From the NCBI RefSeq assembly GCF_003350375.1, contig NZ_QQAR01000004.1, positions 186,001 through 250,000 on the forward strand: a DNA stretch of 64,000 nt, in the 5' to 3' direction. A program made the translations under genes and the position numbers. Within the stretch, counting starts at the first letter, position 1; every line of letters starts with the position of its first letter. The DNA comes from Flavobacterium sp. AG291. Lineage in GTDB: Bacteria; Bacteroidota; Bacteroidia; Flavobacteriales; Flavobacteriaceae. Below are positions 1 to 64,000 of this stretch, piece by piece. Below the pieces are notes generated by a model. That model made no database searches, was not told the DNA's origin, and was given only the letters and a program-made list of their open reading frames with translations.

Positions 1-667
1 CAGCAACAGCCTCGTGTGCATGGTCGTGTTCCTCTTCTGCCCCTTCTTCATGCTCATGATCGTGCATTGCCCATACGCTTTGTATATTACACAGTATAAG
101 ATTATCTACAACCTTACCTGTAGGCGAAGCTATTCCTGTAACGATATAAGAATGGCTATCATGCACCTCTCCTTCTTCAGCATCCCCATGAGAGCCAAAA
201 AATTTATCACCTACTTTTATCCCCATTTTTTTGGCGATTTCACTACCAACCACAACTTCAAAGTCTTTGATAAACACTTTACCGTTAGACACTGTCGCTC
301 CGTACTTTGAAAGATATTCAGGCGTAGTACCTACTATACGAAAACCTCTGTAATTATCTCCAAAAGCTAATGGAATAGCGCTTTTAACAAAAGGATGGTG
401 CATCCATTTTTTTGCTTCAGTATAATCAATATTACCGGTAGGAGCATCTACCTGATAAACCGACGACAATATTAACTGTAACGGACTTCCCTGTGCACCA
501 AGCACCATATCCACACCATCAATATTATCATTGAATTTTTTTTCGAATTGCTGCTCCAATAGTATCAGCAAGGTTATGATTGCAACACTGGCTGTTAAGA
601 GTATAATGCTTAGTGCTGTATTTAATGGCTTGAACCAAATATTTTTCCAGGCTATTTTTGTGATCAT
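1..667 (-). CDS. ABC transporter permease, MacB/LolE (FtsX-like) type, 3' end cut by window edge
   Basis: The first 222 codons are visible; the C-terminal FtsX permease part lies beyond base 1. Seen: a single long hydrophobic segment at about residues 17-38 after a short basic start, then a soluble extracytoplasmic stretch of the MacB periplasmic-core kind. Around residues 200-217 there is a His/Glu-rich loop (MHDHEHEEGAEEEHDHA). The ATG overlaps the stop of the ATPase gene as TAATG, so the two are translationally coupled and form one transporter. Family knowledge: such type VII ABC systems do not move substrate through the membrane but act mechanically on envelope lipoproteins, peptides or proteins. 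The His-rich loop suggests a metal link (inference); it resembles the layout of zinc-regulated FtsX-type systems, but no other zinc gene is visible here. Confidence 0.85.
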   Translation of the reverse strand, partial: MITKIAWKNIWFKPLNTALSIILLTASVAIITLLILLEQQFEKKFNDNIDGVDMVLGAQGSPLQLILSSVYQVDAPTGNIDYTEAKKWMHHPFVKSAIPLAFGDNYRGFRIVGTTPEYLSKYGATVSNGKVFIKDFEVVVGSEIAKKMGIKVGDKFFGSHGDAEEGEVHDSHSYIVTGIASPTGKVVDNLILCNIQSVWAMHDHEHEEGAEEEHDHAHEAVA

Positions 668-1293
668 TACAGAGAGATTTGGTTAGGAAAACGGTCTTTT
701 AACCTTTGATCATGTGTTACAATTACCAATGCAGTTCCAAACTGCTTTGCAAGATGACCGAGCATATCGGCAACTTTAAAAGCATTCTCATCGTCAAGGC
801 TCGAGGTTGGTTCGTCGGCTAATAACAGCTTAGGCTCATTAATAAGTGCGCGGGCAATTGAAACCCTTTGCTGTTGGCCAATACTTAATTGTGATGGTAA
901 TTTATGAAGATGCTCTTTAAGATCAAGCTGTTCTAAAAGCTGTCTGGCCTTATCGCCAGCCTGTTTACCTGTTGCCAGCCATGAAGCCAGCACAACATTT
1001 TCCAGTACATCCAGTGAAGCAATAAAATAAGATTGCTGTAACACCAGCCCTATATTTTTTCCCCTGAAATGATCCAGTTGTTTTTCTGAAAGAGTAACAA
1101 TATTGGTATCCTCTATAATTATGTCGCCATTTTGGGGTCTTTGCAACCCTCCTAAAAGATGTAAAAGTGTAGTTTTTCCTTTTCCGGAACCTCCTGTTAT
1201 CAGAAGGCTCTCTCCTCTCGATGTGGCTATATCAGGAAAGCTGAATGCTGTCCCTTGCCCATAAGAGAAGTTTATATTTTTTGTACTTATCAT
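667..1293 (-). CDS. ABC transporter ATP-binding protein, MacB/LolD type
   Basis: A 208-residue nucleotide-binding subunit of normal LolD length. Motifs seen: Walker A GGSGKGKT (34-41), Q-loop Gln in LVLQQ (about 86), signature LSIGQ (136-140), Walker B LLLADE (156-161) and H-loop His in IVTHD (194). It powers the permease encoded immediately downstream on the same strand, with which it shares a TAATG stop/start overlap. It should sit on the cytoplasmic face of the inner membrane. No promoter of the TAnnTTTG type is obvious in the 58 bases before its ATG. The substrate cannot be read from an ATPase; the His-rich permease loop is the only hint. Confidence 0.92.
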   Translation of the reverse strand: MISTKNINFSYGQGTAFSFPDIATSRGESLLITGGSGKGKTTLLHLLGGLQRPQNGDIIIEDTNIVTLSEKQLDHFRGKNIGLVLQQSYFIASLDVLENVVLASWLATGKQAGDKARQLLEQLDLKEHLHKLPSQLSIGQQQRVSIARALINEPKLLLADEPTSSLDDENAFKVADMLGHLAKQFGTALVIVTHDQRLKDRFPNQISL

Positions 1294-1351
1294 GCCAATT
1301 TGTAATTGACCTGCAATTTAGCGAAAAGAGAATGATAAAAAAAGTTAACAC

Positions 1352-1756
1352 TTAGGCATTGTGCTCAACATTATGGTTATTTCTCATCTCAAAGACAATA
1401 ATACTTTGCAACATGCCTTTTTCTTTATCATCATTTTCAAAAGCACGTTCAAGATTTAACTCATCATCCTGAAGAGCATCAAGGCAACGTGCATAAATAG
1501 ACTTGCGGCTTTTAAGGTCTGTCATTGATAAATCCAGGCGAATTTCCAAAACAGAACGATGAATGTAAGGATCACTTATATAGACTTTAGCGTGTTCCCT
1601 GTCATAATTTTCAGTAAGATTAAAATCGACAAGTTCAAACTGGTGTTTTTCAAGTTTTTCAAGTACCATCGCAGGCAACTCCCTATCCCTTACTTCCGGC
1701 TCATCGGGCAAATCAAACTCCCCATCATATTTAAAGGTCATAGTGTAGTTATGCAT
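1352..1756 (-). CDS. Hypothetical acidic protein, 134 aa
   Basis: I do not recognise a family. The open frame extends upstream to 1819, but those residues are Lys/Phe-rich translation of an A/T-rich leader, so the start is placed at the ATG at 1756 (protein begins MHNYTM); a later ATG gives MTFKYDGEF. The product is soluble, acidic and charged, without signal peptide, cysteine motif or membrane segment, and has a mixed alpha/beta look. It stands alone between the ABC transporter operon, which reads in the same direction 58 bases below, and the divergent NmrA-like gene. No function is assigned. Confidence 0.7.
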   Translation of the reverse strand: MHNYTMTFKYDGEFDLPDEPEVRDRELPAMVLEKLEKHQFELVDFNLTENYDREHAKVYISDPYIHRSVLEIRLDLSMTDLKSRKSIYARCLDALQDDELNLERAFENDDKEKGMLQSIIVFEMRNNHNVEHNA

Positions 1757-1880
1757 AGCTATTTTTTTTTTTATTTTAAAATTAAAACATAAACTATAAC
1801 CCCGTAAATTAATTAACAAAACGATAGGAAAGGTTTAATTCAAAATACTGATTACATTAAGATTACTTTTTAATTTACAC

Positions 1881-1888
1881 TATATTTG
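1881..1888 (+). promoter_or_regulatory. Bacteroidota -7 promoter box for the NmrA-like gene
   Basis: TATATTTG matches the Bacteroidota -7 consensus TAnnTTTG exactly. It would give a leader of about 110 bases before the ATG at 2005. No clear -33 TTG is seen at the usual spacing. Confidence 0.5.
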
Positions 1889-1922
1889 CCCTATCAGGAT
1901 TGCTTTATAAAATAATACCGTA

Positions 1923-1974
1923 GGCAAAAGCAGGTCTTTTGCAGTTTCCGGAGCATTTCCAGCTACCGGAGAAA
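1923..1974 (+). promoter_or_regulatory. Two consecutive hairpins in the leader of the NmrA-like gene
   Basis: Within the leader, GCAAAAG (1924-1930) pairs with CTTTTGC (1936-1942), followed at once by an imperfect hairpin in which CCGGAGC (1948-1954) faces GCTaCCGG (1962-1969). Neither is followed by a U-run, so this is not a plain terminator. Its role is unknown. Confidence 0.35.
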
Positions 1975-2004
1975 TAATCTATTATTATTTAATAAAGTAC
2001 ATAT

Positions 2005-2643
2005 ATGAAACCTACCATAAAAATTGCCGTTATCGGCGGCACCGGAAAAGCCGGAAGCTTTTTGATAAAAGAGCTCAAAAAGCACCATATCAAATTTAAA
2101 GCAATGGTTAGAAATCCTGAAAATTCGAATTTCTCTCCTGAACAATTTCTGAAAGGCAATGTAAGCGATTACGAGACTTTCGTATCACTACTTAAAGACT
2201 GTGATGCTGTTATAAGCATGCTGGGCATGGGTATCTCGCCAAATCCATCAACGATTTTCACGACTTCAACGGCTAATATTATTAAGGCTATGGAAGAGAC
2301 AGGCATTAGACGTTATATTGTTATAACCGGATTAAATGTTGACACTCCTTATGATGATAAAGGAGAAAAGTCTAAAATGGCTACCGGATGGATGATGACA
2401 CATTATCCCGAAACTACAAAAAACAAACAACAGGAATACGAACTACTTGTTAAGAGTGATGTAGACTGGACAATGGTTCGCTTGCCTATGATTATGCAAA
2501 CCGATGAAAAACCGGAAATAAACATCAGCCTCCTGGATTGTCCGGGTTATGCAATCAGCGCGACATCACTTGCTAAGTTTGTCATTGATCAGATTGACGA
2601 CCCTACCTATATCAGGAAAGCTCCTTTTATAGCAAATATTTAA
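2005..2643 (+). CDS. NmrA-like / atypical SDR NAD(P)-binding protein
   Basis: A 212-residue single-domain Rossmann protein. The N-terminal dinucleotide motif GGTGKAG (about 11-17) fits the GxxGxxG pattern of atypical short-chain dehydrogenases of the NmrA/SDR_a5 kind, and a second conserved patch follows at VISMLGMG. The canonical YxxxK catalytic pair of classical SDRs is not evident, so the protein may be a redox sensor or flavin/NADPH reductase rather than a standard alcohol dehydrogenase (inference). There is no signal peptide, so it is cytoplasmic. It is preceded by an unusually long structured leader with a good -7 box and ends in a strong hairpin shared with radC, which converges on it. 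No operon partner. Confidence 0.85.
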   Translation: MKPTIKIAVIGGTGKAGSFLIKELKKHHIKFKAMVRNPENSNFSPEQFLKGNVSDYETFVSLLKDCDAVISMLGMGISPNPSTIFTTSTANIIKAMEETGIRRYIVITGLNVDTPYDDKGEKSKMATGWMMTHYPETTKNKQQEYELLVKSDVDWTMVRLPMIMQTDEKPEINISLLDCPGYAISATSLAKFVIDQIDDPTYIRKAPFIANI

Positions 2644-2648
2644 ACTGT

Positions 2649-2672
2649 AACGGTGAGCCAAGGCTCACCGTT
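2649..2672. terminator. Bidirectional intrinsic terminator between NmrA-like gene and radC
   Basis: Perfect 11-bp stem AACGGTGAGCC / GGCTCACCGTT with a 2-base loop, flanked by T-rich sequence on the + side and A-rich on the other. It sits between convergent genes and can serve both. Confidence 0.85.
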
Positions 2673-2676
2673 TATT

Positions 2677-3375
2677 TTACAAAATCCCGTCATCAGCAAA
2701 ACTTAAATAACCATTTTCGGTTACTATAACATGATCAAGAACATTAATACTTAAAGCCTGCCCTGCCGTTTTAAGCTGACGTGTTATCTGCTTATCAGGT
2801 TCACTCGCCTGTAATATGCCCGAAGGATGATTGTGTACCAAAATTATACCCGTAGCGTTTTGCTCTAAAGCGGTTTTAAACACAATACGAACATCTACCA
2901 CAGTACCGGTTATACCGCCTTTACTAAGCTGTGACTTATAAGTAACCTTATTAGAGTTATTCAGGTATAACACCCAAAACTCCTCATGGGGCAATTCACC
3001 AATTATAGGCTGCATGATCTCAAACACCGCCCGGCTTGACGTAATTCGCTTTAAATCAACTCCGGCTTCATCACGTCTTCTTCGTCCAAGTTCCATCGCC
3101 GCAGCAATAGTAATAGCCTTAGCTTCGCCAATTCCTTTAAAACTCATTAATTGCTGTAAACTCTGCTTACCAAGCGCATTAAGGTTATTATCTACACTGG
3201 CTAATATCCTTTTACTCAACTCAACCGCACTTTCATTACGGCTACCCGAGCCTATAAGTATGGCAATGAGTTCGGCATCACTTAAGGCTGCCTTTCCCTT
3301 AAGCATAAGCTTTTCACGTGGCTGATCGTCTTCCGCCCAGTATTTAATTGAGAAATTACCTGTAGATTCTTCCAT
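2677..3375 (-). CDS. radC: RadC family protein (JAB/MPN metalloprotease fold)
   Basis: The 232-residue length is standard for RadC. Seen: a helix-hairpin-helix-like N-terminal part with FKGIGEAKA (79-87), then the JAMM zinc motif HNHPSG (181-186) followed by S191 and D194, with the upstream Glu in the GELPHEEFW patch. The family is named from an old DNA-repair report in E. coli, but its real biochemical role is unsettled; homologues often occur near mobile or competence loci. Here it is a lone gene in a core-genome setting, convergent with the NmrA-like gene and sharing its terminator. Cytoplasmic. Confidence 0.95.
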   Translation of the reverse strand: MEESTGNFSIKYWAEDDQPREKLMLKGKAALSDAELIAILIGSGSRNESAVELSKRILASVDNNLNALGKQSLQQLMSFKGIGEAKAITIAAAMELGRRRRDEAGVDLKRITSSRAVFEIMQPIIGELPHEEFWVLYLNNSNKVTYKSQLSKGGITGTVVDVRIVFKTALEQNATGIILVHNHPSGILQASEPDKQITRQLKTAGQALSINVLDHVIVTENGYLSFADDGIL

Positions 3376-3467
3376 AGTAAGATGTAAAATACTAATGTAC
3401 AGAAAATGACTGTTGAAATTATACTATATGAGATATTTCTTTCGTTTCAAAACAAAACAATCTCACT

Positions 3468-4070
3468 ATGAAACACATACTATTTGTGCTTTTATTAGCA
3501 TGCACTAACAATGTCACCTCTGATACTACAAATCTGAAACCTACAAAACCTAAAGACTTTTATGAAAAACTTTCAGACGCGGCAATATCTATAGTCAATC
3601 CTTCAATTGAATACGACCCCACCTATTTCACCATTCCTTACCCTAATGGCGATGTTCCTAAAGACAAAGGCGTTTGTACCGATGTTGTAATTCGTTCCTA
3701 TCGCAAATTGGGTATCGATTTACAAAAAGAAGTGCATGAAGACATGAAAAAGAATTTTGACAAATACCCAAAAGCCTGGGGATTAAAATCCACCGATTCT
3801 AACATAGACCACAGACGCGTGCCTAACTTACAGGTTTTCTTTTCCCGTTTTGGAGAAGTACTTCCCAAAACGCAAAAAACTGCCGATTATAATCCCGGAG
3901 ATATCGTTACCTGGAGATTATCCGACAGACATGTGCATATTGGAATGGTTGTAGGCAAAAAAGCAGCATCAGGAAGATACCTGATCGTGCATAATATTGG
4001 CTCAGGACAGGTAATGGAAGATGTGCTTTTTAACTATGAAATTACCGGGCATTACCGATATAAAAAATAA
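3468..4070 (+). CDS. DUF1287 lipoprotein
   Basis: A 200-residue protein with a lipoprotein signal: a short basic start, a hydrophobic run and lipobox LLAC (Cys12). The mature part shows DUF1287 features: YPNGDVPKDKGVCTDVVIRSYR (Cys in GVCTD, about 65-70), DHRRVPNLQVFF, and the late RHVHIGMVV motif. The spaced Cys, His and Asp resemble NlpC/P60-like papain-fold enzymes, so a periplasmic cell-wall or amide hydrolase activity is plausible (inference; DUF1287 has no established reaction). It is monocistronic; downstream is the unusual gap 4071-4534. Confidence 0.85.
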   Translation: MKHILFVLLLACTNNVTSDTTNLKPTKPKDFYEKLSDAAISIVNPSIEYDPTYFTIPYPNGDVPKDKGVCTDVVIRSYRKLGIDLQKEVHEDMKKNFDKYPKAWGLKSTDSNIDHRRVPNLQVFFSRFGEVLPKTQKTADYNPGDIVTWRLSDRHVHIGMVVGKKAASGRYLIVHNIGSGQVMEDVLFNYEITGHYRYKK

Positions 4071-4073
4071 AAA

Positions 4074-4160
4074 AACAGGGGCTAAAAAGACAGTTATTGG
4101 TTTGGATTGGTTGGATGGATTGGATTACCAAAATTTATCATCATGCCTTATGCCCCTGTT
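4074..4160 (-). terminator. Long-loop terminator-like inverted repeat enclosing a micro-ORF
   Basis: AACAGGGGC / GCCCCTGTT form a perfect 9-bp inverted repeat (arms 4152-4160 and 4074-4082) with a 69-base loop. Read on the minus strand, the second arm runs directly into a T-rich tract (TTTTTTTATTTTTT), as expected of an intrinsic terminator. The loop holds a 16-codon ORF. The large loop is abnormal for a terminator and suggests a switch or the 3' end of a small RNA. Confidence 0.45.
4094..4144 (-). CDS. Putative 16-codon Asn-Pro-rich micro-ORF
   Basis: Reading from 4144 the frame gives MMINFGNPIHPTNPNQ and a TAA stop: five Asn and four Pro in 16 residues, arising from repeated TTGGAT/TTGGTT words. 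It lies wholly inside the loop of the inverted repeat 4074-4160. A leader-peptide role in attenuation, a tiny protein, or chance in a small RNA are all possible. No Shine-Dalgarno site is visible, as is usual in this phylum. It converges with the DUF1287 gene. Confidence 0.35.
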   Translation of the reverse strand: MMINFGNPIHPTNPNQ

Positions 4161-4370
4161 AATGCTAAAAAACCGGGCCGCCTTTATGACTTGCTAAACC
4201 TAAATTATTAGACCTCTAAAGAAAAAATTACACTACTTTTAATTAAAAACTTTAAAATCTAAAAATGGCGAACCCGGAATACCTAAAACTTATTATTTGA
4301 AATTTTAGGCAACATTAGCACATTTTTTTATTGAATCTTAATAAGGCGGTATAAATAAGCGCGGGAAAAA

Positions 4371-4401
4371 AGTGACATAATCGGGTATTTTAAGTGACAT
4401 A
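4371..4401. repeat. 21-bp-spaced direct repeat AAGTGACATA (operator-like)
   Basis: The decamer AAGTGACATA occurs at 4371-4380 and again at 4392-4401, exactly 21 bp apart, so both copies lie on the same DNA face. On the minus strand the inner copy reads ATGTCACTTTTTTCCCGC, close to sequences before the T9SS gene at 13942 and the small transcript at 21860. The surrounding gap (4161-4437) has no convincing gene; a 7-bp hairpin (4282-4309) is the only other structure. Confidence 0.5.
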
Positions 4402-4437
4402 CTTACTCTAAAACTTTATTTTTCAAGCAACTAAAAA

Positions 4438-4473
4438 CCCTACTAACAGAAAATAAGCTTTCTACCAGCAGGG
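4438..4473 (-). terminator. Intrinsic terminator of the lipoprotein gene 4535-5140
   Basis: On the minus strand CCCTGCTGGTAGAAAG pairs, with several G-U pairs, to the downstream CTTATTTTCTGTTAGTAGGG and is followed by a T-run (4433-4437). It lies about 60 bases past the stop. Confidence 0.7.
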
Positions 4474-4534
4474 TGTAAAAAATACATCTGAAACATCATA
4501 TAGTACTTTCAGATACTCAATAAATCATCTATTT

Positions 4535-5140
4535 CTATTTCAGATCATAAGAAACAAGTCTGTATTCTATGAAACCTGTCGCGGTTGATATATACCTGTA
4601 CTTTTTAATGACAAAACCGATACCGGGAGAATACCCCTCTACAACCCCTACTCCCTCAGGCAAATTTTTATCCGGGTAAGGAGTAAAATAACCTGAATAT
4701 GGGAATACTTCATAATTTTGCCCCTCTACCGTTATGGTAGTCTTATCTTTTAAAGTATAAGTTGTAGTACCAAATTCATAATTTAAATTTGCAGGACGTG
4801 TTTCTGTAAAACTACTATCGGTTCCCGGATGTAAAACCCTCCCTAAAGAATTAATAAGATGACCCGATTTGTCAATTCTTAAAAACGCTTCTCCATCCAA
4901 CAAATCATCTGCACTTGTTAGTTTAAAATATTCTTTTCCATCGATATTTTCAATTCCAACAACTTTTACAGTATCTGTTTTACCGGAATAATTTTCCTGA
5001 TCTCCATTTATAGTATATCTTTTATACACCCACTCGTTCCCGACTTTAAGGTTAAAGAATTCTTTTTTGTTGTTGTCATCATCATTAGAACAAGATGACA
5101 AAGCAATGACAATAGCCATTATTGTTACGATTTTTTTCAT
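4535..5140 (-). CDS. Putative outer-layer lipoprotein, 201 aa
   Basis: The start is the ATG at 5140 (MKKIVTIM), because it yields a proper lipoprotein signal with Cys17 in LSSCSNDDD; an upstream in-frame ATG at 5167 would spoil it. The acidic SNDDDN run just after the Cys is the pattern that, in Flavobacteriia and Bacteroides, favours export of lipoproteins to the cell surface (LES-type signal). The mature part is beta-rich (NEWVYKRYTI, VEGQNYEVFPY) and looks like a small beta-barrel or sandwich domain of unknown function. Monocistronic with its own terminator. Confidence 0.75.
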   Translation of the reverse strand: MKKIVTIMAIVIALSSCSNDDDNNKKEFFNLKVGNEWVYKRYTINGDQENYSGKTDTVKVVGIENIDGKEYFKLTSADDLLDGEAFLRIDKSGHLINSLGRVLHPGTDSSFTETRPANLNYEFGTTTYTLKDKTTITVEGQNYEVFPYSGYFTPYPDKNLPEGVGVVEGYSPGIGFVIKKYRYISTATGFIEYRLVSYDLK

Positions 5141-5227
5141 AGTGATTGAAGTTTGATTTATAAGCATATAACCAAAATCAAAAACTTATATTGTACTGCA
5201 AAACCTACAATTTTATTGTTTTAAAAC

Positions 5228-5258
5228 AAAAAAAACCTGCTAAGTTTTCACCAGCAGG
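5228..5258 (-). terminator. Intrinsic terminator of mpl
   Basis: CCTGCT (5236-5241) pairs with AGCAGG (5253-5258); on the minus strand the stem is followed by eight T. It lies about 20 bases past the mpl stop. Confidence 0.8.
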
Positions 5259-5280
5259 CTATTTATATAAGTTATTTCAA

Positions 5281-6639
5281 CTATATAAGATTCTTTACTT
5301 CATCAAAATTAAGCCCTCCATAGTTACCCGAACTCATCAGCAACAGAGCAACCCCTTCAGAACCATACTTTAGGTTATAAAGATAATCCTTAAAAGCATC
5401 AGGATTGGTATAGATAATCAGGTCCTCGCGATTGAAGGCTTTAGCTATCTGCTCATAAGTTACTTCCTCCAATTGTTTAATCTTTACTGCATCAGGAGAA
5501 TAGAACACTACCGCCACATCAGCATTATCAAGCGCTCCTTCATATTCTTTCAGGAATTCTGCATTAAGGCTGCTGTAAGTATGGAGTTCCAGACAGGCAA
5601 TAAGGGTTTTATCAGGATACTGCTCTTTTACAGCTTTAGTTGTTGCAGCTACTTTACTTGGCGAATGCGCAAAATCTTTATAGGCTACATTCTTACCATT
5701 CTGAGCGATTTTCTCTAGACGTTTACTTGCACCTTTAAAGCTGGCAATAGCCTCATAAAAATCAGCCTCATCAACACCCATATTTTGACAAATCCATTTT
5801 GCCCCGGCAAGATTGTTCAGGTTGTGCGCTCCAAAAACTTCTATAGGCATAGGCCCTTCAGGAGTTTCAAGAAGCGTTACCCCATTCTGAACAGTATATT
5901 CAGGAGTATGATATGCTAATTTACGGATAGGGTTTGTAGCTTCTTCTGCAACACGTTTTACTTCCGGATCATTCTCATTATAAACTAAAATACCACCGTT
6001 AGTAATTTTCTCGATAAATATCTTAAACTGGTCAACGTAGTTCTCATACGTTGGGAATACATTGATATGATCCCAGGCAATACCACTTATTAAAGCGATA
6101 TTCGGTTGGTATAAATGGAATTTTGGCCTTCTGTCCATTGGTGAGGACAAGTATTCATCGCCTTCAAGAACAATAAAATCATTTTCTTCTGTCAGGTGCA
6201 CCATCGTATCGAATCCTTCCAGCTGAGCTCCCACCATATAATCAACATCAATATTATGATAGTGCATAACGTGTAGTATCATGCTTGTAATGGTTGTCTT
6301 TCCATGAGAACCACCTATAACCACACGGGTTTTATTTTTAGATTGCTCATACAGAAATTCAGGATATGAATAGATCTTCAAACCTAACTCCTGGGCTTTA
6401 AGCAATTCAGGGTTATCGGCTTTGGCATGCATTCCTAAAATTATAGCCTCGATATCAGCTGTTATCTTTTCAGGAAACCAACCCATTTCTGCCGGAAGCA
6501 GTCCTTTCTTTTCGAGGCGTGAACGTGAAGGTTCAAAAATGGCATCGTCGCTGCCCGTTACCTGATATCCTTTTGAGTGAAGTGCCAGTGCCAGATTGTG
6601 CATAGCAGCACCACCTATAGCTATAAAATGTGTACGCAT
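5281..6639 (-). CDS. mpl: UDP-N-acetylmuramate:L-Ala-gamma-D-Glu-meso-DAP ligase (Mpl), peptidoglycan recycling
   Basis: A 452-residue Mur ligase. Domains: N-terminal Rossmann-like UDP-binding domain beginning THFIAIGGAAMHNLA, central ATPase with P-loop GSHGKTT (110-116), and C-terminal domain ending in the LLMSSGNYGG patch typical of Mpl/MurC. The start is ATG 6639; upstream in-frame codons overlap the promoter. Mpl joins recycled murein tripeptide to UDP-MurNAc in the cytoplasm, bypassing MurC-MurE. The opening GGAAMHNLAL patch and the length distinguish it from MurC, which normally sits in the dcw cluster; this copy is a lone gene. It has a -7 box 21 bases upstream and a hairpin terminator. 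Confidence 0.9.
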   Translation of the reverse strand: MRTHFIAIGGAAMHNLALALHSKGYQVTGSDDAIFEPSRSRLEKKGLLPAEMGWFPEKITADIEAIILGMHAKADNPELLKAQELGLKIYSYPEFLYEQSKNKTRVVIGGSHGKTTITSMILHVMHYHNIDVDYMVGAQLEGFDTMVHLTEENDFIVLEGDEYLSSPMDRRPKFHLYQPNIALISGIAWDHINVFPTYENYVDQFKIFIEKITNGGILVYNENDPEVKRVAEEATNPIRKLAYHTPEYTVQNGVTLLETPEGPMPIEVFGAHNLNNLAGAKWICQNMGVDEADFYEAIASFKGASKRLEKIAQNGKNVAYKDFAHSPSKVAATTKAVKEQYPDKTLIACLELHTYSSLNAEFLKEYEGALDNADVAVVFYSPDAVKIKQLEEVTYEQIAKAFNREDLIIYTNPDAFKDYLYNLKYGSEGVALLLMSSGNYGGLNFDEVKNLI

Positions 6640-6659
6640 TATTTTATTTCTTAAGACTT

Positions 6660-6667
6660 CAAATGTA
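6660..6667 (-). promoter_or_regulatory. -7 promoter box for mpl
   Basis: TACATTTG on the minus strand, an exact TAnnTTTG match, 21 bases before the mpl ATG. Confidence 0.6.
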
Positions 6668-6700
6668 GCCAAAATGAAAGAATTATATAGTTGTAAAAAA

Positions 6701-6734
6701 CAAAAAAATCCGCTTCTCAATGAGAAGCGGATTT
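6701..6734 (-). terminator. Intrinsic terminator of the S46 peptidase gene
   Basis: A near-perfect 14-bp stem, AAATCCGCTTCTCA / TGAGAAGCGGATTT, preceded on the + strand by an A-run that becomes the U-tract of the minus-strand transcript. Confidence 0.9.
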
Positions 6735-6761
6735 CTTATGAATATGAACGTAATTATATAA

Positions 6762-8906
6762 TTATTTTACGATTGTCATCTCGTCAACAATGTGTTTAGC
6801 ATTTGAGTATTTGTCGATTACCCAAAGTACATAACGGATGTCAACGTTGATGGTTCTTTGAAGGTCTTTATCAAAGATAACGTCACCGGCCATAGCTTCG
6901 ATGTTACCGTCAAACGCAAGACCGATAAGCTCACCTTTGCCATTTAGTACCGGAGAACCTGAGTTACCACCTGTAATATCATTATCCGTAAGGAAGTTTA
7001 CAGGCATATAACCTGCTTTATCAGCATACTGACCGAAGTCTTTTTTCTCATAAAGCTCAAGAAGTCTTTTCGGAAGATCGAACTCCTCATCATTTGGTTT
7101 GTATTTAGCTACTTCACCCTGCATAGTAGTGTAGTAGTTTTTCTTAGCATCGTTTCTCTTATCTTTAGGAAGCGAACGTACTTTACCGTAAGTTAAACGC
7201 AGTGTGCTGTTAGCATCAGGATAATATTTAACATCCGGATTAGCAACTCTAAGACCTTCTACAAGTAAACGGAATGATTTAGAGAAATCAGCATCAAGTT
7301 TTTGCTGCTCTTCAGATTTAGCTCTGTATTTAGTCATCAAATCAGATGAAAGAAGGTAAAGCGGGTCATTTTTAAGTGTCTCAACACTTGGATTTGCCAA
7401 CCATGCTTCAAGTTTCTCTTTCGTACCAAAGATACTATTGTCAAATGCATTATTTACATAAGTAGTGTAGTTGTAATTGTTCTCTTTGCCAATTTTAGCA
7501 ACAAGCGGAGCAATTTCGTATCCTGTTGATTTAGTAGCGTAAAGATTAAGCTGCGCTGCAAGCACATCTTTCTCTATAGGCAGGTACATTGTACCGTATA
7601 CTTCTTCGATATAAGCATCAAGATCACCTTTCATAGCCGCTCTTCCTGATTCATTAGAGTTAGCATACTGCTCAAGTCCACGACCTAAACCTGCTGGTGT
7701 AGCTGCAAAAGCACTTGTTCTAAGCATACCTACAAGGTAGTTATCATGACGCGCTTTCTCGTTTGTTTTAGCATAGTAACCGTTAATAGTAGTGATTACA
7801 TCCCCATACTTAGCTTTGTTCTCAGGCTTGTTAGCCCATTTGTTGAACTCAGCTTCATTTTTAGCTTTAGTCGCTGCTGTTTTGTGCTTTGTAAGCGCAT
7901 CGATCATACCCTGGCGGTTTTTCCAGTAATTGGCAACCTGAGCATATTTAGATGCATAGTTAAGACGCACTTTCTGGTCTTTGTCCATATGCACCTTCAT
8001 TTTGTCCATACCAAGTTTAGATGACTCAACCCAGGCAGGGTAAGCATACTTAACATTCTGCTCGATACCACCAGCCGGCATCCAGCGGTTAGTACGGCCC
8101 GGGTATCCAAGGATCATTGCAAAGTCGTTCTCCTGAACACCTTTTAAACTTACAGGTAGGTAGTGTTTAGGTTTTAGAGGAACGTTTTTCTCAGAGTATT
8201 CAGCTGGGTTACCGTTTGCATCTGCATATACACGGAACATTGAGAAATCACCTGTGTGACGAGGCCACTCCCAGTTGTCAGTGTCTCCACCAAATTTACC
8301 AATGCTCTCAGGAGGTGTACCTACAAGACGAACATCGTTATAATCCTGGTAAACAAAATAATAGAATTCATTACCCTGGAAGAAAGAACGAACAGAAACT
8401 ACATATTTACCGTTCTCACTGTTTTCTTTTTCGATAGCAGCGCTTTCCTGTTGGATAGCTTTTTCTCTTTCTGCTTCAGTCATATTAGGATTAAGTTTCC
8501 CTAATATTCTTTTTGTAGCATCGTCCATTCTTACAAAGAAACGAACTGAAAGGCTTTTTGGCTTTAGCTCCCCTGCATGGTTAGCAGCCCAGAAACCATT
8601 TTTAAGCCAGTTAGCTTCAGGAGTAGAAAGTTCAGCGATTGCCTCATAACCGCAGTGGTGGTTCGTAAGAACAAGTCCGTCTTTAGAGATGATCTCAGCT
8701 GTACAGCCACCATTAAACTGAACGATAGCATCTTTTAAGCTATGGTTGTTAATGCTGTAAATCTCTTCAGTTGTTAACTGAAGTCCCATTTTCTGCATAT
8801 CCCTGTGATTAAGACGCTCAATGAACATCAAAAACCACATTCCCTCGTCAGCTCTTACCGGCAGAACCATGAGTGACATGGTAAGGAATAAAATAATTTT
8901 TTTCAT
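6762..8906 (-). CDS. S46 family dipeptidyl peptidase (DPP7/DPP11 type)
   Basis: A 714-residue secreted serine exopeptidase with signal peptide MKKIILFLTMSLMVLPVRA. The chymotrypsin-like triad is visible: His in TNHHCGY (about 84), Asp in the GGDTDNWEWPRH patch (about 226) and Ser in GGNSGSPV (about 648). S46 enzymes remove dipeptides from peptides in the periplasm and feed amino-acid catabolism in Bacteroidota. DPP7 and DPP11 are told apart by one S1-pocket residue (Gly against Arg/Ser, about 18 residues past the catalytic Ser); here that place appears to be the Gly of FDGN, which would favour DPP7 with preference for hydrophobic P1, but my alignment by eye is not certain. Monocistronic with a strong terminator. 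Confidence 0.93.
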   Translation of the reverse strand: MKKIILFLTMSLMVLPVRADEGMWFLMFIERLNHRDMQKMGLQLTTEEIYSINNHSLKDAIVQFNGGCTAEIISKDGLVLTNHHCGYEAIAELSTPEANWLKNGFWAANHAGELKPKSLSVRFFVRMDDATKRILGKLNPNMTEAEREKAIQQESAAIEKENSENGKYVVSVRSFFQGNEFYYFVYQDYNDVRLVGTPPESIGKFGGDTDNWEWPRHTGDFSMFRVYADANGNPAEYSEKNVPLKPKHYLPVSLKGVQENDFAMILGYPGRTNRWMPAGGIEQNVKYAYPAWVESSKLGMDKMKVHMDKDQKVRLNYASKYAQVANYWKNRQGMIDALTKHKTAATKAKNEAEFNKWANKPENKAKYGDVITTINGYYAKTNEKARHDNYLVGMLRTSAFAATPAGLGRGLEQYANSNESGRAAMKGDLDAYIEEVYGTMYLPIEKDVLAAQLNLYATKSTGYEIAPLVAKIGKENNYNYTTYVNNAFDNSIFGTKEKLEAWLANPSVETLKNDPLYLLSSDLMTKYRAKSEEQQKLDADFSKSFRLLVEGLRVANPDVKYYPDANSTLRLTYGKVRSLPKDKRNDAKKNYYTTMQGEVAKYKPNDEEFDLPKRLLELYEKKDFGQYADKAGYMPVNFLTDNDITGGNSGSPVLNGKGELIGLAFDGNIEAMAGDVIFDKDLQRTINVDIRYVLWVIDKYSNAKHIVDEMTIVK

Positions 8907-8922
8907 TTGTTGTGGATAAAAG

Positions 8923-8986
8923 TTAATAGTCGTTAGCTAATAGTCACTGTAAATTCATTTTTGTTACAGCATAACCACTAACTATT
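8923..8986. repeat. Intergenic word repeat (TAATAGTC / AGTTAGTGG type)
   Basis: TTAATAGTC (8923-8931) and CTAATAGTC (8937-8945) are direct repeats, and AACCACTAACTATT (8973-8986) is a degenerate inverted copy. Similar low-complexity words recur in other gaps of this window. A TATCTTCG box, one mismatch from the -7 consensus, lies at 9003-9010 for the S46 gene. Confidence 0.4.
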
Positions 8987-9076
8987 TTTAAATTTTGTGC
9001 TGCGAAGATACTTTTTTTTGAGAATTCAATAAAATTATAGGGTTGTAAAAACTATGTAAAGAATACATTTTCCCGT

Positions 9077-9100
9077 AAAAAAAAGATGCCTTTCGGCATC
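9077..9100 (-). terminator. Intrinsic terminator of the LTA-synthase-like gene
   Basis: GATGCC / GGCATC stem with a TTTC loop at 9085-9100, extended by A-T pairs and followed on the minus strand by eight T. It begins just 4 bases past the stop codon. Confidence 0.9.
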
Positions 9101-9103
9101 TTA

Positions 9104-11122
9104 TTACTCTTTTGATAACCCAACCATGGCCAGTCCTTTTTTCTTTTCAGATTCCGGCAGATAGTCGCGTTTATTTAAGTGGGTATAATATTCCTGTATA
9201 AAAGCCTTAAATCTGTTGATATCTTCTTCGTCTGCTTTGGTTATATGCTTAATAAGATTATGCTTCCCAAGCGGGTCTTTTCTGTAATCCGATTTAAGCA
9301 ATACATCTTTTTCATTGAACAGATAGTAATAATCATCGGTTATAAAATTGAAAGCACCATTGGAAAAATTAATCACAAAATGATTTTTGGCAGCCTCTTT
9401 ATCAAAGTGATCTTTACCAAAAGCGAAATACGGTTTGTCATAATTCATCATTCCCAGCAGTGTAGGCATAATATCAATATGCTGCATAATCTTATCATCT
9501 TTCGCTTTCATTGTGCTGCCCGGCTTAAAGAAGAATATCGGAATGGTATAGTCAAACGGCGCCTTTTTAAATTTCTTATTATCTGCCCCTGATGAATGGT
9601 CGGCAGTAATTATAAAAAGAGTGTTTTTATACCATGGTTCCTTTTCAATGCTTTTAAAGAATTCACCCAATGCATAATCTGAATACTTTATAGCACGGTG
9701 AATGGGCAATGTGCCCTCGCTGAACTGTTTGGGTAATCCCGGAGGAATAGCATACGGATGGTGTGAAGACAGCGTAAAGAATGTAGCAAAAAATGGCTTG
9801 CCGGTATCACTCATCTTATTAAGCTTTTTGTGAACAAAAGGCATGAACTTGTGATCCCATATACCCCATTTACCGTCAAAATCAGCCGTGCCATTCTCCT
9901 GCTCATATTCGCCACGGGAGTAGAAATTCTTTATCCCCGTATTTTTACCAAAAGACACAAATCCCATAGATTCTTTTACAGCTCCATGAAAGAACGCCGT
10001 ATTGTACCCCATATCGTTCATACACTGTGGCAATGCATAATAAGGAGCCACCGAGTTAGGCATTGACAAAAAGTGTTCTTTAAATGTTGGTATTGATGCC
10101 CAGATAGCGGGAAGAGCATCTACCGAGCGGTAACCATTCTGATGTCCGTTAGTAAACAGATAACCCTCCTGAAAAAGTGAGTCAAGAAAAGGAGTATTGG
10201 TTTCCTGTCCGGGTTTAAACTGATCTGAAAGGCTTTTTATATGAGCCTTACCGAAACTTTCCAATATAATAACCATTACATTGGTTTTTCTGTCAATATC
10301 AAACGCCTCTAATATTTCAGGATTATGAGTGGTAGGGTATATATTTTCGGCAATCTTATCATCAAAATATTTCAATGCCTTTGCCTCTTTCGACTTACCT
10401 ATTGTCCTAATAAAACAAAACGGATTACTTAGCATAAAAGAGGTATGCGTAGGGTTTTCGGTATACAGGAATGCATCGTTCATACCTATAGGAAACGATG
10501 CCGCTGAAAATGTAGCTCCCCTCACAAAGAATACCACTACTACCATCATTGCCAAAAAGTAACCACTATTAACGATATAATATCTTTTAGGAGTAACAGT
10601 TTCATTTTTTTCTAAAAACTCCTGTTTTCCTTCACATGAACATTTATAGCTTTGGTATAAAATAACCAGCAATAGAAAATAAAAAATAAAGCCGTACCAA
10701 TAGTCTGCAACAAAATCAGCTAAAAGCGGCACAAAAGCATCTTCTCCCAAAAGAAAGAAATCGCCCAATACAATTCTTGCCTGTTTGAAAGGGTAATAAA
10801 AAATATCGGCAACATTAATCAGCAAACCCAGTCCATTAGTCACCATAAACACCCAGAACATTACTTTACGATACATTTTATTCTCCCTGAAATGGAATGG
10901 AATCAAAGACATAACGATAAATAACAAATTGATGTAAATTATAGAAACCGTATCAAACATCAGGCTGCCTCTTAAAAGACTTAACACATCTTTTCCCTGT
11001 ATCGGATCAATAAGATCACTATTAAAGTATAAAAAAGCGAGACGGCATAACATAAAAACCACATACACCGTAAACAGTCTCACTAACAAAACAAAAAGAC
11101 TGTTTTTATAATTGAATTTCAT
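9104..11122 (-). CDS. LTA synthase family membrane enzyme (sulfatase fold)
   Basis: A 672-residue protein. Five hydrophobic segments occupy roughly residues 10-220, then an extracytoplasmic alkaline-phosphatase/sulfatase domain follows. Metal-site motifs seen: VIILESFGKAH (start of the domain) and ITADHSSG (Asp-His pair). The segment expected to hold the nucleophile reads NGYRSVDALPAI, so the attacking residue looks like Ser rather than the Thr of Gram-positive LtaS (inference). Gram-negative Bacteroidota make no lipoteichoic acid, so the likely role is transfer of a phosphoglycerol or phosphoethanolamine group onto a glycan, lipid A or another envelope polymer, as in OpgB and EptA relatives. 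Own -7 box and terminator; no operon partner. Confidence 0.85.
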   Translation of the reverse strand: MKFNYKNSLFVLLVRLFTVYVVFMLCRLAFLYFNSDLIDPIQGKDVLSLLRGSLMFDTVSIIYINLLFIVMSLIPFHFRENKMYRKVMFWVFMVTNGLGLLINVADIFYYPFKQARIVLGDFFLLGEDAFVPLLADFVADYWYGFIFYFLLLVILYQSYKCSCEGKQEFLEKNETVTPKRYYIVNSGYFLAMMVVVVFFVRGATFSAASFPIGMNDAFLYTENPTHTSFMLSNPFCFIRTIGKSKEAKALKYFDDKIAENIYPTTHNPEILEAFDIDRKTNVMVIILESFGKAHIKSLSDQFKPGQETNTPFLDSLFQEGYLFTNGHQNGYRSVDALPAIWASIPTFKEHFLSMPNSVAPYYALPQCMNDMGYNTAFFHGAVKESMGFVSFGKNTGIKNFYSRGEYEQENGTADFDGKWGIWDHKFMPFVHKKLNKMSDTGKPFFATFFTLSSHHPYAIPPGLPKQFSEGTLPIHRAIKYSDYALGEFFKSIEKEPWYKNTLFIITADHSSGADNKKFKKAPFDYTIPIFFFKPGSTMKAKDDKIMQHIDIMPTLLGMMNYDKPYFAFGKDHFDKEAAKNHFVINFSNGAFNFITDDYYYLFNEKDVLLKSDYRKDPLGKHNLIKHITKADEEDINRFKAFIQEYYTHLNKRDYLPESEKKKGLAMVGLSKE

Positions 11123-11175
11123 AATATTTTGCTATCAAATAGTTATAAAAATGTTAACTAAAAATTTTTACGATG

Positions 11176-11183
11176 CAAAGATA
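11176..11183 (-). promoter_or_regulatory. -7 promoter box for the LTA-synthase-like gene
   Basis: TATCTTTG on the minus strand, an exact TAnnTTTG match, 53 bases before the ATG at 11122. Confidence 0.6.
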
Positions 11184-11271
11184 TAGGGTTTTTATTAAAA
11201 TTAAGTTAACAAATGCGATTATTTAAACAAATGTTTAATTTTTAATGTATTGAAAACTAAGTATAAAACAC

Positions 11272-11296
11272 AAAAAAAGCCTACTTAAAAGTCGGC
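11272..11296 (-). terminator. Intrinsic terminator of obg
   Basis: GCC-ACTT / AAGT-GGC stem with one mismatch (11279-11296), followed on the minus strand by seven T. Confidence 0.65.
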
Positions 11297-11318
11297 CTTA
11301 GTATATTTAAGAATAGTA

Positions 11319-12320
11319 TTAGTTGTTCAGCATTTGCCAAAGCTTATCCTTCAGTTCAGTAAGTCCCTGTTGCGCAACAGACGAGATAAACATATAAGGC
11401 ATACCTTTAAATTCCTTATCAAGTGCTGTTTTCATTTCAGCCTTAAGTTCATCGTCAAGCATATCGCATTTAGAAACCACAATCAGCCTGTCTTTATCAA
11501 GCATTTCAGGATTATAACGTCTTAGCTCATCCAGAAGTATATCATATTCTTTTTTGATGTCTTCAGCATCCGCAGGAATCAAAAACAATAATGTTGAGTT
11601 ACGTTCAATATGCCTTAAAAAATAATGTCCTAGTCCTTTACCCTCTGCAGCCCCCTCAATGATTCCGGGAATATCGGCAATTACAAATGATTGGAAATCT
11701 CTGTAGGCTACAATCCCTAAATTAGGTTTAAGAGTCGTAAACGGATAATCGGCAATTTTAGGCTTAGCAGAAGTAAGTACCGATAGTAATGTTGATTTTC
11801 CGGCATTAGGAAAACCTACCAAGCCAACATCAGCAAGAACTTTAAGCTCAAGAATGATATCGCGTTCTTCTGCAGGCATTCCCGGCTGCGAATATCTTGG
11901 CGTCTGGTTTGTTGCACTACGAAAATGCCAGTTCCCCAAACCTCCTTTACCACCTTTGGCTACAATTTGTTTTTCGCCATCTTCTGTAATCTCGAAAAGT
12001 ATTTCGTTAGTTTCTTTATCACGAACCACAGTTCCCAACGGAACCTCAATGTATTTATCCTCACCATCTGCACCGGTACTGCGTGCACTACCACCATCGC
12101 CACCATGGGTAGCTTTAATGTGTCTTGCAAACTTAAGGTGATACAATGTCCACAAACTCTTGTTCCCAATCAGGTAAACATGTCCTCCACGGCCACCATC
12201 ACCTCCATCAGGCCCACCCTTTTCAATAAACTTTTCTCTGTGCAGGTGTGTAGACCCTTTACCTCCTTTACCGGAAGACACATATATCTTTACGTAATCT
12301 ACAAAATTCCCTTCTGTCAT
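11319..12320 (-). CDS. obgE: GTPase Obg/CgtA
   Basis: A 333-residue Obg GTPase. The glycine-rich Obg fold spans about residues 1-160 (repeated GGxGG such as SSGKGGKGS and GGDGGRGG), then the G domain: G1 GFPNAGKS (169-176), G2 region YPFTTLKP, G3 DIPG, G4 SKCD, G5 region SSVAQQ. It lacks the extra C-terminal OCT domain and so is shorter than E. coli ObgE, the usual form in this phylum. Obg binds the 50S ribosomal subunit and links ribosome maturation to growth and stress; it is normally essential. Here it is monocistronic, separated from adk, with which it is often clustered in Flavobacteriia. A perfect -7 box lies 41 bases upstream. Confidence 0.97.
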
Positions 12321-12360
12321 GCTTTCCTGTTAATTGTTTATTGTTTTGTGGTTGTGGGTG

Positions 12361-12368
12361 CAAAAGTA
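12361..12368 (-). promoter_or_regulatory. -7 promoter box for obgE
   Basis: TACTTTTG on the minus strand, an exact TAnnTTTG match, 41 bases before the ATG. Confidence 0.6.
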
Positions 12369-12434
12369 AGCTATTTTTATGAATTTGCCTATTTAAGCCA
12401 CTTTAGACAAAACAGAACTTATTAAAAAACAAAA

Positions 12435-12452
12435 CGGGGCTCAAGTGCCCCG
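12435..12452 (-). terminator. Intrinsic terminator of the T9SS type A protein gene
   Basis: CGGGGC / GCCCCG stem with a TCAAGT loop, followed on the minus strand by TTTTGTTTTTTAAT. Confidence 0.85.
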
Positions 12453-12484
12453 CTTCATCAAGTTGACAAAATTTAGTAGTCTCT

Positions 12485-13942
12485 TTAGTTTCTTATAAAC
12501 ATTTTTACAGCCTGAGCGTTATTGCCATTAAGCTTAATAAAATAGGTGCCTGAAGAAAGGCTTTCTACATTAATAGCTGTTAGAGATGCATTAATTTTTC
12601 CATTAAGAAGCACCTTCCCCGAAACATCCACAATGCTGTAATCGTGAATTGGGGAATTTTCAGCTAGAGCAATGTTAAGGATGTTGTTTGTTGGGTTTGG
12701 ATATACTGTAACTGCATTTGACAGTGACGGATCATTAACTCCTAATGTACAATCAGGATTAGCAGTAATTGTTAATGGGTTATCATAAGTACTCATTATG
12801 TTATTAGCACATACAGCCATTGCTGCATCAACATGGTACACACCCGGAGTAGTCGCTACATAGCTTGCTTCATAACCATCCTCTAAAGGAAGACCGTCTT
12901 TAAACCACTGAATATTGATATAATCTTCTGCAGCTCCCGGTAATGCCAATGCAACTGTATCACCTTCACAAAGCAGGTAATCAGGACCATCCATTTCTAC
13001 ATCTTCACTTGGTGTTGCAGTGAATGAAAGCGGTAACCAGTTATAACTGTCAATAAATATAGTATTCGACTCATAAGAATCTTCACCAATTGTTGCAACT
13101 ACTTTTAAAGTAGCCTGATCATAAGTATTCCAGTCATATTCGAAAGATGCAACCGTAGCGCCTTCAATAGCTGTGAATTCTTCCTCATCACCAAATTTTG
13201 CATACCATTGGTAGGTATCATAACCTACTGCATTAGTTACGAAAGTCAGCCCGTAAGTGTCCGGACAAAGCATAGTATCTCCCTGAATCACGAGTGGAGA
13301 TGGGGTAGCCGGACCACAATCGTCGCTTGCAACAACATTTACAGGTATTGATGCTGAAGTAGCATTAGGACATATTTCTACCCCTGCAACTACATTGTAA
13401 ACACCTGGCTCAGTAATAGTGTAAGTAATTGAAGTTGCCCCTTCAATTGCAACACCATCTTTATACCATTGAACAATGGTATAAGGCTCAAGAACTGTTT
13501 GTACAATTTTTGCTCCTGTACACATTACATACTTTTGCTGTAACGTTTCTTCATCAAATTCAAAATGTACGTTACCCTGAAGTTGGTTTCTTATTAAAAG
13601 ACTAGACCAGTTATAACTGTCAATCTGAATTTCATTTGACTCATACGTCTGGCCATCTTTAGTAACTACAACTTTTAAAAGTGCTTGGTCATAAGTATAC
13701 CAATCATATGTAAATGATGCAGCGTTAGCTCCTTCTATAGCTTCGAAGTCATCATTTAAAAACCAATACTTGAAATACCACTGATAAGAATCATATTCAT
13801 CAGTATTTGTTATCATTGCTGTTCCGTCTGTGTAAGGACACAACATTACATCACCTTCAATAGTCGGCGCCTGTGCAAATACTCCCCCAGTAAACACAAT
13901 GAAGAAGAATGCGAATAGTTTTTTAATCATTATAGAGTTCAT
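12485..13942 (-). CDS. Secreted T9SS type A cargo protein with tandem Ig-like repeats
   Basis: A 485-residue protein with a signal peptide (MIKKLFAFFF..GGVFAQ; the ATG at 13930 is an alternative start). Two Ig-like modules repeat with a period of about 190 residues: GDVMLCPYTDG (30-) and GDTMLCPDTYG (221-), each with YQWY, AIEGA, ESN and DSYNW landmarks. Between and after them are shorter modules ending PGVYNV/PGVYHV. The last 80 residues are a type A sorting domain (VTVYPNPTNNILNI ... SSGTYFIKL ... VKMFI), which directs passage through the type IX system and surface attachment by PorU, encoded in this window. A cell-surface adhesin or binding role is inferred. Its upstream region carries a 21-bp-spaced repeat. 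Confidence 0.92.
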   Translation of the reverse strand: MNSIMIKKLFAFFFIVFTGGVFAQAPTIEGDVMLCPYTDGTAMITNTDEYDSYQWYFKYWFLNDDFEAIEGANAASFTYDWYTYDQALLKVVVTKDGQTYESNEIQIDSYNWSSLLIRNQLQGNVHFEFDEETLQQKYVMCTGAKIVQTVLEPYTIVQWYKDGVAIEGATSITYTITEPGVYNVVAGVEICPNATSASIPVNVVASDDCGPATPSPLVIQGDTMLCPDTYGLTFVTNAVGYDTYQWYAKFGDEEEFTAIEGATVASFEYDWNTYDQATLKVVATIGEDSYESNTIFIDSYNWLPLSFTATPSEDVEMDGPDYLLCEGDTVALALPGAAEDYINIQWFKDGLPLEDGYEASYVATTPGVYHVDAAMAVCANNIMSTYDNPLTITANPDCTLGVNDPSLSNAVTVYPNPTNNILNIALAENSPIHDYSIVDVSGKVLLNGKINASLTAINVESLSSGTYFIKLNGNNAQAVKMFIRN

Positions 13943-13991
13943 TTTGTTATACTACAAATGACAATAATGCTTCTCAAAAAACCATTATTTA

Positions 13992-14032
13992 ATTGCGGAC
14001 AAAACGTGACATTTTTAAACGAAAACGTGACA
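13992..14032 (-). promoter_or_regulatory. Operator-like 21-bp-spaced repeat upstream of the T9SS type A gene
   Basis: AAAACGTGACA occurs at 14001-14011 and again at 14022-14032, 21 bp apart. Read toward the gene, the inner copy is AATGTCACGTTTTGTCCGC, almost identical to the site at 21762-21780 and similar to 4363-4380. The inner copy lies about 60 bases before the ATG. The 9-bp-unit, 21-bp-period layout recalls LytTR-type regulator sites (inference). Confidence 0.5.
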
Positions 14033-14162
14033 ACAACTATAAATCAACGCTTTATAAAAACAACAACTGAGAATGCTTTAATTAAAACCACGTGTTTTTA
14101 AATACTATAATTAACAGATGTTTACCCAAACTTAGACCATCATTTAGTAACTTGCATCAAAT

Positions 14163-14909
14163 ATGAAATACATGAAGATCATACCGCTCAATGAGGGCAT
14201 ATTTACCGTTACTAAAGACAAAATATTTACTCAAATACAACGAAATGAAGTTGAAACAGCCGATCCAAAGTTGTTAAAAATGGGCGTATGTCCATTTTTG
14301 ATAGTGTTGCCTAACAACGAGCTGGTTTTATTCGATGCAGGAACGGGTTACATAAAAAACAATCAGGTTGTACTGCTTCAACGCATAGAGGAGGCCGGCT
14401 ATCAACTGGAGCAGGTAAGTAAGATTCTGCTATCGCATCTTCATAAAGACCACATCGAAGGCTTAGGACAAATTAATGGCAACGCTATTAAACCCTATTT
14501 CCCTAATGCTCAAATATATTATCAGCAAAGAGAATTAGAGTATGCTTTAGAGCAAACAGAAAGCTATTCGTTCGATCACGAATACTTAAAACTCTTCTCA
14601 AAACTACCAAACCTTGTTGCCATGAATGACATCGAGGGCAACATAAACGAATATATTACATATCAGGTAACAGGAGGACACTCTCCTTTTCATCAGGTAT
14701 TCTGGATAAAAGAAGGAAATGAAACTGCTTTTTATGGCGCAGATAATCTCCCTCAAAAAAGCTACCTGAAATTCCATATCGCCTACAAATCAGACTACGA
14801 CGGCAAAAAAGCAAAAGAATTAAGGCTGCTATGGGAAGAACAGGCTAAAACTGAAAACTGGACAGTATTATTCTACCATGAATTTAGCCGTAATGTAACG
14901 CCATTATAA
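14163..14909 (+). CDS. Metallo-beta-lactamase-fold hydrolase
   Basis: A 248-residue MBL-fold protein. The zinc motif SHLHKDHIEG (HxHxDH, about 98-103) is intact, a later His lies in TGGHSPFHQV, an Asp in FYGADNLPQK, and the final His in LFYHEFSR, so all usual metal ligands can be placed. There is no signal peptide, indicating a cytoplasmic enzyme of the lactonase/glyoxalase-like group rather than an antibiotic beta-lactamase. Substrate unknown. The gene is monocistronic and divergent from the T9SS type A gene, with which it shares the 220-bp intergenic region; a bidirectional terminator separates it from the convergent CorC-like gene. Confidence 0.88.
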   Translation: MKYMKIIPLNEGIFTVTKDKIFTQIQRNEVETADPKLLKMGVCPFLIVLPNNELVLFDAGTGYIKNNQVVLLQRIEEAGYQLEQVSKILLSHLHKDHIEGLGQINGNAIKPYFPNAQIYYQQRELEYALEQTESYSFDHEYLKLFSKLPNLVAMNDIEGNINEYITYQVTGGHSPFHQVFWIKEGNETAFYGADNLPQKSYLKFHIAYKSDYDGKKAKELRLLWEEQAKTENWTVLFYHEFSRNVTPL

Positions 14910-14914
14910 ACAGA

Positions 14915-14937
14915 AAAAGCCGGATAAACCGGCTTTT
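14915..14937. terminator. Bidirectional intrinsic terminator
   Basis: AAAAGCCGG / CCGGCTTTT, a perfect 9-bp stem with a 5-base loop, between convergent genes (MBL-fold enzyme and CorC/HlyC protein). Confidence 0.9.
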
Positions 14938-14954
14938 CATATTTCTAAAAAATG

Positions 14955-16232
14955 TTATTCTTTTAGTGATCTTACTTTTACTTCCTCGATCTTTACACCG
15001 TCCATTTTTAAAACTTCAAGCTCATAAAGATTCCATGCAAGCTTCTCACCTACTTTTGGTATGTATGAAAGCTCTGTCATTACAAGTCCGCTAACGGTAG
15101 TCACTTCATAATCATTCGTCAAATCATCCAGATCAAAATAAGTAAGGAAATCATGCAGCGGATAATGTCCGTCTACCGTCCAGGTTCCATCTTCATTAGC
15201 AACAAGCTTAAACTCGTCTTCATAAAAATCGGAAGCATCACCTACTAATGCCTCAAGGATATCATTAAGGGTAATTAATCCCTGGAATACACCATACTCA
15301 TCTGTTACCAATGCATAGTGTACTTTAGTTTTTTTGAATATCTCAAGTGCCTTGTATGCCGAGGTATGCTCTATCAGATATACAGGCTCTTTTACGATTT
15401 CTTTCAGGCTAAAATCATTCCTGTCATAATTAGCAAAAATGTCTTTTAGCAACACTACCCCTATCACATCATCCAGGCTTGCCCCATCAATAACAGGATA
15501 TACAGAATGTAGCTCCTGAAGCATTATCTCTCGAACCTTTTCATTGTTAGAATCGGTAGAAAGATAAGCCACTGATTTACGGTGGGTCATAAGGGAATTT
15601 ACCTTACGATCTCCAATATGAAATACCCTTTCCATAATGTCGTGTTCAATCTCCTGAACCTCTCCTCCTTCTGTACCTTCCTTAATAATGGCTTTGATTT
15701 CCTCTTCGGTAACTTTTCCATCTGCCGTTGGGCGAATGTTGAAAACCTTCAAAAGGAATTCTGTAGACGAAGTAAGCAGCCAAATAAACGGAGCTGTAAC
15801 TATCGAGATGTACTTCATCGGTATAGCCACCGCTTTCGCTATAGTTTCCGGATAATTTAGTCCTATTCGTTTAGGAAGCAGCTCACCAAGAACCAATGAG
15901 AAAAACGTTAGTATAACAACTACTATACCTACTGATATATTTGCTGCATAAGGCTTAAGCACTTCAAAACTTTCGATAAAAACCTTAACATTGTCGGTTA
16001 CTTTATCACCCGAATAAATACCGGTTAATATACCGATAAGTGTAATACCTATCTGCACCGTTGAAAGGAACTTATTAGGCGAGTTCGCAAGATCAAGTGC
16101 CGTTTGTGCACTTGCATTACCTTTTTTAGCTGCAGATTCAAGACGATTTTTTCTTGCCGAAATCAATGCGATCTCTGACATGGAGAAAACCCCGTTTAAA
16201 ATAATCAGAAATAATATTATGGCTATTTCCAA
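14955..16232 (-). CDS. CNNM/CorC (HlyC) family membrane transport protein
   Basis: A 425-residue protein with three recognisable parts: DUF21 membrane domain (about 1-170, with hydrophobic segments at the start MEIAIILFLIILNGVFS, near 60-75 and 100-118), a pair of CBS domains (about 200-330, MTHRKSVAYL and YGVFQGLITLNDIL), and a C-terminal CorC/HlyC transporter-associated domain (about 340-425, ending in a VKMDG-like KMDGVKIEEVKV strand). Family knowledge links these proteins to Mg2+/Co2+ efflux and divalent-cation homeostasis; the label haemolysin is historical. It is the last gene of an hpt-adk-corC run on the minus strand, 15 bases after adk. Confidence 0.92.
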   Translation of the reverse strand: MEIAIILFLIILNGVFSMSEIALISARKNRLESAAKKGNASAQTALDLANSPNKFLSTVQIGITLIGILTGIYSGDKVTDNVKVFIESFEVLKPYAANISVGIVVVILTFFSLVLGELLPKRIGLNYPETIAKAVAIPMKYISIVTAPFIWLLTSSTEFLLKVFNIRPTADGKVTEEEIKAIIKEGTEGGEVQEIEHDIMERVFHIGDRKVNSLMTHRKSVAYLSTDSNNEKVREIMLQELHSVYPVIDGASLDDVIGVVLLKDIFANYDRNDFSLKEIVKEPVYLIEHTSAYKALEIFKKTKVHYALVTDEYGVFQGLITLNDILEALVGDASDFYEDEFKLVANEDGTWTVDGHYPLHDFLTYFDLDDLTNDYEVTTVSGLVMTELSYIPKVGEKLAWNLYELEVLKMDGVKIEEVKVRSLKE

Positions 16233-16247
16233 GCGTTAAGTTTTAAA

Positions 16248-16820
16248 TTAAAGCGTATCGATTACCGCGCTTAATCGGTTTGTTATTTCAGCTATCTCAC
16301 CTATACCGTTTACTGCGTGGAATTTACCCTGCGCTTTGTAATATTCAATAAGTGGAGCAGTTTTCTCGTTATATTCCTGGTAACGGTTACGGATAAGAGT
16401 TTCATCCTGATCATCCGCACGACCACTGGTTTTACCTCTTTCAAGAAGACGGGCAACAAGCACCTCATCATCAGCCTCAAGCGCTACAGTAGCAGTTACT
16501 CCCCATCCTTTAGTCTTCAGAAATTCGTCAAGTGCATCAGCCTGTTCAGTCGTACGCGGAAAACCATCAAAAAGGAAACCTTTTGTATCAGGGTTCTTTT
16601 CTATCTCATCCTGTAACATTTTTATTGTAAGCGCATCCGGAACAAGCTCACCTTTGTTGATATAAGATTTCGCTTCAAGTCCAAGAGGCGTTTCATTTTT
16701 AATGTTGTAACGGAAAATATCACCTGTAGAGATATGGGTAAGGTTGTATTTAGTTTTTAAAAACTCAGCCTGAGTCCCTTTACCGGCACCCGGTTTTCCG
16801 AAAAGTACAATATTGATCAT
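16248..16820 (-). CDS. adk: Adenylate kinase
   Basis: A 190-residue enzyme: P-loop GKPGAGKGT (about 8-16), NMP-binding HISTGDIFR, the FDGFPRT signature (about 84-90) and the LID region around LLERGKTSGRADDQ. The LID is the short type without the zinc-binding cysteines or the long insertion of E. coli-type Adk. It catalyses ATP + AMP to 2 ADP in the cytoplasm. The gene lies 21 bases after hpt on the same strand, a nucleotide-metabolism operon; the order hpt-adk is common in Flavobacteriia, and the two are separate polypeptides here. Confidence 0.97.
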   Translation of the reverse strand: MINIVLFGKPGAGKGTQAEFLKTKYNLTHISTGDIFRYNIKNETPLGLEAKSYINKGELVPDALTIKMLQDEIEKNPDTKGFLFDGFPRTTEQADALDEFLKTKGWGVTATVALEADDEVLVARLLERGKTSGRADDQDETLIRNRYQEYNEKTAPLIEYYKAQGKFHAVNGIGEIAEITNRLSAVIDTL

Positions 16821-16841
16821 TTTATATTTAAGTTGTATTAT

Positions 16842-17372
16842 TTATTCTTTCAATTGATAAACCTCCGGCAGGTTTCGGCCTAATTCGTCGTAATCAAGAC
16901 CGTAGCCTACAATAAACTTATCAGGAATCTCAAACCCGATATAATCCAGTTTTATATCCTGCTTGTAGGCCTCAGGTTTAAAAAACAATGTTGCAATCTT
17001 CAATTGTTTCAGGTTATTTCCTTCAAAAATCTTTTTAAGTTCAGCAACGGTGTTCCCTGTATCAACTATATCTTCAATTATAACAACACTTCTACCTTCA
17101 AGGCTTTTACTCAGGCCTATAAGTTGTTTTACACTGTTTGTACTCGTAGTACCTTCGTAAGAAGACATCTTTACAAAGCTTACCTCACAAGGCTGTGAAT
17201 ATTTTTTCACAAAGTCAGATACTACCATAAAAGAGCCATTTAATACTCCTATAAAAACCGGTATTTCTCCTTTAAGATCTTCTTCAGCCTGCTTGGCCAG
17301 TCTGCCTATTGTAGCATCAATTTCGGCAGCACTTATAAAAGGAACAAAATGTTTATCGTGAAGCTGTATCAC
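16842..17372 (-). CDS. hpt: Hypoxanthine phosphoribosyltransferase
   Basis: A 176-residue type I phosphoribosyltransferase. The PRPP motif VVIIEDIVDTGNT (about 98-110) is intact, with FIGVLNGSFMV upstream and the FEIPDKFIVGYGLDYDE signature near the C-terminus typical of HPRT. It salvages hypoxanthine and guanine to IMP and GMP in the cytoplasm. First gene of the hpt-adk-corC transcription unit, with an exact -7 box 34 bases upstream. Confidence 0.96.
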   Translation of the reverse strand: MIQLHDKHFVPFISAAEIDATIGRLAKQAEEDLKGEIPVFIGVLNGSFMVVSDFVKKYSQPCEVSFVKMSSYEGTTSTNSVKQLIGLSKSLEGRSVVIIEDIVDTGNTVAELKKIFEGNNLKQLKIATLFFKPEAYKQDIKLDYIGFEIPDKFIVGYGLDYDELGRNLPEVYQLKE

Positions 17373-17406
17373 TGTTTTAATATTGTTTATTATTTACGAC
17401 AATGTG

Positions 17407-17414
17407 CAAATATA
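17407..17414 (-). promoter_or_regulatory. -7 promoter box for the hpt-adk-corC operon
   Basis: TATATTTG on the minus strand, exact TAnnTTTG, 34 bases before the hpt ATG. Confidence 0.6.
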
Positions 17415-17555
17415 CTAATTACCAATCAGCTCCTTACATGTGCCGCTTTATTTTGCAATATTTTTATGACTGTTAAAGTAGAATTAATACTCAAGGCTTT
17501 AGCTGCCAAAATATCTAATTTAGGTAAAAACAAATCATTCTATTATTCCTACATT

Positions 17556-18833
17556 ATGAAAAAACATATAATTACCTTTTCCATTTTGGGATTGTTAGCT
17601 GTAAGCTCATGTAAACAACAACCTTCAAAAGAAGAAAAACAGCAAGCACAAGCAGAAGGCAGCACTACGGTAAAAACAGCTATAGGAGACCTTACATTAC
17701 CCGCACCATATTCCTCAGAATCAGTAACCAAGCGAAATGGCATGAAAGACTGGCCAGAGAGACAAACCCCAAAAGCCCCCGCTGGCTTTACAGTTACTAA
17801 ATTCGCAGGTGACCTTAAAAATCCACGCAATACATACATAGCTCCCAATGGCGATATTTTTGTAGCCGAATCGGGAACAATGAACAGCGCAGACCAAATA
17901 ACTGTTTTTAGGGATAAGGATAAAGATGGGAATTTTGAGACCCGAACTATTTTCGCCGAAAAGCTGAACCAGCCTTATGGTATGCTAATCCTCAAGGATT
18001 ACTTTTATGTTGCCAATACCGACGGATTGTACCGCTACCCCTATAAAGAAGGCGAACTTAAATTACGCACCGATAAAGCAACAAAAATTGTAGAGCTTCC
18101 TGCCGGAGGCTATAACAATCACTGGACACGTAATCTTTTGGCTAATGCCGATGGATCTAAAATATACATTTCGGTAGGATCAGCGAGTAATGTGGCAGAA
18201 CACGGTATAAAAACTGAATTTAGACGTGCCAATATTCTTGAGATTAATCCTGACGGAACGGGAGAGCGTATCTTTGCAAGCGGGCTCCGCAATCCCGTGG
18301 GCATGGACTGGAACCCTGTAAACAAAGAACTATGGACTGCCGTAAACGAACGTGATGATCTGGGCGATGATCTTGTCCCTGATTACATAACCAGTGTAAA
18401 AGAAGGCGGCTTTTACGGTTGGCCTTATTCTTACTATGGACAGATCGAAGATCCCAGATTGAAAGGACAAGCCAAAGACCTTGTAGCAAAAGCGATTATT
18501 CCTGATGTTCCCGTTGGAAATCATACAGCTTCACTTGGACTTACATTCTATAATAAAGACGTATTTCCTGTACAGTATCGCAATGGTGCTTTTGTAGGAC
18601 AGCATGGCTCATGGAACCGATCTGTTTTGAGCGGATATAAAGTTTTATTTGTGCCTTTTAAAAATGGTAAACCATCTGGTCCGCCACAAGATTTCTTAAC
18701 AGGCTTTATCGCAGATGAGAAAAAAGCCCAGGCTTATGGTCGCCCCGTAGATGTAACAGTTATGAATGATGGCTCGCTATTAGTGAATGATGACAGTGGC
18801 AACACACTATGGAGAGTTTCTGCGAATAAATAA
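17556..18833 (+). CDS. PQQ-dependent sugar (sorbosone-type) dehydrogenase lipoprotein
   Basis: The start is ATG 17556, giving a 425-residue lipoprotein (MKKHIITFSILGLLAVSSC, Cys19 region) rather than the longer open frame from 17349. The body is a beta-propeller of the soluble glucose/L-sorbosone dehydrogenase family: repeats such as NPRNTYIAPNGDIFVAE, NQPYGMLI, NNHWTRNLL (likely catalytic His), LRNPVGMDWNP, GFYGWPYSY and FVGQHGSWNRS. Members bind pyrroloquinoline quinone and Ca2+ and oxidise sugars or aldoses in the periplasm, passing electrons to the respiratory chain. No PQQ biosynthesis genes are visible, and a TonB-dependent receptor gene follows 75 bases downstream, after a terminator-like hairpin. 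Exact substrate unknown. Confidence 0.87.
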   Translation: MKKHIITFSILGLLAVSSCKQQPSKEEKQQAQAEGSTTVKTAIGDLTLPAPYSSESVTKRNGMKDWPERQTPKAPAGFTVTKFAGDLKNPRNTYIAPNGDIFVAESGTMNSADQITVFRDKDKDGNFETRTIFAEKLNQPYGMLILKDYFYVANTDGLYRYPYKEGELKLRTDKATKIVELPAGGYNNHWTRNLLANADGSKIYISVGSASNVAEHGIKTEFRRANILEINPDGTGERIFASGLRNPVGMDWNPVNKELWTAVNERDDLGDDLVPDYITSVKEGGFYGWPYSYYGQIEDPRLKGQAKDLVAKAIIPDVPVGNHTASLGLTFYNKDVFPVQYRNGAFVGQHGSWNRSVLSGYKVLFVPFKNGKPSGPPQDFLTGFIADEKKAQAYGRPVDVTVMNDGSLLVNDDSGNTLWRVSANK

Positions 18834-18858
18834 AATAACACATAATATCACATCAATT

Positions 18859-18884
18859 CCTGCAGCATAAACTGCAGGTTTTTT
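18859..18884 (+). terminator. Intrinsic terminator of the PQQ dehydrogenase gene
   Basis: CCTGCAG / CTGCAGG with a 6-base loop followed by TTTTTT. It lies between the dehydrogenase and the TonB receptor gene, so the two may be transcribed separately or by read-through. Confidence 0.8.
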
Positions 18885-18908
18885 ACTTTAGCGGTAACTT
18901 ACCATCCA

Positions 18909-21053
18909 ATGACAAAAAAAACAATACTCCTTATATTGCTTTTGATTTTATCGGGAAAATCCTTCGCCCAGGATAGTCCGGAAAAAACAAAAACAGATTC
19001 TATTACAAAAACTGTTGACCTGTCATTTTTAGCAGGTAAAATCATACCTCTAAATGCTAACACGTTAAATGAAGTTATAATAAGCAACTATCACATCAAC
19101 GATAGTCTGTTAAATGCACCCGCAGCAATAGGAATATTATCGTCAGCCCAGTTGCAGCGCAATAACAATTCTGACATTTCAGCATCATTAAATACGCTTT
19201 CGGGAGTATATATGCAATCCGGCGGACTGAATACAAACCGGATTTCTATTCGTGGTATCGGAGCAAGGACGCCTTACGGAACCAATAAGATCCGTGCATT
19301 TTATGGTAGTATTCCACTAACATCAGGCGATAGCGAGACCACAATAGAAGACATAGACCTCGAAATCGTTAATCAGGTTGAAGTAATAAAAGGCCCTTTT
19401 TCAAGCCTGTATGGCGCCGGCCTTGGCGGAGCCATACTGCTTACGCCAAAACAATCTGCCTACCACAGTAGTAGGGCAGCCATAAGCACAACTACAGGTT
19501 CGTACGGATTAAACAAAAACACTATAAGTTATGGATTTGACAGTAAAAACGGAAGCCTGAACCTGAACTATCACAAACTGGAAACTGACGGTTGGCGTAA
19601 CAACAGCACCTATAAACGGGAAGGCATAACACTTGCAGGCGAACTTTTCAGAAAGGAAAACAGTAAACTGACGTATTTTGGCAACTACACTTATATGAAA
19701 GCTTACATCCCCAGTTCTGTCAACAAAGAAACTTTTGACAACGATCCAAGGACAGCAGCTCCAACATGGGCAGCATCAAAAGGCTATGAACAGTATGATT
19801 CTTATCTGGGTGGATTAGCTTATGACTGGAAAGCAACAGATTGGCTAAAAAATTCAACCTCAGTATTTATCAATGCTAAAGACAGCTACGAACCACGTCC
19901 GTTTGACATTCTTACTCAGGATAATATTGCCTGGGGAGGGCGTACACAGTTTTTTGGGAATGGAAAAATCGGGAATATGAAAACCGAATTCATTGCCGGC
20001 CTTGAATATTTTAATGATGGTTTTGATGGTGGTACGTATGAGAATTTGTATCAGGACAATAATGGAAATGGCACATTAAAGGGAGCACAGCTAACGGGTA
20101 GCAAGCAACAAAGGAATTTTATTAATGCATTTGCACAATTGCGTTTGCAGCTGGCCAAAAAATGGGAAATACAGGCAGGTGTAAACTACAACAAAACCCA
20201 ATTTGAACTTGACACGACATACCCTCCCGATATAATTTCGTCACAAGATTACAGCTATAAAGGCATCTGGTCACCTCAGCTATCCCTACTATTTAAACCC
20301 ACATCGCTGCAAACGGTTTATGCATCTGTCAGCCGTGGCTTTTCATTACCGGCAATAGAGGAAACATTAACCGCCAATGGTACAATCAATCCGAACATAA
20401 AACCTGAGAATGGCTATAATTTTGAAGTGGGAGGCAAATTCTATTTTCTTAATAAAAATCTGTATGCCGAAATTTCATTATACCATATGCAAATCAACGA
20501 CCTGCTCGTGGCACAACGCGTAGATGATGATCAGTATATTGGAGTCAATGCCGGAGAAACACTTCATCAGGGTATTGAAGTAAATATTAATTACCGTTGG
20601 GATATTGAGCAAATCCTCACGATTTCACCATATGCAACTGCTTCGATAGGAAAATATGAGTTTAAAGAGTTCCTCAATAACGGTATTGATTATTCAGGCA
20701 ATAAACTTACGGGAGTTCCATCAAATAAGATAAATGCAGGAATAATGATAGAAAAAAAAGGATTCTATCTGTCATCTGACCTTTATTATGTTGATAAGAC
20801 ACCTATGAATGATGCTAACTCTGCCTATGCTGATAGTTATTCATTACTTAACGCAAAAGCAGGTTATCGCTTTGAGCTCTTTAAAGGATTATCATCACAT
20901 ATTTCAGCGGGCGTGAACAATATTACCAATACCCATTATGCAAGTATGGTTTTGGTAAATGCAGTTGGTACAAACGGAGCTGCACCCCGATATTACTATC
21001 CCGGATTACCTGTAAACTATTATGGAAACGTAACGTTTAGTTATAGTTTTTAA
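18909..21053 (+). CDS. TonB-dependent outer-membrane receptor
   Basis: A 714-residue receptor with signal peptide (..LLILLLILSGKSFAQ). Plug domain: LNEVIISN, LSGVYMQSGGLNTNRISIRGIGARTPYG, and the plug end QVEVIKGPFSSLYGAGLGG; the 22-strand barrel follows and ends in the aromatic NYYGNVTFSYSF. There is no N-terminal carboxypeptidase-regulatory-like domain and no SusD partner, so it is not a SusC-type glycan receptor but a small-molecule receptor (siderophore, cofactor or vitamin). The RGxGxRxxYG plug patch resembles that of E. coli YncD/PqqU as I recall it, and the preceding gene encodes a PQQ enzyme, so PQQ uptake is an attractive inference. It overlaps the convergent PagL gene by 4 bases. 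Confidence 0.9.
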   Translation: MTKKTILLILLLILSGKSFAQDSPEKTKTDSITKTVDLSFLAGKIIPLNANTLNEVIISNYHINDSLLNAPAAIGILSSAQLQRNNNSDISASLNTLSGVYMQSGGLNTNRISIRGIGARTPYGTNKIRAFYGSIPLTSGDSETTIEDIDLEIVNQVEVIKGPFSSLYGAGLGGAILLTPKQSAYHSSRAAISTTTGSYGLNKNTISYGFDSKNGSLNLNYHKLETDGWRNNSTYKREGITLAGELFRKENSKLTYFGNYTYMKAYIPSSVNKETFDNDPRTAAPTWAASKGYEQYDSYLGGLAYDWKATDWLKNSTSVFINAKDSYEPRPFDILTQDNIAWGGRTQFFGNGKIGNMKTEFIAGLEYFNDGFDGGTYENLYQDNNGNGTLKGAQLTGSKQQRNFINAFAQLRLQLAKKWEIQAGVNYNKTQFELDTTYPPDIISSQDYSYKGIWSPQLSLLFKPTSLQTVYASVSRGFSLPAIEETLTANGTINPNIKPENGYNFEVGGKFYFLNKNLYAEISLYHMQINDLLVAQRVDDDQYIGVNAGETLHQGIEVNINYRWDIEQILTISPYATASIGKYEFKEFLNNGIDYSGNKLTGVPSNKINAGIMIEKKGFYLSSDLYYVDKTPMNDANSAYADSYSLLNAKAGYRFELFKGLSSHISAGVNNITNTHYASMVLVNAVGTNGAAPRYYYPGLPVNYYGNVTFSYSF

Positions 21054-21658
21054 AGTGGCATTATTACACCAAATTGTATATTTTTAGTATTAAACCCTGC
21101 ATTAGAATTCTGTAACCCTGCATTTGATGTATGTCTGGCGGCAACCCTGACATCAAGACCTACTTTTCCAAATTTATAGGTAGTTCCCAAAGCAAAGACA
21201 TCACAAAAAGCAAAACCTTTAGTTAACCTTTCCGTTTCTGTATCCGTTATCATAGGGCCAACATTACCCATTGCATACATACTGAAATCTTCTGTAATAT
21301 TATAACGTGCAAAAAAGGCAACATTTAATATGTATTCACGAATATCTTTAAGTTTCATGTATTCTGCCCTTGTTTCATCAGACTCACCCGGTTTTACAAA
21401 ATAAGGATTTTTCAATCTGTGGCGTGCGAAATTAACTTCCGGTTGTAAAGCCACCTGAAATTCCCATTTCTTTCCGGGATTTAGCGAATAATAGATTTGT
21501 CCCTGAATGTAGTTATTAGTATAGGTGTAATCCGTATTATTGAATTCACCACCGTTACCATAAGCAAGACCTATAGTATAACGTGACGTTTTTTCAGTTT
21601 CCTGCGCCTGTAGACCGGCGCAGCACAATAGCATTAAGAATGTAATTTTACGAAGCAT
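21050..21658 (-). CDS. pagL: Acyloxyacyl hydrolase, PagL-type lipid A 3-O-deacylase
   Basis: The start is ATG 21658 (MLRKITFLMLLCCAGLQA signal peptide). The 202-residue product is a small outer-membrane beta-barrel with alternating strands. The C-terminal patch RHTSNAGLQNSNAGFN matches the PagL signature HxSNxxxxxxNxGxx, supplying the catalytic His and Ser; the acidic third residue is less certain. PagL removes the 3-O-acyl chain of lipid A and so lowers endotoxicity and alters outer-membrane packing. It is usual to find such genes annotated only as outer-membrane protein. Its -7 box lies 22 bases upstream; it converges with, and slightly overlaps, the TonB receptor gene. Confidence 0.75.
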   Translation of the reverse strand: MLRKITFLMLLCCAGLQAQETEKTSRYTIGLAYGNGGEFNNTDYTYTNNYIQGQIYYSLNPGKKWEFQVALQPEVNFARHRLKNPYFVKPGESDETRAEYMKLKDIREYILNVAFFARYNITEDFSMYAMGNVGPMITDTETERLTKGFAFCDVFALGTTYKFGKVGLDVRVAARHTSNAGLQNSNAGFNTKNIQFGVIMPL

Positions 21659-21679
21659 GGGGCTGTTAAATTGGTTGGG

Positions 21680-21687
21680 CAAATATA
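21680..21687 (-). promoter_or_regulatory. -7 promoter box for pagL
   Basis: TATATTTG on the minus strand, exact TAnnTTTG, 22 bases before the ATG at 21658, supporting that start over the upstream ATG at 21682, which lies inside the box. Confidence 0.6.
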
Positions 21688-21761
21688 CCTATTTTAATAC
21701 ACCATCATATACGAAGCCGTTTTTTTAATAAAACAGACTAAATATCTCCACTTTTACCCAT

Positions 21762-21780
21762 AATGTCACGTTTTTTCCGC
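21762..21780 (+). promoter_or_regulatory. Shared ATGTCAC-motif upstream of the small transcript 21860-22000
   Basis: AATGTCACGTTTTTTCCGC differs at one place from the copy before the T9SS gene at 13942 (AATGTCACGTTTTGTCCGC), in the same orientation relative to the downstream unit. No second copy lies exactly 21 bp away here; the nearest half-like match is 18 bp off. Confidence 0.45.
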
Positions 21781-21859
21781 TATAACACTATTGAATTACA
21801 AAACTCATTTGAGAAATTTGCATTAGTTAAGATGAGTTTAGACAAACAACCTTAAAGAA

Positions 21860-21919
21860 ATGAAACTGACCTTATTTCGCTTGCCAAACTCAAATCCTCA
21901 TAAAAAAGGTTTTGTTTAG
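21860..21919 (+). CDS. Putative 19-codon micro-ORF in a short terminated transcript
   Basis: The frame ATG 21860 to TAG encodes MKLTLFRLPNSNPHKKGFV: basic, no known family. It is preceded by a promoter-like GAAATTTG (one base off TAnnTTTG) at about 21812-21819 with a TTG 22 bases before it, and followed 58 bases later by a perfect terminator (21977-21999). The 353-bp gap thus probably holds one independent RNA of about 170 bases: either a small-protein mRNA, a small RNA, or the leader of the next gene. Confidence 0.4.
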   Translation: MKLTLFRLPNSNPHKKGFV

Positions 21920-21976
21920 CTAAGTAAACCGGGAAGCGGCTACAAATCATAAACTACTAATTCGGTCAATTTTGTT

Positions 21977-21999
21977 AAACGGGGCAATTCGCCCCGTTT
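21977..21999 (+). terminator. Intrinsic terminator of the small transcript
   Basis: AAACGGGGC / GCCCCGTTT, a perfect 9-bp stem with an AATTC loop and a TTTTTTA tail. No large gene precedes it on this strand, so it marks the end of a short RNA. Confidence 0.9.
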
Positions 22000-22001
22000 T
22001 T

Positions 22002-22009
22002 TATTTTTG
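22002..22009 (+). promoter_or_regulatory. -7 promoter box for the gene at 22036
   Basis: TATTTTTG, exact TAnnTTTG, directly after the terminator stem and 26 bases before the start codon. Confidence 0.5.
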
Positions 22010-22035
22010 TATTTTTCGCTTCAAAACCAAAAACC

Positions 22036-22596
22036 GTGAATACTAACTTCTATAATCAAATAGTAAACAGCACTGCGCATCGCCCTATTCGTGATTTACT
22101 TTCAGGAGAGGTTTTAAACGACAGAAACCTGCTACCCGACCTGCTTACTATCGCTTTTGACGTTACCGACAAAAACCATCATAAAGCCTGCTGGATATGT
22201 GAACTTGTTTTTGAAACTGAGATTGAATGGTTATCTCCCTATCTCGATACATTTTGCAAAACCTTGTCACTTTTCAAAAACGAAAGTGCTCTGCGCCCAA
22301 TATCTAAAATATGTCTTTTTGCTACCGAACAGAACAGTAAGCAAAACGGATTTCTTAGCGCAAAGCACAAAGAACTAATAACCGAAGCCTGCTTTGACTG
22401 GCTTATCAACCCCGAAACTAAAGTAGCCACTAAAGCTTATTCTATGCGAACGCTTTTTCTTTTGGGTAAAAATGAAGAATGGATCTACCCTGAACTTACC
22501 CGAATACTAACGGAAGATACTCCCAAACATACCGCCGCTTATAAAGCCGCCGCCAAAGATATTCTTAAGAGATTAAGCAAACAAAACCGCTTTTAG
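22036..22596 (+). CDS. Helical repeat hypothetical protein, 186 aa
   Basis: I do not recognise a named family. The start is a GTG at 22036. The product is cytoplasmic, almost wholly alpha-helical by composition, with HEAT-like paired helices (ACWICELVFE, EIEWLSPYLDTF, ATKAYSMRTLFLL, WIYPELTRIL). Similar short HEAT-like proteins of Bacteroidota are sometimes mislabelled adenylosuccinate lyase because of genomic neighbourhood; no lyase signature is present. The dicarboxylate symporter gene follows after 12 bases, so the two are probably co-transcribed. Confidence 0.75.
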   Translation: MNTNFYNQIVNSTAHRPIRDLLSGEVLNDRNLLPDLLTIAFDVTDKNHHKACWICELVFETEIEWLSPYLDTFCKTLSLFKNESALRPISKICLFATEQNSKQNGFLSAKHKELITEACFDWLINPETKVATKAYSMRTLFLLGKNEEWIYPELTRILTEDTPKHTAAYKAAAKDILKRLSKQNRF

Positions 22597-22608
22597 TATC
22601 TTCGACAA

Positions 22609-23841
22609 ATGAAACAACAGTCTTCTATAGAACAAAAACAATCAACACTATATACAATAGTAACCAATCTGACCTTTTGGGTACTGATCGCTATCTTGTG
22701 CGGAATCTTGCTTGGACATTATTATCCGGCAAACGCAACACAAATGAAATTTATAGGCGACTGGTTCATTAAAATCATCAAACTGTTTATTGGTCCTATT
22801 ATATTCCTTACCATAGTGCTGGGTATAGCCGGTATGGGCAACCTGCGAAAAGTAGGTCGCATAGGCATCAAATCATTATTGTATTTTGAAGTTGTAACTA
22901 CTTTCGCCCTAGCAATAGGCGTGGGAGTTGCTTACCTCCTTGAACCGGGAAAGATAGATAAAACTGGACTGGATGTTCAGGACGCCAGCCAATACACCTC
23001 GGGCGGAAGCAGTTTTAGCTGGTGGCAGTTCTTTTTAGACAACTTCACCTTACAAGTGCTAATTGCCGCAATACTAGCAGGTATTATTTTAAACTACAGC
23101 CCTAAACGCGAAAAAGGAGTATCAATACTATACGTATGTTCCGATTATGTTTTTAAAGCATTGAAGATTGTTATGTACCTTGCTCCGCTTGGGGCTTTTG
23201 GAGGCATGGCGTATACCGTTGGTAAGTTTGGACTGCACACACTCATTCCATTAGGAAAACTGATGCTCACGGTATATATAACAATGGGGCTTTTTATTTT
23301 TGTCGTTTTAGGCAGTATAATGTGGTATTATAAGTTCAGCATATTTGAGTTCATCAAATATATTAAAGCCGAGCTGCTTATTGTACTGGGAACCTCATCT
23401 TCAGAAACTGCCTTACCCAACCTGATGGAAAAGCTCGAACAAATGGGATGCAGTAAATCGGTCGTAGGATTGGTAGTACCCACAGGTTATTCTTTTAACC
23501 TTGATGGCACCTCCATTTACCTTTCCATGGCTGTTATCTTTCTGGCTCAATTATATAATGTACATCTGAGCTTTGAAGAGATCCTTACCATCATAGGGTT
23601 ACTAATGATCACTTCTAAAGGAGCTGCGGGTGTTACAGGCAGCGGATTTATCGTACTTGCGTCTACCCTTACTGCCATACACAAAATACCCTTGGAAGGA
23701 CTAGCCTTTTTACTTGGTGTAGACAAATTTATGAGTGAAGCCCGCGCTCTAACCAATTTTATAGGAAATGGTGTAGCAACCATTGTCATCTCAAAATCGG
23801 AAGGTGAGTTTGTAGACGCTGATAATCCGAGAATTGAATAG
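22609..23841 (+). CDS. Dicarboxylate/amino acid:cation symporter (DctA/GltP, DAACS family)
   Basis: A 410-residue inner-membrane transporter with about eight membrane helices and two re-entrant loops. Seen: LGTSSSETALPNLM (the serine-rich re-entrant loop HP1), PTGYSFNLDGTSIYLSMAVIF (TM7 NLDGT, equivalent to the NMDGT cation/substrate motif), TSKGAAGVTGSGFIVLA (HP2) and DKFMSEARALTNFIGNGVA (TM8, with Arg). The Arg within TM8 and ALP in HP1 suit C4-dicarboxylates or glutamate/aspartate; the choice cannot be made by eye. It follows the helical hypothetical gene by 12 bases. Confidence 0.92.
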   Translation: MKQQSSIEQKQSTLYTIVTNLTFWVLIAILCGILLGHYYPANATQMKFIGDWFIKIIKLFIGPIIFLTIVLGIAGMGNLRKVGRIGIKSLLYFEVVTTFALAIGVGVAYLLEPGKIDKTGLDVQDASQYTSGGSSFSWWQFFLDNFTLQVLIAAILAGIILNYSPKREKGVSILYVCSDYVFKALKIVMYLAPLGAFGGMAYTVGKFGLHTLIPLGKLMLTVYITMGLFIFVVLGSIMWYYKFSIFEFIKYIKAELLIVLGTSSSETALPNLMEKLEQMGCSKSVVGLVVPTGYSFNLDGTSIYLSMAVIFLAQLYNVHLSFEEILTIIGLLMITSKGAAGVTGSGFIVLASTLTAIHKIPLEGLAFLLGVDKFMSEARALTNFIGNGVATIVISKSEGEFVDADNPRIE

Positions 23842-23846
23842 CCCCT

Positions 23847-23900
23847 CAGTGTTCAGTATTCAGTTGGCAGTTGAGTATGTTTACTAAATACTGAACACTG
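23847..23900. repeat. Long palindromic intergenic element
   Basis: CAGTGTTCAGTATT (23847-23860) and AATACTGAACACTG (23887-23900) are perfect 14-bp inverted arms around a 26-base loop that contains further CAGTT words. There is no U-tract on either side, so this is not a classic terminator, though it lies between convergent genes (dctA-like and MFS) and could act as a bidirectional RNA end or a REP-like element. Confidence 0.55.
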
Positions 23901-23906
23901 CTTACT

Positions 23907-25187
23907 TTACTCTTCCTTGTCTTCGTCAAAACCAAATTTTCGTAGTTGCGGTGCACTGAAGAATGTTATAGCAATTACCCCCAGTGTGAGACAACCGCCT
24001 GCTACAACTGCCCGAACCGTGCCTAACCAATGCGCCATAACACCACTTTCAAAATCACCTAGTTCATTAGACGAGCTTACAAAAATGGTATTAACTGCTC
24101 CAACACGGCCACGCATGTCATCCGGTGTTACCAGCTGAAGTATAGTACTTCTTATCACAACACTTACTGCATCAAACATTCCGGAAAACAGTAAGAACGC
24201 AAATGAGAGTATAAAATTAGTCGATAGTCCGAAACCTATAATACAAAGTGCAAATCCGGTCACAGCGACGAACAGTTTACGCCCGGGATAAGTTTTCAAC
24301 GGCAAAAAGGCTAATATAGCCAGCGTAAGCATAGCGCCTACACCCGGTGCAGATCGCAATAATCCAAAACCTACCTCATCAACATGTAATATTTCTTTTT
24401 GATATACCGGCAGTAACGCTACCGCCCCACCAAATAAAACCGAAAACATATCGAGCAGCTGTGCACCAAGCAACACAGGAGTTTTAAGCACAAAGCGAAT
24501 ACCCTGGGTAAGACTTTGCAGCATGGGCTCTTTTTCCTTTTTCAGTATAGGTTTCGTTTTTATAGAGAGAATCGGAACAAGCAGTAGCAAAAGAATGATA
24601 ACCACTGTAAACATTCCCGCTAACACACCATCTAACGCAATAGCCAGTCCTGCCGCCAATGGCCCCAGCATTGAACCCGTTTGCCAGGCCATACTACCCC
24701 AGCTCGTAGCATTGGCAAAGTTTTTCCTTGGCACTATCAAAGCGAACAATGAAAAAACAGAAGCCCCCATAAACGAACGAACTATACCTCCACAAAAAAC
24801 AAGAAAATAGATAAAATACAATGTTGTATTTACACCTAGCTCATCAAGTGAAAAAGGAGTAGTAAGCGTAAAAAGACACACCGCAATAATAGCATAGGAA
24901 ACAATGCAAAAGAGCACCATCTTCCGTTTTTCGTTAAGGTCTACGAAATGCCCTGAAAAAAGCGAACAGCCAATTGCCGGTATTACCTCGGCCAGACCGA
25001 CCAAACCTAAAGAAAGCTTATCATTAGTGATATGATAAACCCAGTAATAGATTATGGTAATTTGCATATTAAGGGCAAAAATGAGCCCGAAACGTATGCT
25101 TAGAAATGACTGGAATTCTTTTATTTTTAACGATGGGTTCTTAGCCCAAAATCCGGTTCCTGGTTCTTCAGGCAATTCATTTTCCAA
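23907..25187 (-). CDS. MFS transporter (MFS_3/EntS-like exporter)
   Basis: A 426-residue major facilitator with about twelve membrane helices. The cytoplasmic loop after TM2 reads GHFVDLNEKRKM, the MFS loop motif, and PAIGCSLFSG precedes it; the second-half counterpart is FLPLKTYPGRK. The long acidic N-terminus (MENELPEEPGTGFWAKNP) is cytoplasmic. MFS_3 members related to enterobactin exporter EntS export siderophores or drugs; in Flavobacteriia most have no proven substrate. It is preceded on the same strand, 78 bases upstream, by the GH130 gene, but has its own -7 box, so separate expression is likely. Confidence 0.9.
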   Translation of the reverse strand: MENELPEEPGTGFWAKNPSLKIKEFQSFLSIRFGLIFALNMQITIIYYWVYHITNDKLSLGLVGLAEVIPAIGCSLFSGHFVDLNEKRKMVLFCIVSYAIIAVCLFTLTTPFSLDELGVNTTLYFIYFLVFCGGIVRSFMGASVFSLFALIVPRKNFANATSWGSMAWQTGSMLGPLAAGLAIALDGVLAGMFTVVIILLLLLVPILSIKTKPILKKEKEPMLQSLTQGIRFVLKTPVLLGAQLLDMFSVLFGGAVALLPVYQKEILHVDEVGFGLLRSAPGVGAMLTLAILAFLPLKTYPGRKLFVAVTGFALCIIGFGLSTNFILSFAFLLFSGMFDAVSVVIRSTILQLVTPDDMRGRVGAVNTIFVSSSNELGDFESGVMAHWLGTVRAVVAGGCLTLGVIAITFFSAPQLRKFGFDEDKEE

Positions 25188-25215
25188 TGTAATGTATGCT
25201 ATTGGTTACTTTACA

Positions 25216-25223
25216 CAAAGATA
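25216..25223 (-). promoter_or_regulatory. -7 promoter box for the MFS gene
   Basis: TATCTTTG on the minus strand, exact TAnnTTTG, 29 bases before the ATG. Confidence 0.55.
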
Positions 25224-25235
25224 TTCTATTTCAGG

Positions 25236-25264
25236 ACTGAAAACTGAGGCTGATACTGAAAACT
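25236..25264. repeat. ACTGAAAACT direct repeat
   Basis: ACTGAAAACT occurs at 25236-25245 and 25255-25264 (19-bp period), overlapping the very end of the GH130 frame. Same word family as other gaps in the window. Confidence 0.4.
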
Positions 25265-25265
25265 A

Positions 25266-26729
25266 TCAACCTCCGTTTTTTAGCCTGTCAAGCAATGTAT
25301 CAAGATTTACCGTAGCAAAACCCGAGCTGTGGTCTGACAATCCATAAGGAATAATAAGCTCACCGTTATGAATTATCCCTCCACAGGAATATACCACATT
25401 AGGCACATAACCCTCACGCTCATCGGGGTTAGGTACAATCAACGGATCTTTCAGTCTTCCAATTTCTATGGAAGGATCATTTATATCCAACAGGGAGGCT
25501 GCAATGCTGTACCTGCGCATTGATCCCACGGCGTGGGTAAGTATAAGCCAGCCGGCCTCTGTTTCAATTGGTGAACCACAATTTCCCAACTGAACAAACT
25601 CCCATGGATATTTTGGTTCCTGTATCTTTACAGGATCATCCCACTCGTTAATATTATCGCTATACATAAGGTAATTATTCCAGCCATCGATACGTGAAAG
25701 CATTGCATACTTTCCGTTTATCTTTCTTGGGAACAAAGCCAGATTTTTATTTTTTGCCCCGGCACCATTTAGCGGACTGGTCTTGAATTCATAAAAATCA
25801 GTTGTTTTTAAAAGTTTTGGCATAATATGTACCCCATCATAAGCTGTATAAGTGGCATAATAAATAGTCCTTCCACTATCATCTGTAAACTTAACAAAAC
25901 GGGCATCTTCTATACCTTTGCTCTCAAAATCAGAAATTGGAAAGATAACCCTGTCGCTGATATCAGTATCTTTAGAAAAAGATATCCTTCGGTAACTATC
26001 CGAAAGTGCCAATACAAGATTGTACTGCCTTATAGTCTTGGCATCAGATGTTTTTCCCTTTGCCTCAGCTACCAGGCTTTTCAGTTGTTCATAATCAAAA
26101 CGGTCATCTAGCTTTTCGGTAACATCATTAAGAAATCCTTCATTTATATCGGCCTCTTGCGCTTTTTTAAGAAACAGGTGTTTCTGATAAATTACATTAT
26201 GTATCTTTTCAGCTTCATCTATGTAGTTACTGGCCGGGATAACGGTAATATCATTATTCCTGTCAATAATAGCCCTGCGAAATGCTACTGACGAAACGTG
26301 TCCTTCCCCAACCGCTCTGAAGCTTATAATAACACGTAACTGTCCTTCCTCAAGATTGGTTTGGTCGGGATCCGGAATAACAGACGGATTAAAGAATGCA
26401 GCCGACTCAATAGAATACTCATGGGTAAAGTAAGACCCTATAAGCAGTTTGCAAAACTCATCCATTTTTTCAAAATCACCTCCGGCGATGTCAATGTAGC
26501 GTTTTACGCGTTCGCAATTGCGCAATAGCTTACGGGTAATATTACGGTGTCGTTTGGAGAAATCCTGCAACAGTGGTGATACCAATGCAAAAACCTCATC
26601 TTTATCCAACACCAATATTTTTCGAATCAAATCTATAGCGCGCTCTTCTCCATTAAAAAAATAACGAGCTATAACACGAGTAGCATCCGGCGACACCTTA
26701 ACAGGTTTCCTTTCAATCGTCAGTCTCAT
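25266..26729 (-). CDS. Glycoside hydrolase family 130 protein (beta-mannoside phosphorylase-like)
   Basis: The start is ATG 26729 (MRLTIERKPVKV): a -7 box covers the earlier in-frame ATG at 26786. The 487-residue product has an extra helical N-terminal part (about 1-170) before the five-bladed GH130 propeller, with landmarks such as IEDARFVKF, TAYDG, NLALFPRKINGKYAMLSRIDGWNNYLMYSD, GNCGSPIETEAGWLILTHAVG and PNVVYSCGGI. GH130 enzymes split beta-mannosidic links by phosphorolysis, or hydrolysis in some subgroups. The long N-terminus matches the larger GH130 group of Bacteroidota. No signal peptide, so cytoplasmic. No polysaccharide-utilisation genes lie beside it, so its role may be in intracellular glycan or reserve turnover (inference). 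Confidence 0.85.
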   Translation of the reverse strand: MRLTIERKPVKVSPDATRVIARYFFNGEERAIDLIRKILVLDKDEVFALVSPLLQDFSKRHRNITRKLLRNCERVKRYIDIAGGDFEKMDEFCKLLIGSYFTHEYSIESAAFFNPSVIPDPDQTNLEEGQLRVIISFRAVGEGHVSSVAFRRAIIDRNNDITVIPASNYIDEAEKIHNVIYQKHLFLKKAQEADINEGFLNDVTEKLDDRFDYEQLKSLVAEAKGKTSDAKTIRQYNLVLALSDSYRRISFSKDTDISDRVIFPISDFESKGIEDARFVKFTDDSGRTIYYATYTAYDGVHIMPKLLKTTDFYEFKTSPLNGAGAKNKNLALFPRKINGKYAMLSRIDGWNNYLMYSDNINEWDDPVKIQEPKYPWEFVQLGNCGSPIETEAGWLILTHAVGSMRRYSIAASLLDINDPSIEIGRLKDPLIVPNPDEREGYVPNVVYSCGGIIHNGELIIPYGLSDHSSGFATVNLDTLLDRLKNGG

Positions 26730-26783
26730 AAGGATAGTATTTATATCTGCTAAAGGGGGCAGATTTTGTGAACCTCTAAAATA

Positions 26784-26791
26784 CAAATATA
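26784..26791 (-). promoter_or_regulatory. -7 promoter box for the GH130 gene
   Basis: TATATTTG on the minus strand, exact TAnnTTTG, 55 bases before the ATG at 26729. Confidence 0.6.
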
Positions 26792-26905
26792 ATTTATATC
26801 AATATCGGGCTAAAATGCTAAAGTTAAGGTAAAATACTACACGAAAACTACATAAAGAAGCCAGGAGTAATGATAGCGAAATGTAAAATTCACAATAGTT
26901 TTAAG

Positions 26906-26913
26906 TATCTTTG
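26906..26913 (+). promoter_or_regulatory. -7 promoter box for purK-purE
   Basis: TATCTTTG, exact TAnnTTTG, 24 bases before the purK ATG. Confidence 0.65.
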
Positions 26914-26937
26914 CGGTTGCAAAATAAAAGCTGATAA

Positions 26938-28089
26938 ATGAATTATTTTTCTTCTGATTTTAAGTTAGGCATTTTAGGGGGCGGACAGCTTGGCAAAATG
27001 ATGCTAACCGATACCCGTAAATTTGACATTCAAACGTATGTACTGGACCCTAGTGATGAAGCTCCCTGCAAGGTAGGAAGCAACAAATTCTTTAAGGGCG
27101 ACCTTATGGATTTTGATACCGTATATAACTTTGGAAAACAGGTTGATGTCCTGACTTTTGAAATTGAACTGGTAAACATTCCGGCTCTTGAAAAACTGGA
27201 AGCAGAAGGTATTAAAGTTTATCCTTCACCAAAAAACCTTAACCTTATACAGAATAAAGGAACTCAAAAAGATTTTTACGCACAACATAATATACCAACA
27301 GCCGAATATAAAAGATTTGACAATCTTGATACACTAAAAGAGGCTGTTGCTAATGGAGAGTTTTCTTTTCCTTTTATATGGAAAAGCACCGAAGGTGGTT
27401 ATGACGGAAATGGCGTTAAAGTAATACGCTGTGCAGAAAGTTTTAACGGAATGCCGAATGTTCAGTGTATTGCTGAGGTAATGATACCTTTCAAAAACGA
27501 GCTTGCTGTTATTGTTGCCAGAAATCCTTCCGGCGATATAAAAACATATCCGGTTGTAGAAATGGAATTCCATCCAGAGGCTAATCAGGTAGAGTATGTT
27601 ATATGCCCTGCCCGTATTGATGATACAGTTGCTAATAAAGCGAGAGCCATTGCTCTTAAAGTGTCTGAACACTTTAACCATGTAGGTCTTTTAGCTGTAG
27701 AAATGTTCCAGACGGAAGATGACCAGATTTTAGTAAATGAGGTAGCTCCAAGACCACACAATAGCGGACACTATTCTATTGAAGCCAGCTATACATCACA
27801 ATTTGAACAGCACATCCGTGCCATACTTGACCTTCCACTTGGAAACACTGACAGTAAAGTAGCCGGGATCATGGTAAATCTTGTAGGAGCGGAAGGCTTT
27901 TCAGGAAATGTTGTTTACGAAAACATCGAAAAGATAATTGGTATGGATGGCGTTACCCCTCACATCTATGGAAAGAAACAAACAAGGCCTTTCCGTAAAA
28001 TGGGACACGTTACCATAGTAAATGAAGACATTGCCGAAGCACGCAGAATTGCAGCCGAAGTAAAAAACACAATACGAGTAATCGCTTAA
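26938..28089 (+). CDS. purK: 5-(carboxyamino)imidazole ribonucleotide synthase
   Basis: A 383-residue ATP-grasp enzyme: N-terminal pre-grasp domain with LGILGGGQLGKMM (about 10-22), ATP-grasp core with KSTEGGYDGNGV (about 150-160), ELAVIVAR, and the metal-binding NEVAPRPHNSGHYSIEA (about 263-279) highly typical of PurK. It converts AIR, ATP and bicarbonate to N5-CAIR in de novo purine synthesis, in the cytoplasm. purE, which uses its product, follows after 71 bases on the same strand, so the pair forms an operon with a clear promoter. Confidence 0.97.
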   Translation: MNYFSSDFKLGILGGGQLGKMMLTDTRKFDIQTYVLDPSDEAPCKVGSNKFFKGDLMDFDTVYNFGKQVDVLTFEIELVNIPALEKLEAEGIKVYPSPKNLNLIQNKGTQKDFYAQHNIPTAEYKRFDNLDTLKEAVANGEFSFPFIWKSTEGGYDGNGVKVIRCAESFNGMPNVQCIAEVMIPFKNELAVIVARNPSGDIKTYPVVEMEFHPEANQVEYVICPARIDDTVANKARAIALKVSEHFNHVGLLAVEMFQTEDDQILVNEVAPRPHNSGHYSIEASYTSQFEQHIRAILDLPLGNTDSKVAGIMVNLVGAEGFSGNVVYENIEKIIGMDGVTPHIYGKKQTRPFRKMGHVTIVNEDIAEARRIAAEVKNTIRVIA

Positions 28090-28124
28090 TTATTCAAGGT
28101 TATAAGTTTAGGGTCCAGCGTTAA

Positions 28125-28152
28125 CCCGAAACTCAAAACCCGAAACTCAAAA
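28125..28152. repeat. Tandem 14-bp repeat in the purK-purE gap
   Basis: CCCGAAACTCAAAA occurs twice in direct succession (28125-28138 and 28139-28152). It fills much of the 71-base gap just before the purE ATG. Confidence 0.6.
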
Positions 28153-28160
28153 CATTAAAA

Positions 28161-28649
28161 ATGAAAGTAGGAATTATAATGGGCTCTATATCGGATATGC
28201 CGGTAATGCAGGATGCCATAGATGTATTAAAAGAATTTGGAATCGAAACAGAAGTAGATATCGTTTCGGCTCACCGTACACCCGAAAAACTTTTTGAATA
28301 CAGCACCACAGCACATACTCGTGGTGTAAACGTAATTATTGCCGGTGCAGGTGGAGCAGCCCACCTACCGGGAATGGTAGCGAGTATGAGTCCACTTCCT
28401 GTAATAGGTGTTCCTGTAAAATCAAGCAACTCTATTGACGGATGGGACAGCGTGCTTTCTATCCTTCAAATGCCGGGTGGCGTACCTGTAGCAACAGTAG
28501 CTCTTAACGGAGCTAAAAATGCAGGTATCCTTGCAGCGCAGATATTAGGCAGCCATGACAAACTTGTACAGGCAAAAATGATTGCTTATAAATTAAGCCT
28601 TAAAGAAGCTGTAAACAAGGCATCTGAAGAATTGAAGAATAGAAAATAG
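28161..28649 (+). CDS. purE: 5-(carboxyamino)imidazole ribonucleotide mutase
   Basis: A 162-residue class I Pur[11 protein letters not shown] (about 8-17) with the phosphate-binding serine, SAHRTPE (about 40-46) containing the catalytic His, and [13 protein letters not shown] (about 67-79). It rearranges N5-CAIR to CAIR. Presence of purK beside it confirms the mutase (class I) rather than the carboxylase role. Cytoplasmic, octameric in relatives. A tandem 14-bp repeat lies immediately upstream of its ATG. Confidence 0.97.
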
Positions 28650-28679
28650 TTTTGTAACTTTGGTAAAAACAAAGCTGCT

Positions 28680-28910
28680 ATGGATATTCAGGCTTCAAAA
28701 ATAGAACTTGCAAAATTGATTCTTGATTTAGAAGATTCTAAATTAGTTCAGAAAATCATGGATTTACTAAAATCTGAGACTAATTTAAGTTCTAAACAAA
28801 AAGAATACATCGATGCTTCAATTTCTGAATTAGAAAATGGGCAAGGAATACCGCACAGTATGGTAATGGAAGAAACAAAAGCCAGATATTCAAAATATTT
28901 TAAAGAATGA
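28680..28910 (+). CDS. Putative antitoxin of a ParE/RelE-type module
   Basis: A 76-residue, highly charged, helical protein. The C-terminal half (LSSKQKEYIDASISELENGQGIPHSMVMEETKARY) fits the addiction-module antitoxin pattern of a DNA-binding or oligomerising helix followed by a toxin-wrapping segment with a motif like E..G.g.pw..v. Its stop overlaps the start of the toxin-like frame as ATGA (28907-28910), the usual antitoxin-first arrangement. The cognate toxin gene is frameshifted (28907-29196), so this may be an orphaned antitoxin. It lies 30 bases after purE and could be read with it. Confidence 0.65.
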   Translation: MDIQASKIELAKLILDLEDSKLVQKIMDLLKSETNLSSKQKEYIDASISELENGQGIPHSMVMEETKARYSKYFKE

Positions 28911-29196
28911 AGATAATCTGGTCTCCTCTTGCAAAGATTGATTATTGGAAAAATATCGAATATCTGGAAAATGAATGGTCTCCCAAAGAGGTCATTTCTT
29001 TTATTAAAGAAGTTGAATATAACATCGATCTACTTCAAAAAAATAATATTTTTTTGTAAAGACAGGTTATAAAAATGTTTACAAACTAATCATCGTAAAA
29101 CAAGTTTCATTATTCTATAGAATTGACGACAATAGAATAGAATTACTTAGATTCTGGAATAACTATCAGGATTTAAGCAAATTTAAACTAAAATAA
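28907..29196 (+). pseudogene. ParE/RelE-like toxin gene with a -1 frameshift
   Basis: The first frame from ATG 28907 gives 50 residues (MKIIWSPLAKIDYWKNIEYL...) and stops at TAA 29057-29059. The -1 frame continues at once as VKTGYKNVYKLIIVKQVSLF... to TAA at 29194-29196. Joined, the two halves make a 96-residue protein of normal ParE length, with the N-terminal WSPLAxxDYW and the C-terminal YRIDDNRIELLRFWNNYQ features. The break lies in a run of seven T; in-frame codons ATT TTT TTG TAA spell the canonical slippery heptamer T TTT TTG right before the stop. Possible readings: decayed toxin, phase-variable homopolymer, sequencing error, or programmed -1 frameshifting. Confidence 0.7.
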
Positions 29197-29208
29197 TCTT
29201 AATGTAAG

Positions 29209-31236
29209 ATGAACGTACTTACTAAAAAATTCACCACCAGACATGATACTGCTCCTTTTAGCAGCATAAAGAATGAAGACTTTTTACCTGCCATAAAACA
29301 AGGCATTGATGCAGCACGCCAAGAAATTGACGCGATAGTTGCCAATCCTGATACACCTACTTTTGAAAACACTATCGAAGCCATGACCTTTGGCGGTGAG
29401 ATTCTGGAACGTGCTTCAAGCATTTTCTTTAATCTGCATTCAGCAGAAACCAATGATGAGATACAGAAGATTGCCATGGAGGTTTCTCCCCTTCTATCAG
29501 AATTTGGCAATGATGTAAGACTCAATACTGCACTTTTTGAACGCGTAAAAGCGGTTTATAACCAAAAAGACAGTCTGAACCTTACTGAAGAACAAAAGAC
29601 ACTTCTTGACAAACAGTACAAAAGCTTTGCTCGTAACGGAGCCAATCTACCGGAAGACAAAAAGAATAAACTTCGCGAAATAGACATGGAGCTCTCTAAG
29701 CTTAGCCTTCAGTTTGGGGAAAACGTATTGGCTGAAACCAATGCCTACCAATTACACATAACTAACGAAGCTGATCTTTCAGGTTTGCCGGAAGGAACTA
29801 TAGAAGCAGCGCGTGAACTGGCAGCATCACTTGAAAAAGAAGGCTGGATATTTACACTGGACTATCCTAGCTATGTTCCTTTTATGACGTATGCGGACAA
29901 TCGCGAATTACGTAAAGAACTGGCTATCGCTTTTGGTGCCAAAGGTTTCCAGAAGAACAAATTTGACAACCAGGAAATTGTCTTAAAAATAGCTAAACTA
30001 CGCCATCAGCGCGCCGAGCTATTAGGCTATGCCTCTCATGCCAATTTTGTACTGGAAGAACGTATGGCAGAAAGTCCTGAAAAGGTAAAATCTTTCCTGA
30101 ACGACCTTTTAGCTAAAGCTAAACCGGCTGCCCAAAAAGAATTTGCCGAACTGACAGCTTTCGCTAAGGAAACTGACGGCATTGATCATCTGGAGAAATG
30201 GGATGGTGCCTATTATTCCGAAAAGCTGAAACAAAAATTATTCAATCTTGACGACGAGAAACTAAAACCATACTTCAAGCTGGAAAACGTGCTTAACGGT
30301 GCCTTTACCATTGCCGGTAAATTATACGGCCTTACATTTGAAGAAGTGCAGGACATCGACAAATACCATAAAGACGTTACTACATACGAAGTAAAAGACG
30401 AAAACGATAATCTTGTCGCAATCTTCTATGCCGATTTCTTCCCGCGTAAAGGGAAACGCAATGGCGCCTGGATGACGTCGTTCAAATCGCAATATGTAAA
30501 AGAGGGTGTAAACGAAAGACCTCATGTTTCTATAGTTTGCAACTTTACAAAGCCAACTGAAACAAAACCTTCGCTACTTACATTTAACGAAGTTACCACG
30601 TTGTTCCATGAATTTGGGCATGCCCTACACGGTATGCTTGCCGACACTATTTATCCAAGCCTGAGTGGAACGAGTGTATACTGGGACTTTGTAGAACTAC
30701 CAAGCCAGGTAATGGAAAACTGGTGTTATGAGCCGGAAGCTTTAGCCTTGTTTGCTCACCACTACCAAACAGGTGAAGTTATTCCAATGGAGTATATTAA
30801 TAAGATAAAAGAAAGTGCGAGTTTTCAGGAAGGAATGGCTACAATGCGCCAGTTAAGCTTTGGATTATTGGATATGGGATGGCATAGCTCCGACCCAACA
30901 GGCATTACCGACCTTAAAACTTTTGAAACCGAACAGTTTGCCCCTACCCAGCTTTATCCAGATGTAAAGGAAAACGCAATGAGTACTGCTTTCTCTCATA
31001 TTTTCCAGGGAGGATATTCATCGGGTTACTACAGCTATAAATGGGCTGAGGTTCTTGATGCCGATGCTTTTGAATATTTTCAGGAGAAAGGCATCTTTGA
31101 CAGGGAAACCGCTAATAAATTCAAAGACAATGTTCTTTCTAAAGGAGGAACGGAACACCCTATGATACTTTACAAACGTTTCCGAGGTCACGAACCAAGA
31201 CCTGAAGCTTTATTGAAAAGAGCAGGATTATTATAG
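29209..31236 (+). CDS. dcp: M3 family metallopeptidase (peptidyl-dipeptidase Dcp / oligopeptidase A type)
   Basis: A 675-residue M3A zinc peptidase. The active-site motif LFHEFGHALHG (HExGH, near residue 466) is intact, with the third ligand in WDFVELPSQVMENW and the substrate-side tail GYSSGYYSYKWAEVLDADAF. There is no signal peptide, so the enzyme is cytoplasmic and cleaves imported or degraded peptides, releasing dipeptides from the C-terminus (Dcp) or acting as an oligopeptidase (OpdA); these two cannot be separated by eye. The gene starts 13 bases after the frameshifted toxin but is probably an independent core gene. A bidirectional terminator follows. Confidence 0.93.
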   Translation: MNVLTKKFTTRHDTAPFSSIKNEDFLPAIKQGIDAARQEIDAIVANPDTPTFENTIEAMTFGGEILERASSIFFNLHSAETNDEIQKIAMEVSPLLSEFGNDVRLNTALFERVKAVYNQKDSLNLTEEQKTLLDKQYKSFARNGANLPEDKKNKLREIDMELSKLSLQFGENVLAETNAYQLHITNEADLSGLPEGTIEAARELAASLEKEGWIFTLDYPSYVPFMTYADNRELRKELAIAFGAKGFQKNKFDNQEIVLKIAKLRHQRAELLGYASHANFVLEERMAESPEKVKSFLNDLLAKAKPAAQKEFAELTAFAKETDGIDHLEKWDGAYYSEKLKQKLFNLDDEKLKPYFKLENVLNGAFTIAGKLYGLTFEEVQDIDKYHKDVTTYEVKDENDNLVAIFYADFFPRKGKRNGAWMTSFKSQYVKEGVNERPHVSIVCNFTKPTETKPSLLTFNEVTTLFHEFGHALHGMLADTIYPSLSGTSVYWDFVELPSQVMENWCYEPEALALFAHHYQTGEVIPMEYINKIKESASFQEGMATMRQLSFGLLDMGWHSSDPTGITDLKTFETEQFAPTQLYPDVKENAMSTAFSHIFQGGYSSGYYSYKWAEVLDADAFEYFQEKGIFDRETANKFKDNVLSKGGTEHPMILYKRFRGHEPRPEALLKRAGLL

Positions 31237-31260
31237 ATTATTTAAAACTCTAATATCAAA

Positions 31261-31289
31261 AAACCCCGAAGCATTCGACTTTGGGGTTT
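31261..31289. terminator. Bidirectional intrinsic terminator
   Basis: AAACCCCGAAG / CTTTGGGGTTT stem with a 7-base loop, followed by ATTTTTTA on the + strand and T-rich sequence on the minus. Shared by dcp and the convergent membrane protein gene. Confidence 0.85.
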
Positions 31290-31294
31290 ATTTT

Positions 31295-31819
31295 TTAGGC
31301 CGGATTTGGCGTAAGACCTGATTCGTCATGTGGTTCGTTTACCTGTGCGTCAGTTACAGGCTGTGTGTTTTCCGCTGATGGCGGACTGACTATAGCCGGT
31401 GTATCGGGTGCAGTAACAGGCGTGACATCAACAGGACTTGTTGTTGCTACCGCAACACCTCCGCTTCCTGAGTTTGTCATTGGCATTTTAGCAATATAAG
31501 TACTGAATAAGCCTTCAATAAAATCGCTACCCGCATAACCGGCCGCAATTACAGTAAAAACAAACTGATTCCCTATATATTCGCCATTCTGCACATCAGG
31601 CTGATCGGAAAAACCATTTACCAAAACATACAACGCACCAGCTAAAAATCCAATAAAAAGGCTAACCATAAGTCGGCCCCCATTAAGATCCTCCTTGTTG
31701 CTGGTTTGTGCATTGGCATCAGATAATTTCTTTAGTCCAATAGCCATTCTAATACCCTGTCCCAAAAGACCCAGAAGACCTCCCAGTAAAATTTTTTCTA
31801 TAATCTGTTGTGGTGTCAT
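31295..31819 (-). CDS. Small membrane protein with Pro/Thr-rich tail
   Basis: Not recognised. The start is ATG 31819 (MTPQQIIEKIL). Of 174 residues, the first part has two or three hydrophobic segments (ILLGGLLGLLGQGI, LMVSLFIGFLAGALYVLV, FVFTVIAAGYAG), and the final 60 residues are a low-complexity tail rich in Pro, Thr, Val and Ala (SPVDVTPVTAPDTPAIV..), ending acidic. The layout suggests an inner-membrane anchor with a flexible tail in the periplasm or cytoplasm. It shares a terminator with dcp and stands alone otherwise. Confidence 0.7.
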   Translation of the reverse strand: MTPQQIIEKILLGGLLGLLGQGIRMAIGLKKLSDANAQTSNKEDLNGGRLMVSLFIGFLAGALYVLVNGFSDQPDVQNGEYIGNQFVFTVIAAGYAGSDFIEGLFSTYIAKMPMTNSGSGGVAVATTSPVDVTPVTAPDTPAIVSPPSAENTQPVTDAQVNEPHDESGLTPNPA

Positions 31820-31913
31820 AAATTTAAATAGGTTAATGTGTAGATACAAATCTCAACATAAATCCAGTTCCTGAAATAGGTGTTTTTACCTGATTTTCAA
31901 ACCTCTCAGAAAC

Positions 31914-31947
31914 AAAAAAATAGCCCCGGGATGAATCCGCAGGGCTA
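31914..31947 (-). terminator. Intrinsic terminator of the PEGA-like gene
   Basis: TAGCCC (31921-31926) / GGGCTA (31942-31947) with further inner pairing, followed on the minus strand by seven T. Confidence 0.75.
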
Positions 31948-32018
31948 CACATAATTACCGGTGCCAAACCAGCCAATAAACGACAGGCACCTATCATAAA
32001 ATAACCATGTTTTAATAA

Positions 32019-32681
32019 TTATTTTTTTGCAAGACGTGTTGAGAAATCGGAGATAACATTCTGGTATTTGCGAAGTACCCTATCCCAGTCGTGAAACTGT
32101 TCATCAGCCTTAACACTTGTACCACTTGCCCCTGATGATTCGCTCACCAGTTTCACTTTAAATGTTAGCGGTTCTGATTTAGACAATTTTATTATAAGAC
32201 GTGTTCTTATAGTATTCTGTTGGAACGACTGCACACTCCATGCCGTACGCAGGTATGAAGTCTCTTTGTCGCTAACTTCAATAGCATCGAAATAATCGGT
32301 TACGATTTGGGAAGTAAGCTTCCATGCCTCATTAATATTCAGGTCTTTATTTACTTCAATTGAAAAATCAACATTAGCATGGTCAGTTTTAATGGAAGCT
32401 TCTTCAGCATCATCTCTTTTCATTTCAAAATAAACGCTTTTAGGCGCTTCCGGACCCGCTTTTTTTCCACATACCGTTGATTCATATTTAAGAAAACCCG
32501 GTTTTTCAACTTTCACTTTGTAGCATTCGTCTTTATCGATCTTTAGTTTATAGGTCCCTACAGCAACCTGCTGTCCGTTAACTATAATATTCGCATCAGG
32601 TTCAGAAGCACTCACTTTTACAGTCTGAGCCTGTATTGCCGCACATATAAGCAGCATCAGCATTGTAATTTTTGTTTTCAT
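32019..32681 (-). CDS. Secreted PEGA-domain-like protein
   Basis: A 220-residue exported protein (signal peptide MKTKITMLMLLICAAIQAQ). Residues about 20-90 resemble a PEGA domain: SASEPDANIIVNGQQVAVGTYKLKIDKDECYKVKVEKPGFLKYE, with the typical small beta sandwich and a pair of Cys (in DECYK and TVCGKK) that may form a disulfide. The C-terminal 120 residues are alpha/beta, unassigned (INEAWKLTSQIVTDYF, ESSGASGTSVKADEQFHDW). Periplasmic or outer-membrane-associated; PEGA domains are thought to act in surface-layer or glycan binding. No operon partner. Confidence 0.7.
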   Translation of the reverse strand: MKTKITMLMLLICAAIQAQTVKVSASEPDANIIVNGQQVAVGTYKLKIDKDECYKVKVEKPGFLKYESTVCGKKAGPEAPKSVYFEMKRDDAEEASIKTDHANVDFSIEVNKDLNINEAWKLTSQIVTDYFDAIEVSDKETSYLRTAWSVQSFQQNTIRTRLIIKLSKSEPLTFKVKLVSESSGASGTSVKADEQFHDWDRVLRKYQNVISDFSTRLAKK

Positions 32682-32801
32682 AATAGTATATTTTAAGGTT
32701 ATTTATGATACCTCAAAATTCACTATTACCTTTTTTGAATTACTTCTGTATTCAACTGAAAAGGAATAGGTTTTTACCTATAGAGAAATCTCCTTAAATA
32801 A

Positions 32802-32830
32802 CTTTCAAATATTTTTGAAAGTTTGAAAAT
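32802..32830. promoter_or_regulatory. Candidate operator of the GbsR-type regulator
   Basis: CTTTCAAA (32802-32809) / TTTGAAAG (32814-32821) is a perfect 8-4-8 inverted repeat just upstream of the -7 box, running into TGAAAGTTTGAAAAT (32816-32830). Nearly the same string recurs at 33389-33402 before the next gene. Confidence 0.5.
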
Positions 32831-32837
32831 AAATTTA

Positions 32838-32845
32838 TACATTTG
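32838..32845 (+). promoter_or_regulatory. -7 promoter box for the GbsR-type gene
   Basis: TACATTTG, exact TAnnTTTG, ending only 5 bases before the ATG at 32850; the transcript would begin at or next to the start codon. Confidence 0.5.
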
Positions 32846-32849
32846 GGGT

Positions 32850-33356
32850 ATGGAATTCAGAGAAGCAAAAAATAAGTTCGTACAAACCTGGGGGGCATTA
32901 GGCTCTCAGTGGGGAATCAATAAGACCATGGCACAAATTCATGCCCTACTCATGATTTCTCACGAACCGCTTTCTATGGAAGACATTATGGAGGAACTGC
33001 AAATATCTCGTGGTAATGCCAGCATGAACCTTCGTGCCCTTATGGATTGGGGCATTGTGTATAAAGAATTCAAACAGGGAGAACGCCGTGAGTTCTTTAC
33101 TGCCGAGAAAGACCTTGACGAACTGGCCGTAAAAATTGCACAGGAACGCAGCAAAAGAGAAATTAAACCTGCCCTTAAAGTACTTAAAGAAGTATCTACA
33201 GGAGTAAAAGATGATAAATCTGCCGAGGCAAAACATTTTACGGATCAGACAGAAAAGCTGTATGACTTTGTGCTAAAAGCTGATAACATGCTCGAAAAAG
33301 CAACCGAATATAAAGACAACTGGCTTGCCGGACTTGTTATGAAGCTAATGCGTTAG
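32850..33356 (+). CDS. GbsR/MarR family transcriptional regulator
   Basis: A 168-residue winged-helix protein of the GbsR group: FVQTWGALGSQWGINKTMAQIHALLMIS (about 9-35) is the conserved N-terminal helix pair, then the HTH with SMEDIMEELQISRGNASMNLRALMDWGIV (recognition helix SRGNASMNLRAL), and a C-terminal helical dimerisation part. GbsR relatives respond to osmolytes or hydrophobic ligands and usually control the adjacent operon. Start ATG 32850 is chosen by family N-terminus. Upstream is a good inverted repeat at the promoter, repeated in part before the next gene, implying autoregulation and control of the following membrane-protein and methyltransferase genes (inference). Confidence 0.9.
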   Translation: MEFREAKNKFVQTWGALGSQWGINKTMAQIHALLMISHEPLSMEDIMEELQISRGNASMNLRALMDWGIVYKEFKQGERREFFTAEKDLDELAVKIAQERSKREIKPALKVLKEVSTGVKDDKSAEAKHFTDQTEKLYDFVLKADNMLEKATEYKDNWLAGLVMKLMR

Positions 33357-33375
33357 CTTTTTTTATCAAAAAATG

Positions 33376-33402
33376 TTTCATTTTTTTCTGAAAGTTTAAA
33401 AT
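33376..33402. promoter_or_regulatory. Second copy of the candidate GbsR operator
   Basis: TTTCA-N8-TGAAA hyphenated palindrome followed by GTTTAAAAT; TGAAAGTTT and the following AAAAT match the site at 32816-32830 with one base indel. It lies 11 bases before the ATG at 33413. Confidence 0.45.
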
Positions 33403-33412
33403 TATCAATATA

Positions 33413-33751
33413 ATGAAAAATATTTTACATCTCAATTATTTCTTTGTAGGAACACCAATCGCTCTGGCGCTACTGGGATTCATTTACAATCCCTTATGGT
33501 TTATAGCTGCCATAATTCCAATATTCACAGGCTTTTTCCAGGTAATATGGGCAATATGCCTGTTCATTCAAAAAGATTTCAAGGACGTATTTCTTTCAAT
33601 TTACTTTATCGTAACCATTCTCTTCTTCCTACTATGGATAAACACATCGTGGCAGTGGATATGGGCTTTGCCTCCACTACTGGCAATATACCTGACTGCT
33701 ATATTATTTGTTGAAGCTAAAAACGAAAATCATGAACCTAACCATCCCTAA
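33413..33751 (+). CDS. Small integral membrane protein, 112 aa
   Basis: Not recognised. The 112 residues form about four hydrophobic segments (YFFVGTPIALALLGFIY, WFIAAIIPIFTGFFQVIWAICLFI, VFLSIYFIVTILFFLLWI, ALPPLLAIYLTAILFV) with a short charged cytoplasmic tail. The gene is 56 bases after the GbsR-type regulator and its end overlaps the next gene by 20 bases, so it belongs to a regulator-membrane-membrane-methyltransferase operon. The function may concern envelope or lipid stress (inference from regulator and company). Confidence 0.75.
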   Translation: MKNILHLNYFFVGTPIALALLGFIYNPLWFIAAIIPIFTGFFQVIWAICLFIQKDFKDVFLSIYFIVTILFFLLWINTSWQWIWALPPLLAIYLTAILFVEAKNENHEPNHP

Positions 33752-34163
33752 CTGGCTAATCATTTTTGGAGGATGCGGCCAGATCTTTACAGCCCTCATT
33801 TATCCATATATCAGGCATCAGGTATTTGACTGGTATAATGATGTAAAACAACTCAAACCCCTCAATCAGGAAATTGCAAAAACCTATGGCAGGTACATTC
33901 AGGGATTGAACTTCAGCTTTGGATTAATTGCTATTCTCCTTACTAACGACCTGAAGAATCAAACCCATCTGGCTATTGCCATTACCGGATTAATTGCTGC
34001 GTATTGGGTTGGCAAGGTGGCTACGCAAATTGCCTATTACCCCATGTACCAGATTCCGCAAAGGCTGCATTTCAAAATTGGCAGCTATTTTATGAACGTC
34101 TTGTTTGTATTATTTGCTGTTGTTTATACCCTGCTACTGCTTCACAACCTTAAATTATTATAA
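33732..34163 (+). CDS. Integral membrane protein, 143 aa
   Basis: Not recognised. Start ATG 33732 (MNLTIPNWLIIFGGCGQIF), overlapping the previous gene by 20 bases; an earlier in-frame start would overlap more. Three or four membrane segments: WLIIFGGCGQIFTALIYP, FSFGLIAILLT, LAIAITGLIAAYWVGKV and MNVLFVLFAVVYTLLLL. Interhelical loops hold conserved-looking aromatic and Pro residues (YPYIRHQVFDWYND, YYPMYQIPQRL). The methyltransferase gene follows after 11 bases. Tight packing implies the proteins work together. Confidence 0.75.
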   Translation: MNLTIPNWLIIFGGCGQIFTALIYPYIRHQVFDWYNDVKQLKPLNQEIAKTYGRYIQGLNFSFGLIAILLTNDLKNQTHLAIAITGLIAAYWVGKVATQIAYYPMYQIPQRLHFKIGSYFMNVLFVLFAVVYTLLLLHNLKLL

Positions 34164-34174
34164 ACCAATCAACC

Positions 34175-35050
34175 ATGACTACGCTACAACACCAACACAC
34201 CAGTCTTCTTCATGAAGACAACAACTTTAAAACCGCTGAACTCTATAATGAAGCTACAGAAGACTACGAATTCTGGAGCCGTGATTACAATATGCACTTT
34301 GGTTATTACAGTCCAACTCGAAGTAACCTTTTCAGAAGGGACAGCATGCTCAATGAAATGAACCGTCAGATATTTACTCGACTTACTACCAATAACAATC
34401 AAACATTTGCAGACCTTGGGTGTGGCATGGGCGGAACAATGCGCTATGGATTAAGGCATTTTCAAAACCTGAGCATTCATGGAGTAACATTATCCGAATT
34501 CCAAGCTACGGAAGGCAATAAGATGCTTGCCGGACTTAATGGCAACATAAAGATTGAAGACTACAATAACACTTCTTTTCAAAGCAATTCACTTGATGGT
34601 GCCATCGCAATAGAAAGCTTTTGCCATAGCGGACATAGTAATGATTCTTTCGCAGAAGCCTACCGCATATTAAAACCCGGAGCCAAACTGGTTGTATCCG
34701 ATGCTTTTCTTAAAAAAGAAATCAAAGACCTGTGTCCAGGCGGTAGCTGCTGCTATAAAAATCTTTGCAATGGATGGAGCCTTGAAAAACTGGGTAATAT
34801 TCCTTCTGTCAAAAAAAGCCTTGAAGAGATCGGTTTCAGCAATATAGTTATTGAAGACATTTCTTTTAGGGTTGCACCATCAGTACTGCATGTGCCTTTT
34901 GCAATCAGCGGATTTGTGTTACGTAAAATACTGAACCATGAAAAACTGAAAGCACAAACCATCAATAACCTTAAGGGCTCTCTGTTTGCTTTGTTATCAG
35001 GAGTGCAGATGAACAATTTTGGGTATTATATAATAACATGTACTAAATAG
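34175..35050 (+). CDS. SAM-dependent methyltransferase (class I, sterol/tocopherol-type)
   Basis: A 291-residue class I methyltransferase: motif I FADLGCGMGGTM (about 76-87), HGVTLSEFQ (motif II region), a motif with AIAIESFCHSGHSNDSFAEAYRILKPGAKLVVSDAF (motifs IV-V). The closing C-terminal hydrophobic part (LHVPFAISGFVLRKIL) may contact a membrane lipid. The pattern IES.CH..D...E..RVLKPGG resembles enzymes that methylate lipid-like or prenyl substrates such as tocopherols and sterols. A Cys cluster (DLCPGGSCCYKNLC, four Cys in 14 residues) is unusual and may bind metal. Last gene of the GbsR operon; converges within 5 bases on the UbiA-like gene. Confidence 0.85.
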   Translation: MTTLQHQHTSLLHEDNNFKTAELYNEATEDYEFWSRDYNMHFGYYSPTRSNLFRRDSMLNEMNRQIFTRLTTNNNQTFADLGCGMGGTMRYGLRHFQNLSIHGVTLSEFQATEGNKMLAGLNGNIKIEDYNNTSFQSNSLDGAIAIESFCHSGHSNDSFAEAYRILKPGAKLVVSDAFLKKEIKDLCPGGSCCYKNLCNGWSLEKLGNIPSVKKSLEEIGFSNIVIEDISFRVAPSVLHVPFAISGFVLRKILNHEKLKAQTINNLKGSLFALLSGVQMNNFGYYIITCTK

Positions 35051-35055
35051 CAGAA

Positions 35056-35877
35056 TTAACATAAACTACTTATCAGCAAAACCAGTCCCAACCAAAAGAT
35101 CGGTATACTCTCCACCCAAAATAACGTATAGTATTTTGGGCGTTGAGGCGTAGCGTAAACCGTAAATAATGCCGTGGTAATAACCATGATGAGGTTCGCC
35201 GCTATCTGGCGATAATCAACATGGATCTTTAGAAATTCTAAAAAGAAGAACGGCACTAAAAAAATCAGGTTCAGTATTTTAGTACGCCTCACTCCTATCT
35301 GCTGCGGTATGGTTTTAAGGTGTGGATCATCTTCTTTAAGGTCGATGATCTCAAAAATGAGTATCAGCATAATCACCAGCATAAACCTTTGGGTAAATTT
35401 CAGAAATATGTCACTATTTATGGGTGCGTGTGCATTTAATATAGGCACAACTGTAGTGATACCAGCCCAGCAAAATGCCACAATATAGATCTTAACCCCA
35501 CTCCAGTTTCGCAGGTTTTTGGTATTCGGAAAAAACGGAACGGTATAAAGGGCCGTCAGTACCAGAAATACTATTGCTGTAATTTGGGTTATGCGTTCCA
35601 GAAACAAGAAGCTTACTCCGGCTGCAATCAGCGCGAGCGTACTAAGAAAAACTACAAATTTTACCCGCCTTCCTGCTGTTTTTTTAACGCGGAAAAGTCC
35701 ATCGTACTTCATAAAATTATAGCTGAACATGGTTCCGCAGAATCCAAAAACCGCTACTGCCCAGTTAAAGGGAATATGAAACATATGGTTGGTCATCAGT
35801 ATCAGTGCAAGCACCGATGCGCCAACGTGCATACTACCATAGACATAGAGCCAGAAAAGCTTTTTTATAACACTCAT
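35056..35877 (-). CDS. UbiA-like polytopic membrane protein with degenerate first motif
   Basis: A 273-residue protein with about eight membrane helices. The second Asp-rich motif is near-canonical: EIIDLKEDDPHLKTIPQQIGVRRTK matches the DxxxD...TLPxxLG pattern of UbiA prenyltransferases. The first motif, normally NDxxDxxxD, reads SYNFMKYDG and lacks its acidic partners, so prenyl-diphosphate chemistry may be lost or altered. Possible roles: prenyl transfer with relaxed metal binding, or a non-catalytic member. It converges with the lipid-type methyltransferase with no terminator between. A -7 box ends just 5 bases before the ATG. Confidence 0.7.
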   Translation of the reverse strand: MSVIKKLFWLYVYGSMHVGASVLALILMTNHMFHIPFNWAVAVFGFCGTMFSYNFMKYDGLFRVKKTAGRRVKFVVFLSTLALIAAGVSFLFLERITQITAIVFLVLTALYTVPFFPNTKNLRNWSGVKIYIVAFCWAGITTVVPILNAHAPINSDIFLKFTQRFMLVIMLILIFEIIDLKEDDPHLKTIPQQIGVRRTKILNLIFLVPFFFLEFLKIHVDYRQIAANLIMVITTALFTVYATPQRPKYYTLFWVESIPIFWLGLVLLISSLC

Positions 35878-35881
35878 CTTA

Positions 35882-35889
35882 CAAAATTA
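35882..35889 (-). promoter_or_regulatory. -7 promoter box for the UbiA-like gene
   Basis: TAATTTTG on the minus strand, exact TAnnTTTG, only 4 bases between it and the ATG at 35877; implies a leaderless mRNA or a later start. Confidence 0.4.
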
Positions 35890-35975
35890 ATCAATATCCT
35901 AACAGTAACATATTTACAATGAAAAAATCACAAAATTCGGTCGCAAAAAGGCATTAAAAATTGAATATAAATAAC

Positions 35976-35983
35976 TAATTTTG
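35976..35983 (+). promoter_or_regulatory. -7 promoter box for gcvP
   Basis: TAATTTTG, exact TAnnTTTG, 29 bases before the ATG at 36013. It rules out the in-frame GTG at 35983 as the start. Confidence 0.6.
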
Positions 35984-36012
35984 TGCCTCTAAAAACAACG
36001 CATAAGAAAATA

Positions 36013-38862
36013 ATGAAAACAGATGCTTTTGCTTTAAGACACATTGGCCCTAGGGAGAATGATCTGAAACATATGTTTAAGACCATTGGTGTCGAATCTA
36101 TTGACCAATTAATCTACGAAACACTACCGGATGACATTCGCCTTAAGGCTCCTCTGAACCTTGAGCCGGCAATGACGGAATATGAATACAGCAGCCACAT
36201 TCAGCAGTTAGGAAACAAAAATAAGATCTTCAGGTCTTATATCGGTTTAGGTTACCACCCTGCTATTGTTCCGGCTCCTATCCAAAGAAACATTTTTGAG
36301 AACCCGGGATGGTATACTGCTTATACACCATACCAGGCAGAGATTGCTCAGGGACGTCTTGAAGCTTTGCTTAACTACCAGACTACTGTAATTGAACTTA
36401 CAGGTATGGAAATCGCAAACGCATCACTTCTTGATGAAGGTACAGCAGCTGCTGAGGCTATGGCACTTTTATTTGACGTGCGTTCTCGCGAAAAGAAAAA
36501 AGCTAATGCTAACAAATTCTTCGTTTCTGAAGAAATTCTTCCTCAGACCCTTTCTGTACTTCAAACACGTTCAACTCCAATTGGTGTTGAGCTTGTAATA
36601 GGCAACCACGAAACATTTGAATTCAGCGACGATTTCTTCGGAGCTATGCTTCAATACCCTGGCAAACATGGTCAGGTTTACGATTATGCTGCTTTTATTT
36701 CAAGAGCAAAATCAAACGACATCAAAACAGCTGTTGCTGCTGATATATTAAGCCTTGTAAAATTGACTTCACCTGGTGAAATGGGAGCTGACGTTGCGGT
36801 AGGTACTACTCAGCGTTTTGGTATTCCTCTGGGTTATGGAGGTCCTCACGCTGCTTTCTTCGCTACTAAAGAAGAATACAAGCGTAGCATGCCGGGACGT
36901 ATCATTGGTGTTACTATCGACACTAACGGTAACCGTGCTTTACGTATGGCACTACAGACTCGTGAGCAACACATCAAACGTGAAAAAGCTACATCTAACA
37001 TCTGTACAGCTCAGGTACTTCTTGCTGTAATGGCAGGTATGTATGCTGTGTACCACGGACCAAAAGGTCTTCAGTATATTGCTGATAAAGTTCACGCATC
37101 TGCTGCTACAACTGTAGAGGCTCTTGCTAAACTTGGTATTGAGCAGGTAAACACTTCTTTCTTTGACACCATTCTTGTAAAAGCGGATGCTGCTAAAGTT
37201 AAGGCTGCTGCCGAGAAAAAAGAGATCAACTTCTACTACCCGTCTAACGACACTGTAGCAGTTGCTTTCAACGAGACAACTTCTCTAAACGACATTAACG
37301 ACATCGTAAGCATATTTGCTGAAGCTGCAGGAAAAACTGCTGATAAGGTAACTGCCCTTACTGAAACTGTTGCTATCCCTGGTTCATTAAACAGGACAAG
37401 CGAGTTCCTTACTCACGATGTATTCAACAAATACCACAGTGAAACGGCTATCATGCGCTACATCAAAAAACTGGAGCGTCTTGACCTTGCCCTTAACCAC
37501 TCTATGATCTCTCTTGGATCTTGTACCATGAAACTTAACGCAGCATCAGAGATGCTTCCTCTAAGTATGCCTAACTGGAACAACATTCACCCGTTTGCTC
37601 CTGTTGAACAGGCTCAGGGCTACCAGGAGATGCTTAAAAAACTTGAAGAGCAACTTAACGTAATCACTGGTTTTGCAGGTACTACATTACAGCCAAACTC
37701 TGGTGCTCAGGGAGAATATGCAGGACTAATGGTTATCCGTGCTTACCACCAGTCAAGAGGTGAAGGCCACAGAAACATTGCACTTATCCCTGCATCGGCT
37801 CACGGAACCAACCCTGCAACTGCTCACATGGCAGGTATGGAAGTTGTAGTTACCAAAACTTCTGAGAACGGAAACATCGACGTAGAAGACCTTAAAGCAA
37901 AAGCTATCCTTCACAAGGATAACCTTGCATGTTTGATGGTTACTTACCCATCTACACATGGTGTATACGAGGCTTCTATCATCGAACTTACAAACATAAT
38001 CCACGAAAATGGTGGTCAGGTATATATGGATGGTGCTAATATGAATGCTCAGGTTGGTCTTACTAACCCTGCAACTATTGGTGCTGACGTATGTCACCTT
38101 AACCTACACAAAACGTTTGCTATCCCTCACGGTGGTGGTGGACCGGGTGTTGGACCTATCTGTGTTGCGGAGCACCTTGTGCCATTCCTTCCAACAAACC
38201 CTGTAATACCTACAGGAGGAAGCAATGCTATTACTGCTGTATCGGCTGCACCATGGGGTTCTGCCCTTGTATGCCTTATCTCTTATGGCTACATCACTAT
38301 GCTTGGCGCTGAAGGACTAACAAGCTCTACACACCATGCTATCCTTAATGCTAACTACATTAAAGAGAGATTAGCAGGTCACTATGATACACTTTATACA
38401 GGTGAAATGGGTCGTGCTGCTCACGAAATGATCATCGAATGCCGTCCGTTTAAAGCTAACGGTATCGAGGTTACTGATATCGCTAAGCGTTTAATGGACT
38501 ACGGTTTCCACGCGCCAACAGTATCATTCCCCGTAGCTGGAACATTAATGATCGAGCCTACCGAGAGTGAGAACCTTGAGGAACTTGACCGTTTCTGTGA
38601 TGCGATGATTGCTATCCGTAAAGAAATCGAAGAGGCTTCAGCAGACGACAAAAACAACGTACTGAAGAACTCTCCACATACCTTAGCAATGCTTACTACA
38701 GACAACTGGGATTTCCCTTATACAAGAGAAAAAGCGGCATTCCCGCTTGAGTACCTACACGAGAATAAATTCTGGCCTGGTGTTCGTCGTGTTGATGATG
38801 CCTACGGAGACAGGAACCTTGTTTGTTCTTGTGCGCCAATTGAGGCTTACATGGAAAACTAA
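36013..38862 (+). CDS. gcvP: Glycine dehydrogenase (aminomethyl-transferring), P-protein
   Basis: A 949-residue single-chain P-protein. Start ATG 36013 ([21 protein letters not shown]). Both halves are present: N-terminal PLP-like domain ([35 protein letters not shown] early) and C-terminal catalytic half with the PLP lysine in HLNLHKTF near residue 700, followed by the glycine-rich [10 protein letters not shown] loop. It decarboxylates glycine and passes the aminomethyl group to lipoyl H-protein in the glycine cleavage system. gcvH and gcvT are not in this window. Codon use is visibly more biased than in neighbours, as expected of a highly expressed enzyme. Terminator follows. Confidence 0.97.
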
Positions 38863-38865
38863 TAT

Positions 38866-38890
38866 AAAGGGCTGCGATTGCAGCCCTTTT
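38866..38890 (+). terminator. Intrinsic terminator of gcvP
   Basis: AAAGGGCTGC / GCAGCCCTTT stem with a GATT loop and TTTT tail, 4 bases past the stop. Confidence 0.9.
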
Positions 38891-38940
38891 CTTTTACCAG
38901 TTATTGACTTATATCATAAAAACGAATAAAAGTCATTGAC

Positions 38941-38948
38941 TACATTTG
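38941..38948 (+). promoter_or_regulatory. -7 promoter box for the truncated haemoglobin gene
   Basis: TACATTTG, exact TAnnTTTG, 16 bases before the ATG at 38965. Confidence 0.55.
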
Positions 38949-38964
38949 CTGAAAAGAATTTGAA

Positions 38965-39336
38965 ATGAAAGACATAGAATCAAGAACCGATCTTGAAGTG
39001 TTTACAAGAGCATTCTACACACGCTTACTAAACGACGAGAGAGTTAATTATATATTTACTGATATAGCTAAAATAGACCTGGAAAGTCATTTGCCTAAAA
39101 TTACAGACTTTTGGGAACTAAGTATGTTCCATACAGGCCCATATCACAACAACCCAATGCATGTGCACATGGAACTAAACGATAAAGAACAGCTTACAAG
39201 CGAACACTTTGACGTTTGGTTGGGTCATTTTAATGATACTGTAGATGAATTGTTTGAAGGTGCAAATGCAGAAAAGATAAAAACACGCGCTCTTTCAATA
39301 GCTACAATTATGAAAATAAAGGTTTCGGCACACTAA
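38965..39336 (+). CDS. Group III truncated haemoglobin
   Basis: A 123-residue globin of group III (P) type. The pattern VFTRAFYTRLLNDERVNYIF, DFWELSMFHTGPYHNNPMHVHMEL and HFDVWLGHFNDTVDELFEG covers helices A/B, E and G; a His in the MHVHMEL segment should be the proximal haem ligand (F8). Group III globins bind O2 and NO with poorly known roles, perhaps in NO detoxification or microaerobic redox. Cytoplasmic. It is monocistronic with its own -7 box; its neighbours gcvP and KASIII are unrelated. Confidence 0.88.
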   Translation: MKDIESRTDLEVFTRAFYTRLLNDERVNYIFTDIAKIDLESHLPKITDFWELSMFHTGPYHNNPMHVHMELNDKEQLTSEHFDVWLGHFNDTVDELFEGANAEKIKTRALSIATIMKIKVSAH

Positions 39337-39423
39337 ATTATTGACTGATTAATTTTTATAACAAAAAAATAACTATTCTTTAAAATAGTATGCAAGCATA
39401 TTACTTTTAACCTTTTTGTATGG

Positions 39424-39431
39424 TATATTTG
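39424..39431 (+). promoter_or_regulatory. -7 promoter box for the KASIII-like gene
   Basis: TATATTTG, exact TAnnTTTG, 32 bases before the ATG at 39464. Confidence 0.6.
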
Positions 39432-39463
39432 GTTAACTTAGCCTTAAACAAACATACTATACT

Positions 39464-40522
39464 ATGAATATCAGAATAACAGGATCCGGGAGTTACATCC
39501 CAAACCGCGTTGTAACCAACGCTGACTTTGCAAAACATCTGTTTTTAGACGATGACGGAACGCCACTTTCATATACCAACGAAGTAGTAACCGAAAAATT
39601 CAAACAGATTACCGGCATTGAAGAACGCCGCTATGTAGAGGAAAACCTGCTAACTTCTGATATTGCTTATTTTGCAGCTCAAAAAGCTATTGAAGATGCA
39701 AAAATAGACCCCGAAACATTAGATTACATCATCTTTGCACACAATTTTGGAAATGTAAAAGACGGTGCTATACAAACTGATATACTACCAAGCCTTGCTT
39801 CACGTGTCAAACACAGTCTTAAAATTAAAAACCCTAAATGTGTTGCTTATGACATCCTGTTTGGCTGTCCGGGCTGGGTTGAAGGTGTTATTCAGGCGCA
39901 GGCGTATATCAAGGCCGGTATGGCCAAAAGATGCCTTGTAATAGGTGCTGAAACACTTTCGCGAGTAGTTGACCCGCACGACAGGGATAGCATGATCTAT
40001 TCTGATGGTGCCGGTGCCAGTATCATTGAAGCCACCGAAGACGAAGGTGGAATCCTTGCTCACGAAACAGCTTCCTACACTTTTGAAGAAGCCTATTTTC
40101 TTTTCTTCGGAAATTCATTCAACAAAGATCATGATCCTGATGTGCGCTACATCAAAATGTACGGGCGTAAAATATATGAGTTTGCTTTGAGCCGTGTTCC
40201 ACAAGCTATGAAGGAGTGTCTTGAAAAAAGCGGCGTTAGTATAGATAACGTAAAGAAAATTTTGATTCATCAGGCTAATGAAAAAATGGATGAAGCCATA
40301 GTACAGCGTTTTTATAAACTACATGGAAAATCAGTTCCCGAAAAAGTAATGCCTATGAGTATTCATACCCTTGGCAACAGCAGTGTGGCAACAATACCTA
40401 CTCTATATGATTTACTTATAAAAGGACAGTTAGAAGATCAGGGGCTAAATAAAGGCGATATAGTCATTTTTGCATCAGTAGGTGCCGGAATGAACATCAA
40501 TGCTTTTGTATATCAGATTTAA
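39464..40522 (+). CDS. 3-oxoacyl-ACP synthase III family protein (FabH-like)
   Basis: A 352-residue thiolase-fold ketosynthase. The KASIII triad is intact: Cys in LFGCPGWVEG (about 134), His in LIHQANEKM (about 269) and Asn in TLGNSSVAT (about 307). An insertion in the first half (FLDDDGTPLSYTNEVVTEKFKQITG) makes it longer than housekeeping FabH (about 320), a feature of secondary KASIII proteins that condense longer or unusual acyl chains, such as those used for aryl polyene, lipid or alkylresorcinol-type products. Substrate unknown. It converges on the flippase gene with 4 bases between stops; it has its own promoter. Confidence 0.88.
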   Translation: MNIRITGSGSYIPNRVVTNADFAKHLFLDDDGTPLSYTNEVVTEKFKQITGIEERRYVEENLLTSDIAYFAAQKAIEDAKIDPETLDYIIFAHNFGNVKDGAIQTDILPSLASRVKHSLKIKNPKCVAYDILFGCPGWVEGVIQAQAYIKAGMAKRCLVIGAETLSRVVDPHDRDSMIYSDGAGASIIEATEDEGGILAHETASYTFEEAYFLFFGNSFNKDHDPDVRYIKMYGRKIYEFALSRVPQAMKECLEKSGVSIDNVKKILIHQANEKMDEAIVQRFYKLHGKSVPEKVMPMSIHTLGNSSVATIPTLYDLLIKGQLEDQGLNKGDIVIFASVGAGMNINAFVYQI

Positions 40523-40526
40523 GGAT

Positions 40527-42047
40527 TTACTTTCTGAACAATTTATTTAAGGCTTTGTCTATGGTAACATTTACCTGATAGACAAGCCTTAATTTATATA
40601 CAGCTATTACATTTATAAGCAGGGAAAGTCCTGTTTTATAGACAAGATTTAGCAAATGGTATTCTGAATCAGGCAAAATGTAAACCAAAACTCCGCTCAG
40701 AGCAAAAAGCAACATCATCTTTGCGAATTTAACATCAAAAGGCAAAAGCCCAAATTTCTTATAAAGAAACAGCAGCTTAAGAATATTAAATAAAGTGACA
40801 GATATAAAAGAAGCATAGGCAACTCCTATTATTCCTAATTCAGTACAACTCAAAAAGAATATGTTAAGCCCAATATTTACAAATATAAGGCAACAGATAG
40901 CAATCATGTTGAACCTGTAGTATTTAGAATAGGTAATAATCTCGGTATTAAAACCAGTAGCCATATTTATCAGTACACTAAACCCTAAAATATAAATGAT
41001 AGGTGTTGTTTGCTTTAGCGCAGGACCCGTAGGAAGCAGACTGAAAAGATCATCTATACCCAAAACGATACAACTGTACAATACTGCTCCTATGAAGAAA
41101 AGCAAGCGGGCTACTTCTTTGTATTTCACATTCAGCTCGGTAAGATTACCATCTTTAAGGTAATTAGAGATCAATGGTGCATATAGGGCAAACATTCCCA
41201 CTGCAGGAATCTGTAATGTAGAGGCCAGTGTAGCTCCGTTACTGAATATACCATTTGCTTCCTCGGATATCCAGTTATAAATAATAATACCGTCTATCCT
41301 GAAGGCTAATAACGAGCCTAAACTTGCCGTAAAGGAAAAAAGGCTGTATTTGAAATAATCTTTTCTCGAAATTTCTCCAAATAACGTCTTGAACCTGTAG
41401 TTGAAGCCCGGCTTAAAGTGCCTGAAAAGGTATACTCCAATAAACACGCCTATCAGCACAAAAGAAATTGCATAAATAAAGAGGGATTCGTTTACACCTG
41501 CAATGTTCTTTATAACTAAAAGAAACAATAACGGAAGCACAACTTTAGGTATGATTTTTTCGAAAAGAGTAGGTACGGCAAGTCTTTGCAGATCCTGTGC
41601 CTGTTTCCTAAAAAGATCGATATAAGCAAGGGAAAGACCTACCGGAAACGCAAAATAAATCAGCATGGCATCTTTATAATCTGCAACTGTATTAAAAATG
41701 AAAATTCCAAGAAGTACAAGCACACTTACTGTGGCAACCGAAAGCATACTGTAATTGAAAAGTTGTTTTCTTTTCTCATCATTAAGCTCGGGGTAAAACT
41801 TTATCAGGGCATGAGAGGCCCCCAGCACCATAATGGGATACAGCATCTGAGCCATATTATCAACAAATTTAATTGTTCCCGAGAAGGCGAAATCCCTTGG
41901 ATAGATAAATAGTGCCGAAATAATACCTATGGCAGTACCGAGGTAGTTGATAATAGCAAAGTAAACAACCTGCTTATGTAACGTTTTGCTTTTCAATAGT
42001 GAAGGGTGTGATATAAGCCAATAACAAATATAGGCTGCAATTATCAA
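40527..42047 (-). CDS. Polysaccharide flippase (Wzx/MurJ-like MOP family)
   Basis: A 506-residue polytopic protein with about 12-14 membrane helices: early YFAIINYLGTAIGIISALFIY, later FSFTASLGSLLAFRIDGIIIYNWIS and a C-terminal pair ending in LINVIAVYKL. The MOP pattern of an N-terminal TM1 plus paired helices and a basic interior loop fits a lipid-linked oligosaccharide flippase. The in-frame ATG at 42047 adds an unusual hydrophobic stretch; the true start may be a TTG near residue 17 (LLKSKTLHKQ), more like the family N-terminus. It lies divergent to a methyltransferase-glycosyltransferase pair, suggesting one surface-glycan locus. Convergent with KASIII. Confidence 0.85.
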   Translation of the reverse strand: MIIAAYICYWLISHPSLLKSKTLHKQVVYFAIINYLGTAIGIISALFIYPRDFAFSGTIKFVDNMAQMLYPIMVLGASHALIKFYPELNDEKRKQLFNYSMLSVATVSVLVLLGIFIFNTVADYKDAMLIYFAFPVGLSLAYIDLFRKQAQDLQRLAVPTLFEKIIPKVVLPLLFLLVIKNIAGVNESLFIYAISFVLIGVFIGVYLFRHFKPGFNYRFKTLFGEISRKDYFKYSLFSFTASLGSLLAFRIDGIIIYNWISEEANGIFSNGATLASTLQIPAVGMFALYAPLISNYLKDGNLTELNVKYKEVARLLFFIGAVLYSCIVLGIDDLFSLLPTGPALKQTTPIIYILGFSVLINMATGFNTEIITYSKYYRFNMIAICCLIFVNIGLNIFFLSCTELGIIGVAYASFISVTLFNILKLLFLYKKFGLLPFDVKFAKMMLLFALSGVLVYILPDSEYHLLNLVYKTGLSLLINVIAVYKLRLVYQVNVTIDKALNKLFRK

Positions 42048-42066
42048 ATAAGACTATACTTTTTCA

Positions 42067-42074
42067 TATTTTTG
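42067..42074 (+). promoter_or_regulatory. -7 promoter box for the methyltransferase-glycosyltransferase pair
   Basis: TATTTTTG, exact TAnnTTTG, 21 bases before the ATG at 42096; it makes the in-frame start at 42072 impossible. Confidence 0.55.
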
Positions 42075-42095
42075 ACCTTCAATATAATTGTCGCG

Positions 42096-42620
42096 ATGTA
42101 CGAAAATACCTTTCCCCATAAACGCTATGCGTTAACGCTTGAATTCCTCAAAAAACATATCCCTGTAAACAATTCCATACTGGATCTTGGTGTACAAAAT
42201 CCTTTCTCTGAAATTATGAAAAAGGAAGGCTATACTGTTGCCAATACTACAGGCGAAGATGTTGATGTGGACCAAAGCGCGTTGGCAAAAGGTGGTTATG
42301 ATGTATTTACGGCATTCGAGATTTTTGAACACTTGCTGAATCCTTTTACGGTATTACAGAATGTAAAAAGTGACAAGCTTATTATTTCTGTTCCGTTACG
42401 TCTTTGGTTTAGTCCGGCATATCGCAGTAAGACAGACATGTGGGACAGGCACTACCATGAGTTTGAAGACTGGCAGCTGGACTGGCTTCTGGAAAAAACA
42501 GGATGGGTGATTAAAGACCGTAAAAAATGGACTAACCCTGCAAAAAAACTGGGTATCCGACCACTGCTACGCTCGATAACCCCAAGATATTATATTGTTT
42601 ATGCCGAAAGGGCAAAATAA
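42096..42620 (+). CDS. Class I SAM-dependent methyltransferase
   Basis: A 174-residue small methyltransferase. Start ATG 42096 (MYENTFPHKRYALTLEF). Motif I is short, SILDLGVQNPFSEIM (about 29-42), with VDVDQS (acidic motif II), FTAFEIFEHLLNPFTVL (motif IV-like) and KLIISVPLRLWFSP. The C-terminal WDRHYHEFEDWQLDWLLEKTGW element is typical of methyltransferases that act on glycans or lipids beside glycosyltransferases. The glycosyltransferase gene starts 6 bases after its stop, so the two are one transcription unit. Confidence 0.85.
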   Translation: MYENTFPHKRYALTLEFLKKHIPVNNSILDLGVQNPFSEIMKKEGYTVANTTGEDVDVDQSALAKGGYDVFTAFEIFEHLLNPFTVLQNVKSDKLIISVPLRLWFSPAYRSKTDMWDRHYHEFEDWQLDWLLEKTGWVIKDRKKWTNPAKKLGIRPLLRSITPRYYIVYAERAK

Positions 42621-42626
42621 TTCATA

Positions 42627-43475
42627 ATGAGATATTACGCAATCATACCTGCCCACAACGAAGAAGCCTTTATGGGACTGACCCTGCAATCGCTTGCAGC
42701 GCAAACTGTACTACCGGCCAAAGTTGTTGTGGTAAATGATAATTCAACTGATAAAACAGCTGCGATAGTTACTGATTTTGCCGAAAAGCATCCGTGGATC
42801 ACTTTGGTAAACAAACAATCAGATGCTGTACACATGCCGGGAAGCAAAGTAATACAGGCTTTTCATGCCGGACAGGCAACAATTGATAACAATTATGATA
42901 TCATCGTAAAACTGGACGCTGACCTCATCCTTCCTTCTGACTATTTTGAAACGGTTTTAGAAGCCTTTAAAAACGATGAAAAAGTAGGTATGGCAGGAGG
43001 ATTTGCCTACATAGAAAAAAACGGCGAATGGATACTGGAAAACCTGACCGATAAAGACCACATCCGTGGAGCATTTAAAGCATACCGTAAAGAACTTTTC
43101 ATCCAAATGGGCGGACTTCGTACTGCAATGGGATGGGACACCGTTGACGAGTTATTGGCAAAATTCTACGGCTGGAAAGTAATAACTATCGAAAGGCTTA
43201 AAGTAAAGCACCTTAAACCTACCGGAGCCAACTACAACAAAGCAGCACGTTACAAACAAGGTGAAGCTTTTTACACACTGGGCTACGGATTTACAATAAC
43301 CGCTATTGCCGGAGCAAAACTGGCCATGCGCAAAAAGAAACCTTTTCTTTTCATCGATTACATAAATGGCTTTCTGAAAGCCAAAAAAGAAGGCAAAGCA
43401 TTACTGGTTAGCGAAGAGCAGGCAAAATACATCCGCAGTTATAGGTGGAAGAAGATAAAAGAGAAACTATTCTAA
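42627..43475 (+). CDS. Glycosyltransferase family 2 protein
   Basis: A 282-residue GT-A enzyme. Seen: MRYYAIIPAHNEEAFMGLTLQSL (start strand), VVVNDNSTDKTAAIV (nucleotide-binding), IVKLDADLILP (DxD metal site DAD), and AGGFAYIEKNG, then MGGLRTAMGWDTVDELLA (acceptor side). It attaches a sugar to a glycan or lipid carrier in the cytoplasm. It follows a methyltransferase by 6 bases and lies beside a flippase read the other way, together suggesting synthesis of a modified surface oligosaccharide. There is no clear terminator after it. Confidence 0.92.
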   Translation: MRYYAIIPAHNEEAFMGLTLQSLAAQTVLPAKVVVVNDNSTDKTAAIVTDFAEKHPWITLVNKQSDAVHMPGSKVIQAFHAGQATIDNNYDIIVKLDADLILPSDYFETVLEAFKNDEKVGMAGGFAYIEKNGEWILENLTDKDHIRGAFKAYRKELFIQMGGLRTAMGWDTVDELLAKFYGWKVITIERLKVKHLKPTGANYNKAARYKQGEAFYTLGYGFTITAIAGAKLAMRKKKPFLFIDYINGFLKAKKEGKALLVSEEQAKYIRSYRWKKIKEKLF

Positions 43476-43490
43476 ACACGGGAGTATTAA

Positions 43491-43518
43491 AAAACTATTA
43501 ACTAATACTGATTACTGG
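43491..43518. repeat. Intergenic word repeat (ACTATTAACTAATACTG type)
   Basis: AAAACTATTAACTAATACTGATTACTGG lies in the 83-base gap and echoes the words seen at 8923-8986, 23847-23900 and 25236-25264. Confidence 0.35.
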
Positions 43519-43558
43519 CTACAATTCGGTATTTTAGCCATTTATTTCCAGACTCTAA

Positions 43559-44302
43559 ATGATAAAAGCAATACACCAGATAGGGCGCTATTTCCTGATG
43601 CTGAAGGAGGTTTTCAACAAACCTACAAAGTGGACGGTAATGAAGCCTTTGATTTTTAAAGAAATAGACGACCTTATTATAGGCTCGATGGGAATTGTAT
43701 CCTTTATTTCGTTCTTTATTGGTGGGGTTGTTGCAATACAAACTGCACTTAACCTTACCAACCCGCTTATTCCAAAAATGCTTATCGCATTTGCAACAAG
43801 ACAATCCGTTATCCTGGAGTTTGCACCAACATTCATCTCCATCATTATGGCCGGACGTGCCGGTTCGTACATTACTTCGAGTATAGGTACTATGCGCGTA
43901 ACTGAACAGATAGACGCCCTTGAAGTAATGGGGGTTAATTCATTAAACTATCTTGTATTCCCTAAAATCATCGCTTTCCTTTTATATCCGTTTGTCATTG
44001 CTGTTTCTATGTTCCTTGGTATTCTTGGCGGATGGCTGGCTGGTGTGTATGGCGGATTTGTAGGCAGTGATCAGTTCCTTCAGGGGTTACAACAGGACTT
44101 TATTCCTTTCCACATTTTCTATGCATTCTTTAAAACATCCATATTCGGGTTTCTTTTGGCAACCATACCTTCGTTCCACGGATATTACATGAAAGGCGGA
44201 GCACTGGAGGTAGGAAAAGCAAGTACAACATCCTTTGTATGGACCAGTGTTGTAATCATTTTGGTTAACTATATAGTAACCCAATTACTTTTAAGCTCAT
44301 GA
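43559..44302 (+). CDS. mlaE: MlaE family lipid ABC transporter permease
   Basis: A 247-residue permease with five to six hydrophobic segments. Family landmarks: GVVAIQTALNLTNPLIPKM, the conserved EFAPTFISIIMAGRAGSYITSSIGTMRVTEQIDALEVMGVN stretch (about 90-125) and PKIIAFLLYPFV. MlaE with the ATPase MlaF and the MCE protein MlaD moves phospholipids between inner and outer membrane, keeping outer-leaflet asymmetry. Start is ATG 43559. It overlaps the ATPase gene by the ATGA junction at 44299-44302. An MCE-domain gene is not in this window. Confidence 0.94.
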   Translation: MIKAIHQIGRYFLMLKEVFNKPTKWTVMKPLIFKEIDDLIIGSMGIVSFISFFIGGVVAIQTALNLTNPLIPKMLIAFATRQSVILEFAPTFISIIMAGRAGSYITSSIGTMRVTEQIDALEVMGVNSLNYLVFPKIIAFLLYPFVIAVSMFLGILGGWLAGVYGGFVGSDQFLQGLQQDFIPFHIFYAFFKTSIFGFLLATIPSFHGYYMKGGALEVGKASTTSFVWTSVVIILVNYIVTQLLLSS

Positions 44303-45117
44303 TTGAAGTTAAAGACATAGAGAAAGCGTTTGGGGAGTCTAAAGTATTAAAAGGCATCTCAACAACATTTGACACAGGAAAAACAAACCTAATCATAGGG
44401 CGAAGCGGATCGGGAAAAACCGTTATGCTAAAAACACTTTTAGGCATTCATACACCTGACTCAGGTACCATCTCTTTTGATGGAAGGATATACTCTGAAC
44501 TTACTCCTGACGAGAAAAGAACACTTCGTACAGAGATAGGAATGGTATTTCAGGGAAGTGCTCTATTTGACTCCATGAATGTGGAGGATAACGTAGCATT
44601 TCCGCTTAAGATGTTTACCAATATGAGAAGCCGTGAGATAAAAGAAAGGGTAAATCAGGTACTGGACAGGGTTAACCTTAAGGATGCCAATAAAAAATTC
44701 CCTAATGAGATCTCAGGAGGTATGCAAAAAAGGGTTGCCATTGCTAGGGCAATTGTAAACAACCCAAAATACCTGTTTTGTGATGAACCAAATTCAGGTC
44801 TTGACCCGGAAACATCTATCGTTATTGATGAGCTGATCCAGGAAATTACCAAAGAGTATAACATCACTACGGTAATTAATACTCACGATATGAACTCGGT
44901 ATTACAAATTGGAGAAAAGATTGTTTTCCTGAAAAACGGAATCAAGGAATGGGAAGGAAACAACGAACAGATACTTGAAACAAGAAACAAATCTATAGTT
45001 GAATTTGTTTATTCATCTGACCTTTTCAAAAAAGTACGCGAAAGCCTGTTAGCTGAAGCCGAAGAAGATGAAGGACACCATCCTCATCTTGGCCAAAACC
45101 ATGACGATAAAAAATAA
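44299..45117 (+). CDS. mlaF: MlaF family lipid ABC transporter ATP-binding protein
   Basis: A 272-residue ATPase: Walker A GRSGSGKTV (about 34-42), Q-loop MVFQGSALFDSM, signature ISGGMQKRV (about 139-147), Walker B LFCDEPNSGLDP and H-loop INTHDMN. The DSM and GGMQKR patches are specific for Mla/Ttg2A-type ATPases. It drives MlaE, with which it overlaps by four bases. The C-terminal tail is acidic and His-rich (EEDEGHHPHLGQNHDDKK), a feature not usual for MlaF and of unknown meaning. A strong bidirectional terminator follows. Confidence 0.95.
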   Translation: MIEVKDIEKAFGESKVLKGISTTFDTGKTNLIIGRSGSGKTVMLKTLLGIHTPDSGTISFDGRIYSELTPDEKRTLRTEIGMVFQGSALFDSMNVEDNVAFPLKMFTNMRSREIKERVNQVLDRVNLKDANKKFPNEISGGMQKRVAIARAIVNNPKYLFCDEPNSGLDPETSIVIDELIQEITKEYNITTVINTHDMNSVLQIGEKIVFLKNGIKEWEGNNEQILETRNKSIVEFVYSSDLFKKVRESLLAEAEEDEGHHPHLGQNHDDKK

Positions 45118-45120
45118 AAA

Positions 45121-45147
45121 AAAGCGCTTAGATTATCTAAGCGCTTT
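45121..45147. terminator. Bidirectional intrinsic terminator
   Basis: AAAGCGCTTAGAT / ATCTAAGCGCTTT, a perfect 13-bp stem with a single-base loop, flanked by A- and T-runs. It closes both mlaEF and the convergent T9SS type B gene. Confidence 0.95.
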
Positions 45148-45157
45148 TTTGTTGTTA

Positions 45158-48100
45158 TTACTCCTCCCTCTGAAGGTAAACCCAGCCTGTTACCTGTTTT
45201 CCTGAGCTGAGCTTTAAAACATAATAATAAGTACCTGTTGGAGCCTCTCCACCAGTATCGGTCTGCCCATACCATTCTTTTTTATAATTCTCGCCTTTAT
45301 AAATCAGCAATCCATAACGATTGAATATATCAATTTCAGACACATTAAGGCTTGAAAGATCAAGGAAATCATTATATCCGTCTCCATTTGGAGAAACTCC
45401 TTTGGGCAAATCACAAAATGTGTCATTAACTTCTACAGCTGCTTCAGCAACACACCCTTCGGAATTAGTAACCGTCACAGTATATTTTCCTTTTGCACCA
45501 CCTGAAATATCAACAACGGGCAATGATGATGAAAAGCCATCAGGGCCTTCCCACACGATTATAGCATCAGATATGTCGTTTATACTGAGAGTATATTTAA
45601 AATCAATACATCCTGCAGTAATATCCAATACCTCCCTCTCTTTCACATCCAAAGTTATGATTGCCTGATCGCTCGTATCACATTGTGAAACTGTATAACT
45701 AAATTCATAAATACCCGGAGTAGTCTGCCCTACATAAAAAACACTTCCGTTTAAAAACCCGGTATTAGTTTTATCTTCCCAAACGCCACCTGCTGTATGA
45801 CCTTCTGAAAGATAGTCGTTAAGATTAATACTATCAACCTGACTACAATGTACAACCATTGCATCACTACCGGCATCGGCAGCTTTTGGAAGTTCAATAG
45901 CATGCAGTATTACAGTATCTATACAAGACCCTGGGGTAGTAGACACAATCTTTAGGTAGTAAATTCCCATTTGGTCGGGAGTAAAATTTGGAAATTCAAG
46001 TCTGTTAGTAGTGCTGAGAATTGTTTCAGGGGCACCTTCTTTCCACCATTCATAAGTAAGAAAAGTATATTGCTTTACATATAGCGCACTGGCTTCTCCT
46101 TCACAAAAACCATCCTGTAGAATAGCAAGAGGTTTAAGATTAGTTATATCGTACTGGATATTTGCGATATTACCGCATTCATCGATCACACTAAAATTAT
46201 AAACAGCATTTTCAAGAGCAGTGAACACCATATTTTCACCATTATTTACAACATACACTTCTCCATTTTTCTGGCTAATGGAATACAATAATGGCGAGCT
46301 TCCTTCTGCATCTATAATCACTTCCGAAAGCCCATTGGAACATGGAAAAGCATAAGCTCCTTTTATTTCCGGTGCTCCGCTAAAACTGAACGCAAAAATC
46401 TCAGTAGTACAGTATTCCATAAGACCTACCGAGCCATCAGGATCATATTCTGAACCATTTATATAATTAAGCCCTCGTTTAATAATTCTGAAGTCTCCTT
46501 TATATATAAAATTATAAGTTATTTTATTATTCTCAAGATAAAAACCTTCATTTGGCGTCCCCCATTGAGGATCTTTCCATTGTCCTGTTTCTTCATCAAA
46601 CACCTGCAACAAATAAGTAGAAAAAGCATCTGTGATGCCATCATGCAAATCTATATCATATGATCCGCAATGGTATATAACTTCAGCCGGAACATCCTCT
46701 TCCCCACTCGCTATAATTTCACAGCTAAGTGTTTTTAAATTACCACACACATCAAAACCATCAAATTCATACAAACCTCCCGGCAGAGAATTCATGTAAA
46801 ACACTCCATTTACAATATTATATGAAACATCAAATGGCAATATTCCTGTAAATGTATCAGGGGCATTTGTAATTCGAAGAAAAGCCAGCTCACTACCTCC
46901 TGTGTAAGCCATCATCGAACCTAACCCTGACACACAACCATAAGCCTGTTGAACATAGAGAACAGAAGCGCCTGATGAAGCCACATTAGCATCTACTATA
47001 TATTCATTTCCACATACATCCGTAATTTCAAATGTATAATTTCCAACTGTCGCTCCTGTTAAAAATAACAATGAGCCATTGATAAAAGAAGATAGATCCT
47101 GCGGGACAGTTCCAAAAGATGCCGGTGCCGAAATGAGTGTTGCTGAAGCAAAAACTCTTGAATTAGGCAACTGAATCCCAATGTTATAAAAGCAATCTCC
47201 TCCTTGCGACACCTGAACATAAGGAGTACCTCCTTCTGCTAAAGTTATGGTACGCTGAGTAATGTGTCCACAGGCATCAGTTAACTGAATAACATAAGCA
47301 CCTGGAGGTAAGGGATTTTGAGGCGTACCATAAGTAGTTGTTGACGTAGCAATAACCGGATGTGAAGTATTAAACTGGGATGGATTGAATCCCGCAGGAG
47401 CAGAAATAAAATCCACCGTATAGGGAAGTACGTAATTATTAACGCTCAAATTAATAAAAAAGGCATTACACGATGGACTTGATTCACTTAAATTCAGATC
47501 AAAAACTTTGTAAACCTGATTATTAGGACTAACAAAAACATTACCACACGCATCTGTAATCTCAACATCAAAATTATAAGTCTGCGCGTAATAAAAAGGT
47601 ATTTCAGCTGATATATAATTATTGCTTCCGCCTGTTGCTATTGTTTGATTAACAATCTCGGGAGTTCCGCCTGACGGCGGATATATTTTATATTTTATCG
47701 TGAGAGGAAAAGCAATTTCTGAATTGTTCCCCTGACTATTAATATTATAGTTAACTTTAATAGTATTACATGAAGGTAAAGCTCCTTCTCCCACATTTAT
47801 AGCTGAAAAATATATTTGCGAAACCTGATCAGATACTGTTACTGTAGTTACCAAAGCATCATTGCAGCTGTCATACACTCTCACTTCATATTGTCCTGCC
47901 TGAAGTCCGGAAAAGATATTTGAGGCTTGTTGTGGAAAAATCTCCGGCCCCGAAATTATCTCATAGGCAGTAGCGGTACCTGAAGTAACATTCACTGTGA
48001 TACTACCCTCATGCTGACAATTTACATTAAGGACACTTGTTGTATATGCAAAAGGCACAGTGTTATCTAAAACTGTTGCATTTGCTGTGGCAAAATTAGA

Positions 48101-48406
48101 TTGCCCATTAAGTGTTTGCGTAGCTATAACTTTATAACTACCTGACACAAGACCTGTAGCGATTAAAGTTGTTACGGTAGTTACCGGCTGAACAGCATCA
48201 GGTAGCAGATAAACTTCAAATTCCAATGATGCCTGTGGATTTGCGCCTGTAACAACAAAACTTAATGAGCCATTACCAAGACAAGTTTGCGGAGAAGATG
48301 TAACAGCGATTGTAAATGGCGACAACTGCGCCCTAAGATCATGGCATAAAAAAAGCACTAAAAAGCATAAAAAAACTTTTAGTGCAGATTTGCTGGTTTG
48401 TTTCAT
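45158..48406 (-). CDS. Large secreted T9SS type B (gliding-motility C-terminal) protein, 1082 aa
   Basis: Signal peptide MKQTSKSALKVFLCFLVLFLCHDLRAQ, then many beta-rich modules with paired Cys and phrases such as DACGN/DVCGN (in ITDACGNVF, TDVCGNEY), typical of adhesin-like repeats. The last 85 residues are the type B sorting domain: CDLPKGVSPNGDGYNDFLDL ... FNRYGLLIYKGENYKKEW ... GTYYYVLKLSSGKQVTGWVYLQ. It exits through the type IX system and is attached or released at the cell surface. It is a clear paralogue of the 1414-residue protein encoded just upstream: N-terminal modules and C-terminal domains align over most of their length. Likely adhesion, gliding or matrix role (inference). Confidence 0.92.
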   Translation of the reverse strand: MKQTSKSALKVFLCFLVLFLCHDLRAQLSPFTIAVTSSPQTCLGNGSLSFVVTGANPQASLEFEVYLLPDAVQPVTTVTTLIATGLVSGSYKVIATQTLNGQSNFATANATVLDNTVPFAYTTSVLNVNCQHEGSITVNVTSGTATAYEIISGPEIFPQQASNIFSGLQAGQYEVRVYDSCNDALVTTVTVSDQVSQIYFSAINVGEGALPSCNTIKVNYNINSQGNNSEIAFPLTIKYKIYPPSGGTPEIVNQTIATGGSNNYISAEIPFYYAQTYNFDVEITDACGNVFVSPNNQVYKVFDLNLSESSPSCNAFFINLSVNNYVLPYTVDFISAPAGFNPSQFNTSHPVIATSTTTYGTPQNPLPPGAYVIQLTDACGHITQRTITLAEGGTPYVQVSQGGDCFYNIGIQLPNSRVFASATLISAPASFGTVPQDLSSFINGSLLFLTGATVGNYTFEITDVCGNEYIVDANVASSGASVLYVQQAYGCVSGLGSMMAYTGGSELAFLRITNAPDTFTGILPFDVSYNIVNGVFYMNSLPGGLYEFDGFDVCGNLKTLSCEIIASGEEDVPAEVIYHCGSYDIDLHDGITDAFSTYLLQVFDEETGQWKDPQWGTPNEGFYLENNKITYNFIYKGDFRIIKRGLNYINGSEYDPDGSVGLMEYCTTEIFAFSFSGAPEIKGAYAFPCSNGLSEVIIDAEGSSPLLYSISQKNGEVYVVNNGENMVFTALENAVYNFSVIDECGNIANIQYDITNLKPLAILQDGFCEGEASALYVKQYTFLTYEWWKEGAPETILSTTNRLEFPNFTPDQMGIYYLKIVSTTPGSCIDTVILHAIELPKAADAGSDAMVVHCSQVDSINLNDYLSEGHTAGGVWEDKTNTGFLNGSVFYVGQTTPGIYEFSYTVSQCDTSDQAIITLDVKEREVLDITAGCIDFKYTLSINDISDAIIVWEGPDGFSSSLPVVDISGGAKGKYTVTVTNSEGCVAEAAVEVNDTFCDLPKGVSPNGDGYNDFLDLSSLNVSEIDIFNRYGLLIYKGENYKKEWYGQTDTGGEAPTGTYYYVLKLSSGKQVTGWVYLQREE

Positions 48407-48498
48407 AGTTGGTGATTTTGGTTTTCATAGCATTCTTTATCGTAACCCTTCCTTCAAAAAAGGTATTAATACAGTAGTAGGCTGCTTAAGGCTGTTTA

Positions 48499-48538
48499 AC
48501 TTTTATTCAGGCAGCAGTATTTCTACCTGAATAAAAGT
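48499..48538. repeat. 13-bp inverted repeat in the gap between the paralogous T9SS genes
   Basis: ACTTTTATTCAGG (48499-48511) and CCTGAATAAAAGT (48526-48538) are perfect arms around a 14-base loop. No U-run follows on the minus strand, so it is more likely an operator or mRNA structure than a terminator. The rest of the 367-bp gap is AT-rich with no gene seen. Confidence 0.55.
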
Positions 48539-48773
48539 GTAATAAAACTTAAACCTTATTCCATTTTGAAAATTCATATTCCAATGGATTACAAATCTTT
48601 TGTCATTTTAAGGTCTAAACTTCCATGCCTATTTCTTAGATGCTAATAAAAATCAATAGTTGCGTTACTGGTTAAAATTTTAAATTATTCACAAAAATCA
48701 AACCTATAATCACTAAAACAATTATCGTTTCACAACTACATCCTAAAAATCCAAAATAATTTAATTTATTAAT

Positions 48774-51700
48774 TTACTCCTCCCTTTGAAGGTAGACCCA
48801 GCCCGTTACCTGTTTTCCAGCGGAAAGGGTTATCATATAATAATATGTACCTGTAGGCAGTGTACCTTTATCCGACTGCCCATGCCATTCATTAAGGTAA
48901 TTATGAGCCTCATATACTTTAAGTCCGTACCTGTTGAATATTTTCAGCTCAACAACATCAAGGTTAGAGAGATTAAAAGTATCGTTCAGACCATCACCAT
49001 TAGGAGAAACTCCCTTAGGAATGATACATGAGGTATTATCAATAGTTATAGTAGCTACAGCAGTACAACCCTCAGCATTGGTAACTGTTGCAGTATAATC
49101 ACCTTCAGGCTTATTGGTAATATTTGCCTGCAGGCCAATGAAATTAAAATCCTGAGGACCAGTCCACACAACCGTAGCACCATTAATATCGCTTATATTT
49201 TCTACCCAAAGCATATAATCATAATTCATACAACCCGAACCTAGCTCTAACTCAAACGGATTATCATTTACTACAACAACTATTTCACGGCTCGCTGTAC
49301 AAGTGGCATTATCAACAATCACCTCATAATTACCTATTTGGGATATTGATAGATTAGCAGAAGTCTCACCCAGAAGATTTCCTTCAAGATACCATTGATA
49401 AGAAGCTGTTGTGCCGTTAAAATTAGCTGGCATAACTGTAAGAAGAGATGCCTGCCCTTCGCATAATTCCGTATTACCTTCAATCATAAATTGTGGAGTA
49501 GCATTTACCATCACCGGTACTACAGTAACATCTGAGGCACAGCCATTCACTAAAACACTCAAAGAATAATCTCCACTTGCCTGAATACCCGCAGCCGCAA
49601 TAAGCGGGTTTTGTTCAGCAGAAGTAAATCCGTTAGGGCCTGTCCATTGATATACAGCATTAGCAACCGTATCGGCAGAAAGCTGAATATCTGTACCCTC
49701 ACAAACTGGGGCCACAGGATTTAGCACGGGAGCATCCGGAATGTTTTTAAGTTGTATCTCGATTATAGCATCATCAGTATCATTACAAACATTGGTAACA
49801 ACATACCTGAACTGATATGTCCCTTCACCAATTCCTGAAGTTGCAAAATTACTTCCTGTTAATGCACCTGTTCCGTTAACGTCTTCCCAAACACCATTCT
49901 CATCAAATGAACCTGATAAATAAGACACAAGATCTACCGCATTACCTTCATTACAAATAGGCACAGTAGCGTCATATCCTGCTTTTGGCAAAGGATTAAT
50001 AACGACGTCTACACTGCTCAGCAAAGAAGTACATCCATTGATTGTAGCGCTTAGGGTGTAAGTCCCTGCATTATCAAGGGAAACCGCATTTATTAAAACC
50101 GTTTCAAGATCAGACGTAAATCCATTGGGACCATTCCATTGATAAGTAGCCCCTGCAACCGCTGTAGTTCCCAATTGTAAATTACCTCCTTCACAAACCG
50201 GTGAAACCGTATTGATTGAGGGAGCCTGAGGAATATTTTTCACATCAAGCGTAAGTATGGCATTATCAGACAAATTACACAACCCTGACACTATATACCT
50301 AAACTGATATGTCCCTTCAGGCAATCCTGCAGTAGTTAATGTATGATTTGTCAGCATACCCGTATTATTCACATCTTCCCAGTCGCCATTTGTAACAATC
50401 CCGTCTTCTAAGAAACTCCTAAGATCTGTTGGTTCACCATTATTACAAAACTGGGTAGTTATATCCTGGCCTGCATTTGGTAATGTGTTTTCCAACAATG
50501 AAAAACTCAACTCCTGGTTCATACACGACAAAGGATTATCGCTTGTAACACTAAGATGGTAAACCCCTCCATCGGTTGCCGATTCATAATCGGGGAAGTT
50601 AAGCGTACCAGTAGTACTCAGTACAACTCCGGGAGCACCTTCTTTAAACCATTTATAATCAAGAAAAGTAAATTCAGGCACAAAAAGTTTACTATCTTCT
50701 CCTTCACAAAATCCTTCAGCCTGAATAGTAATAGGATCAAGTGCATCAATATCCAGTAAAATATTCCTGATATTTCCACAAACATCAGTTAGTCTAAAAT
50801 TATATGTTGCGCTTTCTAATCCGGTAAAGAGGTTAGACTGACCATTGTTTACAGTAAATGGTTGTCCGTCCTTAGTAGTTATACTATAAGTTAATGGAGG
50901 TATACCATCTGCTATAACTGCAACTTCAGTCAAACCATTAGTACAAGGAAAACTATACGCATCAATTATCTCAGGACCACCTCCAAAATTAAATGTATGC
51001 AGCACATGATAACAACGAATGTTAGCGATACTGCCATTGTCATAAACAAAGAATGTTTTTATCACCCTGAATTCACCCGTATAAACAAGACTTAAAGCCG
51101 TTTGGTTATTTCCTAATGGTAAAGAATTTAATGAATTTACAGCAGTTCCTTCAACAAAATCTACACCTGTATCAGGATGTTCCCAATTGCCGGTAACGGG
51201 GTCTAATCTTTGAAGGAAATAGCCCGGAACATAATTACCATTGCTCACATGTTGTAAAAAGAGGTCAAAAGATCCACAATGCTTGGCCACATCAACAGTA
51301 TTGACCGACATTCCATATCCCGAAACCACAAAATTTAAAGTAAGTACCTGTCCACAAATATTAGTACCCTGCACAGTATAATTCCCTGCCGGTAATGAGT
51401 TCATGTAAAATCTACCATCAGAAGCGACATTAACTGAAGCATTATAAGGAAGAGTCTGTCCAAATGAAGTAGGTGCAGCAGTAATAACAAGCCCCGTCAA
51501 CCCCAATGAACTTGCAATTCTAACCGATCCGTATCCTAAAGCACAGCCCGCACGATGAAGCACCGTTAGATTATCCGAAGATGCACCCGATGTAACTTCC
51601 CTCACTACATCATATTCATTCCCACATTCATCCGTTACTACAAAAACATAAGTGCCGGGAGGAATATCTACCATGTTAAAAAAACCATCAGCATCAATAC

Positions 51701-53018
51701 CCGCGCTTACATCTAAAGGGAAAGGTCCCGGGTATCCTGCCGGAGCCGATGTAAGGATAACGCTATCTACCTCACGATCCGGAAATGATATCCCTATCGA
51801 ACCATCTCCACCGCAAGCGGCCATATCTCCGGTTACCTGCGGCTCATCTAAATCATCATCGTTAAGTGTAAAATTTAACGTAACCGACCTACCGCAAGCG
51901 TCTACAACTACTGCCGTATAATCTCCCTCCGGAGCATAAGCTCCGTCTCCGCCATACTCTATCACAGGCACATCAAAGTTAGGATGATTTATATTGAGAG
52001 CTGACGGGGTAAATCCGGCTGGTGAACTGGTAAAAGTTACATTTACAGGTCCAACAAAGTTAGCGACCTGTAAACTGAAGAAATTATTACCACACCCTTC
52101 AACTTCATCCAAAACCTGAACCGAATACTGTTGATTAATCGCCATCGAATTTTTGGTAAATATATTTCCGCAGGCATCAGTTATTTTTATGCTATAAGAG
52201 TATTGCTGATTATTGTAAAAAGGCATATCAAAACTCAGATCACTTGTCATTACATTTGATAAAGTTGTAACGATAGGTGTACCACCTCCCGGAGGATAAA
52301 CAGTATATTGGACAGTAATAGGAAAGAATATGATATTAGGCTGGCTCGCCCCTATATGATTTAATACTGTAATAGTATTACAACCCGGCAATTCAGGAAT
52401 ATCACTAAAATCAGGATCTAAAATAATTATACCAGTCGTAGACTGAGTAACGGTAATACTTACCACTACCGCTTCGCCACAAGTGTCTGTCACCCTTACA
52501 GAATATAAACCGGCCGGAAGCCCCGTCAAAACATTTGAGGCCTGAGGAGGTTTAATAACCGGCCCTGCTATAATTTCATAGGTAGAAGGATAACCAGAGG
52601 TAGCTGTCAGAGTAATAGCACCATCGTTACCACAGCGTGAATTTGTAACAGTAAAACCATAAGTAAGTGGTACGATCAGATTATTAATAGTAATACTTTG
52701 TGTATTTGTACTTGTTTGTCCATTAAGAGACTGAGTAGCAACTATTGTATAATTACCCGAAGTACGTCCCGGGACAGTAGTATTGGTTGTGGTAATCACA
52801 TCGTTAACCGTATCCGGAAGCAAATATACTTTATAGGTTACGGTAGCTCCGGGTTGAAGTCCTGAAACTGCAAAATTAAGTACTCCGTTATTTAAGCAAG
52901 TCTCATCAGTCTTTGTAACCGTAAAATTGAATACGGGGAGTTGCGCAAATGCACTCAATGAGAAAAACAGGATTATTACATTGAGTAATAACCTGTAAGA
53001 AGGTAATTTTTCAGTCAT
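48774..53018 (-). CDS. Giant secreted T9SS type B protein, 1414 aa, with tandem modules
   Basis: A signal peptide (..LLLNVIILFFSLSAFAQ) leads into the same N-terminal modules as the paralogue downstream (ETCLNNGVLNFAVSG against QTCLGNGSLSFVVTG). Two tandem modules of about 165 residues follow near 842-1175 (LPNAGQDIT.. and LPKAGYDAT..), each with an NGxWEDVN, EGTYQFRY, CEGxxxQL, YQWxGPNGFTS sequence, then an Ig-like unit and the type B sorting domain ending QVTGWVYLQ. The DNA of the two modules is also similar (for example an 18-base match of the TYQFRY region at 49809 and 50301), indicating recent duplication. Surface adhesin-like function inferred. Confidence 0.92.
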   Translation of the reverse strand: MTEKLPSYRLLLNVIILFFSLSAFAQLPVFNFTVTKTDETCLNNGVLNFAVSGLQPGATVTYKVYLLPDTVNDVITTTNTTVPGRTSGNYTIVATQSLNGQTSTNTQSITINNLIVPLTYGFTVTNSRCGNDGAITLTATSGYPSTYEIIAGPVIKPPQASNVLTGLPAGLYSVRVTDTCGEAVVVSITVTQSTTGIIILDPDFSDIPELPGCNTITVLNHIGASQPNIIFFPITVQYTVYPPGGGTPIVTTLSNVMTSDLSFDMPFYNNQQYSYSIKITDACGNIFTKNSMAINQQYSVQVLDEVEGCGNNFFSLQVANFVGPVNVTFTSSPAGFTPSALNINHPNFDVPVIEYGGDGAYAPEGDYTAVVVDACGRSVTLNFTLNDDDLDEPQVTGDMAACGGDGSIGISFPDREVDSVILTSAPAGYPGPFPLDVSAGIDADGFFNMVDIPPGTYVFVVTDECGNEYDVVREVTSGASSDNLTVLHRAGCALGYGSVRIASSLGLTGLVITAAPTSFGQTLPYNASVNVASDGRFYMNSLPAGNYTVQGTNICGQVLTLNFVVSGYGMSVNTVDVAKHCGSFDLFLQHVSNGNYVPGYFLQRLDPVTGNWEHPDTGVDFVEGTAVNSLNSLPLGNNQTALSLVYTGEFRVIKTFFVYDNGSIANIRCYHVLHTFNFGGGPEIIDAYSFPCTNGLTEVAVIADGIPPLTYSITTKDGQPFTVNNGQSNLFTGLESATYNFRLTDVCGNIRNILLDIDALDPITIQAEGFCEGEDSKLFVPEFTFLDYKWFKEGAPGVVLSTTGTLNFPDYESATDGGVYHLSVTSDNPLSCMNQELSFSLLENTLPNAGQDITTQFCNNGEPTDLRSFLEDGIVTNGDWEDVNNTGMLTNHTLTTAGLPEGTYQFRYIVSGLCNLSDNAILTLDVKNIPQAPSINTVSPVCEGGNLQLGTTAVAGATYQWNGPNGFTSDLETVLINAVSLDNAGTYTLSATINGCTSLLSSVDVVINPLPKAGYDATVPICNEGNAVDLVSYLSGSFDENGVWEDVNGTGALTGSNFATSGIGEGTYQFRYVVTNVCNDTDDAIIEIQLKNIPDAPVLNPVAPVCEGTDIQLSADTVANAVYQWTGPNGFTSAEQNPLIAAAGIQASGDYSLSVLVNGCASDVTVVPVMVNATPQFMIEGNTELCEGQASLLTVMPANFNGTTASYQWYLEGNLLGETSANLSISQIGNYEVIVDNATCTASREIVVVVNDNPFELELGSGCMNYDYMLWVENISDINGATVVWTGPQDFNFIGLQANITNKPEGDYTATVTNAEGCTAVATITIDNTSCIIPKGVSPNGDGLNDTFNLSNLDVVELKIFNRYGLKVYEAHNYLNEWHGQSDKGTLPTGTYYYMITLSAGKQVTGWVYLQREE

Positions 53019-53106
53019 GCTGGTTCAGTTTAAGTATGCTAAAGATATTCATTTCTTTAGACACCTAGAAAAAACCTACATTTTTTAACAAAAAATCTTA
53101 CACTTA

Positions 53107-54180
53107 TTATACTTTTTTAGCAGCTGATGTAACAATTTCTGTTATTTTCTTTATTTCCTGCTCTTTTTCCTTAGGATAAATCAGCAATATATCTTCCTTA
53201 TCCACTACAATGTAGTTATTAAGACCGTCAACAATAACTGTTTTACCTTTATCCGTCCTAATTATATTGTTGGTTGCGTTTTCAATAAATACTCTGGCAT
53301 TAACTACAGCATTGTTATTTTCATCCTTATCAAGTTTATCATGCAAAGACCCCCATGTGCCAAGATCATTCCAGTCAAAATCTGCAGGAAGCACATAAAC
53401 ATTAGATGCTTTTTCCATTACAGCGTAGTCAATAGAAATATTATTGCTCTTAATATAATTAGCCCCAATAAATCGCTTTTCCTCTGCAGTATTATAACTC
53501 TCATAGCCTGCCATGAAAAGCTCATACATATCCGGCTGAAACTTAAGAAAAGCATTAGTTACAGCTTTAACGCCCCAAATAAAAATACCGGCATTCCAAA
53601 GAAAATTCCCTTGCGCTAAAAAAGATTTCGCGGTAGCATAATCAGGTTTTTCCCTAAACTGCTCTACTTTTTTAATTTGCCTGTCCGTTTTGAAATCATA
53701 TTCTATATAACCATATCCTGTATTTGGAAAAGTAGGCTTTATACCAAGAGTCATTAGTACCTCTTCTTTTCCGGCACAATCAAATGCGCTTTGAAGATTT
53801 TGAAGAAAAGCATCTTCATCTTCAATCCAATGATCTGTTGGCGCAACAACCATTAAGGCATCAGGATTTAGTTTCTTTATCTTCAGCGTAGCATAAAGTA
53901 TACAGGGCGCAGTATTGCGCATTGCCGGTTCTAGAACAATCTGATCAGGAGTAAGCTCCGGCAATTGCTCCAACACGATATCATTATAGATTTCGTTAGT
54001 AAGTACAAGTATATTTTCCTGCGGTATAAGTTTAGTAAGCCTGCTATATGTCTTTTGAATAAGGGTTTCTCCCGTACCCAGCATATCATGAAACTGTTTA
54101 GGAAACTGTGTAGTGCTTACAGGCCAGAAACGAGAGCCAACACCGCCAGCCATCAATACCGCATAATAGTTTGTGTTCAT
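53107..54180 (-). CDS. manC: Mannose-1-phosphate guanylyltransferase
   Basis: A 357-residue nucleotidyltransferase. Seen: signature YAVLMAGGVGSRFWPVS (about 5-21), FPKQF (about 27-31), EPAMRNTAPC (about 84-93), VAPTDHWI (acidic metal site) and IDYAVMEKA. It makes GDP-mannose from GTP and mannose-1-phosphate, the donor for mannosylation, fucose and exopolysaccharide. The length is of the single-domain type without the C-terminal isomerase half. Monocistronic, 60-80 bases from neighbours on the same strand, with no clear terminator. It could supply the surface-glycan locus at 40-43 kb (inference). Confidence 0.95.
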   Translation of the reverse strand: MNTNYYAVLMAGGVGSRFWPVSTTQFPKQFHDMLGTGETLIQKTYSRLTKLIPQENILVLTNEIYNDIVLEQLPELTPDQIVLEPAMRNTAPCILYATLKIKKLNPDALMVVAPTDHWIEDEDAFLQNLQSAFDCAGKEEVLMTLGIKPTFPNTGYGYIEYDFKTDRQIKKVEQFREKPDYATAKSFLAQGNFLWNAGIFIWGVKAVTNAFLKFQPDMYELFMAGYESYNTAEEKRFIGANYIKSNNISIDYAVMEKASNVYVLPADFDWNDLGTWGSLHDKLDKDENNNAVVNARVFIENATNNIIRTDKGKTVIVDGLNNYIVVDKEDILLIYPKEKEQEIKKITEIVTSAAKKV

Positions 54181-54258
54181 TCTTTTGGTTTTAATTCCTT
54201 AAGTAAAGTTTCTACTTAATAAGCAAAAAACAAAGCCGTTTAATTTTCATTTAACACA

Positions 54259-54855
54259 TTAGGGCACAAGCTCAACTTCAGCATTAGGATTAAAAAGATA
54301 TACTCTGCCGGTACTAATCTCAAGACATTCAAATCGTTTAACCCTTTGGGCCCCCTTTTTGAAAATCTTGCCATTGTGTATTCTAAAATGGCTTCCGTAA
54401 GGAAGTTCAAATATATAATTCTTTTCCGACCTATCATCAAATTGTTTTAAAGCAATTGCAAGAGTAGCATCGGTATCACTGCTTGCTTTCGGATTTCTAA
54501 AGTGCCTGGCAAGTAATGGCAATAACTGATTCGGGAATATCTCAGGACGAATAAAAGGCACCATTAGCTTCTGAAAAGTACTTTTCCATTCATCCCCATG
54601 AGGCTTAATATTCCTTCCATACTTCTCAAAAGCAGCTAAATGCGCAATTTCATGTATAAGCGTAATCAGGAAACGGTATTTATTCAGACTGGCATTCACA
54701 GTTATCTGATGTAATCCGTTATGATCCCGCCTATAATCACCATGACGCGTTACCCTTTCATTAACTATCTTCAGGTTAACCCCATAATGTTTTATCAGCT
54801 CAAAAGCTGCATCTGTAGCATGTTCAGGCAAATAAGGGGAAAGTATATGTTTCAC
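54259..54855 (-). CDS. SprT-like zinc metalloprotease-type protein
   Basis: A 198-residue protein. The zinc-binding helix LIHEIAHL (HExxH, about 67-74) and a third ligand in KPHGDEWK (about 87) fit SprT-like domains, which relate to SPRTN-type proteases that cut DNA-protein crosslinks. The usual C-terminal zinc ribbon with CxxC pairs is absent; the tail instead is RKNGxIF-like with GAQRVKRFECLEISTG. Hence catalytic role is plausible but DNA-linked specificity unknown. Cytoplasmic. It follows the SDR gene by 3 bases on the same strand and precedes manC, so it is part of a run of co-directional genes. Confidence 0.82.
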   Translation of the reverse strand: MKHILSPYLPEHATDAAFELIKHYGVNLKIVNERVTRHGDYRRDHNGLHQITVNASLNKYRFLITLIHEIAHLAAFEKYGRNIKPHGDEWKSTFQKLMVPFIRPEIFPNQLLPLLARHFRNPKASSDTDATLAIALKQFDDRSEKNYIFELPYGSHFRIHNGKIFKKGAQRVKRFECLEISTGRVYLFNPNAEVELVP

Positions 54856-54858
54856 GTA

Positions 54859-55536
54859 TTAAGGCGTAGTACTTGACACCTGCAGTACTTTACCATTAAA
54901 ATAAGTATTGCCGGTTAGCGCAAAATTATAAATATAATCACTCATTTGTTTAGGAGAAAGCGGCGCTTCATACCCAGGAAAAGCTTCCTGCAACATCTCG
55001 GTATTTACAGCGCCGAGAGCCAGTACATTAAACGAGATTCCCTGTTCACGGTATTCTTCCGCCAAAAGTTCACTAAGCGTAATCACAGCTCCTTTACTGG
55101 AACTATAAGCGGCAAGTCCGGCAAACTTCATTGTACCCTGAACTCCTCCCATACTGCTGATGGTTACTACATGACTTCCTTTAGGCATATAAGGCAGTAT
55201 AACCCTGTTGAGGGCAGCTACTCCAAAAACATTTACTTTATAGATATACTCAAATTCTTCAGCAGATATTTGAGCAAATGGTTTCAATATCAAAGCACCT
55301 GCATTATGGATTAGAATATCTACCGTTTTCCATGTTTTTTCAACAAAGTCTGAAATACGCTCTAACCCTTCTCCTGAAGCAAGATCTATTTTAAGACATG
55401 AGATATTTCGATTTTCAATTAGGGCTTCAGGTATTTTTCTGGAAATTGCAAGTACATTATGACCCGCTTTTGCAAACTGAAGAGCCAACTCATACCCTAT
55501 CCCTCTGCTTGTACCTGTTATAATTATATTCTTCAT
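54859..55536 (-). CDS. Short-chain dehydrogenase/reductase
   Basis: A 225-residue classical SDR. Cofactor motif GTSRGIGYEL (about 8-17, TGxxxGIG), NAG in HNAGAL, catalytic Ser in ISSMGG and YSSSKGA (YxxxK). The T-G-x3-G-I-G spacing with Arg at the third place favours NADPH. Substrate unknown. Start ATG 55536 overlaps the stop of the M28 peptidase gene as TAATG, so the two are translationally coupled; the SprT-like gene follows at 3 bases. Cytoplasmic. Confidence 0.92.
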   Translation of the reverse strand: MKNIIITGTSRGIGYELALQFAKAGHNVLAISRKIPEALIENRNISCLKIDLASGEGLERISDFVEKTWKTVDILIHNAGALILKPFAQISAEEFEYIYKVNVFGVAALNRVILPYMPKGSHVVTISSMGGVQGTMKFAGLAAYSSSKGAVITLSELLAEEYREQGISFNVLALGAVNTEMLQEAFPGYEAPLSPKQMSDYIYNFALTGNTYFNGKVLQVSSTTP

Positions 55537-56492
55537 TATTTTTTCAATACAATTTCTTTACTTGGCGCATTTACTGTTTTTTCTACCACTGGTATCATCT
55601 GTTGTATAAAATCAGTCATATGCTTAGTATCCATAACATCAAATTCATCACCTAGCTGATGGTAATATTTAAAAGCCGTCATCTCAGTAGTACACAATGT
55701 ATGTGCAGGAATATTAAATTCCTGCCAAAACGGATAATTATCCGATGCCCTGAACAACTGGTATTGCATCTCAAAAGCATTTGAGCCAATTATCTTTTTA
55801 CCGGCATACTCATTTAACTTATCTGCCATATTACTACGCCCATAACCTGTTAAGTAAGCTAATAAACCATCCCCTAACGGCACACCTGTCATTTCAAAAT
55901 TCAACATGGTGTAAACAGGAAAGTTCTGCTCTTTCAGCTTAGCAGCAAGATGCTTTGACCCCAAAAGACCTTTTTCCTCACCCGAGAAAAAGCAGAACAA
56001 AATACTGCGTTTATTCGATTTTACCTTGCCATAATAATTAACCAGTTCTGCAACGGTTGTAGTACCTGTTGCGTTATCATCGGCCCCATTATAAATATTG
56101 TCACCATTTACAGTTTCTTTTGCAAGCCCGATGTGATCATAATGCGCCCCAATTACAACAAACTCTTTTTTCAATTTAGGATCAGTTCCTTCGAGAACAC
56201 CAACAATATTATAAGCCGGCACAGTCATATTGGAAAGTGTATCCCTGTATGTTGAAAAATAAGGTTTTATTCCATTCTTTTGAAGCACATCCTCCAGATA
56301 ACGAGCAGCCATTTCCATTTCCGGCGTACCCGGCTCACGGCCTTTCAAATCATCAGACGCAAGAAATTTAAGCGTTGTTATTACTGATGCCTCTTCTACC
56401 TTATAAGGAGTGTGTGCAGTCTTCTTTTTCTGGGCAGAAATCATCCCTACGCATCCCAAGGATAAAAGGGAAACATATATAAGTTTTTTCAT
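55536..56492 (-). CDS. M28 family zinc peptidase, secreted
   Basis: A 318-residue exported aminopeptidase-type enzyme (signal peptide MKKLIYVSLLSLGCVGMISA). Zinc ligands of M28 are visible: IGAHYDHIG (His, Asp), NGADDNATG (bridging Asp), FSGEEKGLLGS (Glu pair, catalytic and ligand), and the late HTLCTTEMTAFKYYHQLGDEFD (His). It removes N-terminal residues from peptides in the periplasm or outside. Its stop overlaps the SDR start. The Cys at GC14 in the signal might suggest a lipobox (LSLGC), so lipid anchoring is a possible alternative. Confidence 0.92.
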   Translation of the reverse strand: MKKLIYVSLLSLGCVGMISAQKKKTAHTPYKVEEASVITTLKFLASDDLKGREPGTPEMEMAARYLEDVLQKNGIKPYFSTYRDTLSNMTVPAYNIVGVLEGTDPKLKKEFVVIGAHYDHIGLAKETVNGDNIYNGADDNATGTTTVAELVNYYGKVKSNKRSILFCFFSGEEKGLLGSKHLAAKLKEQNFPVYTMLNFEMTGVPLGDGLLAYLTGYGRSNMADKLNEYAGKKIIGSNAFEMQYQLFRASDNYPFWQEFNIPAHTLCTTEMTAFKYYHQLGDEFDVMDTKHMTDFIQQMIPVVEKTVNAPSKEIVLKK

Positions 56493-56601
56493 GTTTTGTT
56501 TTTTGTATTCAGCTAAAATAAGAAAAATTTACAAGTTGATTTAAGATTCAAAAATAAGGTTACGTTTAGAAATCAAAAGCTCAATTTCATTTTTGAGTAT
56601 A

Positions 56602-57202
56602 TCATCTATCATAAAAATTAATCTTTAGCAGCGGTCTCTTTTCTTTTAACTCTTTCAATACCTTATCGTCGATCTGCTGACGGAAAACATTTAGCTCTTC
56701 AAGCTTTTCAGGAAGTTGATTTTCCTCAACCTTTAACAACCAGTCGGCATTAAAACTCAACACTCGTAGATTTTCAAGATCCCTTATATCTTCAGGAATT
56801 ATTGTAAAATCATAATTCTCAAGACTCAGCTCCTTCAGATTATCCATTTTTTTTACATCAGGATGAAGCTCTAAAAAATCAAATCCTCTTAAACACAAAC
56901 GCTTCAATCTATCTAATCTCGTAATCCATAAAGGAAACTTCCTTAAACGGCACATTAATTATCGTTAATTCAGTTAATGTTTTCAACTCTCCTATTTGTT
57001 CAGGAAGAAGCTTTGAATAATTACCTGCCACTAAAACATATAAAGAACTTAATTTACTGAACTTTAAAAAATCTTCAGCAAAATCATCAATATTTGCAGT
57101 AAAATGCAGACTAAGCCTCTTAACCCTGTTAGGATTTTTAAGCGCCCTTTCCAGGCTATTATATTCACCAAAAAGCAATTCCCTTAATTTCCCCATAAAC
57201 AA
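56602..57202 (-). pseudogene. Leucine-rich-repeat protein gene split by a frameshift
   Basis: Two minus-strand frames make one LRR protein. The first, from ATG 57202, gives MFMGKLRELLFGEYNSL..LTELTIINVPFKE and then runs to a false stop at 56909. The second, to 56602, resumes as KFPLWITRLDRLKRLCLRGF..ELNVFRQQ. The LRR rhythm (LxxLxL..P..I..LxxL) continues unbroken if one G is dropped near 56940-56945, giving about 199 residues. No signal peptide. Either a recent loss-of-function, a sequencing error in a GG pair, or a variable gene. LRR proteins of this size mediate protein binding; no partner is apparent. Confidence 0.65.
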
Positions 57203-57214
57203 TTCTACAAAAAA

Positions 57215-57242
57215 ATACCCGTCCTGAATCCAGAACGGGTAT
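57215..57242 (-). terminator. Intrinsic terminator of the pdhC gene
   Basis: ATACCCGT / ACGGGTAT stem with an inner CTG/CAG pairing and, on the minus strand, a T-rich tail. Confidence 0.85.
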
Positions 57243-57262
57243 ATATTTTGATTACTGCAAGC

Positions 57263-58900
57263 TTACGCCAGCATAGTAACCGGATTCTCGATATATTGTT
57301 TCAGGGTTTGCAGGAACTGAGCTCCCGTAGCACCATCAATTGTACGGTGATCACAAGTCAGCGTTACTGTCATAGTGTTTCCTACTACAATCTGTCCATT
57401 CTTAACAACTGGCTTCTGAACGATAGCCCCTACTGAAAGGATAGCTGAGTTCGGCTGATTGATGATAGATGTAAATTCCTGGATACCAAACATACCTAAG
57501 TTAGAAACTGTAAATGTACTTCCGTCCATTTCGGCAGGAGTAAGTTTTTTGTTTCTTGCTTTACCGGCAAGATCCTTAACCCCAGTACCAATTTGAGAAA
57601 GACTCATCATGTCAGTAAACTTAAGTACCGGAACCACAAGTCCGTCTTCAACAGCAACAGCAACACCTATACTGATATGTTTGTTGTAAACAGTAACATC
57701 ATCTTTCCAGTGTGTATTAATTTGCGGATGCTTACGTAACGCCATAGCACTAGCCTTGATAACCATATCGTTGAATGATACTTTAGTATCAGGAACAGCG
57801 TTGATAACATTACGGCTTGCAATAGCATTATCCATATCAAGCTCAATAGTTAAGCTATACTCCGGAGCAGTGAATTTAGATTCAGCCAGACGACGCGCAA
57901 TAGTTTTACGCATTTGGTTGTTTTTCACTTCTTCAGTAGCCACTTCACCTACAGGCGTGTAAGCTACAGCAGCAGGAGCAGCAGCCGATTGTGCCGGAGC
58001 GGCAGAAGCAGCAGGCTGGGCAGCAGCAGGAGTAAAGTTTTCAATATCTTTCTTAACGATACGTCCGTTTTCTCCGGAACCTTTTACCTGATTCAGATTA
58101 ACACCTTTATCCTCGGCAATTTTACGGGCAAGCGGAGAAGCAAATACTCTTCCTCCATCATTAGCAACAGGAGCAGCGTCAGCTTGTGGAGCAGCAGCTT
58201 CTTCTTTCTTAGTTTCAGCAACCGGCGTAGCTTCAGATTTTGCAGGAGCCGGCGCAGCAGCATTAGCATCAATACCTGAAACATCTGTTCCGGCAGGCCC
58301 GATGATAGCAAGCATACTATCTACAGATGCTGTTTGACCTTCCTGAATTCCTATTTTAAGAAGCACACCTGAATGGAATGATTCAAACTCCATTGTTGCT
58401 TTATCAGTTTCAATCTCAGCAAGAATATCACCTTCTTTTACTGTATCGCCTTCTTTTTTAAGCCATGTTGCAACAGTACCTTCAGTCATTGTATCACTTA
58501 GACGAGGCATTGTTACCACAGTAACACCTTTAGGCAGTTCTGCCGATGCAGCAGGAGCTGCAGTTTCAGCAGCAACTTCTGCTTTTGGAGCAGCGGCCTC
58601 TTCTTTTTTAGCCTCAGCAGCAGGAGCTGCATTACCGTTAAGAAGACCTGAAATATCTTCTCCGGCTTCTCCGATGATAGCAAGAACTGAATCTACAGGT
58701 GCAGTTTCGCCCTCATTAATTCCAATATGTAAAAGCGTACCTGCATCAAAAGCCTCAAATTCCATAGTAGCTTTATCAGTCTCAATCTCAGCAAGGATAT
58801 CGCCTTCTTTAATAACGTCTCCAACTTTCTTAAGCCACGTAGCCACAGTACCTTCGGTCATTGTGTCGCTAAGGCGCGGCATTGTAATGATTTTTGCCAT
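57263..58900 (-). CDS. pdhC: Pyruvate dehydrogenase complex E2, dihydrolipoamide acetyltransferase
   Basis: A 545-residue E2 with two lipoyl domains, each with EIETDKATMEFE (lipoyl Lys at about 44 and about 172), joined by Ala/Pro-rich linkers, a peripheral-subunit-binding domain (VFASPLARKIAEDKGVNLNQVKGSGENGRIVKKDI, about 250-285) and the catalytic core ending in CDHRTIDGATGAQFL (catalytic His, about 515). It transfers the acetyl group to CoA. The long Ala-rich linkers (EAKKEEAAAPKAEVAAE, APAASAAPAQSAAAPA) explain spurious frames on the other strand. It is 5 bases after pdhA; the E1 beta gene lies elsewhere. Confidence 0.96.
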   Translation of the reverse strand: MAKIITMPRLSDTMTEGTVATWLKKVGDVIKEGDILAEIETDKATMEFEAFDAGTLLHIGINEGETAPVDSVLAIIGEAGEDISGLLNGNAAPAAEAKKEEAAAPKAEVAAETAAPAASAELPKGVTVVTMPRLSDTMTEGTVATWLKKEGDTVKEGDILAEIETDKATMEFESFHSGVLLKIGIQEGQTASVDSMLAIIGPAGTDVSGIDANAAAPAPAKSEATPVAETKKEEAAAPQADAAPVANDGGRVFASPLARKIAEDKGVNLNQVKGSGENGRIVKKDIENFTPAAAQPAASAAPAQSAAAPAAVAYTPVGEVATEEVKNNQMRKTIARRLAESKFTAPEYSLTIELDMDNAIASRNVINAVPDTKVSFNDMVIKASAMALRKHPQINTHWKDDVTVYNKHISIGVAVAVEDGLVVPVLKFTDMMSLSQIGTGVKDLAGKARNKKLTPAEMDGSTFTVSNLGMFGIQEFTSIINQPNSAILSVGAIVQKPVVKNGQIVVGNTMTVTLTCDHRTIDGATGAQFLQTLKQYIENPVTMLA

Positions 58901-58905
58901 GGTAA

Positions 58906-59904
58906 TTATAGTTTATGTGGTAAGAATGGATAATCTTTTTGATCGTAAACAACGTCGTACATTACGCTTAAGTCCGGATATGGAGACTCTTCAGCGAATT
59001 TTTCGCACTCCTCAACAAGGTCTTTTACTCTCTGATCGATAGCCTCGATCTCTGCCTCAGTTGCATAGTTGTTTTCTTTAATAATATCAAGAACCTGAGT
59101 AATAGGGTCGATTTTTTTGTACTCTTCAACCTCCTCTTTAGTTCTATAGTGCTGCGCATCACTCATTGAGTGACCACGGTAACGATACGTTTTCATTTCA
59201 AGGAACGTAGGTCCGTCTCCTCTTCTTGCTCTTTCCATTGCTTCGTGCATTGCCTCAGCAACTTTAATAGGGTTCATTCCGTCAACAGGTCCACATGGCA
59301 TTTCATAACCAAGACCAAGTTTCCAGATATCTGTATGGTTAGCAGTACGCTCAACAGAAGTACCCATTGCATAACCGTTATTCTCTACAATAAAAACTAC
59401 AGGAAGTTTCCAAAGCATCGCCATATTGAAAGCTTCGTGAAGCGATCCCTGACGTGCAGCACCATCACCAAAATAAGTAAGGGTTACACCACCTGTATTA
59501 AAATATTTATCGGCAAATGCCATACCTGCACCTACAGGTATCTGAGCACCTACGATACCGTGACCTCCGTAGAATCCATGCTCTTTTGAGAAAATGTGCA
59601 TCGAACCACCAAGACCTTGTGAAGTACCTGTTGCTTTACCTAAAAGCTCTGCCATAACTTTCTTAGGATCCACCCCCATACCTATTGGCTGAACGTGGTT
59701 ACGGTAAGCTGTAATCATTTTATCTTTTGAAAGATCCATTGCATGCAATGCTCCTGCAAGGACAGCTTCCTGTCCGTTATATAAGTGAAGGAAACCTCTA
59801 ACTTTTTGCTGAATGTATAAAGCTGCAAGTTTGTCTTCAAATTTTCTCCAAAACTGCATATCCTCATACCACTTCAGATAAACCTCTTTTGTTATTTCTT
59901 TCAT
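58906..59904 (-). CDS. pdhA: Pyruvate dehydrogenase E1 component subunit alpha
   Basis: A 332-residue E1 alpha. The thiamine-diphosphate motif GDGAARQGSLHEAFNMAMLWKLPVVFIVENNGYAMGTS (about 143-180) holds the GDG...NN signature, followed by the phosphorylation-loop-like YRYRGHSMSDAQHYRTKEE. It decarboxylates pyruvate with E1 beta and acetylates the lipoyl groups of PdhC. It is the first gene of a pdhA-pdhC operon with a likely promoter 87 bases upstream; E1 beta is not adjacent, so the two-chain E1 must be completed from another locus. Confidence 0.96.
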   Translation of the reverse strand: MKEITKEVYLKWYEDMQFWRKFEDKLAALYIQQKVRGFLHLYNGQEAVLAGALHAMDLSKDKMITAYRNHVQPIGMGVDPKKVMAELLGKATGTSQGLGGSMHIFSKEHGFYGGHGIVGAQIPVGAGMAFADKYFNTGGVTLTYFGDGAARQGSLHEAFNMAMLWKLPVVFIVENNGYAMGTSVERTANHTDIWKLGLGYEMPCGPVDGMNPIKVAEAMHEAMERARRGDGPTFLEMKTYRYRGHSMSDAQHYRTKEEVEEYKKIDPITQVLDIIKENNYATEAEIEAIDQRVKDLVEECEKFAEESPYPDLSVMYDVVYDQKDYPFLPHKL

Positions 59905-59990
59905 TGGGCTAAATTATTGTTGCTGATGTGATTTTATAAAAAATGTTTTCTGTGACCGCAAATAGTTTCCTCACACAAATTTGCGAAAGG

Positions 59991-59998
59991 CAAAAATA
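59991..59998 (-). promoter_or_regulatory. -7 promoter box for pdhA-pdhC
   Basis: TATTTTTG on the minus strand, exact TAnnTTTG, 87 bases before the pdhA ATG. Confidence 0.5.
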
Positions 59999-60083
59999 CT
60001 ACTTCCCATCAATAACAAAAAAAAATAAGCTAAGTATTTTGTTTATTTTTTGGGGTAACTCAAAAGCCTTTGTTATTAAACAA

Positions 60084-60115
60084 AAAATAAGGGATTCAAA
60101 TGAATCCCTTATTTT
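60084..60115. terminator. Intrinsic terminator of the porV gene
   Basis: AAAATAAGGGATTCA / TGAATCCCTTATTTT, a perfect 15-bp stem with a 2-base loop; T-rich on the minus side. Sits 11 bases past the porV stop. Confidence 0.92.
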
Positions 60116-60125
60116 ATATATTATA

Positions 60126-61310
60126 CTAATATTCGTCCCAGTCGTCTCCGAAGTTGAAGCTAAGTGAGAAACGAAGTGTGTTTTCAAGAGGATTTCTAAC
60201 CTGAGAAGCAGAGAACAGGTAAGACACGTCAATTTTAACTACCGTATATCTGAATCCGGCACCAAGAGAGAAAAATTTACGAGCCCCTTTTAGTTCGTTC
60301 TCGTTAAAATAACCCAAACGGAACATAAAGGCATCCTGGTAAGAATACTCAGCACCTACCGAGTAAGTAACTTCTTTAAGTTCTTCACTAAAACCTCCCG
60401 GCGCATCACCGAATGATTTAAAGATACCAGACACCCAGCCTATATCATTATATTCCTCGTTAACAATTGCCTGATCGTCTGCATTAATATTACCATCACC
60501 ATTTCTATCAGTTACCTCCTTAGGGGTAGGTACTAAAAGTTTTGCCAGCTCAAGATTAACACCTAACTTATTATACTCATCGAAAATAAAATCAAACCCA
60601 CCGCCAAGCTTCATTGTAGAAGGCAAAAAGTTTGCACTCATTTCCGGATCGTTATCATAGCTTAATTTAGGACCAAGGTTCTGAAAATTAAAACCTGCTC
60701 TCCAACGTCCATTGAAATCAGAAAAAGCAATCTCTTCAGACTGGTAGAAACCGGCTACATCAAAAGCAAAAGTTGTAGCTGCACTGGCATCACCCCCTCC
60801 TGCCGATTCAGGTATTTTTAAGTTAGAGCTGATGAAACGTCCGGCTATAGCCATTGAAAACTGCTCATCAAGCTTAAGTGAATACGACAAGTCTACAGCA
60901 AGTTCATTTGGGGACCTAACTACTGCAGGATCATCAGGATTCTGACGAAGTTCAATATCACCCAAACCAAAGTAACGAAGACTACCCGCAAAGGCACTTC
61001 TTTCATTAAATCTGTTATAATAAGTCACCTGACCCAAAGATATATCATTAGCGATATCTGTCAGATAAGGAGTGTAACTAAATGATAGACCATGCTCTTT
61101 TAAAGCAAATGCATATTTTGCCGGGTTCCACTGTTGTGAATAAACATCCGAAGACGTTGCTACTCCGTTATCTGCCATACCGGCAGCACGGGCATCAGCG
61201 GCTATTGTTAAAAAAGGAACTGCTGTAGTAATCACTCTACTATCAGTCACCTGGGCTTTGGCAAACTGCACTCCTAAAAGGCACAGCGCTATTAATACAA
61301 TCTTTTTCAT
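60126..61310 (-). CDS. porV: Type IX secretion system outer-membrane protein PorV
   Basis: A 394-residue FadL-like beta-barrel with signal peptide MKKIVLIALCLLGVQFAKAQ. The opening ITTAVPFLTIAADARAAGMADNGVATSSDVYSQQWNPAKYAF is the PorV/LptO family signature, and the C-terminus ends in the alternating strand TLRFSLSFNF. PorV is the outer-membrane shuttle that carries CTD-bearing cargo from the translocon to the PorU sortase. It follows porU by 41 bases but has an exact -7 box in that gap, so it may be expressed partly on its own. It serves the three cargo proteins coded in this window. Confidence 0.95.
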   Translation of the reverse strand: MKKIVLIALCLLGVQFAKAQVTDSRVITTAVPFLTIAADARAAGMADNGVATSSDVYSQQWNPAKYAFALKEHGLSFSYTPYLTDIANDISLGQVTYYNRFNERSAFAGSLRYFGLGDIELRQNPDDPAVVRSPNELAVDLSYSLKLDEQFSMAIAGRFISSNLKIPESAGGGDASAATTFAFDVAGFYQSEEIAFSDFNGRWRAGFNFQNLGPKLSYDNDPEMSANFLPSTMKLGGGFDFIFDEYNKLGVNLELAKLLVPTPKEVTDRNGDGNINADDQAIVNEEYNDIGWVSGIFKSFGDAPGGFSEELKEVTYSVGAEYSYQDAFMFRLGYFNENELKGARKFFSLGAGFRYTVVKIDVSYLFSASQVRNPLENTLRFSLSFNFGDDWDEY

Positions 61311-61336
61311 TCTTATTTTAAAAATTTAAAGGGTCA

Positions 61337-61344
61337 CAAATATA
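61337..61344 (-). promoter_or_regulatory. -7 promoter box for porV
   Basis: TATATTTG on the minus strand, exact TAnnTTTG, 27 bases before the porV ATG and just past the porU stop. Confidence 0.55.
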
Positions 61345-61351
61345 ATGTTTT

Positions 61352-64000
61352 TTACAGCAATACAAGCTTTTCGTACTTTTCTGCTGTTTTATTAGTAACA
61401 GTCGACCTTACAGTGAGTTTATACACATAAACTCCTTTACCTATCCGATCGCCAAAATCATCTTTTCCATCCCATTTTATATCGCGGCACAAAAACCCAT
61501 CGGTAGTAACAGATTGGTTTATTGTTTTAACCACCTTACCTGTCACGGTAAATATCTGAACCTGTACATCAAGAGGCTCAAAAGGCCTGTTGTGGTTAAA
61601 CCAAAATTCGGTATAGCTCACAAAAGGGTTAGGGTAATTAAGCACCTTATCCAGCGTAAGCCCTTCATCACCTACAACTACAAACTGGATTTCAGCAGTA
61701 ACAAGATTATTATACACATCCCACGCCTTAAGCGTTATGGTATGCAGTCCTTTTTCGAGATTACTAAACGGAAAACGCAACGAACCTCTTTGGTAGTTAT
61801 CTTTTTCCGCCTCATAATAATCATTCATAATATAAGGATTGTTTTCATCTCCATCGAGAATCCCAACAATATCATGTCCAATACCACTCGCTGTATTAAT
61901 ACCATGCTCATCTTCAAGAAAAGCAAGAAATATTGGTGAAGCATTTGTAATACCCCCTGAAACAAATGACTCATCATTCATATACAGCCTTACTTTTGGG
62001 CCTGTCGTATCTGCTTCCGGATTAGGATTTACACCTCCCACTTTTACAGTAGTACTATACCCCTGCCTGTCATCTGTTTTTGTTGTTCGTGAAGCATACA
62101 AACTCACTCTCCCCTCTGCAACAGGTATCTTAATATCACGCGGAACCACAAACCCAAACTCAAACAAACCATTAGTAACCGATGCATTACCCCTAAATAT
62201 TGTCTCACCAAGCGTAGAGAACGGAATCACTTTGCCCATATGATCATTATCAAGCGTTTGCCTGTTAATATTTTTATCAAAAACAGTTACCTCAAGCTCT
62301 CCATTATAATTAGTTGCCGTCGCCGAGCCATTCACTACTTTGCCTTCCAACTTTACATAAGCTAAGGAATTAAGAGCTCCCGTAAAATCTGCTACGGGAA
62401 TATCATTTATTTCCGTCAGAACTATCTCAGGCTTAGGAATAGCCAGCTTAAGCGCCGGATCCCCAATAAAACACACCATCCTGATATTTTTGTTATTCAT
62501 AGTTACCTTAGAAACACGAAGCGCTTCCGCTACCGAAGGAAACTCATCCTGTCCGTAAGCATAAAGATTTTTCACCATCAACGGCGTAAAGTTTTCAGCA
62601 ACAGTAATATATAACGCTCTTGTAGTACTTATCAAACCTATAGCACCACCTTGAGCATTCCAATAAGTATATTCCCCTACTGTAGGCCTGTAAGGATTAT
62701 CGAATTTGGTTATTTCACAACTAGCCGTTATAAAAACAGGGTACTTATGTTTATTAGTAAGATTATCAGCATCTTTTTTTTCATAGATACGCTCTCCTGC
62801 CATGCCATCTTCTCCACCATGCCCTAAATAGTTAACAATAAGAGCACCATAATTAATCGCCCTTATCAATTCCTCTTTAGCCTGAGGATAGCGCTGCCCT
62901 CCCGCCGAAGACTCCTGCACATAAGAATCTGTATATATTTTCCTGACATTCACAAAAGGCCTTGCCGCAATAAGCTCATTCGTCATATCATCCAGCGTAT
63001 CCACAAAACCTAAAGAACCGCTACCATCAAGATCGTCGGCAATAACAATAAAATCATTACGCCATCTGCCATACGCCTCAGACGCTTTATATTCCGCAAC
63101 CTTATTCACCATCTCATCCGCCTGCTTTTTATCATTCACAAGCATCCTTCCAACAGCGACATCAAGCCCTTCGCTCCCGGAATCAAGCATAGCACCCTCT
63201 TCCGGATCCATGAGGCCATAAAAATCATCAGATGTAAATGTCGTTACTGTACTATAATTTAAAAATGAAGGTGAAGGATCATACCCCTGCATTATGGGCA
63301 CTACATTAGTATTATTCGGAATCCTGTTCTTATAATCAAACGACGCATCCCCGAAAAGATTTACATATTTTATTCTTTTCTCCGGAGACGATGCATTCAA
63401 ATAAATGTACTTAACCAAATTTCGAATAGCAGCAATATCCTGTTTTCCTGAAGAAAATTCTGCATAGATATTTTCAAGATTAACAACCTTTACATTCATG
63501 CCTTCTTTTCGATGAAGATTTGCAAGGGTTTCGGCAGAAGAATTAAGACTGGCAGAAGTAACAATAAGATAATCCACATCCTGAAACTGCCCATTAGCAC
63601 CATTAAAAATAGTTCCTTTTATATTTTGGTTTGCAACACGTGTCTGACTATCGCGCAGAGGCGTATAATAATCTGACGAAACTACCGTAATATATTTCCT
63701 TACCTCTCCTAATGTAGACTTAAACGAAAATTGCGACTGAAGTCCCTCGTTTTGTATTTTACCTACATTATATATATCTGTAATATCCCAAACCTGATTT
63801 ATTCCTGTCGCATTAGACAGATTATACTGTATTACTCCATTATTGGTCGCTGCATCATTATACTGGAAACGAAATTGCTTCCCGTTACCCTGCAATTTTC
63901 TCTTAGCCTGAACCACAACATAATCTAACCACGCATTAGCACTCGGAGCACCATTGTTATTATAAGTAAGCCCTACAGTTATATCATTTCCTGAGGGAGT
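61352..64000 (-). CDS. porU: Type IX secretion system sortase PorU, 5' end beyond the window
   Basis: The frame is open to the right edge, so the N-terminus (signal and first domain) is missing; about 882 residues are visible. It contains a C25 gingipain-like cysteine peptidase domain: catalytic His in NYLGHGGEDGM and Cys in FITASCEITKFDNPYRPT, then Ig-like domains and a C-terminal type A-like domain (NYPNPFVSYTEFWF ... KGVYVYKLTV). PorU cuts the sorting domain from cargo and attaches the protein to surface lipid (A-LPS in Porphyromonas). It is read into porV. An internal start at about 63916 is an artefact of a GTG codon; codons before it remain coding to base 64000. Confidence 0.95.
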   Translation of the reverse strand, partial: TPSGNDITVGLTYNNNGAPSANAWLDYVVVQAKRKLQGNGKQFRFQYNDAATNNGVIQYNLSNATGINQVWDITDIYNVGKIQNEGLQSQFSFKSTLGEVRKYITVVSSDYYTPLRDSQTRVANQNIKGTIFNGANGQFQDVDYLIVTSASLNSSAETLANLHRKEGMNVKVVNLENIYAEFSSGKQDIAAIRNLVKYIYLNASSPEKRIKYVNLFGDASFDYKNRIPNNTNVVPIMQGYDPSPSFLNYSTVTTFTSDDFYGLMDPEEGAMLDSGSEGLDVAVGRMLVNDKKQADEMVNKVAEYKASEAYGRWRNDFIVIADDLDGSGSLGFVDTLDDMTNELIAARPFVNVRKIYTDSYVQESSAGGQRYPQAKEELIRAINYGALIVNYLGHGGEDGMAGERIYEKKDADNLTNKHKYPVFITASCEITKFDNPYRPTVGEYTYWNAQGGAIGLISTTRALYITVAENFTPLMVKNLYAYGQDEFPSVAEALRVSKVTMNNKNIRMVCFIGDPALKLAIPKPEIVLTEINDIPVADFTGALNSLAYVKLEGKVVNGSATATNYNGELEVTVFDKNINRQTLDNDHMGKVIPFSTLGETIFRGNASVTNGLFEFGFVVPRDIKIPVAEGRVSLYASRTTKTDDRQGYSTTVKVGGVNPNPEADTTGPKVRLYMNDESFVSGGITNASPIFLAFLEDEHGINTASGIGHDIVGILDGDENNPYIMNDYYEAEKDNYQRGSLRFPFSNLEKGLHTITLKAWDVYNNLVTAEIQFVVVGDEGLTLDKVLNYPNPFVSYTEFWFNHNRPFEPLDVQVQIFTVTGKVVKTINQSVTTDGFLCRDIKWDGKDDFGDRIGKGVYVYKLTVRSTVTNKTAEKYEKLVLL

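Follow-up and report, generated by a model that had tools for sequence, protein, structure and literature searches.

A putative GbsR-type switch with two likely operator copies and species-variable membrane and lipid-type gene sets in flavobacteria

A compact unit in Flavobacterium sp. AG291 raises the question of whether a GbsR-type regulator gene and the membrane-associated genes behind it form a fixed, self-regulated set, and what such a set would do. The window analysed here is a stretch of 64,000 nucleotides of contig NZ_QQAR01000004.1, in which the unit comprises, in order, gbsR, two genes for small membrane proteins (MP1 and MP2), and a gene for a class I methyltransferase (MT). An earlier note on this DNA was confirmed in its observations as a whole, and its interpretation is partly supported. 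Sequence comparison suggests that some flavobacteria share a small DNA switch, in which one repressor gene lies between two copies of a likely docking site; behind the switch are membrane or lipid-type gene sets that differ by species, the window holding one version. As the earlier note had stated, the unit belongs to no recognised pathway, and literature searches on it found nothing relevant.

The regulator gene and two operator-like sites

The gbsR gene (32850..33356, + strand) encodes a GbsR/MarR-family winged-helix regulator of 168 amino acids with a MarR-type N-terminal winged helix (MarR_2, 36 bits against a cut-off of 27). The CudC model aligns with residues 4-165, though its score of 58.4 bits falls short of the 218 required. 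Among the 12 plasmid matches listed of 174, homologs share 34-42% identity and are named GbsR/MarR or MarR where annotated. Upstream of the gene, the inverted repeat ACTTTCA-N8-TGAAAGT (O1, 32801..32822), read directly from the window as AACTTTCAAA-TATT-TTTGAAAGTT, is a proposed GbsR operator; the repeat had been described as 8-4-8, and it is present, with a length at full extension of 10-4-10. O1 overlaps the -33 element of the gbsR promoter, which is of Bacteroidota type (32814..32845, + strand; -33 TTTG at 32814-32817 and -7 TAnnTTTG at 32838-32845); consensus and spacing to the transcription start site (4-5 nt) follow the available text of PMC6847099.

O1 is the sole zero-mismatch site in the window's genome and is found at ≤2 mismatches in 47 of the 48 gbsR-bearing family genomes, the contig of the 48th beginning inside gbsR. 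The exact O1 plus promoter pattern occurs in 35 of 248 family genomes, as a single copy in each and directly 5' of gbsR in 35/35, and is absent from all 200 family genomes that lack gbsR (Fisher P = 4e-32, phylogeny ignored). TAnnTTTG lies within 28 bp after O1 in 69/73 loci. In 67 of 78 loci, exactly 4 nt separate the end of the -7 box from the ATG (four duplicate loci, recognised by eye, were removed from this set; further doubles may be present in the MT-anchored counts), and a leaderless gbsR mRNA is therefore predicted. Thus, an operator-like site lies over the gene's own promoter and is linked to the gene across genomes, as would be expected of autoregulation.

A second copy of the repeat, with two mismatches (O2, 33374..33395), lies between gbsR and the cargo genes. 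The recurrence reported earlier before the next gene was found: TGAAAGTTTAAAAT appears again at 33389-33402, 10 nt 5' of the MP1 start at 33413. At ≤3 mismatches, O2 is present in 47/48 gbsR-bearing family genomes, although many loci have a degenerate left half and only 20/48 show 0 mismatches. A Markov-1 model of 40 loci (454 kb) yields 63 sites at ≤3 mismatches, or about 0.02 per 140-position search window, so that O2 occurs more often than by chance. TAnnTTTG was found beside O2 in 0/73 loci (searched 40 bp upstream and 28 bp downstream); a role as a second promoter operator was rejected on this basis, and O2 is likely to be a roadblock operator. Six loci (L226, L229, L234, L246, L248, and L252) keep both O1 and O2 in fetched stretches without an M3, ECF, UbiA, or GcvP match. 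O1 and O2 may be joined by looping; the spacing peaks at 566-567 and 571-572 (by eye) are about half a turn apart, and helical phasing is thus not supported. Judged by its two operator-like sites, conserved and tied to gbsR, the unit is very probably GbsR-type and self-regulated, as the earlier note had proposed. A scan of 10 genomes at ≤1 mismatch found 29 places (O1 and O2 included) against 26 for the reversed pattern, and the window's own genome at ≤2 mismatches gave 34 against 25; on these counts, we claim no wider genome regulon.

Cargo of the window and its variation across the family

MP1 (33413..33751, + strand; 112 amino acids) and MP2 (33732..34163, + strand; 143 amino acids) share 20 bp, in agreement with the overlap noted before, and their description as two unknown polytopic proteins still applies. 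MP1 is fast-evolving, has no match in Pfam or NCBIfam, and gives blastp matches (30-49% identity) in 6/80 genome-contig loci; it scores 11.9 bits with the profile of the c16 family, which is often first after gbsR, indicating a weak relation. MP2 is a four-helix protein that matches DUF4345 (PF14248) only below threshold (16.9 bits against a gathering cut-off of 26.5; best member E 0.00045), with only 6/17 members matching at E ≤0.1, and is not assigned to that family. A strong MP2 match was found in only 3/395 genomes of the phylum sample and, among the same-genus genomes listed, only in the window's own and one other. MP2 four-fold sites are as diverged as those of other genes (0.32 versus 0.32-0.34), so recent transfer was rejected and the high identity of MP2 attributed to strong purifying selection. 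The AlphaFold2 model of MP2 (mean pLDDT 85.6) gave a best Foldseek E of 0.35 and a best Z of 9.3, in the range expected of any helical bundle; candidate folds such as IgE receptor, connexin, NACHO, and sigma-2 receptor, among others, all fell within this noise and were rejected. The MP2 sequence profile found nothing in the PDB up to E 1.

MT (34175..35050, + strand) is a class I SAM methyltransferase of the RebM/AtmM/TleD/phosphoethanolamine-methyltransferase-like type (Methyltransf_25, 41.1 bits against a cut-off of 27), which upholds its earlier assignment. Methyltransferases of the RebM, AtmM, TleD, phosphoethanolamine, and cyclopropane-synthase types share the class I fold and are the top sequence and structure matches, although MT is only 19-22% identical to them in the 13 best fold rows. 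Its nearest solved relatives act on small molecules, phosphobases, and acyl chains, and the matches span N-, O-, and C-methyltransferases; thus, the fold does not fix the substrate. MT matches 24 NCBIfam families but reaches the cut-off of none. It passes the general PF02353 model (36.7 bits against 27), but so do two more proteins of the same genome, which makes this match non-specific, and with 45.2 bits against the 400 of equivalog PRK11705 it is not classed as a cyclopropane-fatty-acid synthase. Invariant residues are E147-S148, C150-H151, and G153. The Cys-rich feature described earlier is present as letters (DLCPGGSCCYKNLC), but among 22 homologs C187 is retained in 19, C192 in 1, C193 in 6, and C198 in 22; with one of four Cys invariant, there is no conserved cluster, and a metal site was rejected.

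Across the family, this gbsR is present in 48 of the 248 genomes sampled. The condition under which the earlier note would fall, separation of the genes in other genomes, applies by half. All 16 genomes with a full-length MT ortholog in the shared sample carry gbsR; however, MT occurs in only 17/48 gbsR loci (one broken) and MP2 in 13/48, and 5/48 show an unbroken row of gbsR, a small membrane protein, MP2, and MT, in gene-order counts that miss the first ORF after gbsR when its frame opens well inside gbsR (as for the desaturase of G018). The four-gene set is thus not fixed, and the switch stays while its cargo varies. Three membrane modules were distinguished: MP2, c25, and a DoxX/DUF2071/MT2/4TM cassette. 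They are nearly mutually exclusive, with exactly one in 33/46 genomes and two in one genome, a module counting as present wherever it lies in the fetched stretch (mostly 8.5 kb), inside or outside the operon; trait counts cover 47 genomes, and exclusivity 46, without G138, which has little DNA downstream, and G015, whose contig starts inside gbsR. Fatty-acid desaturases and proteins of the DoxX_3 and DUF2071 families, all above their Pfam cut-offs, are among the other cargo. The constancy of the switch and the near absence of genomes with more than one module suggest that the modules do equivalent jobs, and the cargo families differ so widely that they need not share a single chemistry.

The TIGR01777 paralog in the window's genome adjoins YceI and DnaJ/GrpE, which is uninformative, and a c17 query found only a 25% partial match there. 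A possible light/photolyase context was dropped; no photolyase was among the scanned proteins, and a literature search on LitR found nothing relevant.

Proposed mechanism and competing explanations

We favor, at a probability of roughly 0.6, a dedicated repressor switch that acts locally and has variable cargo. In this scheme, a GbsR-type dimer would cover O1 over the -33 element and repress its own leaderless gene, and the same dimer at O2 would halt RNA polymerase before the cargo genes. A ligand, probably not choline or betaine, would release the dimer, and the released cargo (here MP1, MP2, and MT) would modify a hydrophobic, membrane-associated compound, which MP2-type proteins may hold or position and MT may methylate. 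We infer this ligand-controlled modification to be the role of the unit, and a lipid reading is plausible. Counted against the switch are the patchiness of the unit, the degenerate O2 left halves, and the uninformative MP2 fold matches. More tentatively, and with perhaps a minority chance of being right, the switch could be a 'socket': a ligand-responsive repressor with promoter and roadblock operators would be kept family-wide while mutually exclusive membrane-modifying modules are exchanged behind it, so that one shared signal would call up different envelope chemistries in different genera, which might serve to protect against agents that act on membranes.

Among the rivals, the best placed, though improbable, is that the cargo diversifies in defence against phage, toxins, or competitors, with a turnover that mirrors an envelope arms race. 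Cargo presence scatters on the (poorly resolved) GbsR tree about as shuffled labels do, and a constant switch with interchangeable membrane modules would fit. However, MT distances track GcvP distances (r 0.79), which argues for descent with loss and against rapid exchange, and 10 proteins scanned with PADLOC gave no specific anti-phage match; the hits of MT to mad2 and of GbsR to Csa3 and SoFic stem from shared methyltransferase and helix-turn-helix domains.

It is more doubtful still that O2 acts in RNA, as a leader hairpin of the cargo genes tuning translation or transcription. The palindrome ends close before the next ATG (median 16 nt; 8-25 nt in 69/73 loci), and some Aquimarina and Dokdonia loci carry matched two-arm changes (AGTTTCA/TGAAACT). 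A DNA site bound by a dimer predicts symmetric changes equally, however, and left arms are unmatched in many loci; moreover, O1, which promoter geometry leaves untranscribed, shares its arms and N8 spacing with O2.

Slightly less credible again is a quinone or isoprenoid pathway shared with the UbiA-labelled polytopic protein (35056..35877, - strand), as hinted by the earlier note. UbiA prenyltransferases carry two Asp-rich motifs; in the labelled protein, D179 and D183 (DxxxD) are invariant in 10 aligned homologs. MT weakly matches UbiE/MenG (23 bits, cut-off 158), as does MT2 of other loci (23 bits). The unit does end against this gene, but as a convergent syntenic neighbour of MT outside the unit, and the protein has no Pfam or NCBIfam UbiA match. 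In 34/48 genomes an ECF sigma gene comes next after the unit and separates the two, and in two loci (L173 and L176) the UbiA-like gene adjoins GcvP in genomes without this gbsR.

An osmoprotectant system of the Bacillus GbsR/OpuAR kind, sensing choline or betaine, is very improbable: although the regulator distantly resembles CudC (58 bits, cut-off 218) and MT weakly matches sarcosine/dimethylglycine methyltransferase (39 bits, cut-off 550), a pattern search found neither the six-residue aromatic cage of GbsR/OpuAR, as given in Table 1 of PMC6207618 (FFxFFxxFF or near), nor any F, W, or Y in residues 84-129, and the Pfam-scanned cargo proteins, a subset of cargo ORFs, include no choline dehydrogenase or Opu transporter.

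Relation to known GbsR-type systems and significance

The repressor switch that we favor resembles Bacillus GbsR, OpcR, and OpuAR, which, in the accessible parts of PMC6207618 and PMC7396694, form a small dimeric MarR-type repressor family with A/T-rich inverted-repeat operators. There, all four studied family members are repressors (PMC6207618); OpcR sits over the -35 element, and B. subtilis GbsR forms a roadblock at an A/T-rich inverted repeat located downstream of the start site (PMC7396694). Unlike the Bacillus systems so described, the present unit would place both operator positions on one self-linked transcript, and it has variable, membrane and lipid-type cargo without an aromatic cage or recognised osmoprotectant genes. 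CydE-type regulators, as outlined in PMC6207618, are likewise GbsR-family repressors that lack the aromatic cage and adjoin membrane-protein genes, but the present unit has no recognised cydAB and its cargo is unrelated.

The 2018 family survey, in its available text, saw 'no consistent picture' of the role of GbsR-type regulators in Bacteroidetes (PMC6207618). One GbsR clade of this group now gains a likely operator, a likely one-operon local regulon, and a defined gene pool, by which that open question becomes testable. The variation behind the switch also offers a comparative handle on the MP2/DUF4345-like, DUF2071, DoxX_3, TIGR01777, and c25 families.

Composition of the unit

The unit comprises, in order, gbsR (32850-33356, ATG at 32850), the membrane protein genes MP1 (33413-33751) and MP2 (33732-34163), whose reading frames share a 20-bp overlap, and MT (34175-35050), with 5 bp separating its end from a convergent gene labeled UbiA. 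GbsR is a MarR-type winged-helix protein, and MP2 is a four-helix membrane protein (predicted model) with a sub-threshold match to DUF4345. Median MP2 identity is 77% over pairs of 47 loci with 4-fold sites saturated, which indicates strong constraint on MP2. MT is a class I methyltransferase (mean pLDDT of the predicted model 84.9); sequence and fold comparison place the model nearest to TleD, AtmM, RebM, and sarcosine/dimethylglycine-, phosphoethanolamine- and cyclopropane-type enzymes, and the best orthologs come, by name, from Flavobacterium. E147-S148 and C150-H151-x-G153 are invariant in MT and, from the fold, are probable active-site residues.

The divergent neighbor of gbsR (32019-32681, minus strand) encodes a protein of 220 aa whose PEGA match is below threshold. 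The UbiA-labeled protein (35056-35877) has no UbiA match, and D179 and D183 (DxxxD) are kept in aligned homologs.

Operator-like sites and proposed regulation

Two putative GbsR operators were identified: O1 (32801-32822; ACTTTCA-N8-TGAAAGT), whose span includes the -33 TTTG element of a Bacteroidota-type promoter (consensus as printed in PMC6847099), and O2 (33374-33395), a copy with two mismatches that lies between gbsR and the downstream genes (the cargo). A perfect O1 match occurs at one place in the whole genome, O1 itself. Loci were fetched by MT, which conditions on MT, and by GbsR, which is independent of cargo. Among the 86 MT-anchored loci that have gbsR as well as MT (some of them duplicates), O1 is present with at most one mismatch in 79 and at most three in 83, and O2 with at most three in 84. 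This gbsR (E <= 1e-30) occurs in 48/248 family genomes (sampled mostly as one per genus); 47 of the 48 have O1 with at most two mismatches (the contig of the other begins inside gbsR), and 47 have O2 with at most three (G215 is without O2). The exact O1-plus-promoter pattern was found in 35/248 genomes, as a single copy each, always immediately 5' of gbsR (35/35, coordinates compared by eye), and in 0/200 genomes without gbsR; the reversed pattern had no matches in the 248 genomes. Both sites are also kept in L226, L229, L234, L246, L248, and L252, and no match to the flanking M3 peptidase, ECF sigma, UbiA-like, or GcvP genes was seen in the fetched stretches of these six loci.

The promoter box ends exactly 4 nt 5' of the gbsR ATG in 67/78 loci; with the 4-5 nt between box and start site given in PMC6847099, gbsR mRNA should begin on the ATG, as a predicted leaderless message kept across genera. 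TAnnTTTG lies within 28 bp after O1 in 69/73 loci and beside O2 (40 bp upstream, 28 bp downstream) in 0/73, which argues that O2 has no adjacent promoter of its own. GbsR regulation is already known: as described in PMC7396694, the GbsR of Bacillus subtilis is a roadblock repressor acting downstream of the transcription start, and OpcR represses by covering the -35 element. Unlike either, the window unit has both site positions on one transcript, and GbsR would bind O1 and O2 with repression as the outcome. We consider this regulatory reading of the unit about 85% probable.

In osmostress GbsR/OpuAR proteins, the pattern printed in PMC6207618 (Table 1) contains six aromatic residues. The window GbsR has no aromatic residues at positions 84-129, and therefore the aromatic cage is absent, as PMC6207618 likewise states for GbsR-type proteins that do not belong to the osmostress group. 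Judged from its sequence, the window GbsR is probably not a choline regulator. Targets of Bacteroidetes GbsR are reported without a consistent picture (PMC6207618), and our literature search among open-licence papers found no publication on the gbsR-MP1-MP2-MT unit.

Cargo variety and possible chemistry

The downstream genes of the 48 GbsR-anchored genomes (G138 being nearly without downstream DNA) are drawn from one shared pool: a TIGR01777 SDR (28/48), the small membrane protein c16 (22/48), MT (17/48, one broken), MP2 (13/48), c25 membrane proteins (13/48), a DoxX_3-DUF2071-MT2-4TM cassette (9/48), c17 (9/48; "SRPBCC-like" in our own reading, with no Pfam match), c63 (7/48; DCC1-like, below the Pfam cut-off), c119 (3/48), a second DUF2071 (3/48), and, in some loci, a fatty-acid desaturase. 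The next gene after the unit is the ECF sigma gene in 34/48 genomes; in 21/31 loci the M3 peptidase gene is found upstream. In the shared sample, every one of the 16 genomes with a full-length MT also has gbsR, and 4/17 genomes with a strong MP2 match are without it (G039, G056, G085, and G114). The unit is patchy, with a strong MP2 match in 3/395 phylum-sample genomes and a weak match in one.

In many relatives, genes for an ECF sigma factor (TIGR02943-like; e.g., L037:4308-5249) and, after it, one or two anti-sigma-type proteins of ~90 aa separate the unit from the UbiA-like gene; these genes are missing from the window. Neither a GbsR match nor an operator-like site accompanies the cassette in two fetched stretches (L154:3956-6209 and L180:3547-5783), and so its four genes can form a module of their own. 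In L251 (G051:C12), MT and the TIGR01777 gene are fragmented, whereas the gbsR frame ahead of them is intact and both sites are present; the cargo is apparently decaying. L173 and L176 come from genomes without this gbsR; in both, MP2 stands alone immediately downstream of the M3 peptidase gene, an arrangement that could reflect loss of the switch or its absence from the start.

The cargo might methylate a membrane-associated hydrophobic compound, a tentative proposal that we rate at somewhat under even odds. At L255:5309-7623, a 30%-identical MT relative directly adjoins an MPAB/Lcp (rubber-oxygenase-type) oxygenase (63 bits, cut-off 23), a single-case hint of hydrophobic substrates. Two further hints, each a single case, are an MP2 adjoining an LpxR-like gene (L177) and a cargo protein whose PEMT match falls just below threshold (L242; 24.3 bits, cut-off 25).

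Module exclusion and inheritance

Among the three modules MP2, c25, and the DoxX cassette, 33/46 scorable genomes have a single one, 12 have none, and 1 has two, against a shuffled expectation of 7.3 genomes with at least two (P about 0.0001, which is optimistic because the modules were picked after the loci were seen); the three pairwise exclusion tests alone gave P values of 0.04, 0.05, and 0.04. Across 28 pairs tested, uncorrected, co-occurrence exceeded expectation for MT with MP2 (8 vs 4.5), c17 with SDR (9 vs 5.1), and c17 with MP2 (6 vs 2.5), while MT avoids c25 (1 vs 4.5) and the cassette avoids SDR (1 vs 5.1).

On the GbsR gene tree, where support is weak for 21/45 inner branches, the scatter of cargo roughly equals that of shuffled labels (changes observed vs shuffled: MT, 12 vs 13.5; MP2, 10 vs 11.4; c25, 12 vs 11.4; cassette, 8 vs 8.4; SDR, 13 vs 15.2; c16, 15 vs 15.6). 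MT distances, however, track those of GcvP (r 0.79; 946 pairs of 44 loci), which argues against free exchange; descent with repeated loss may therefore explain much of the scatter of cargo.
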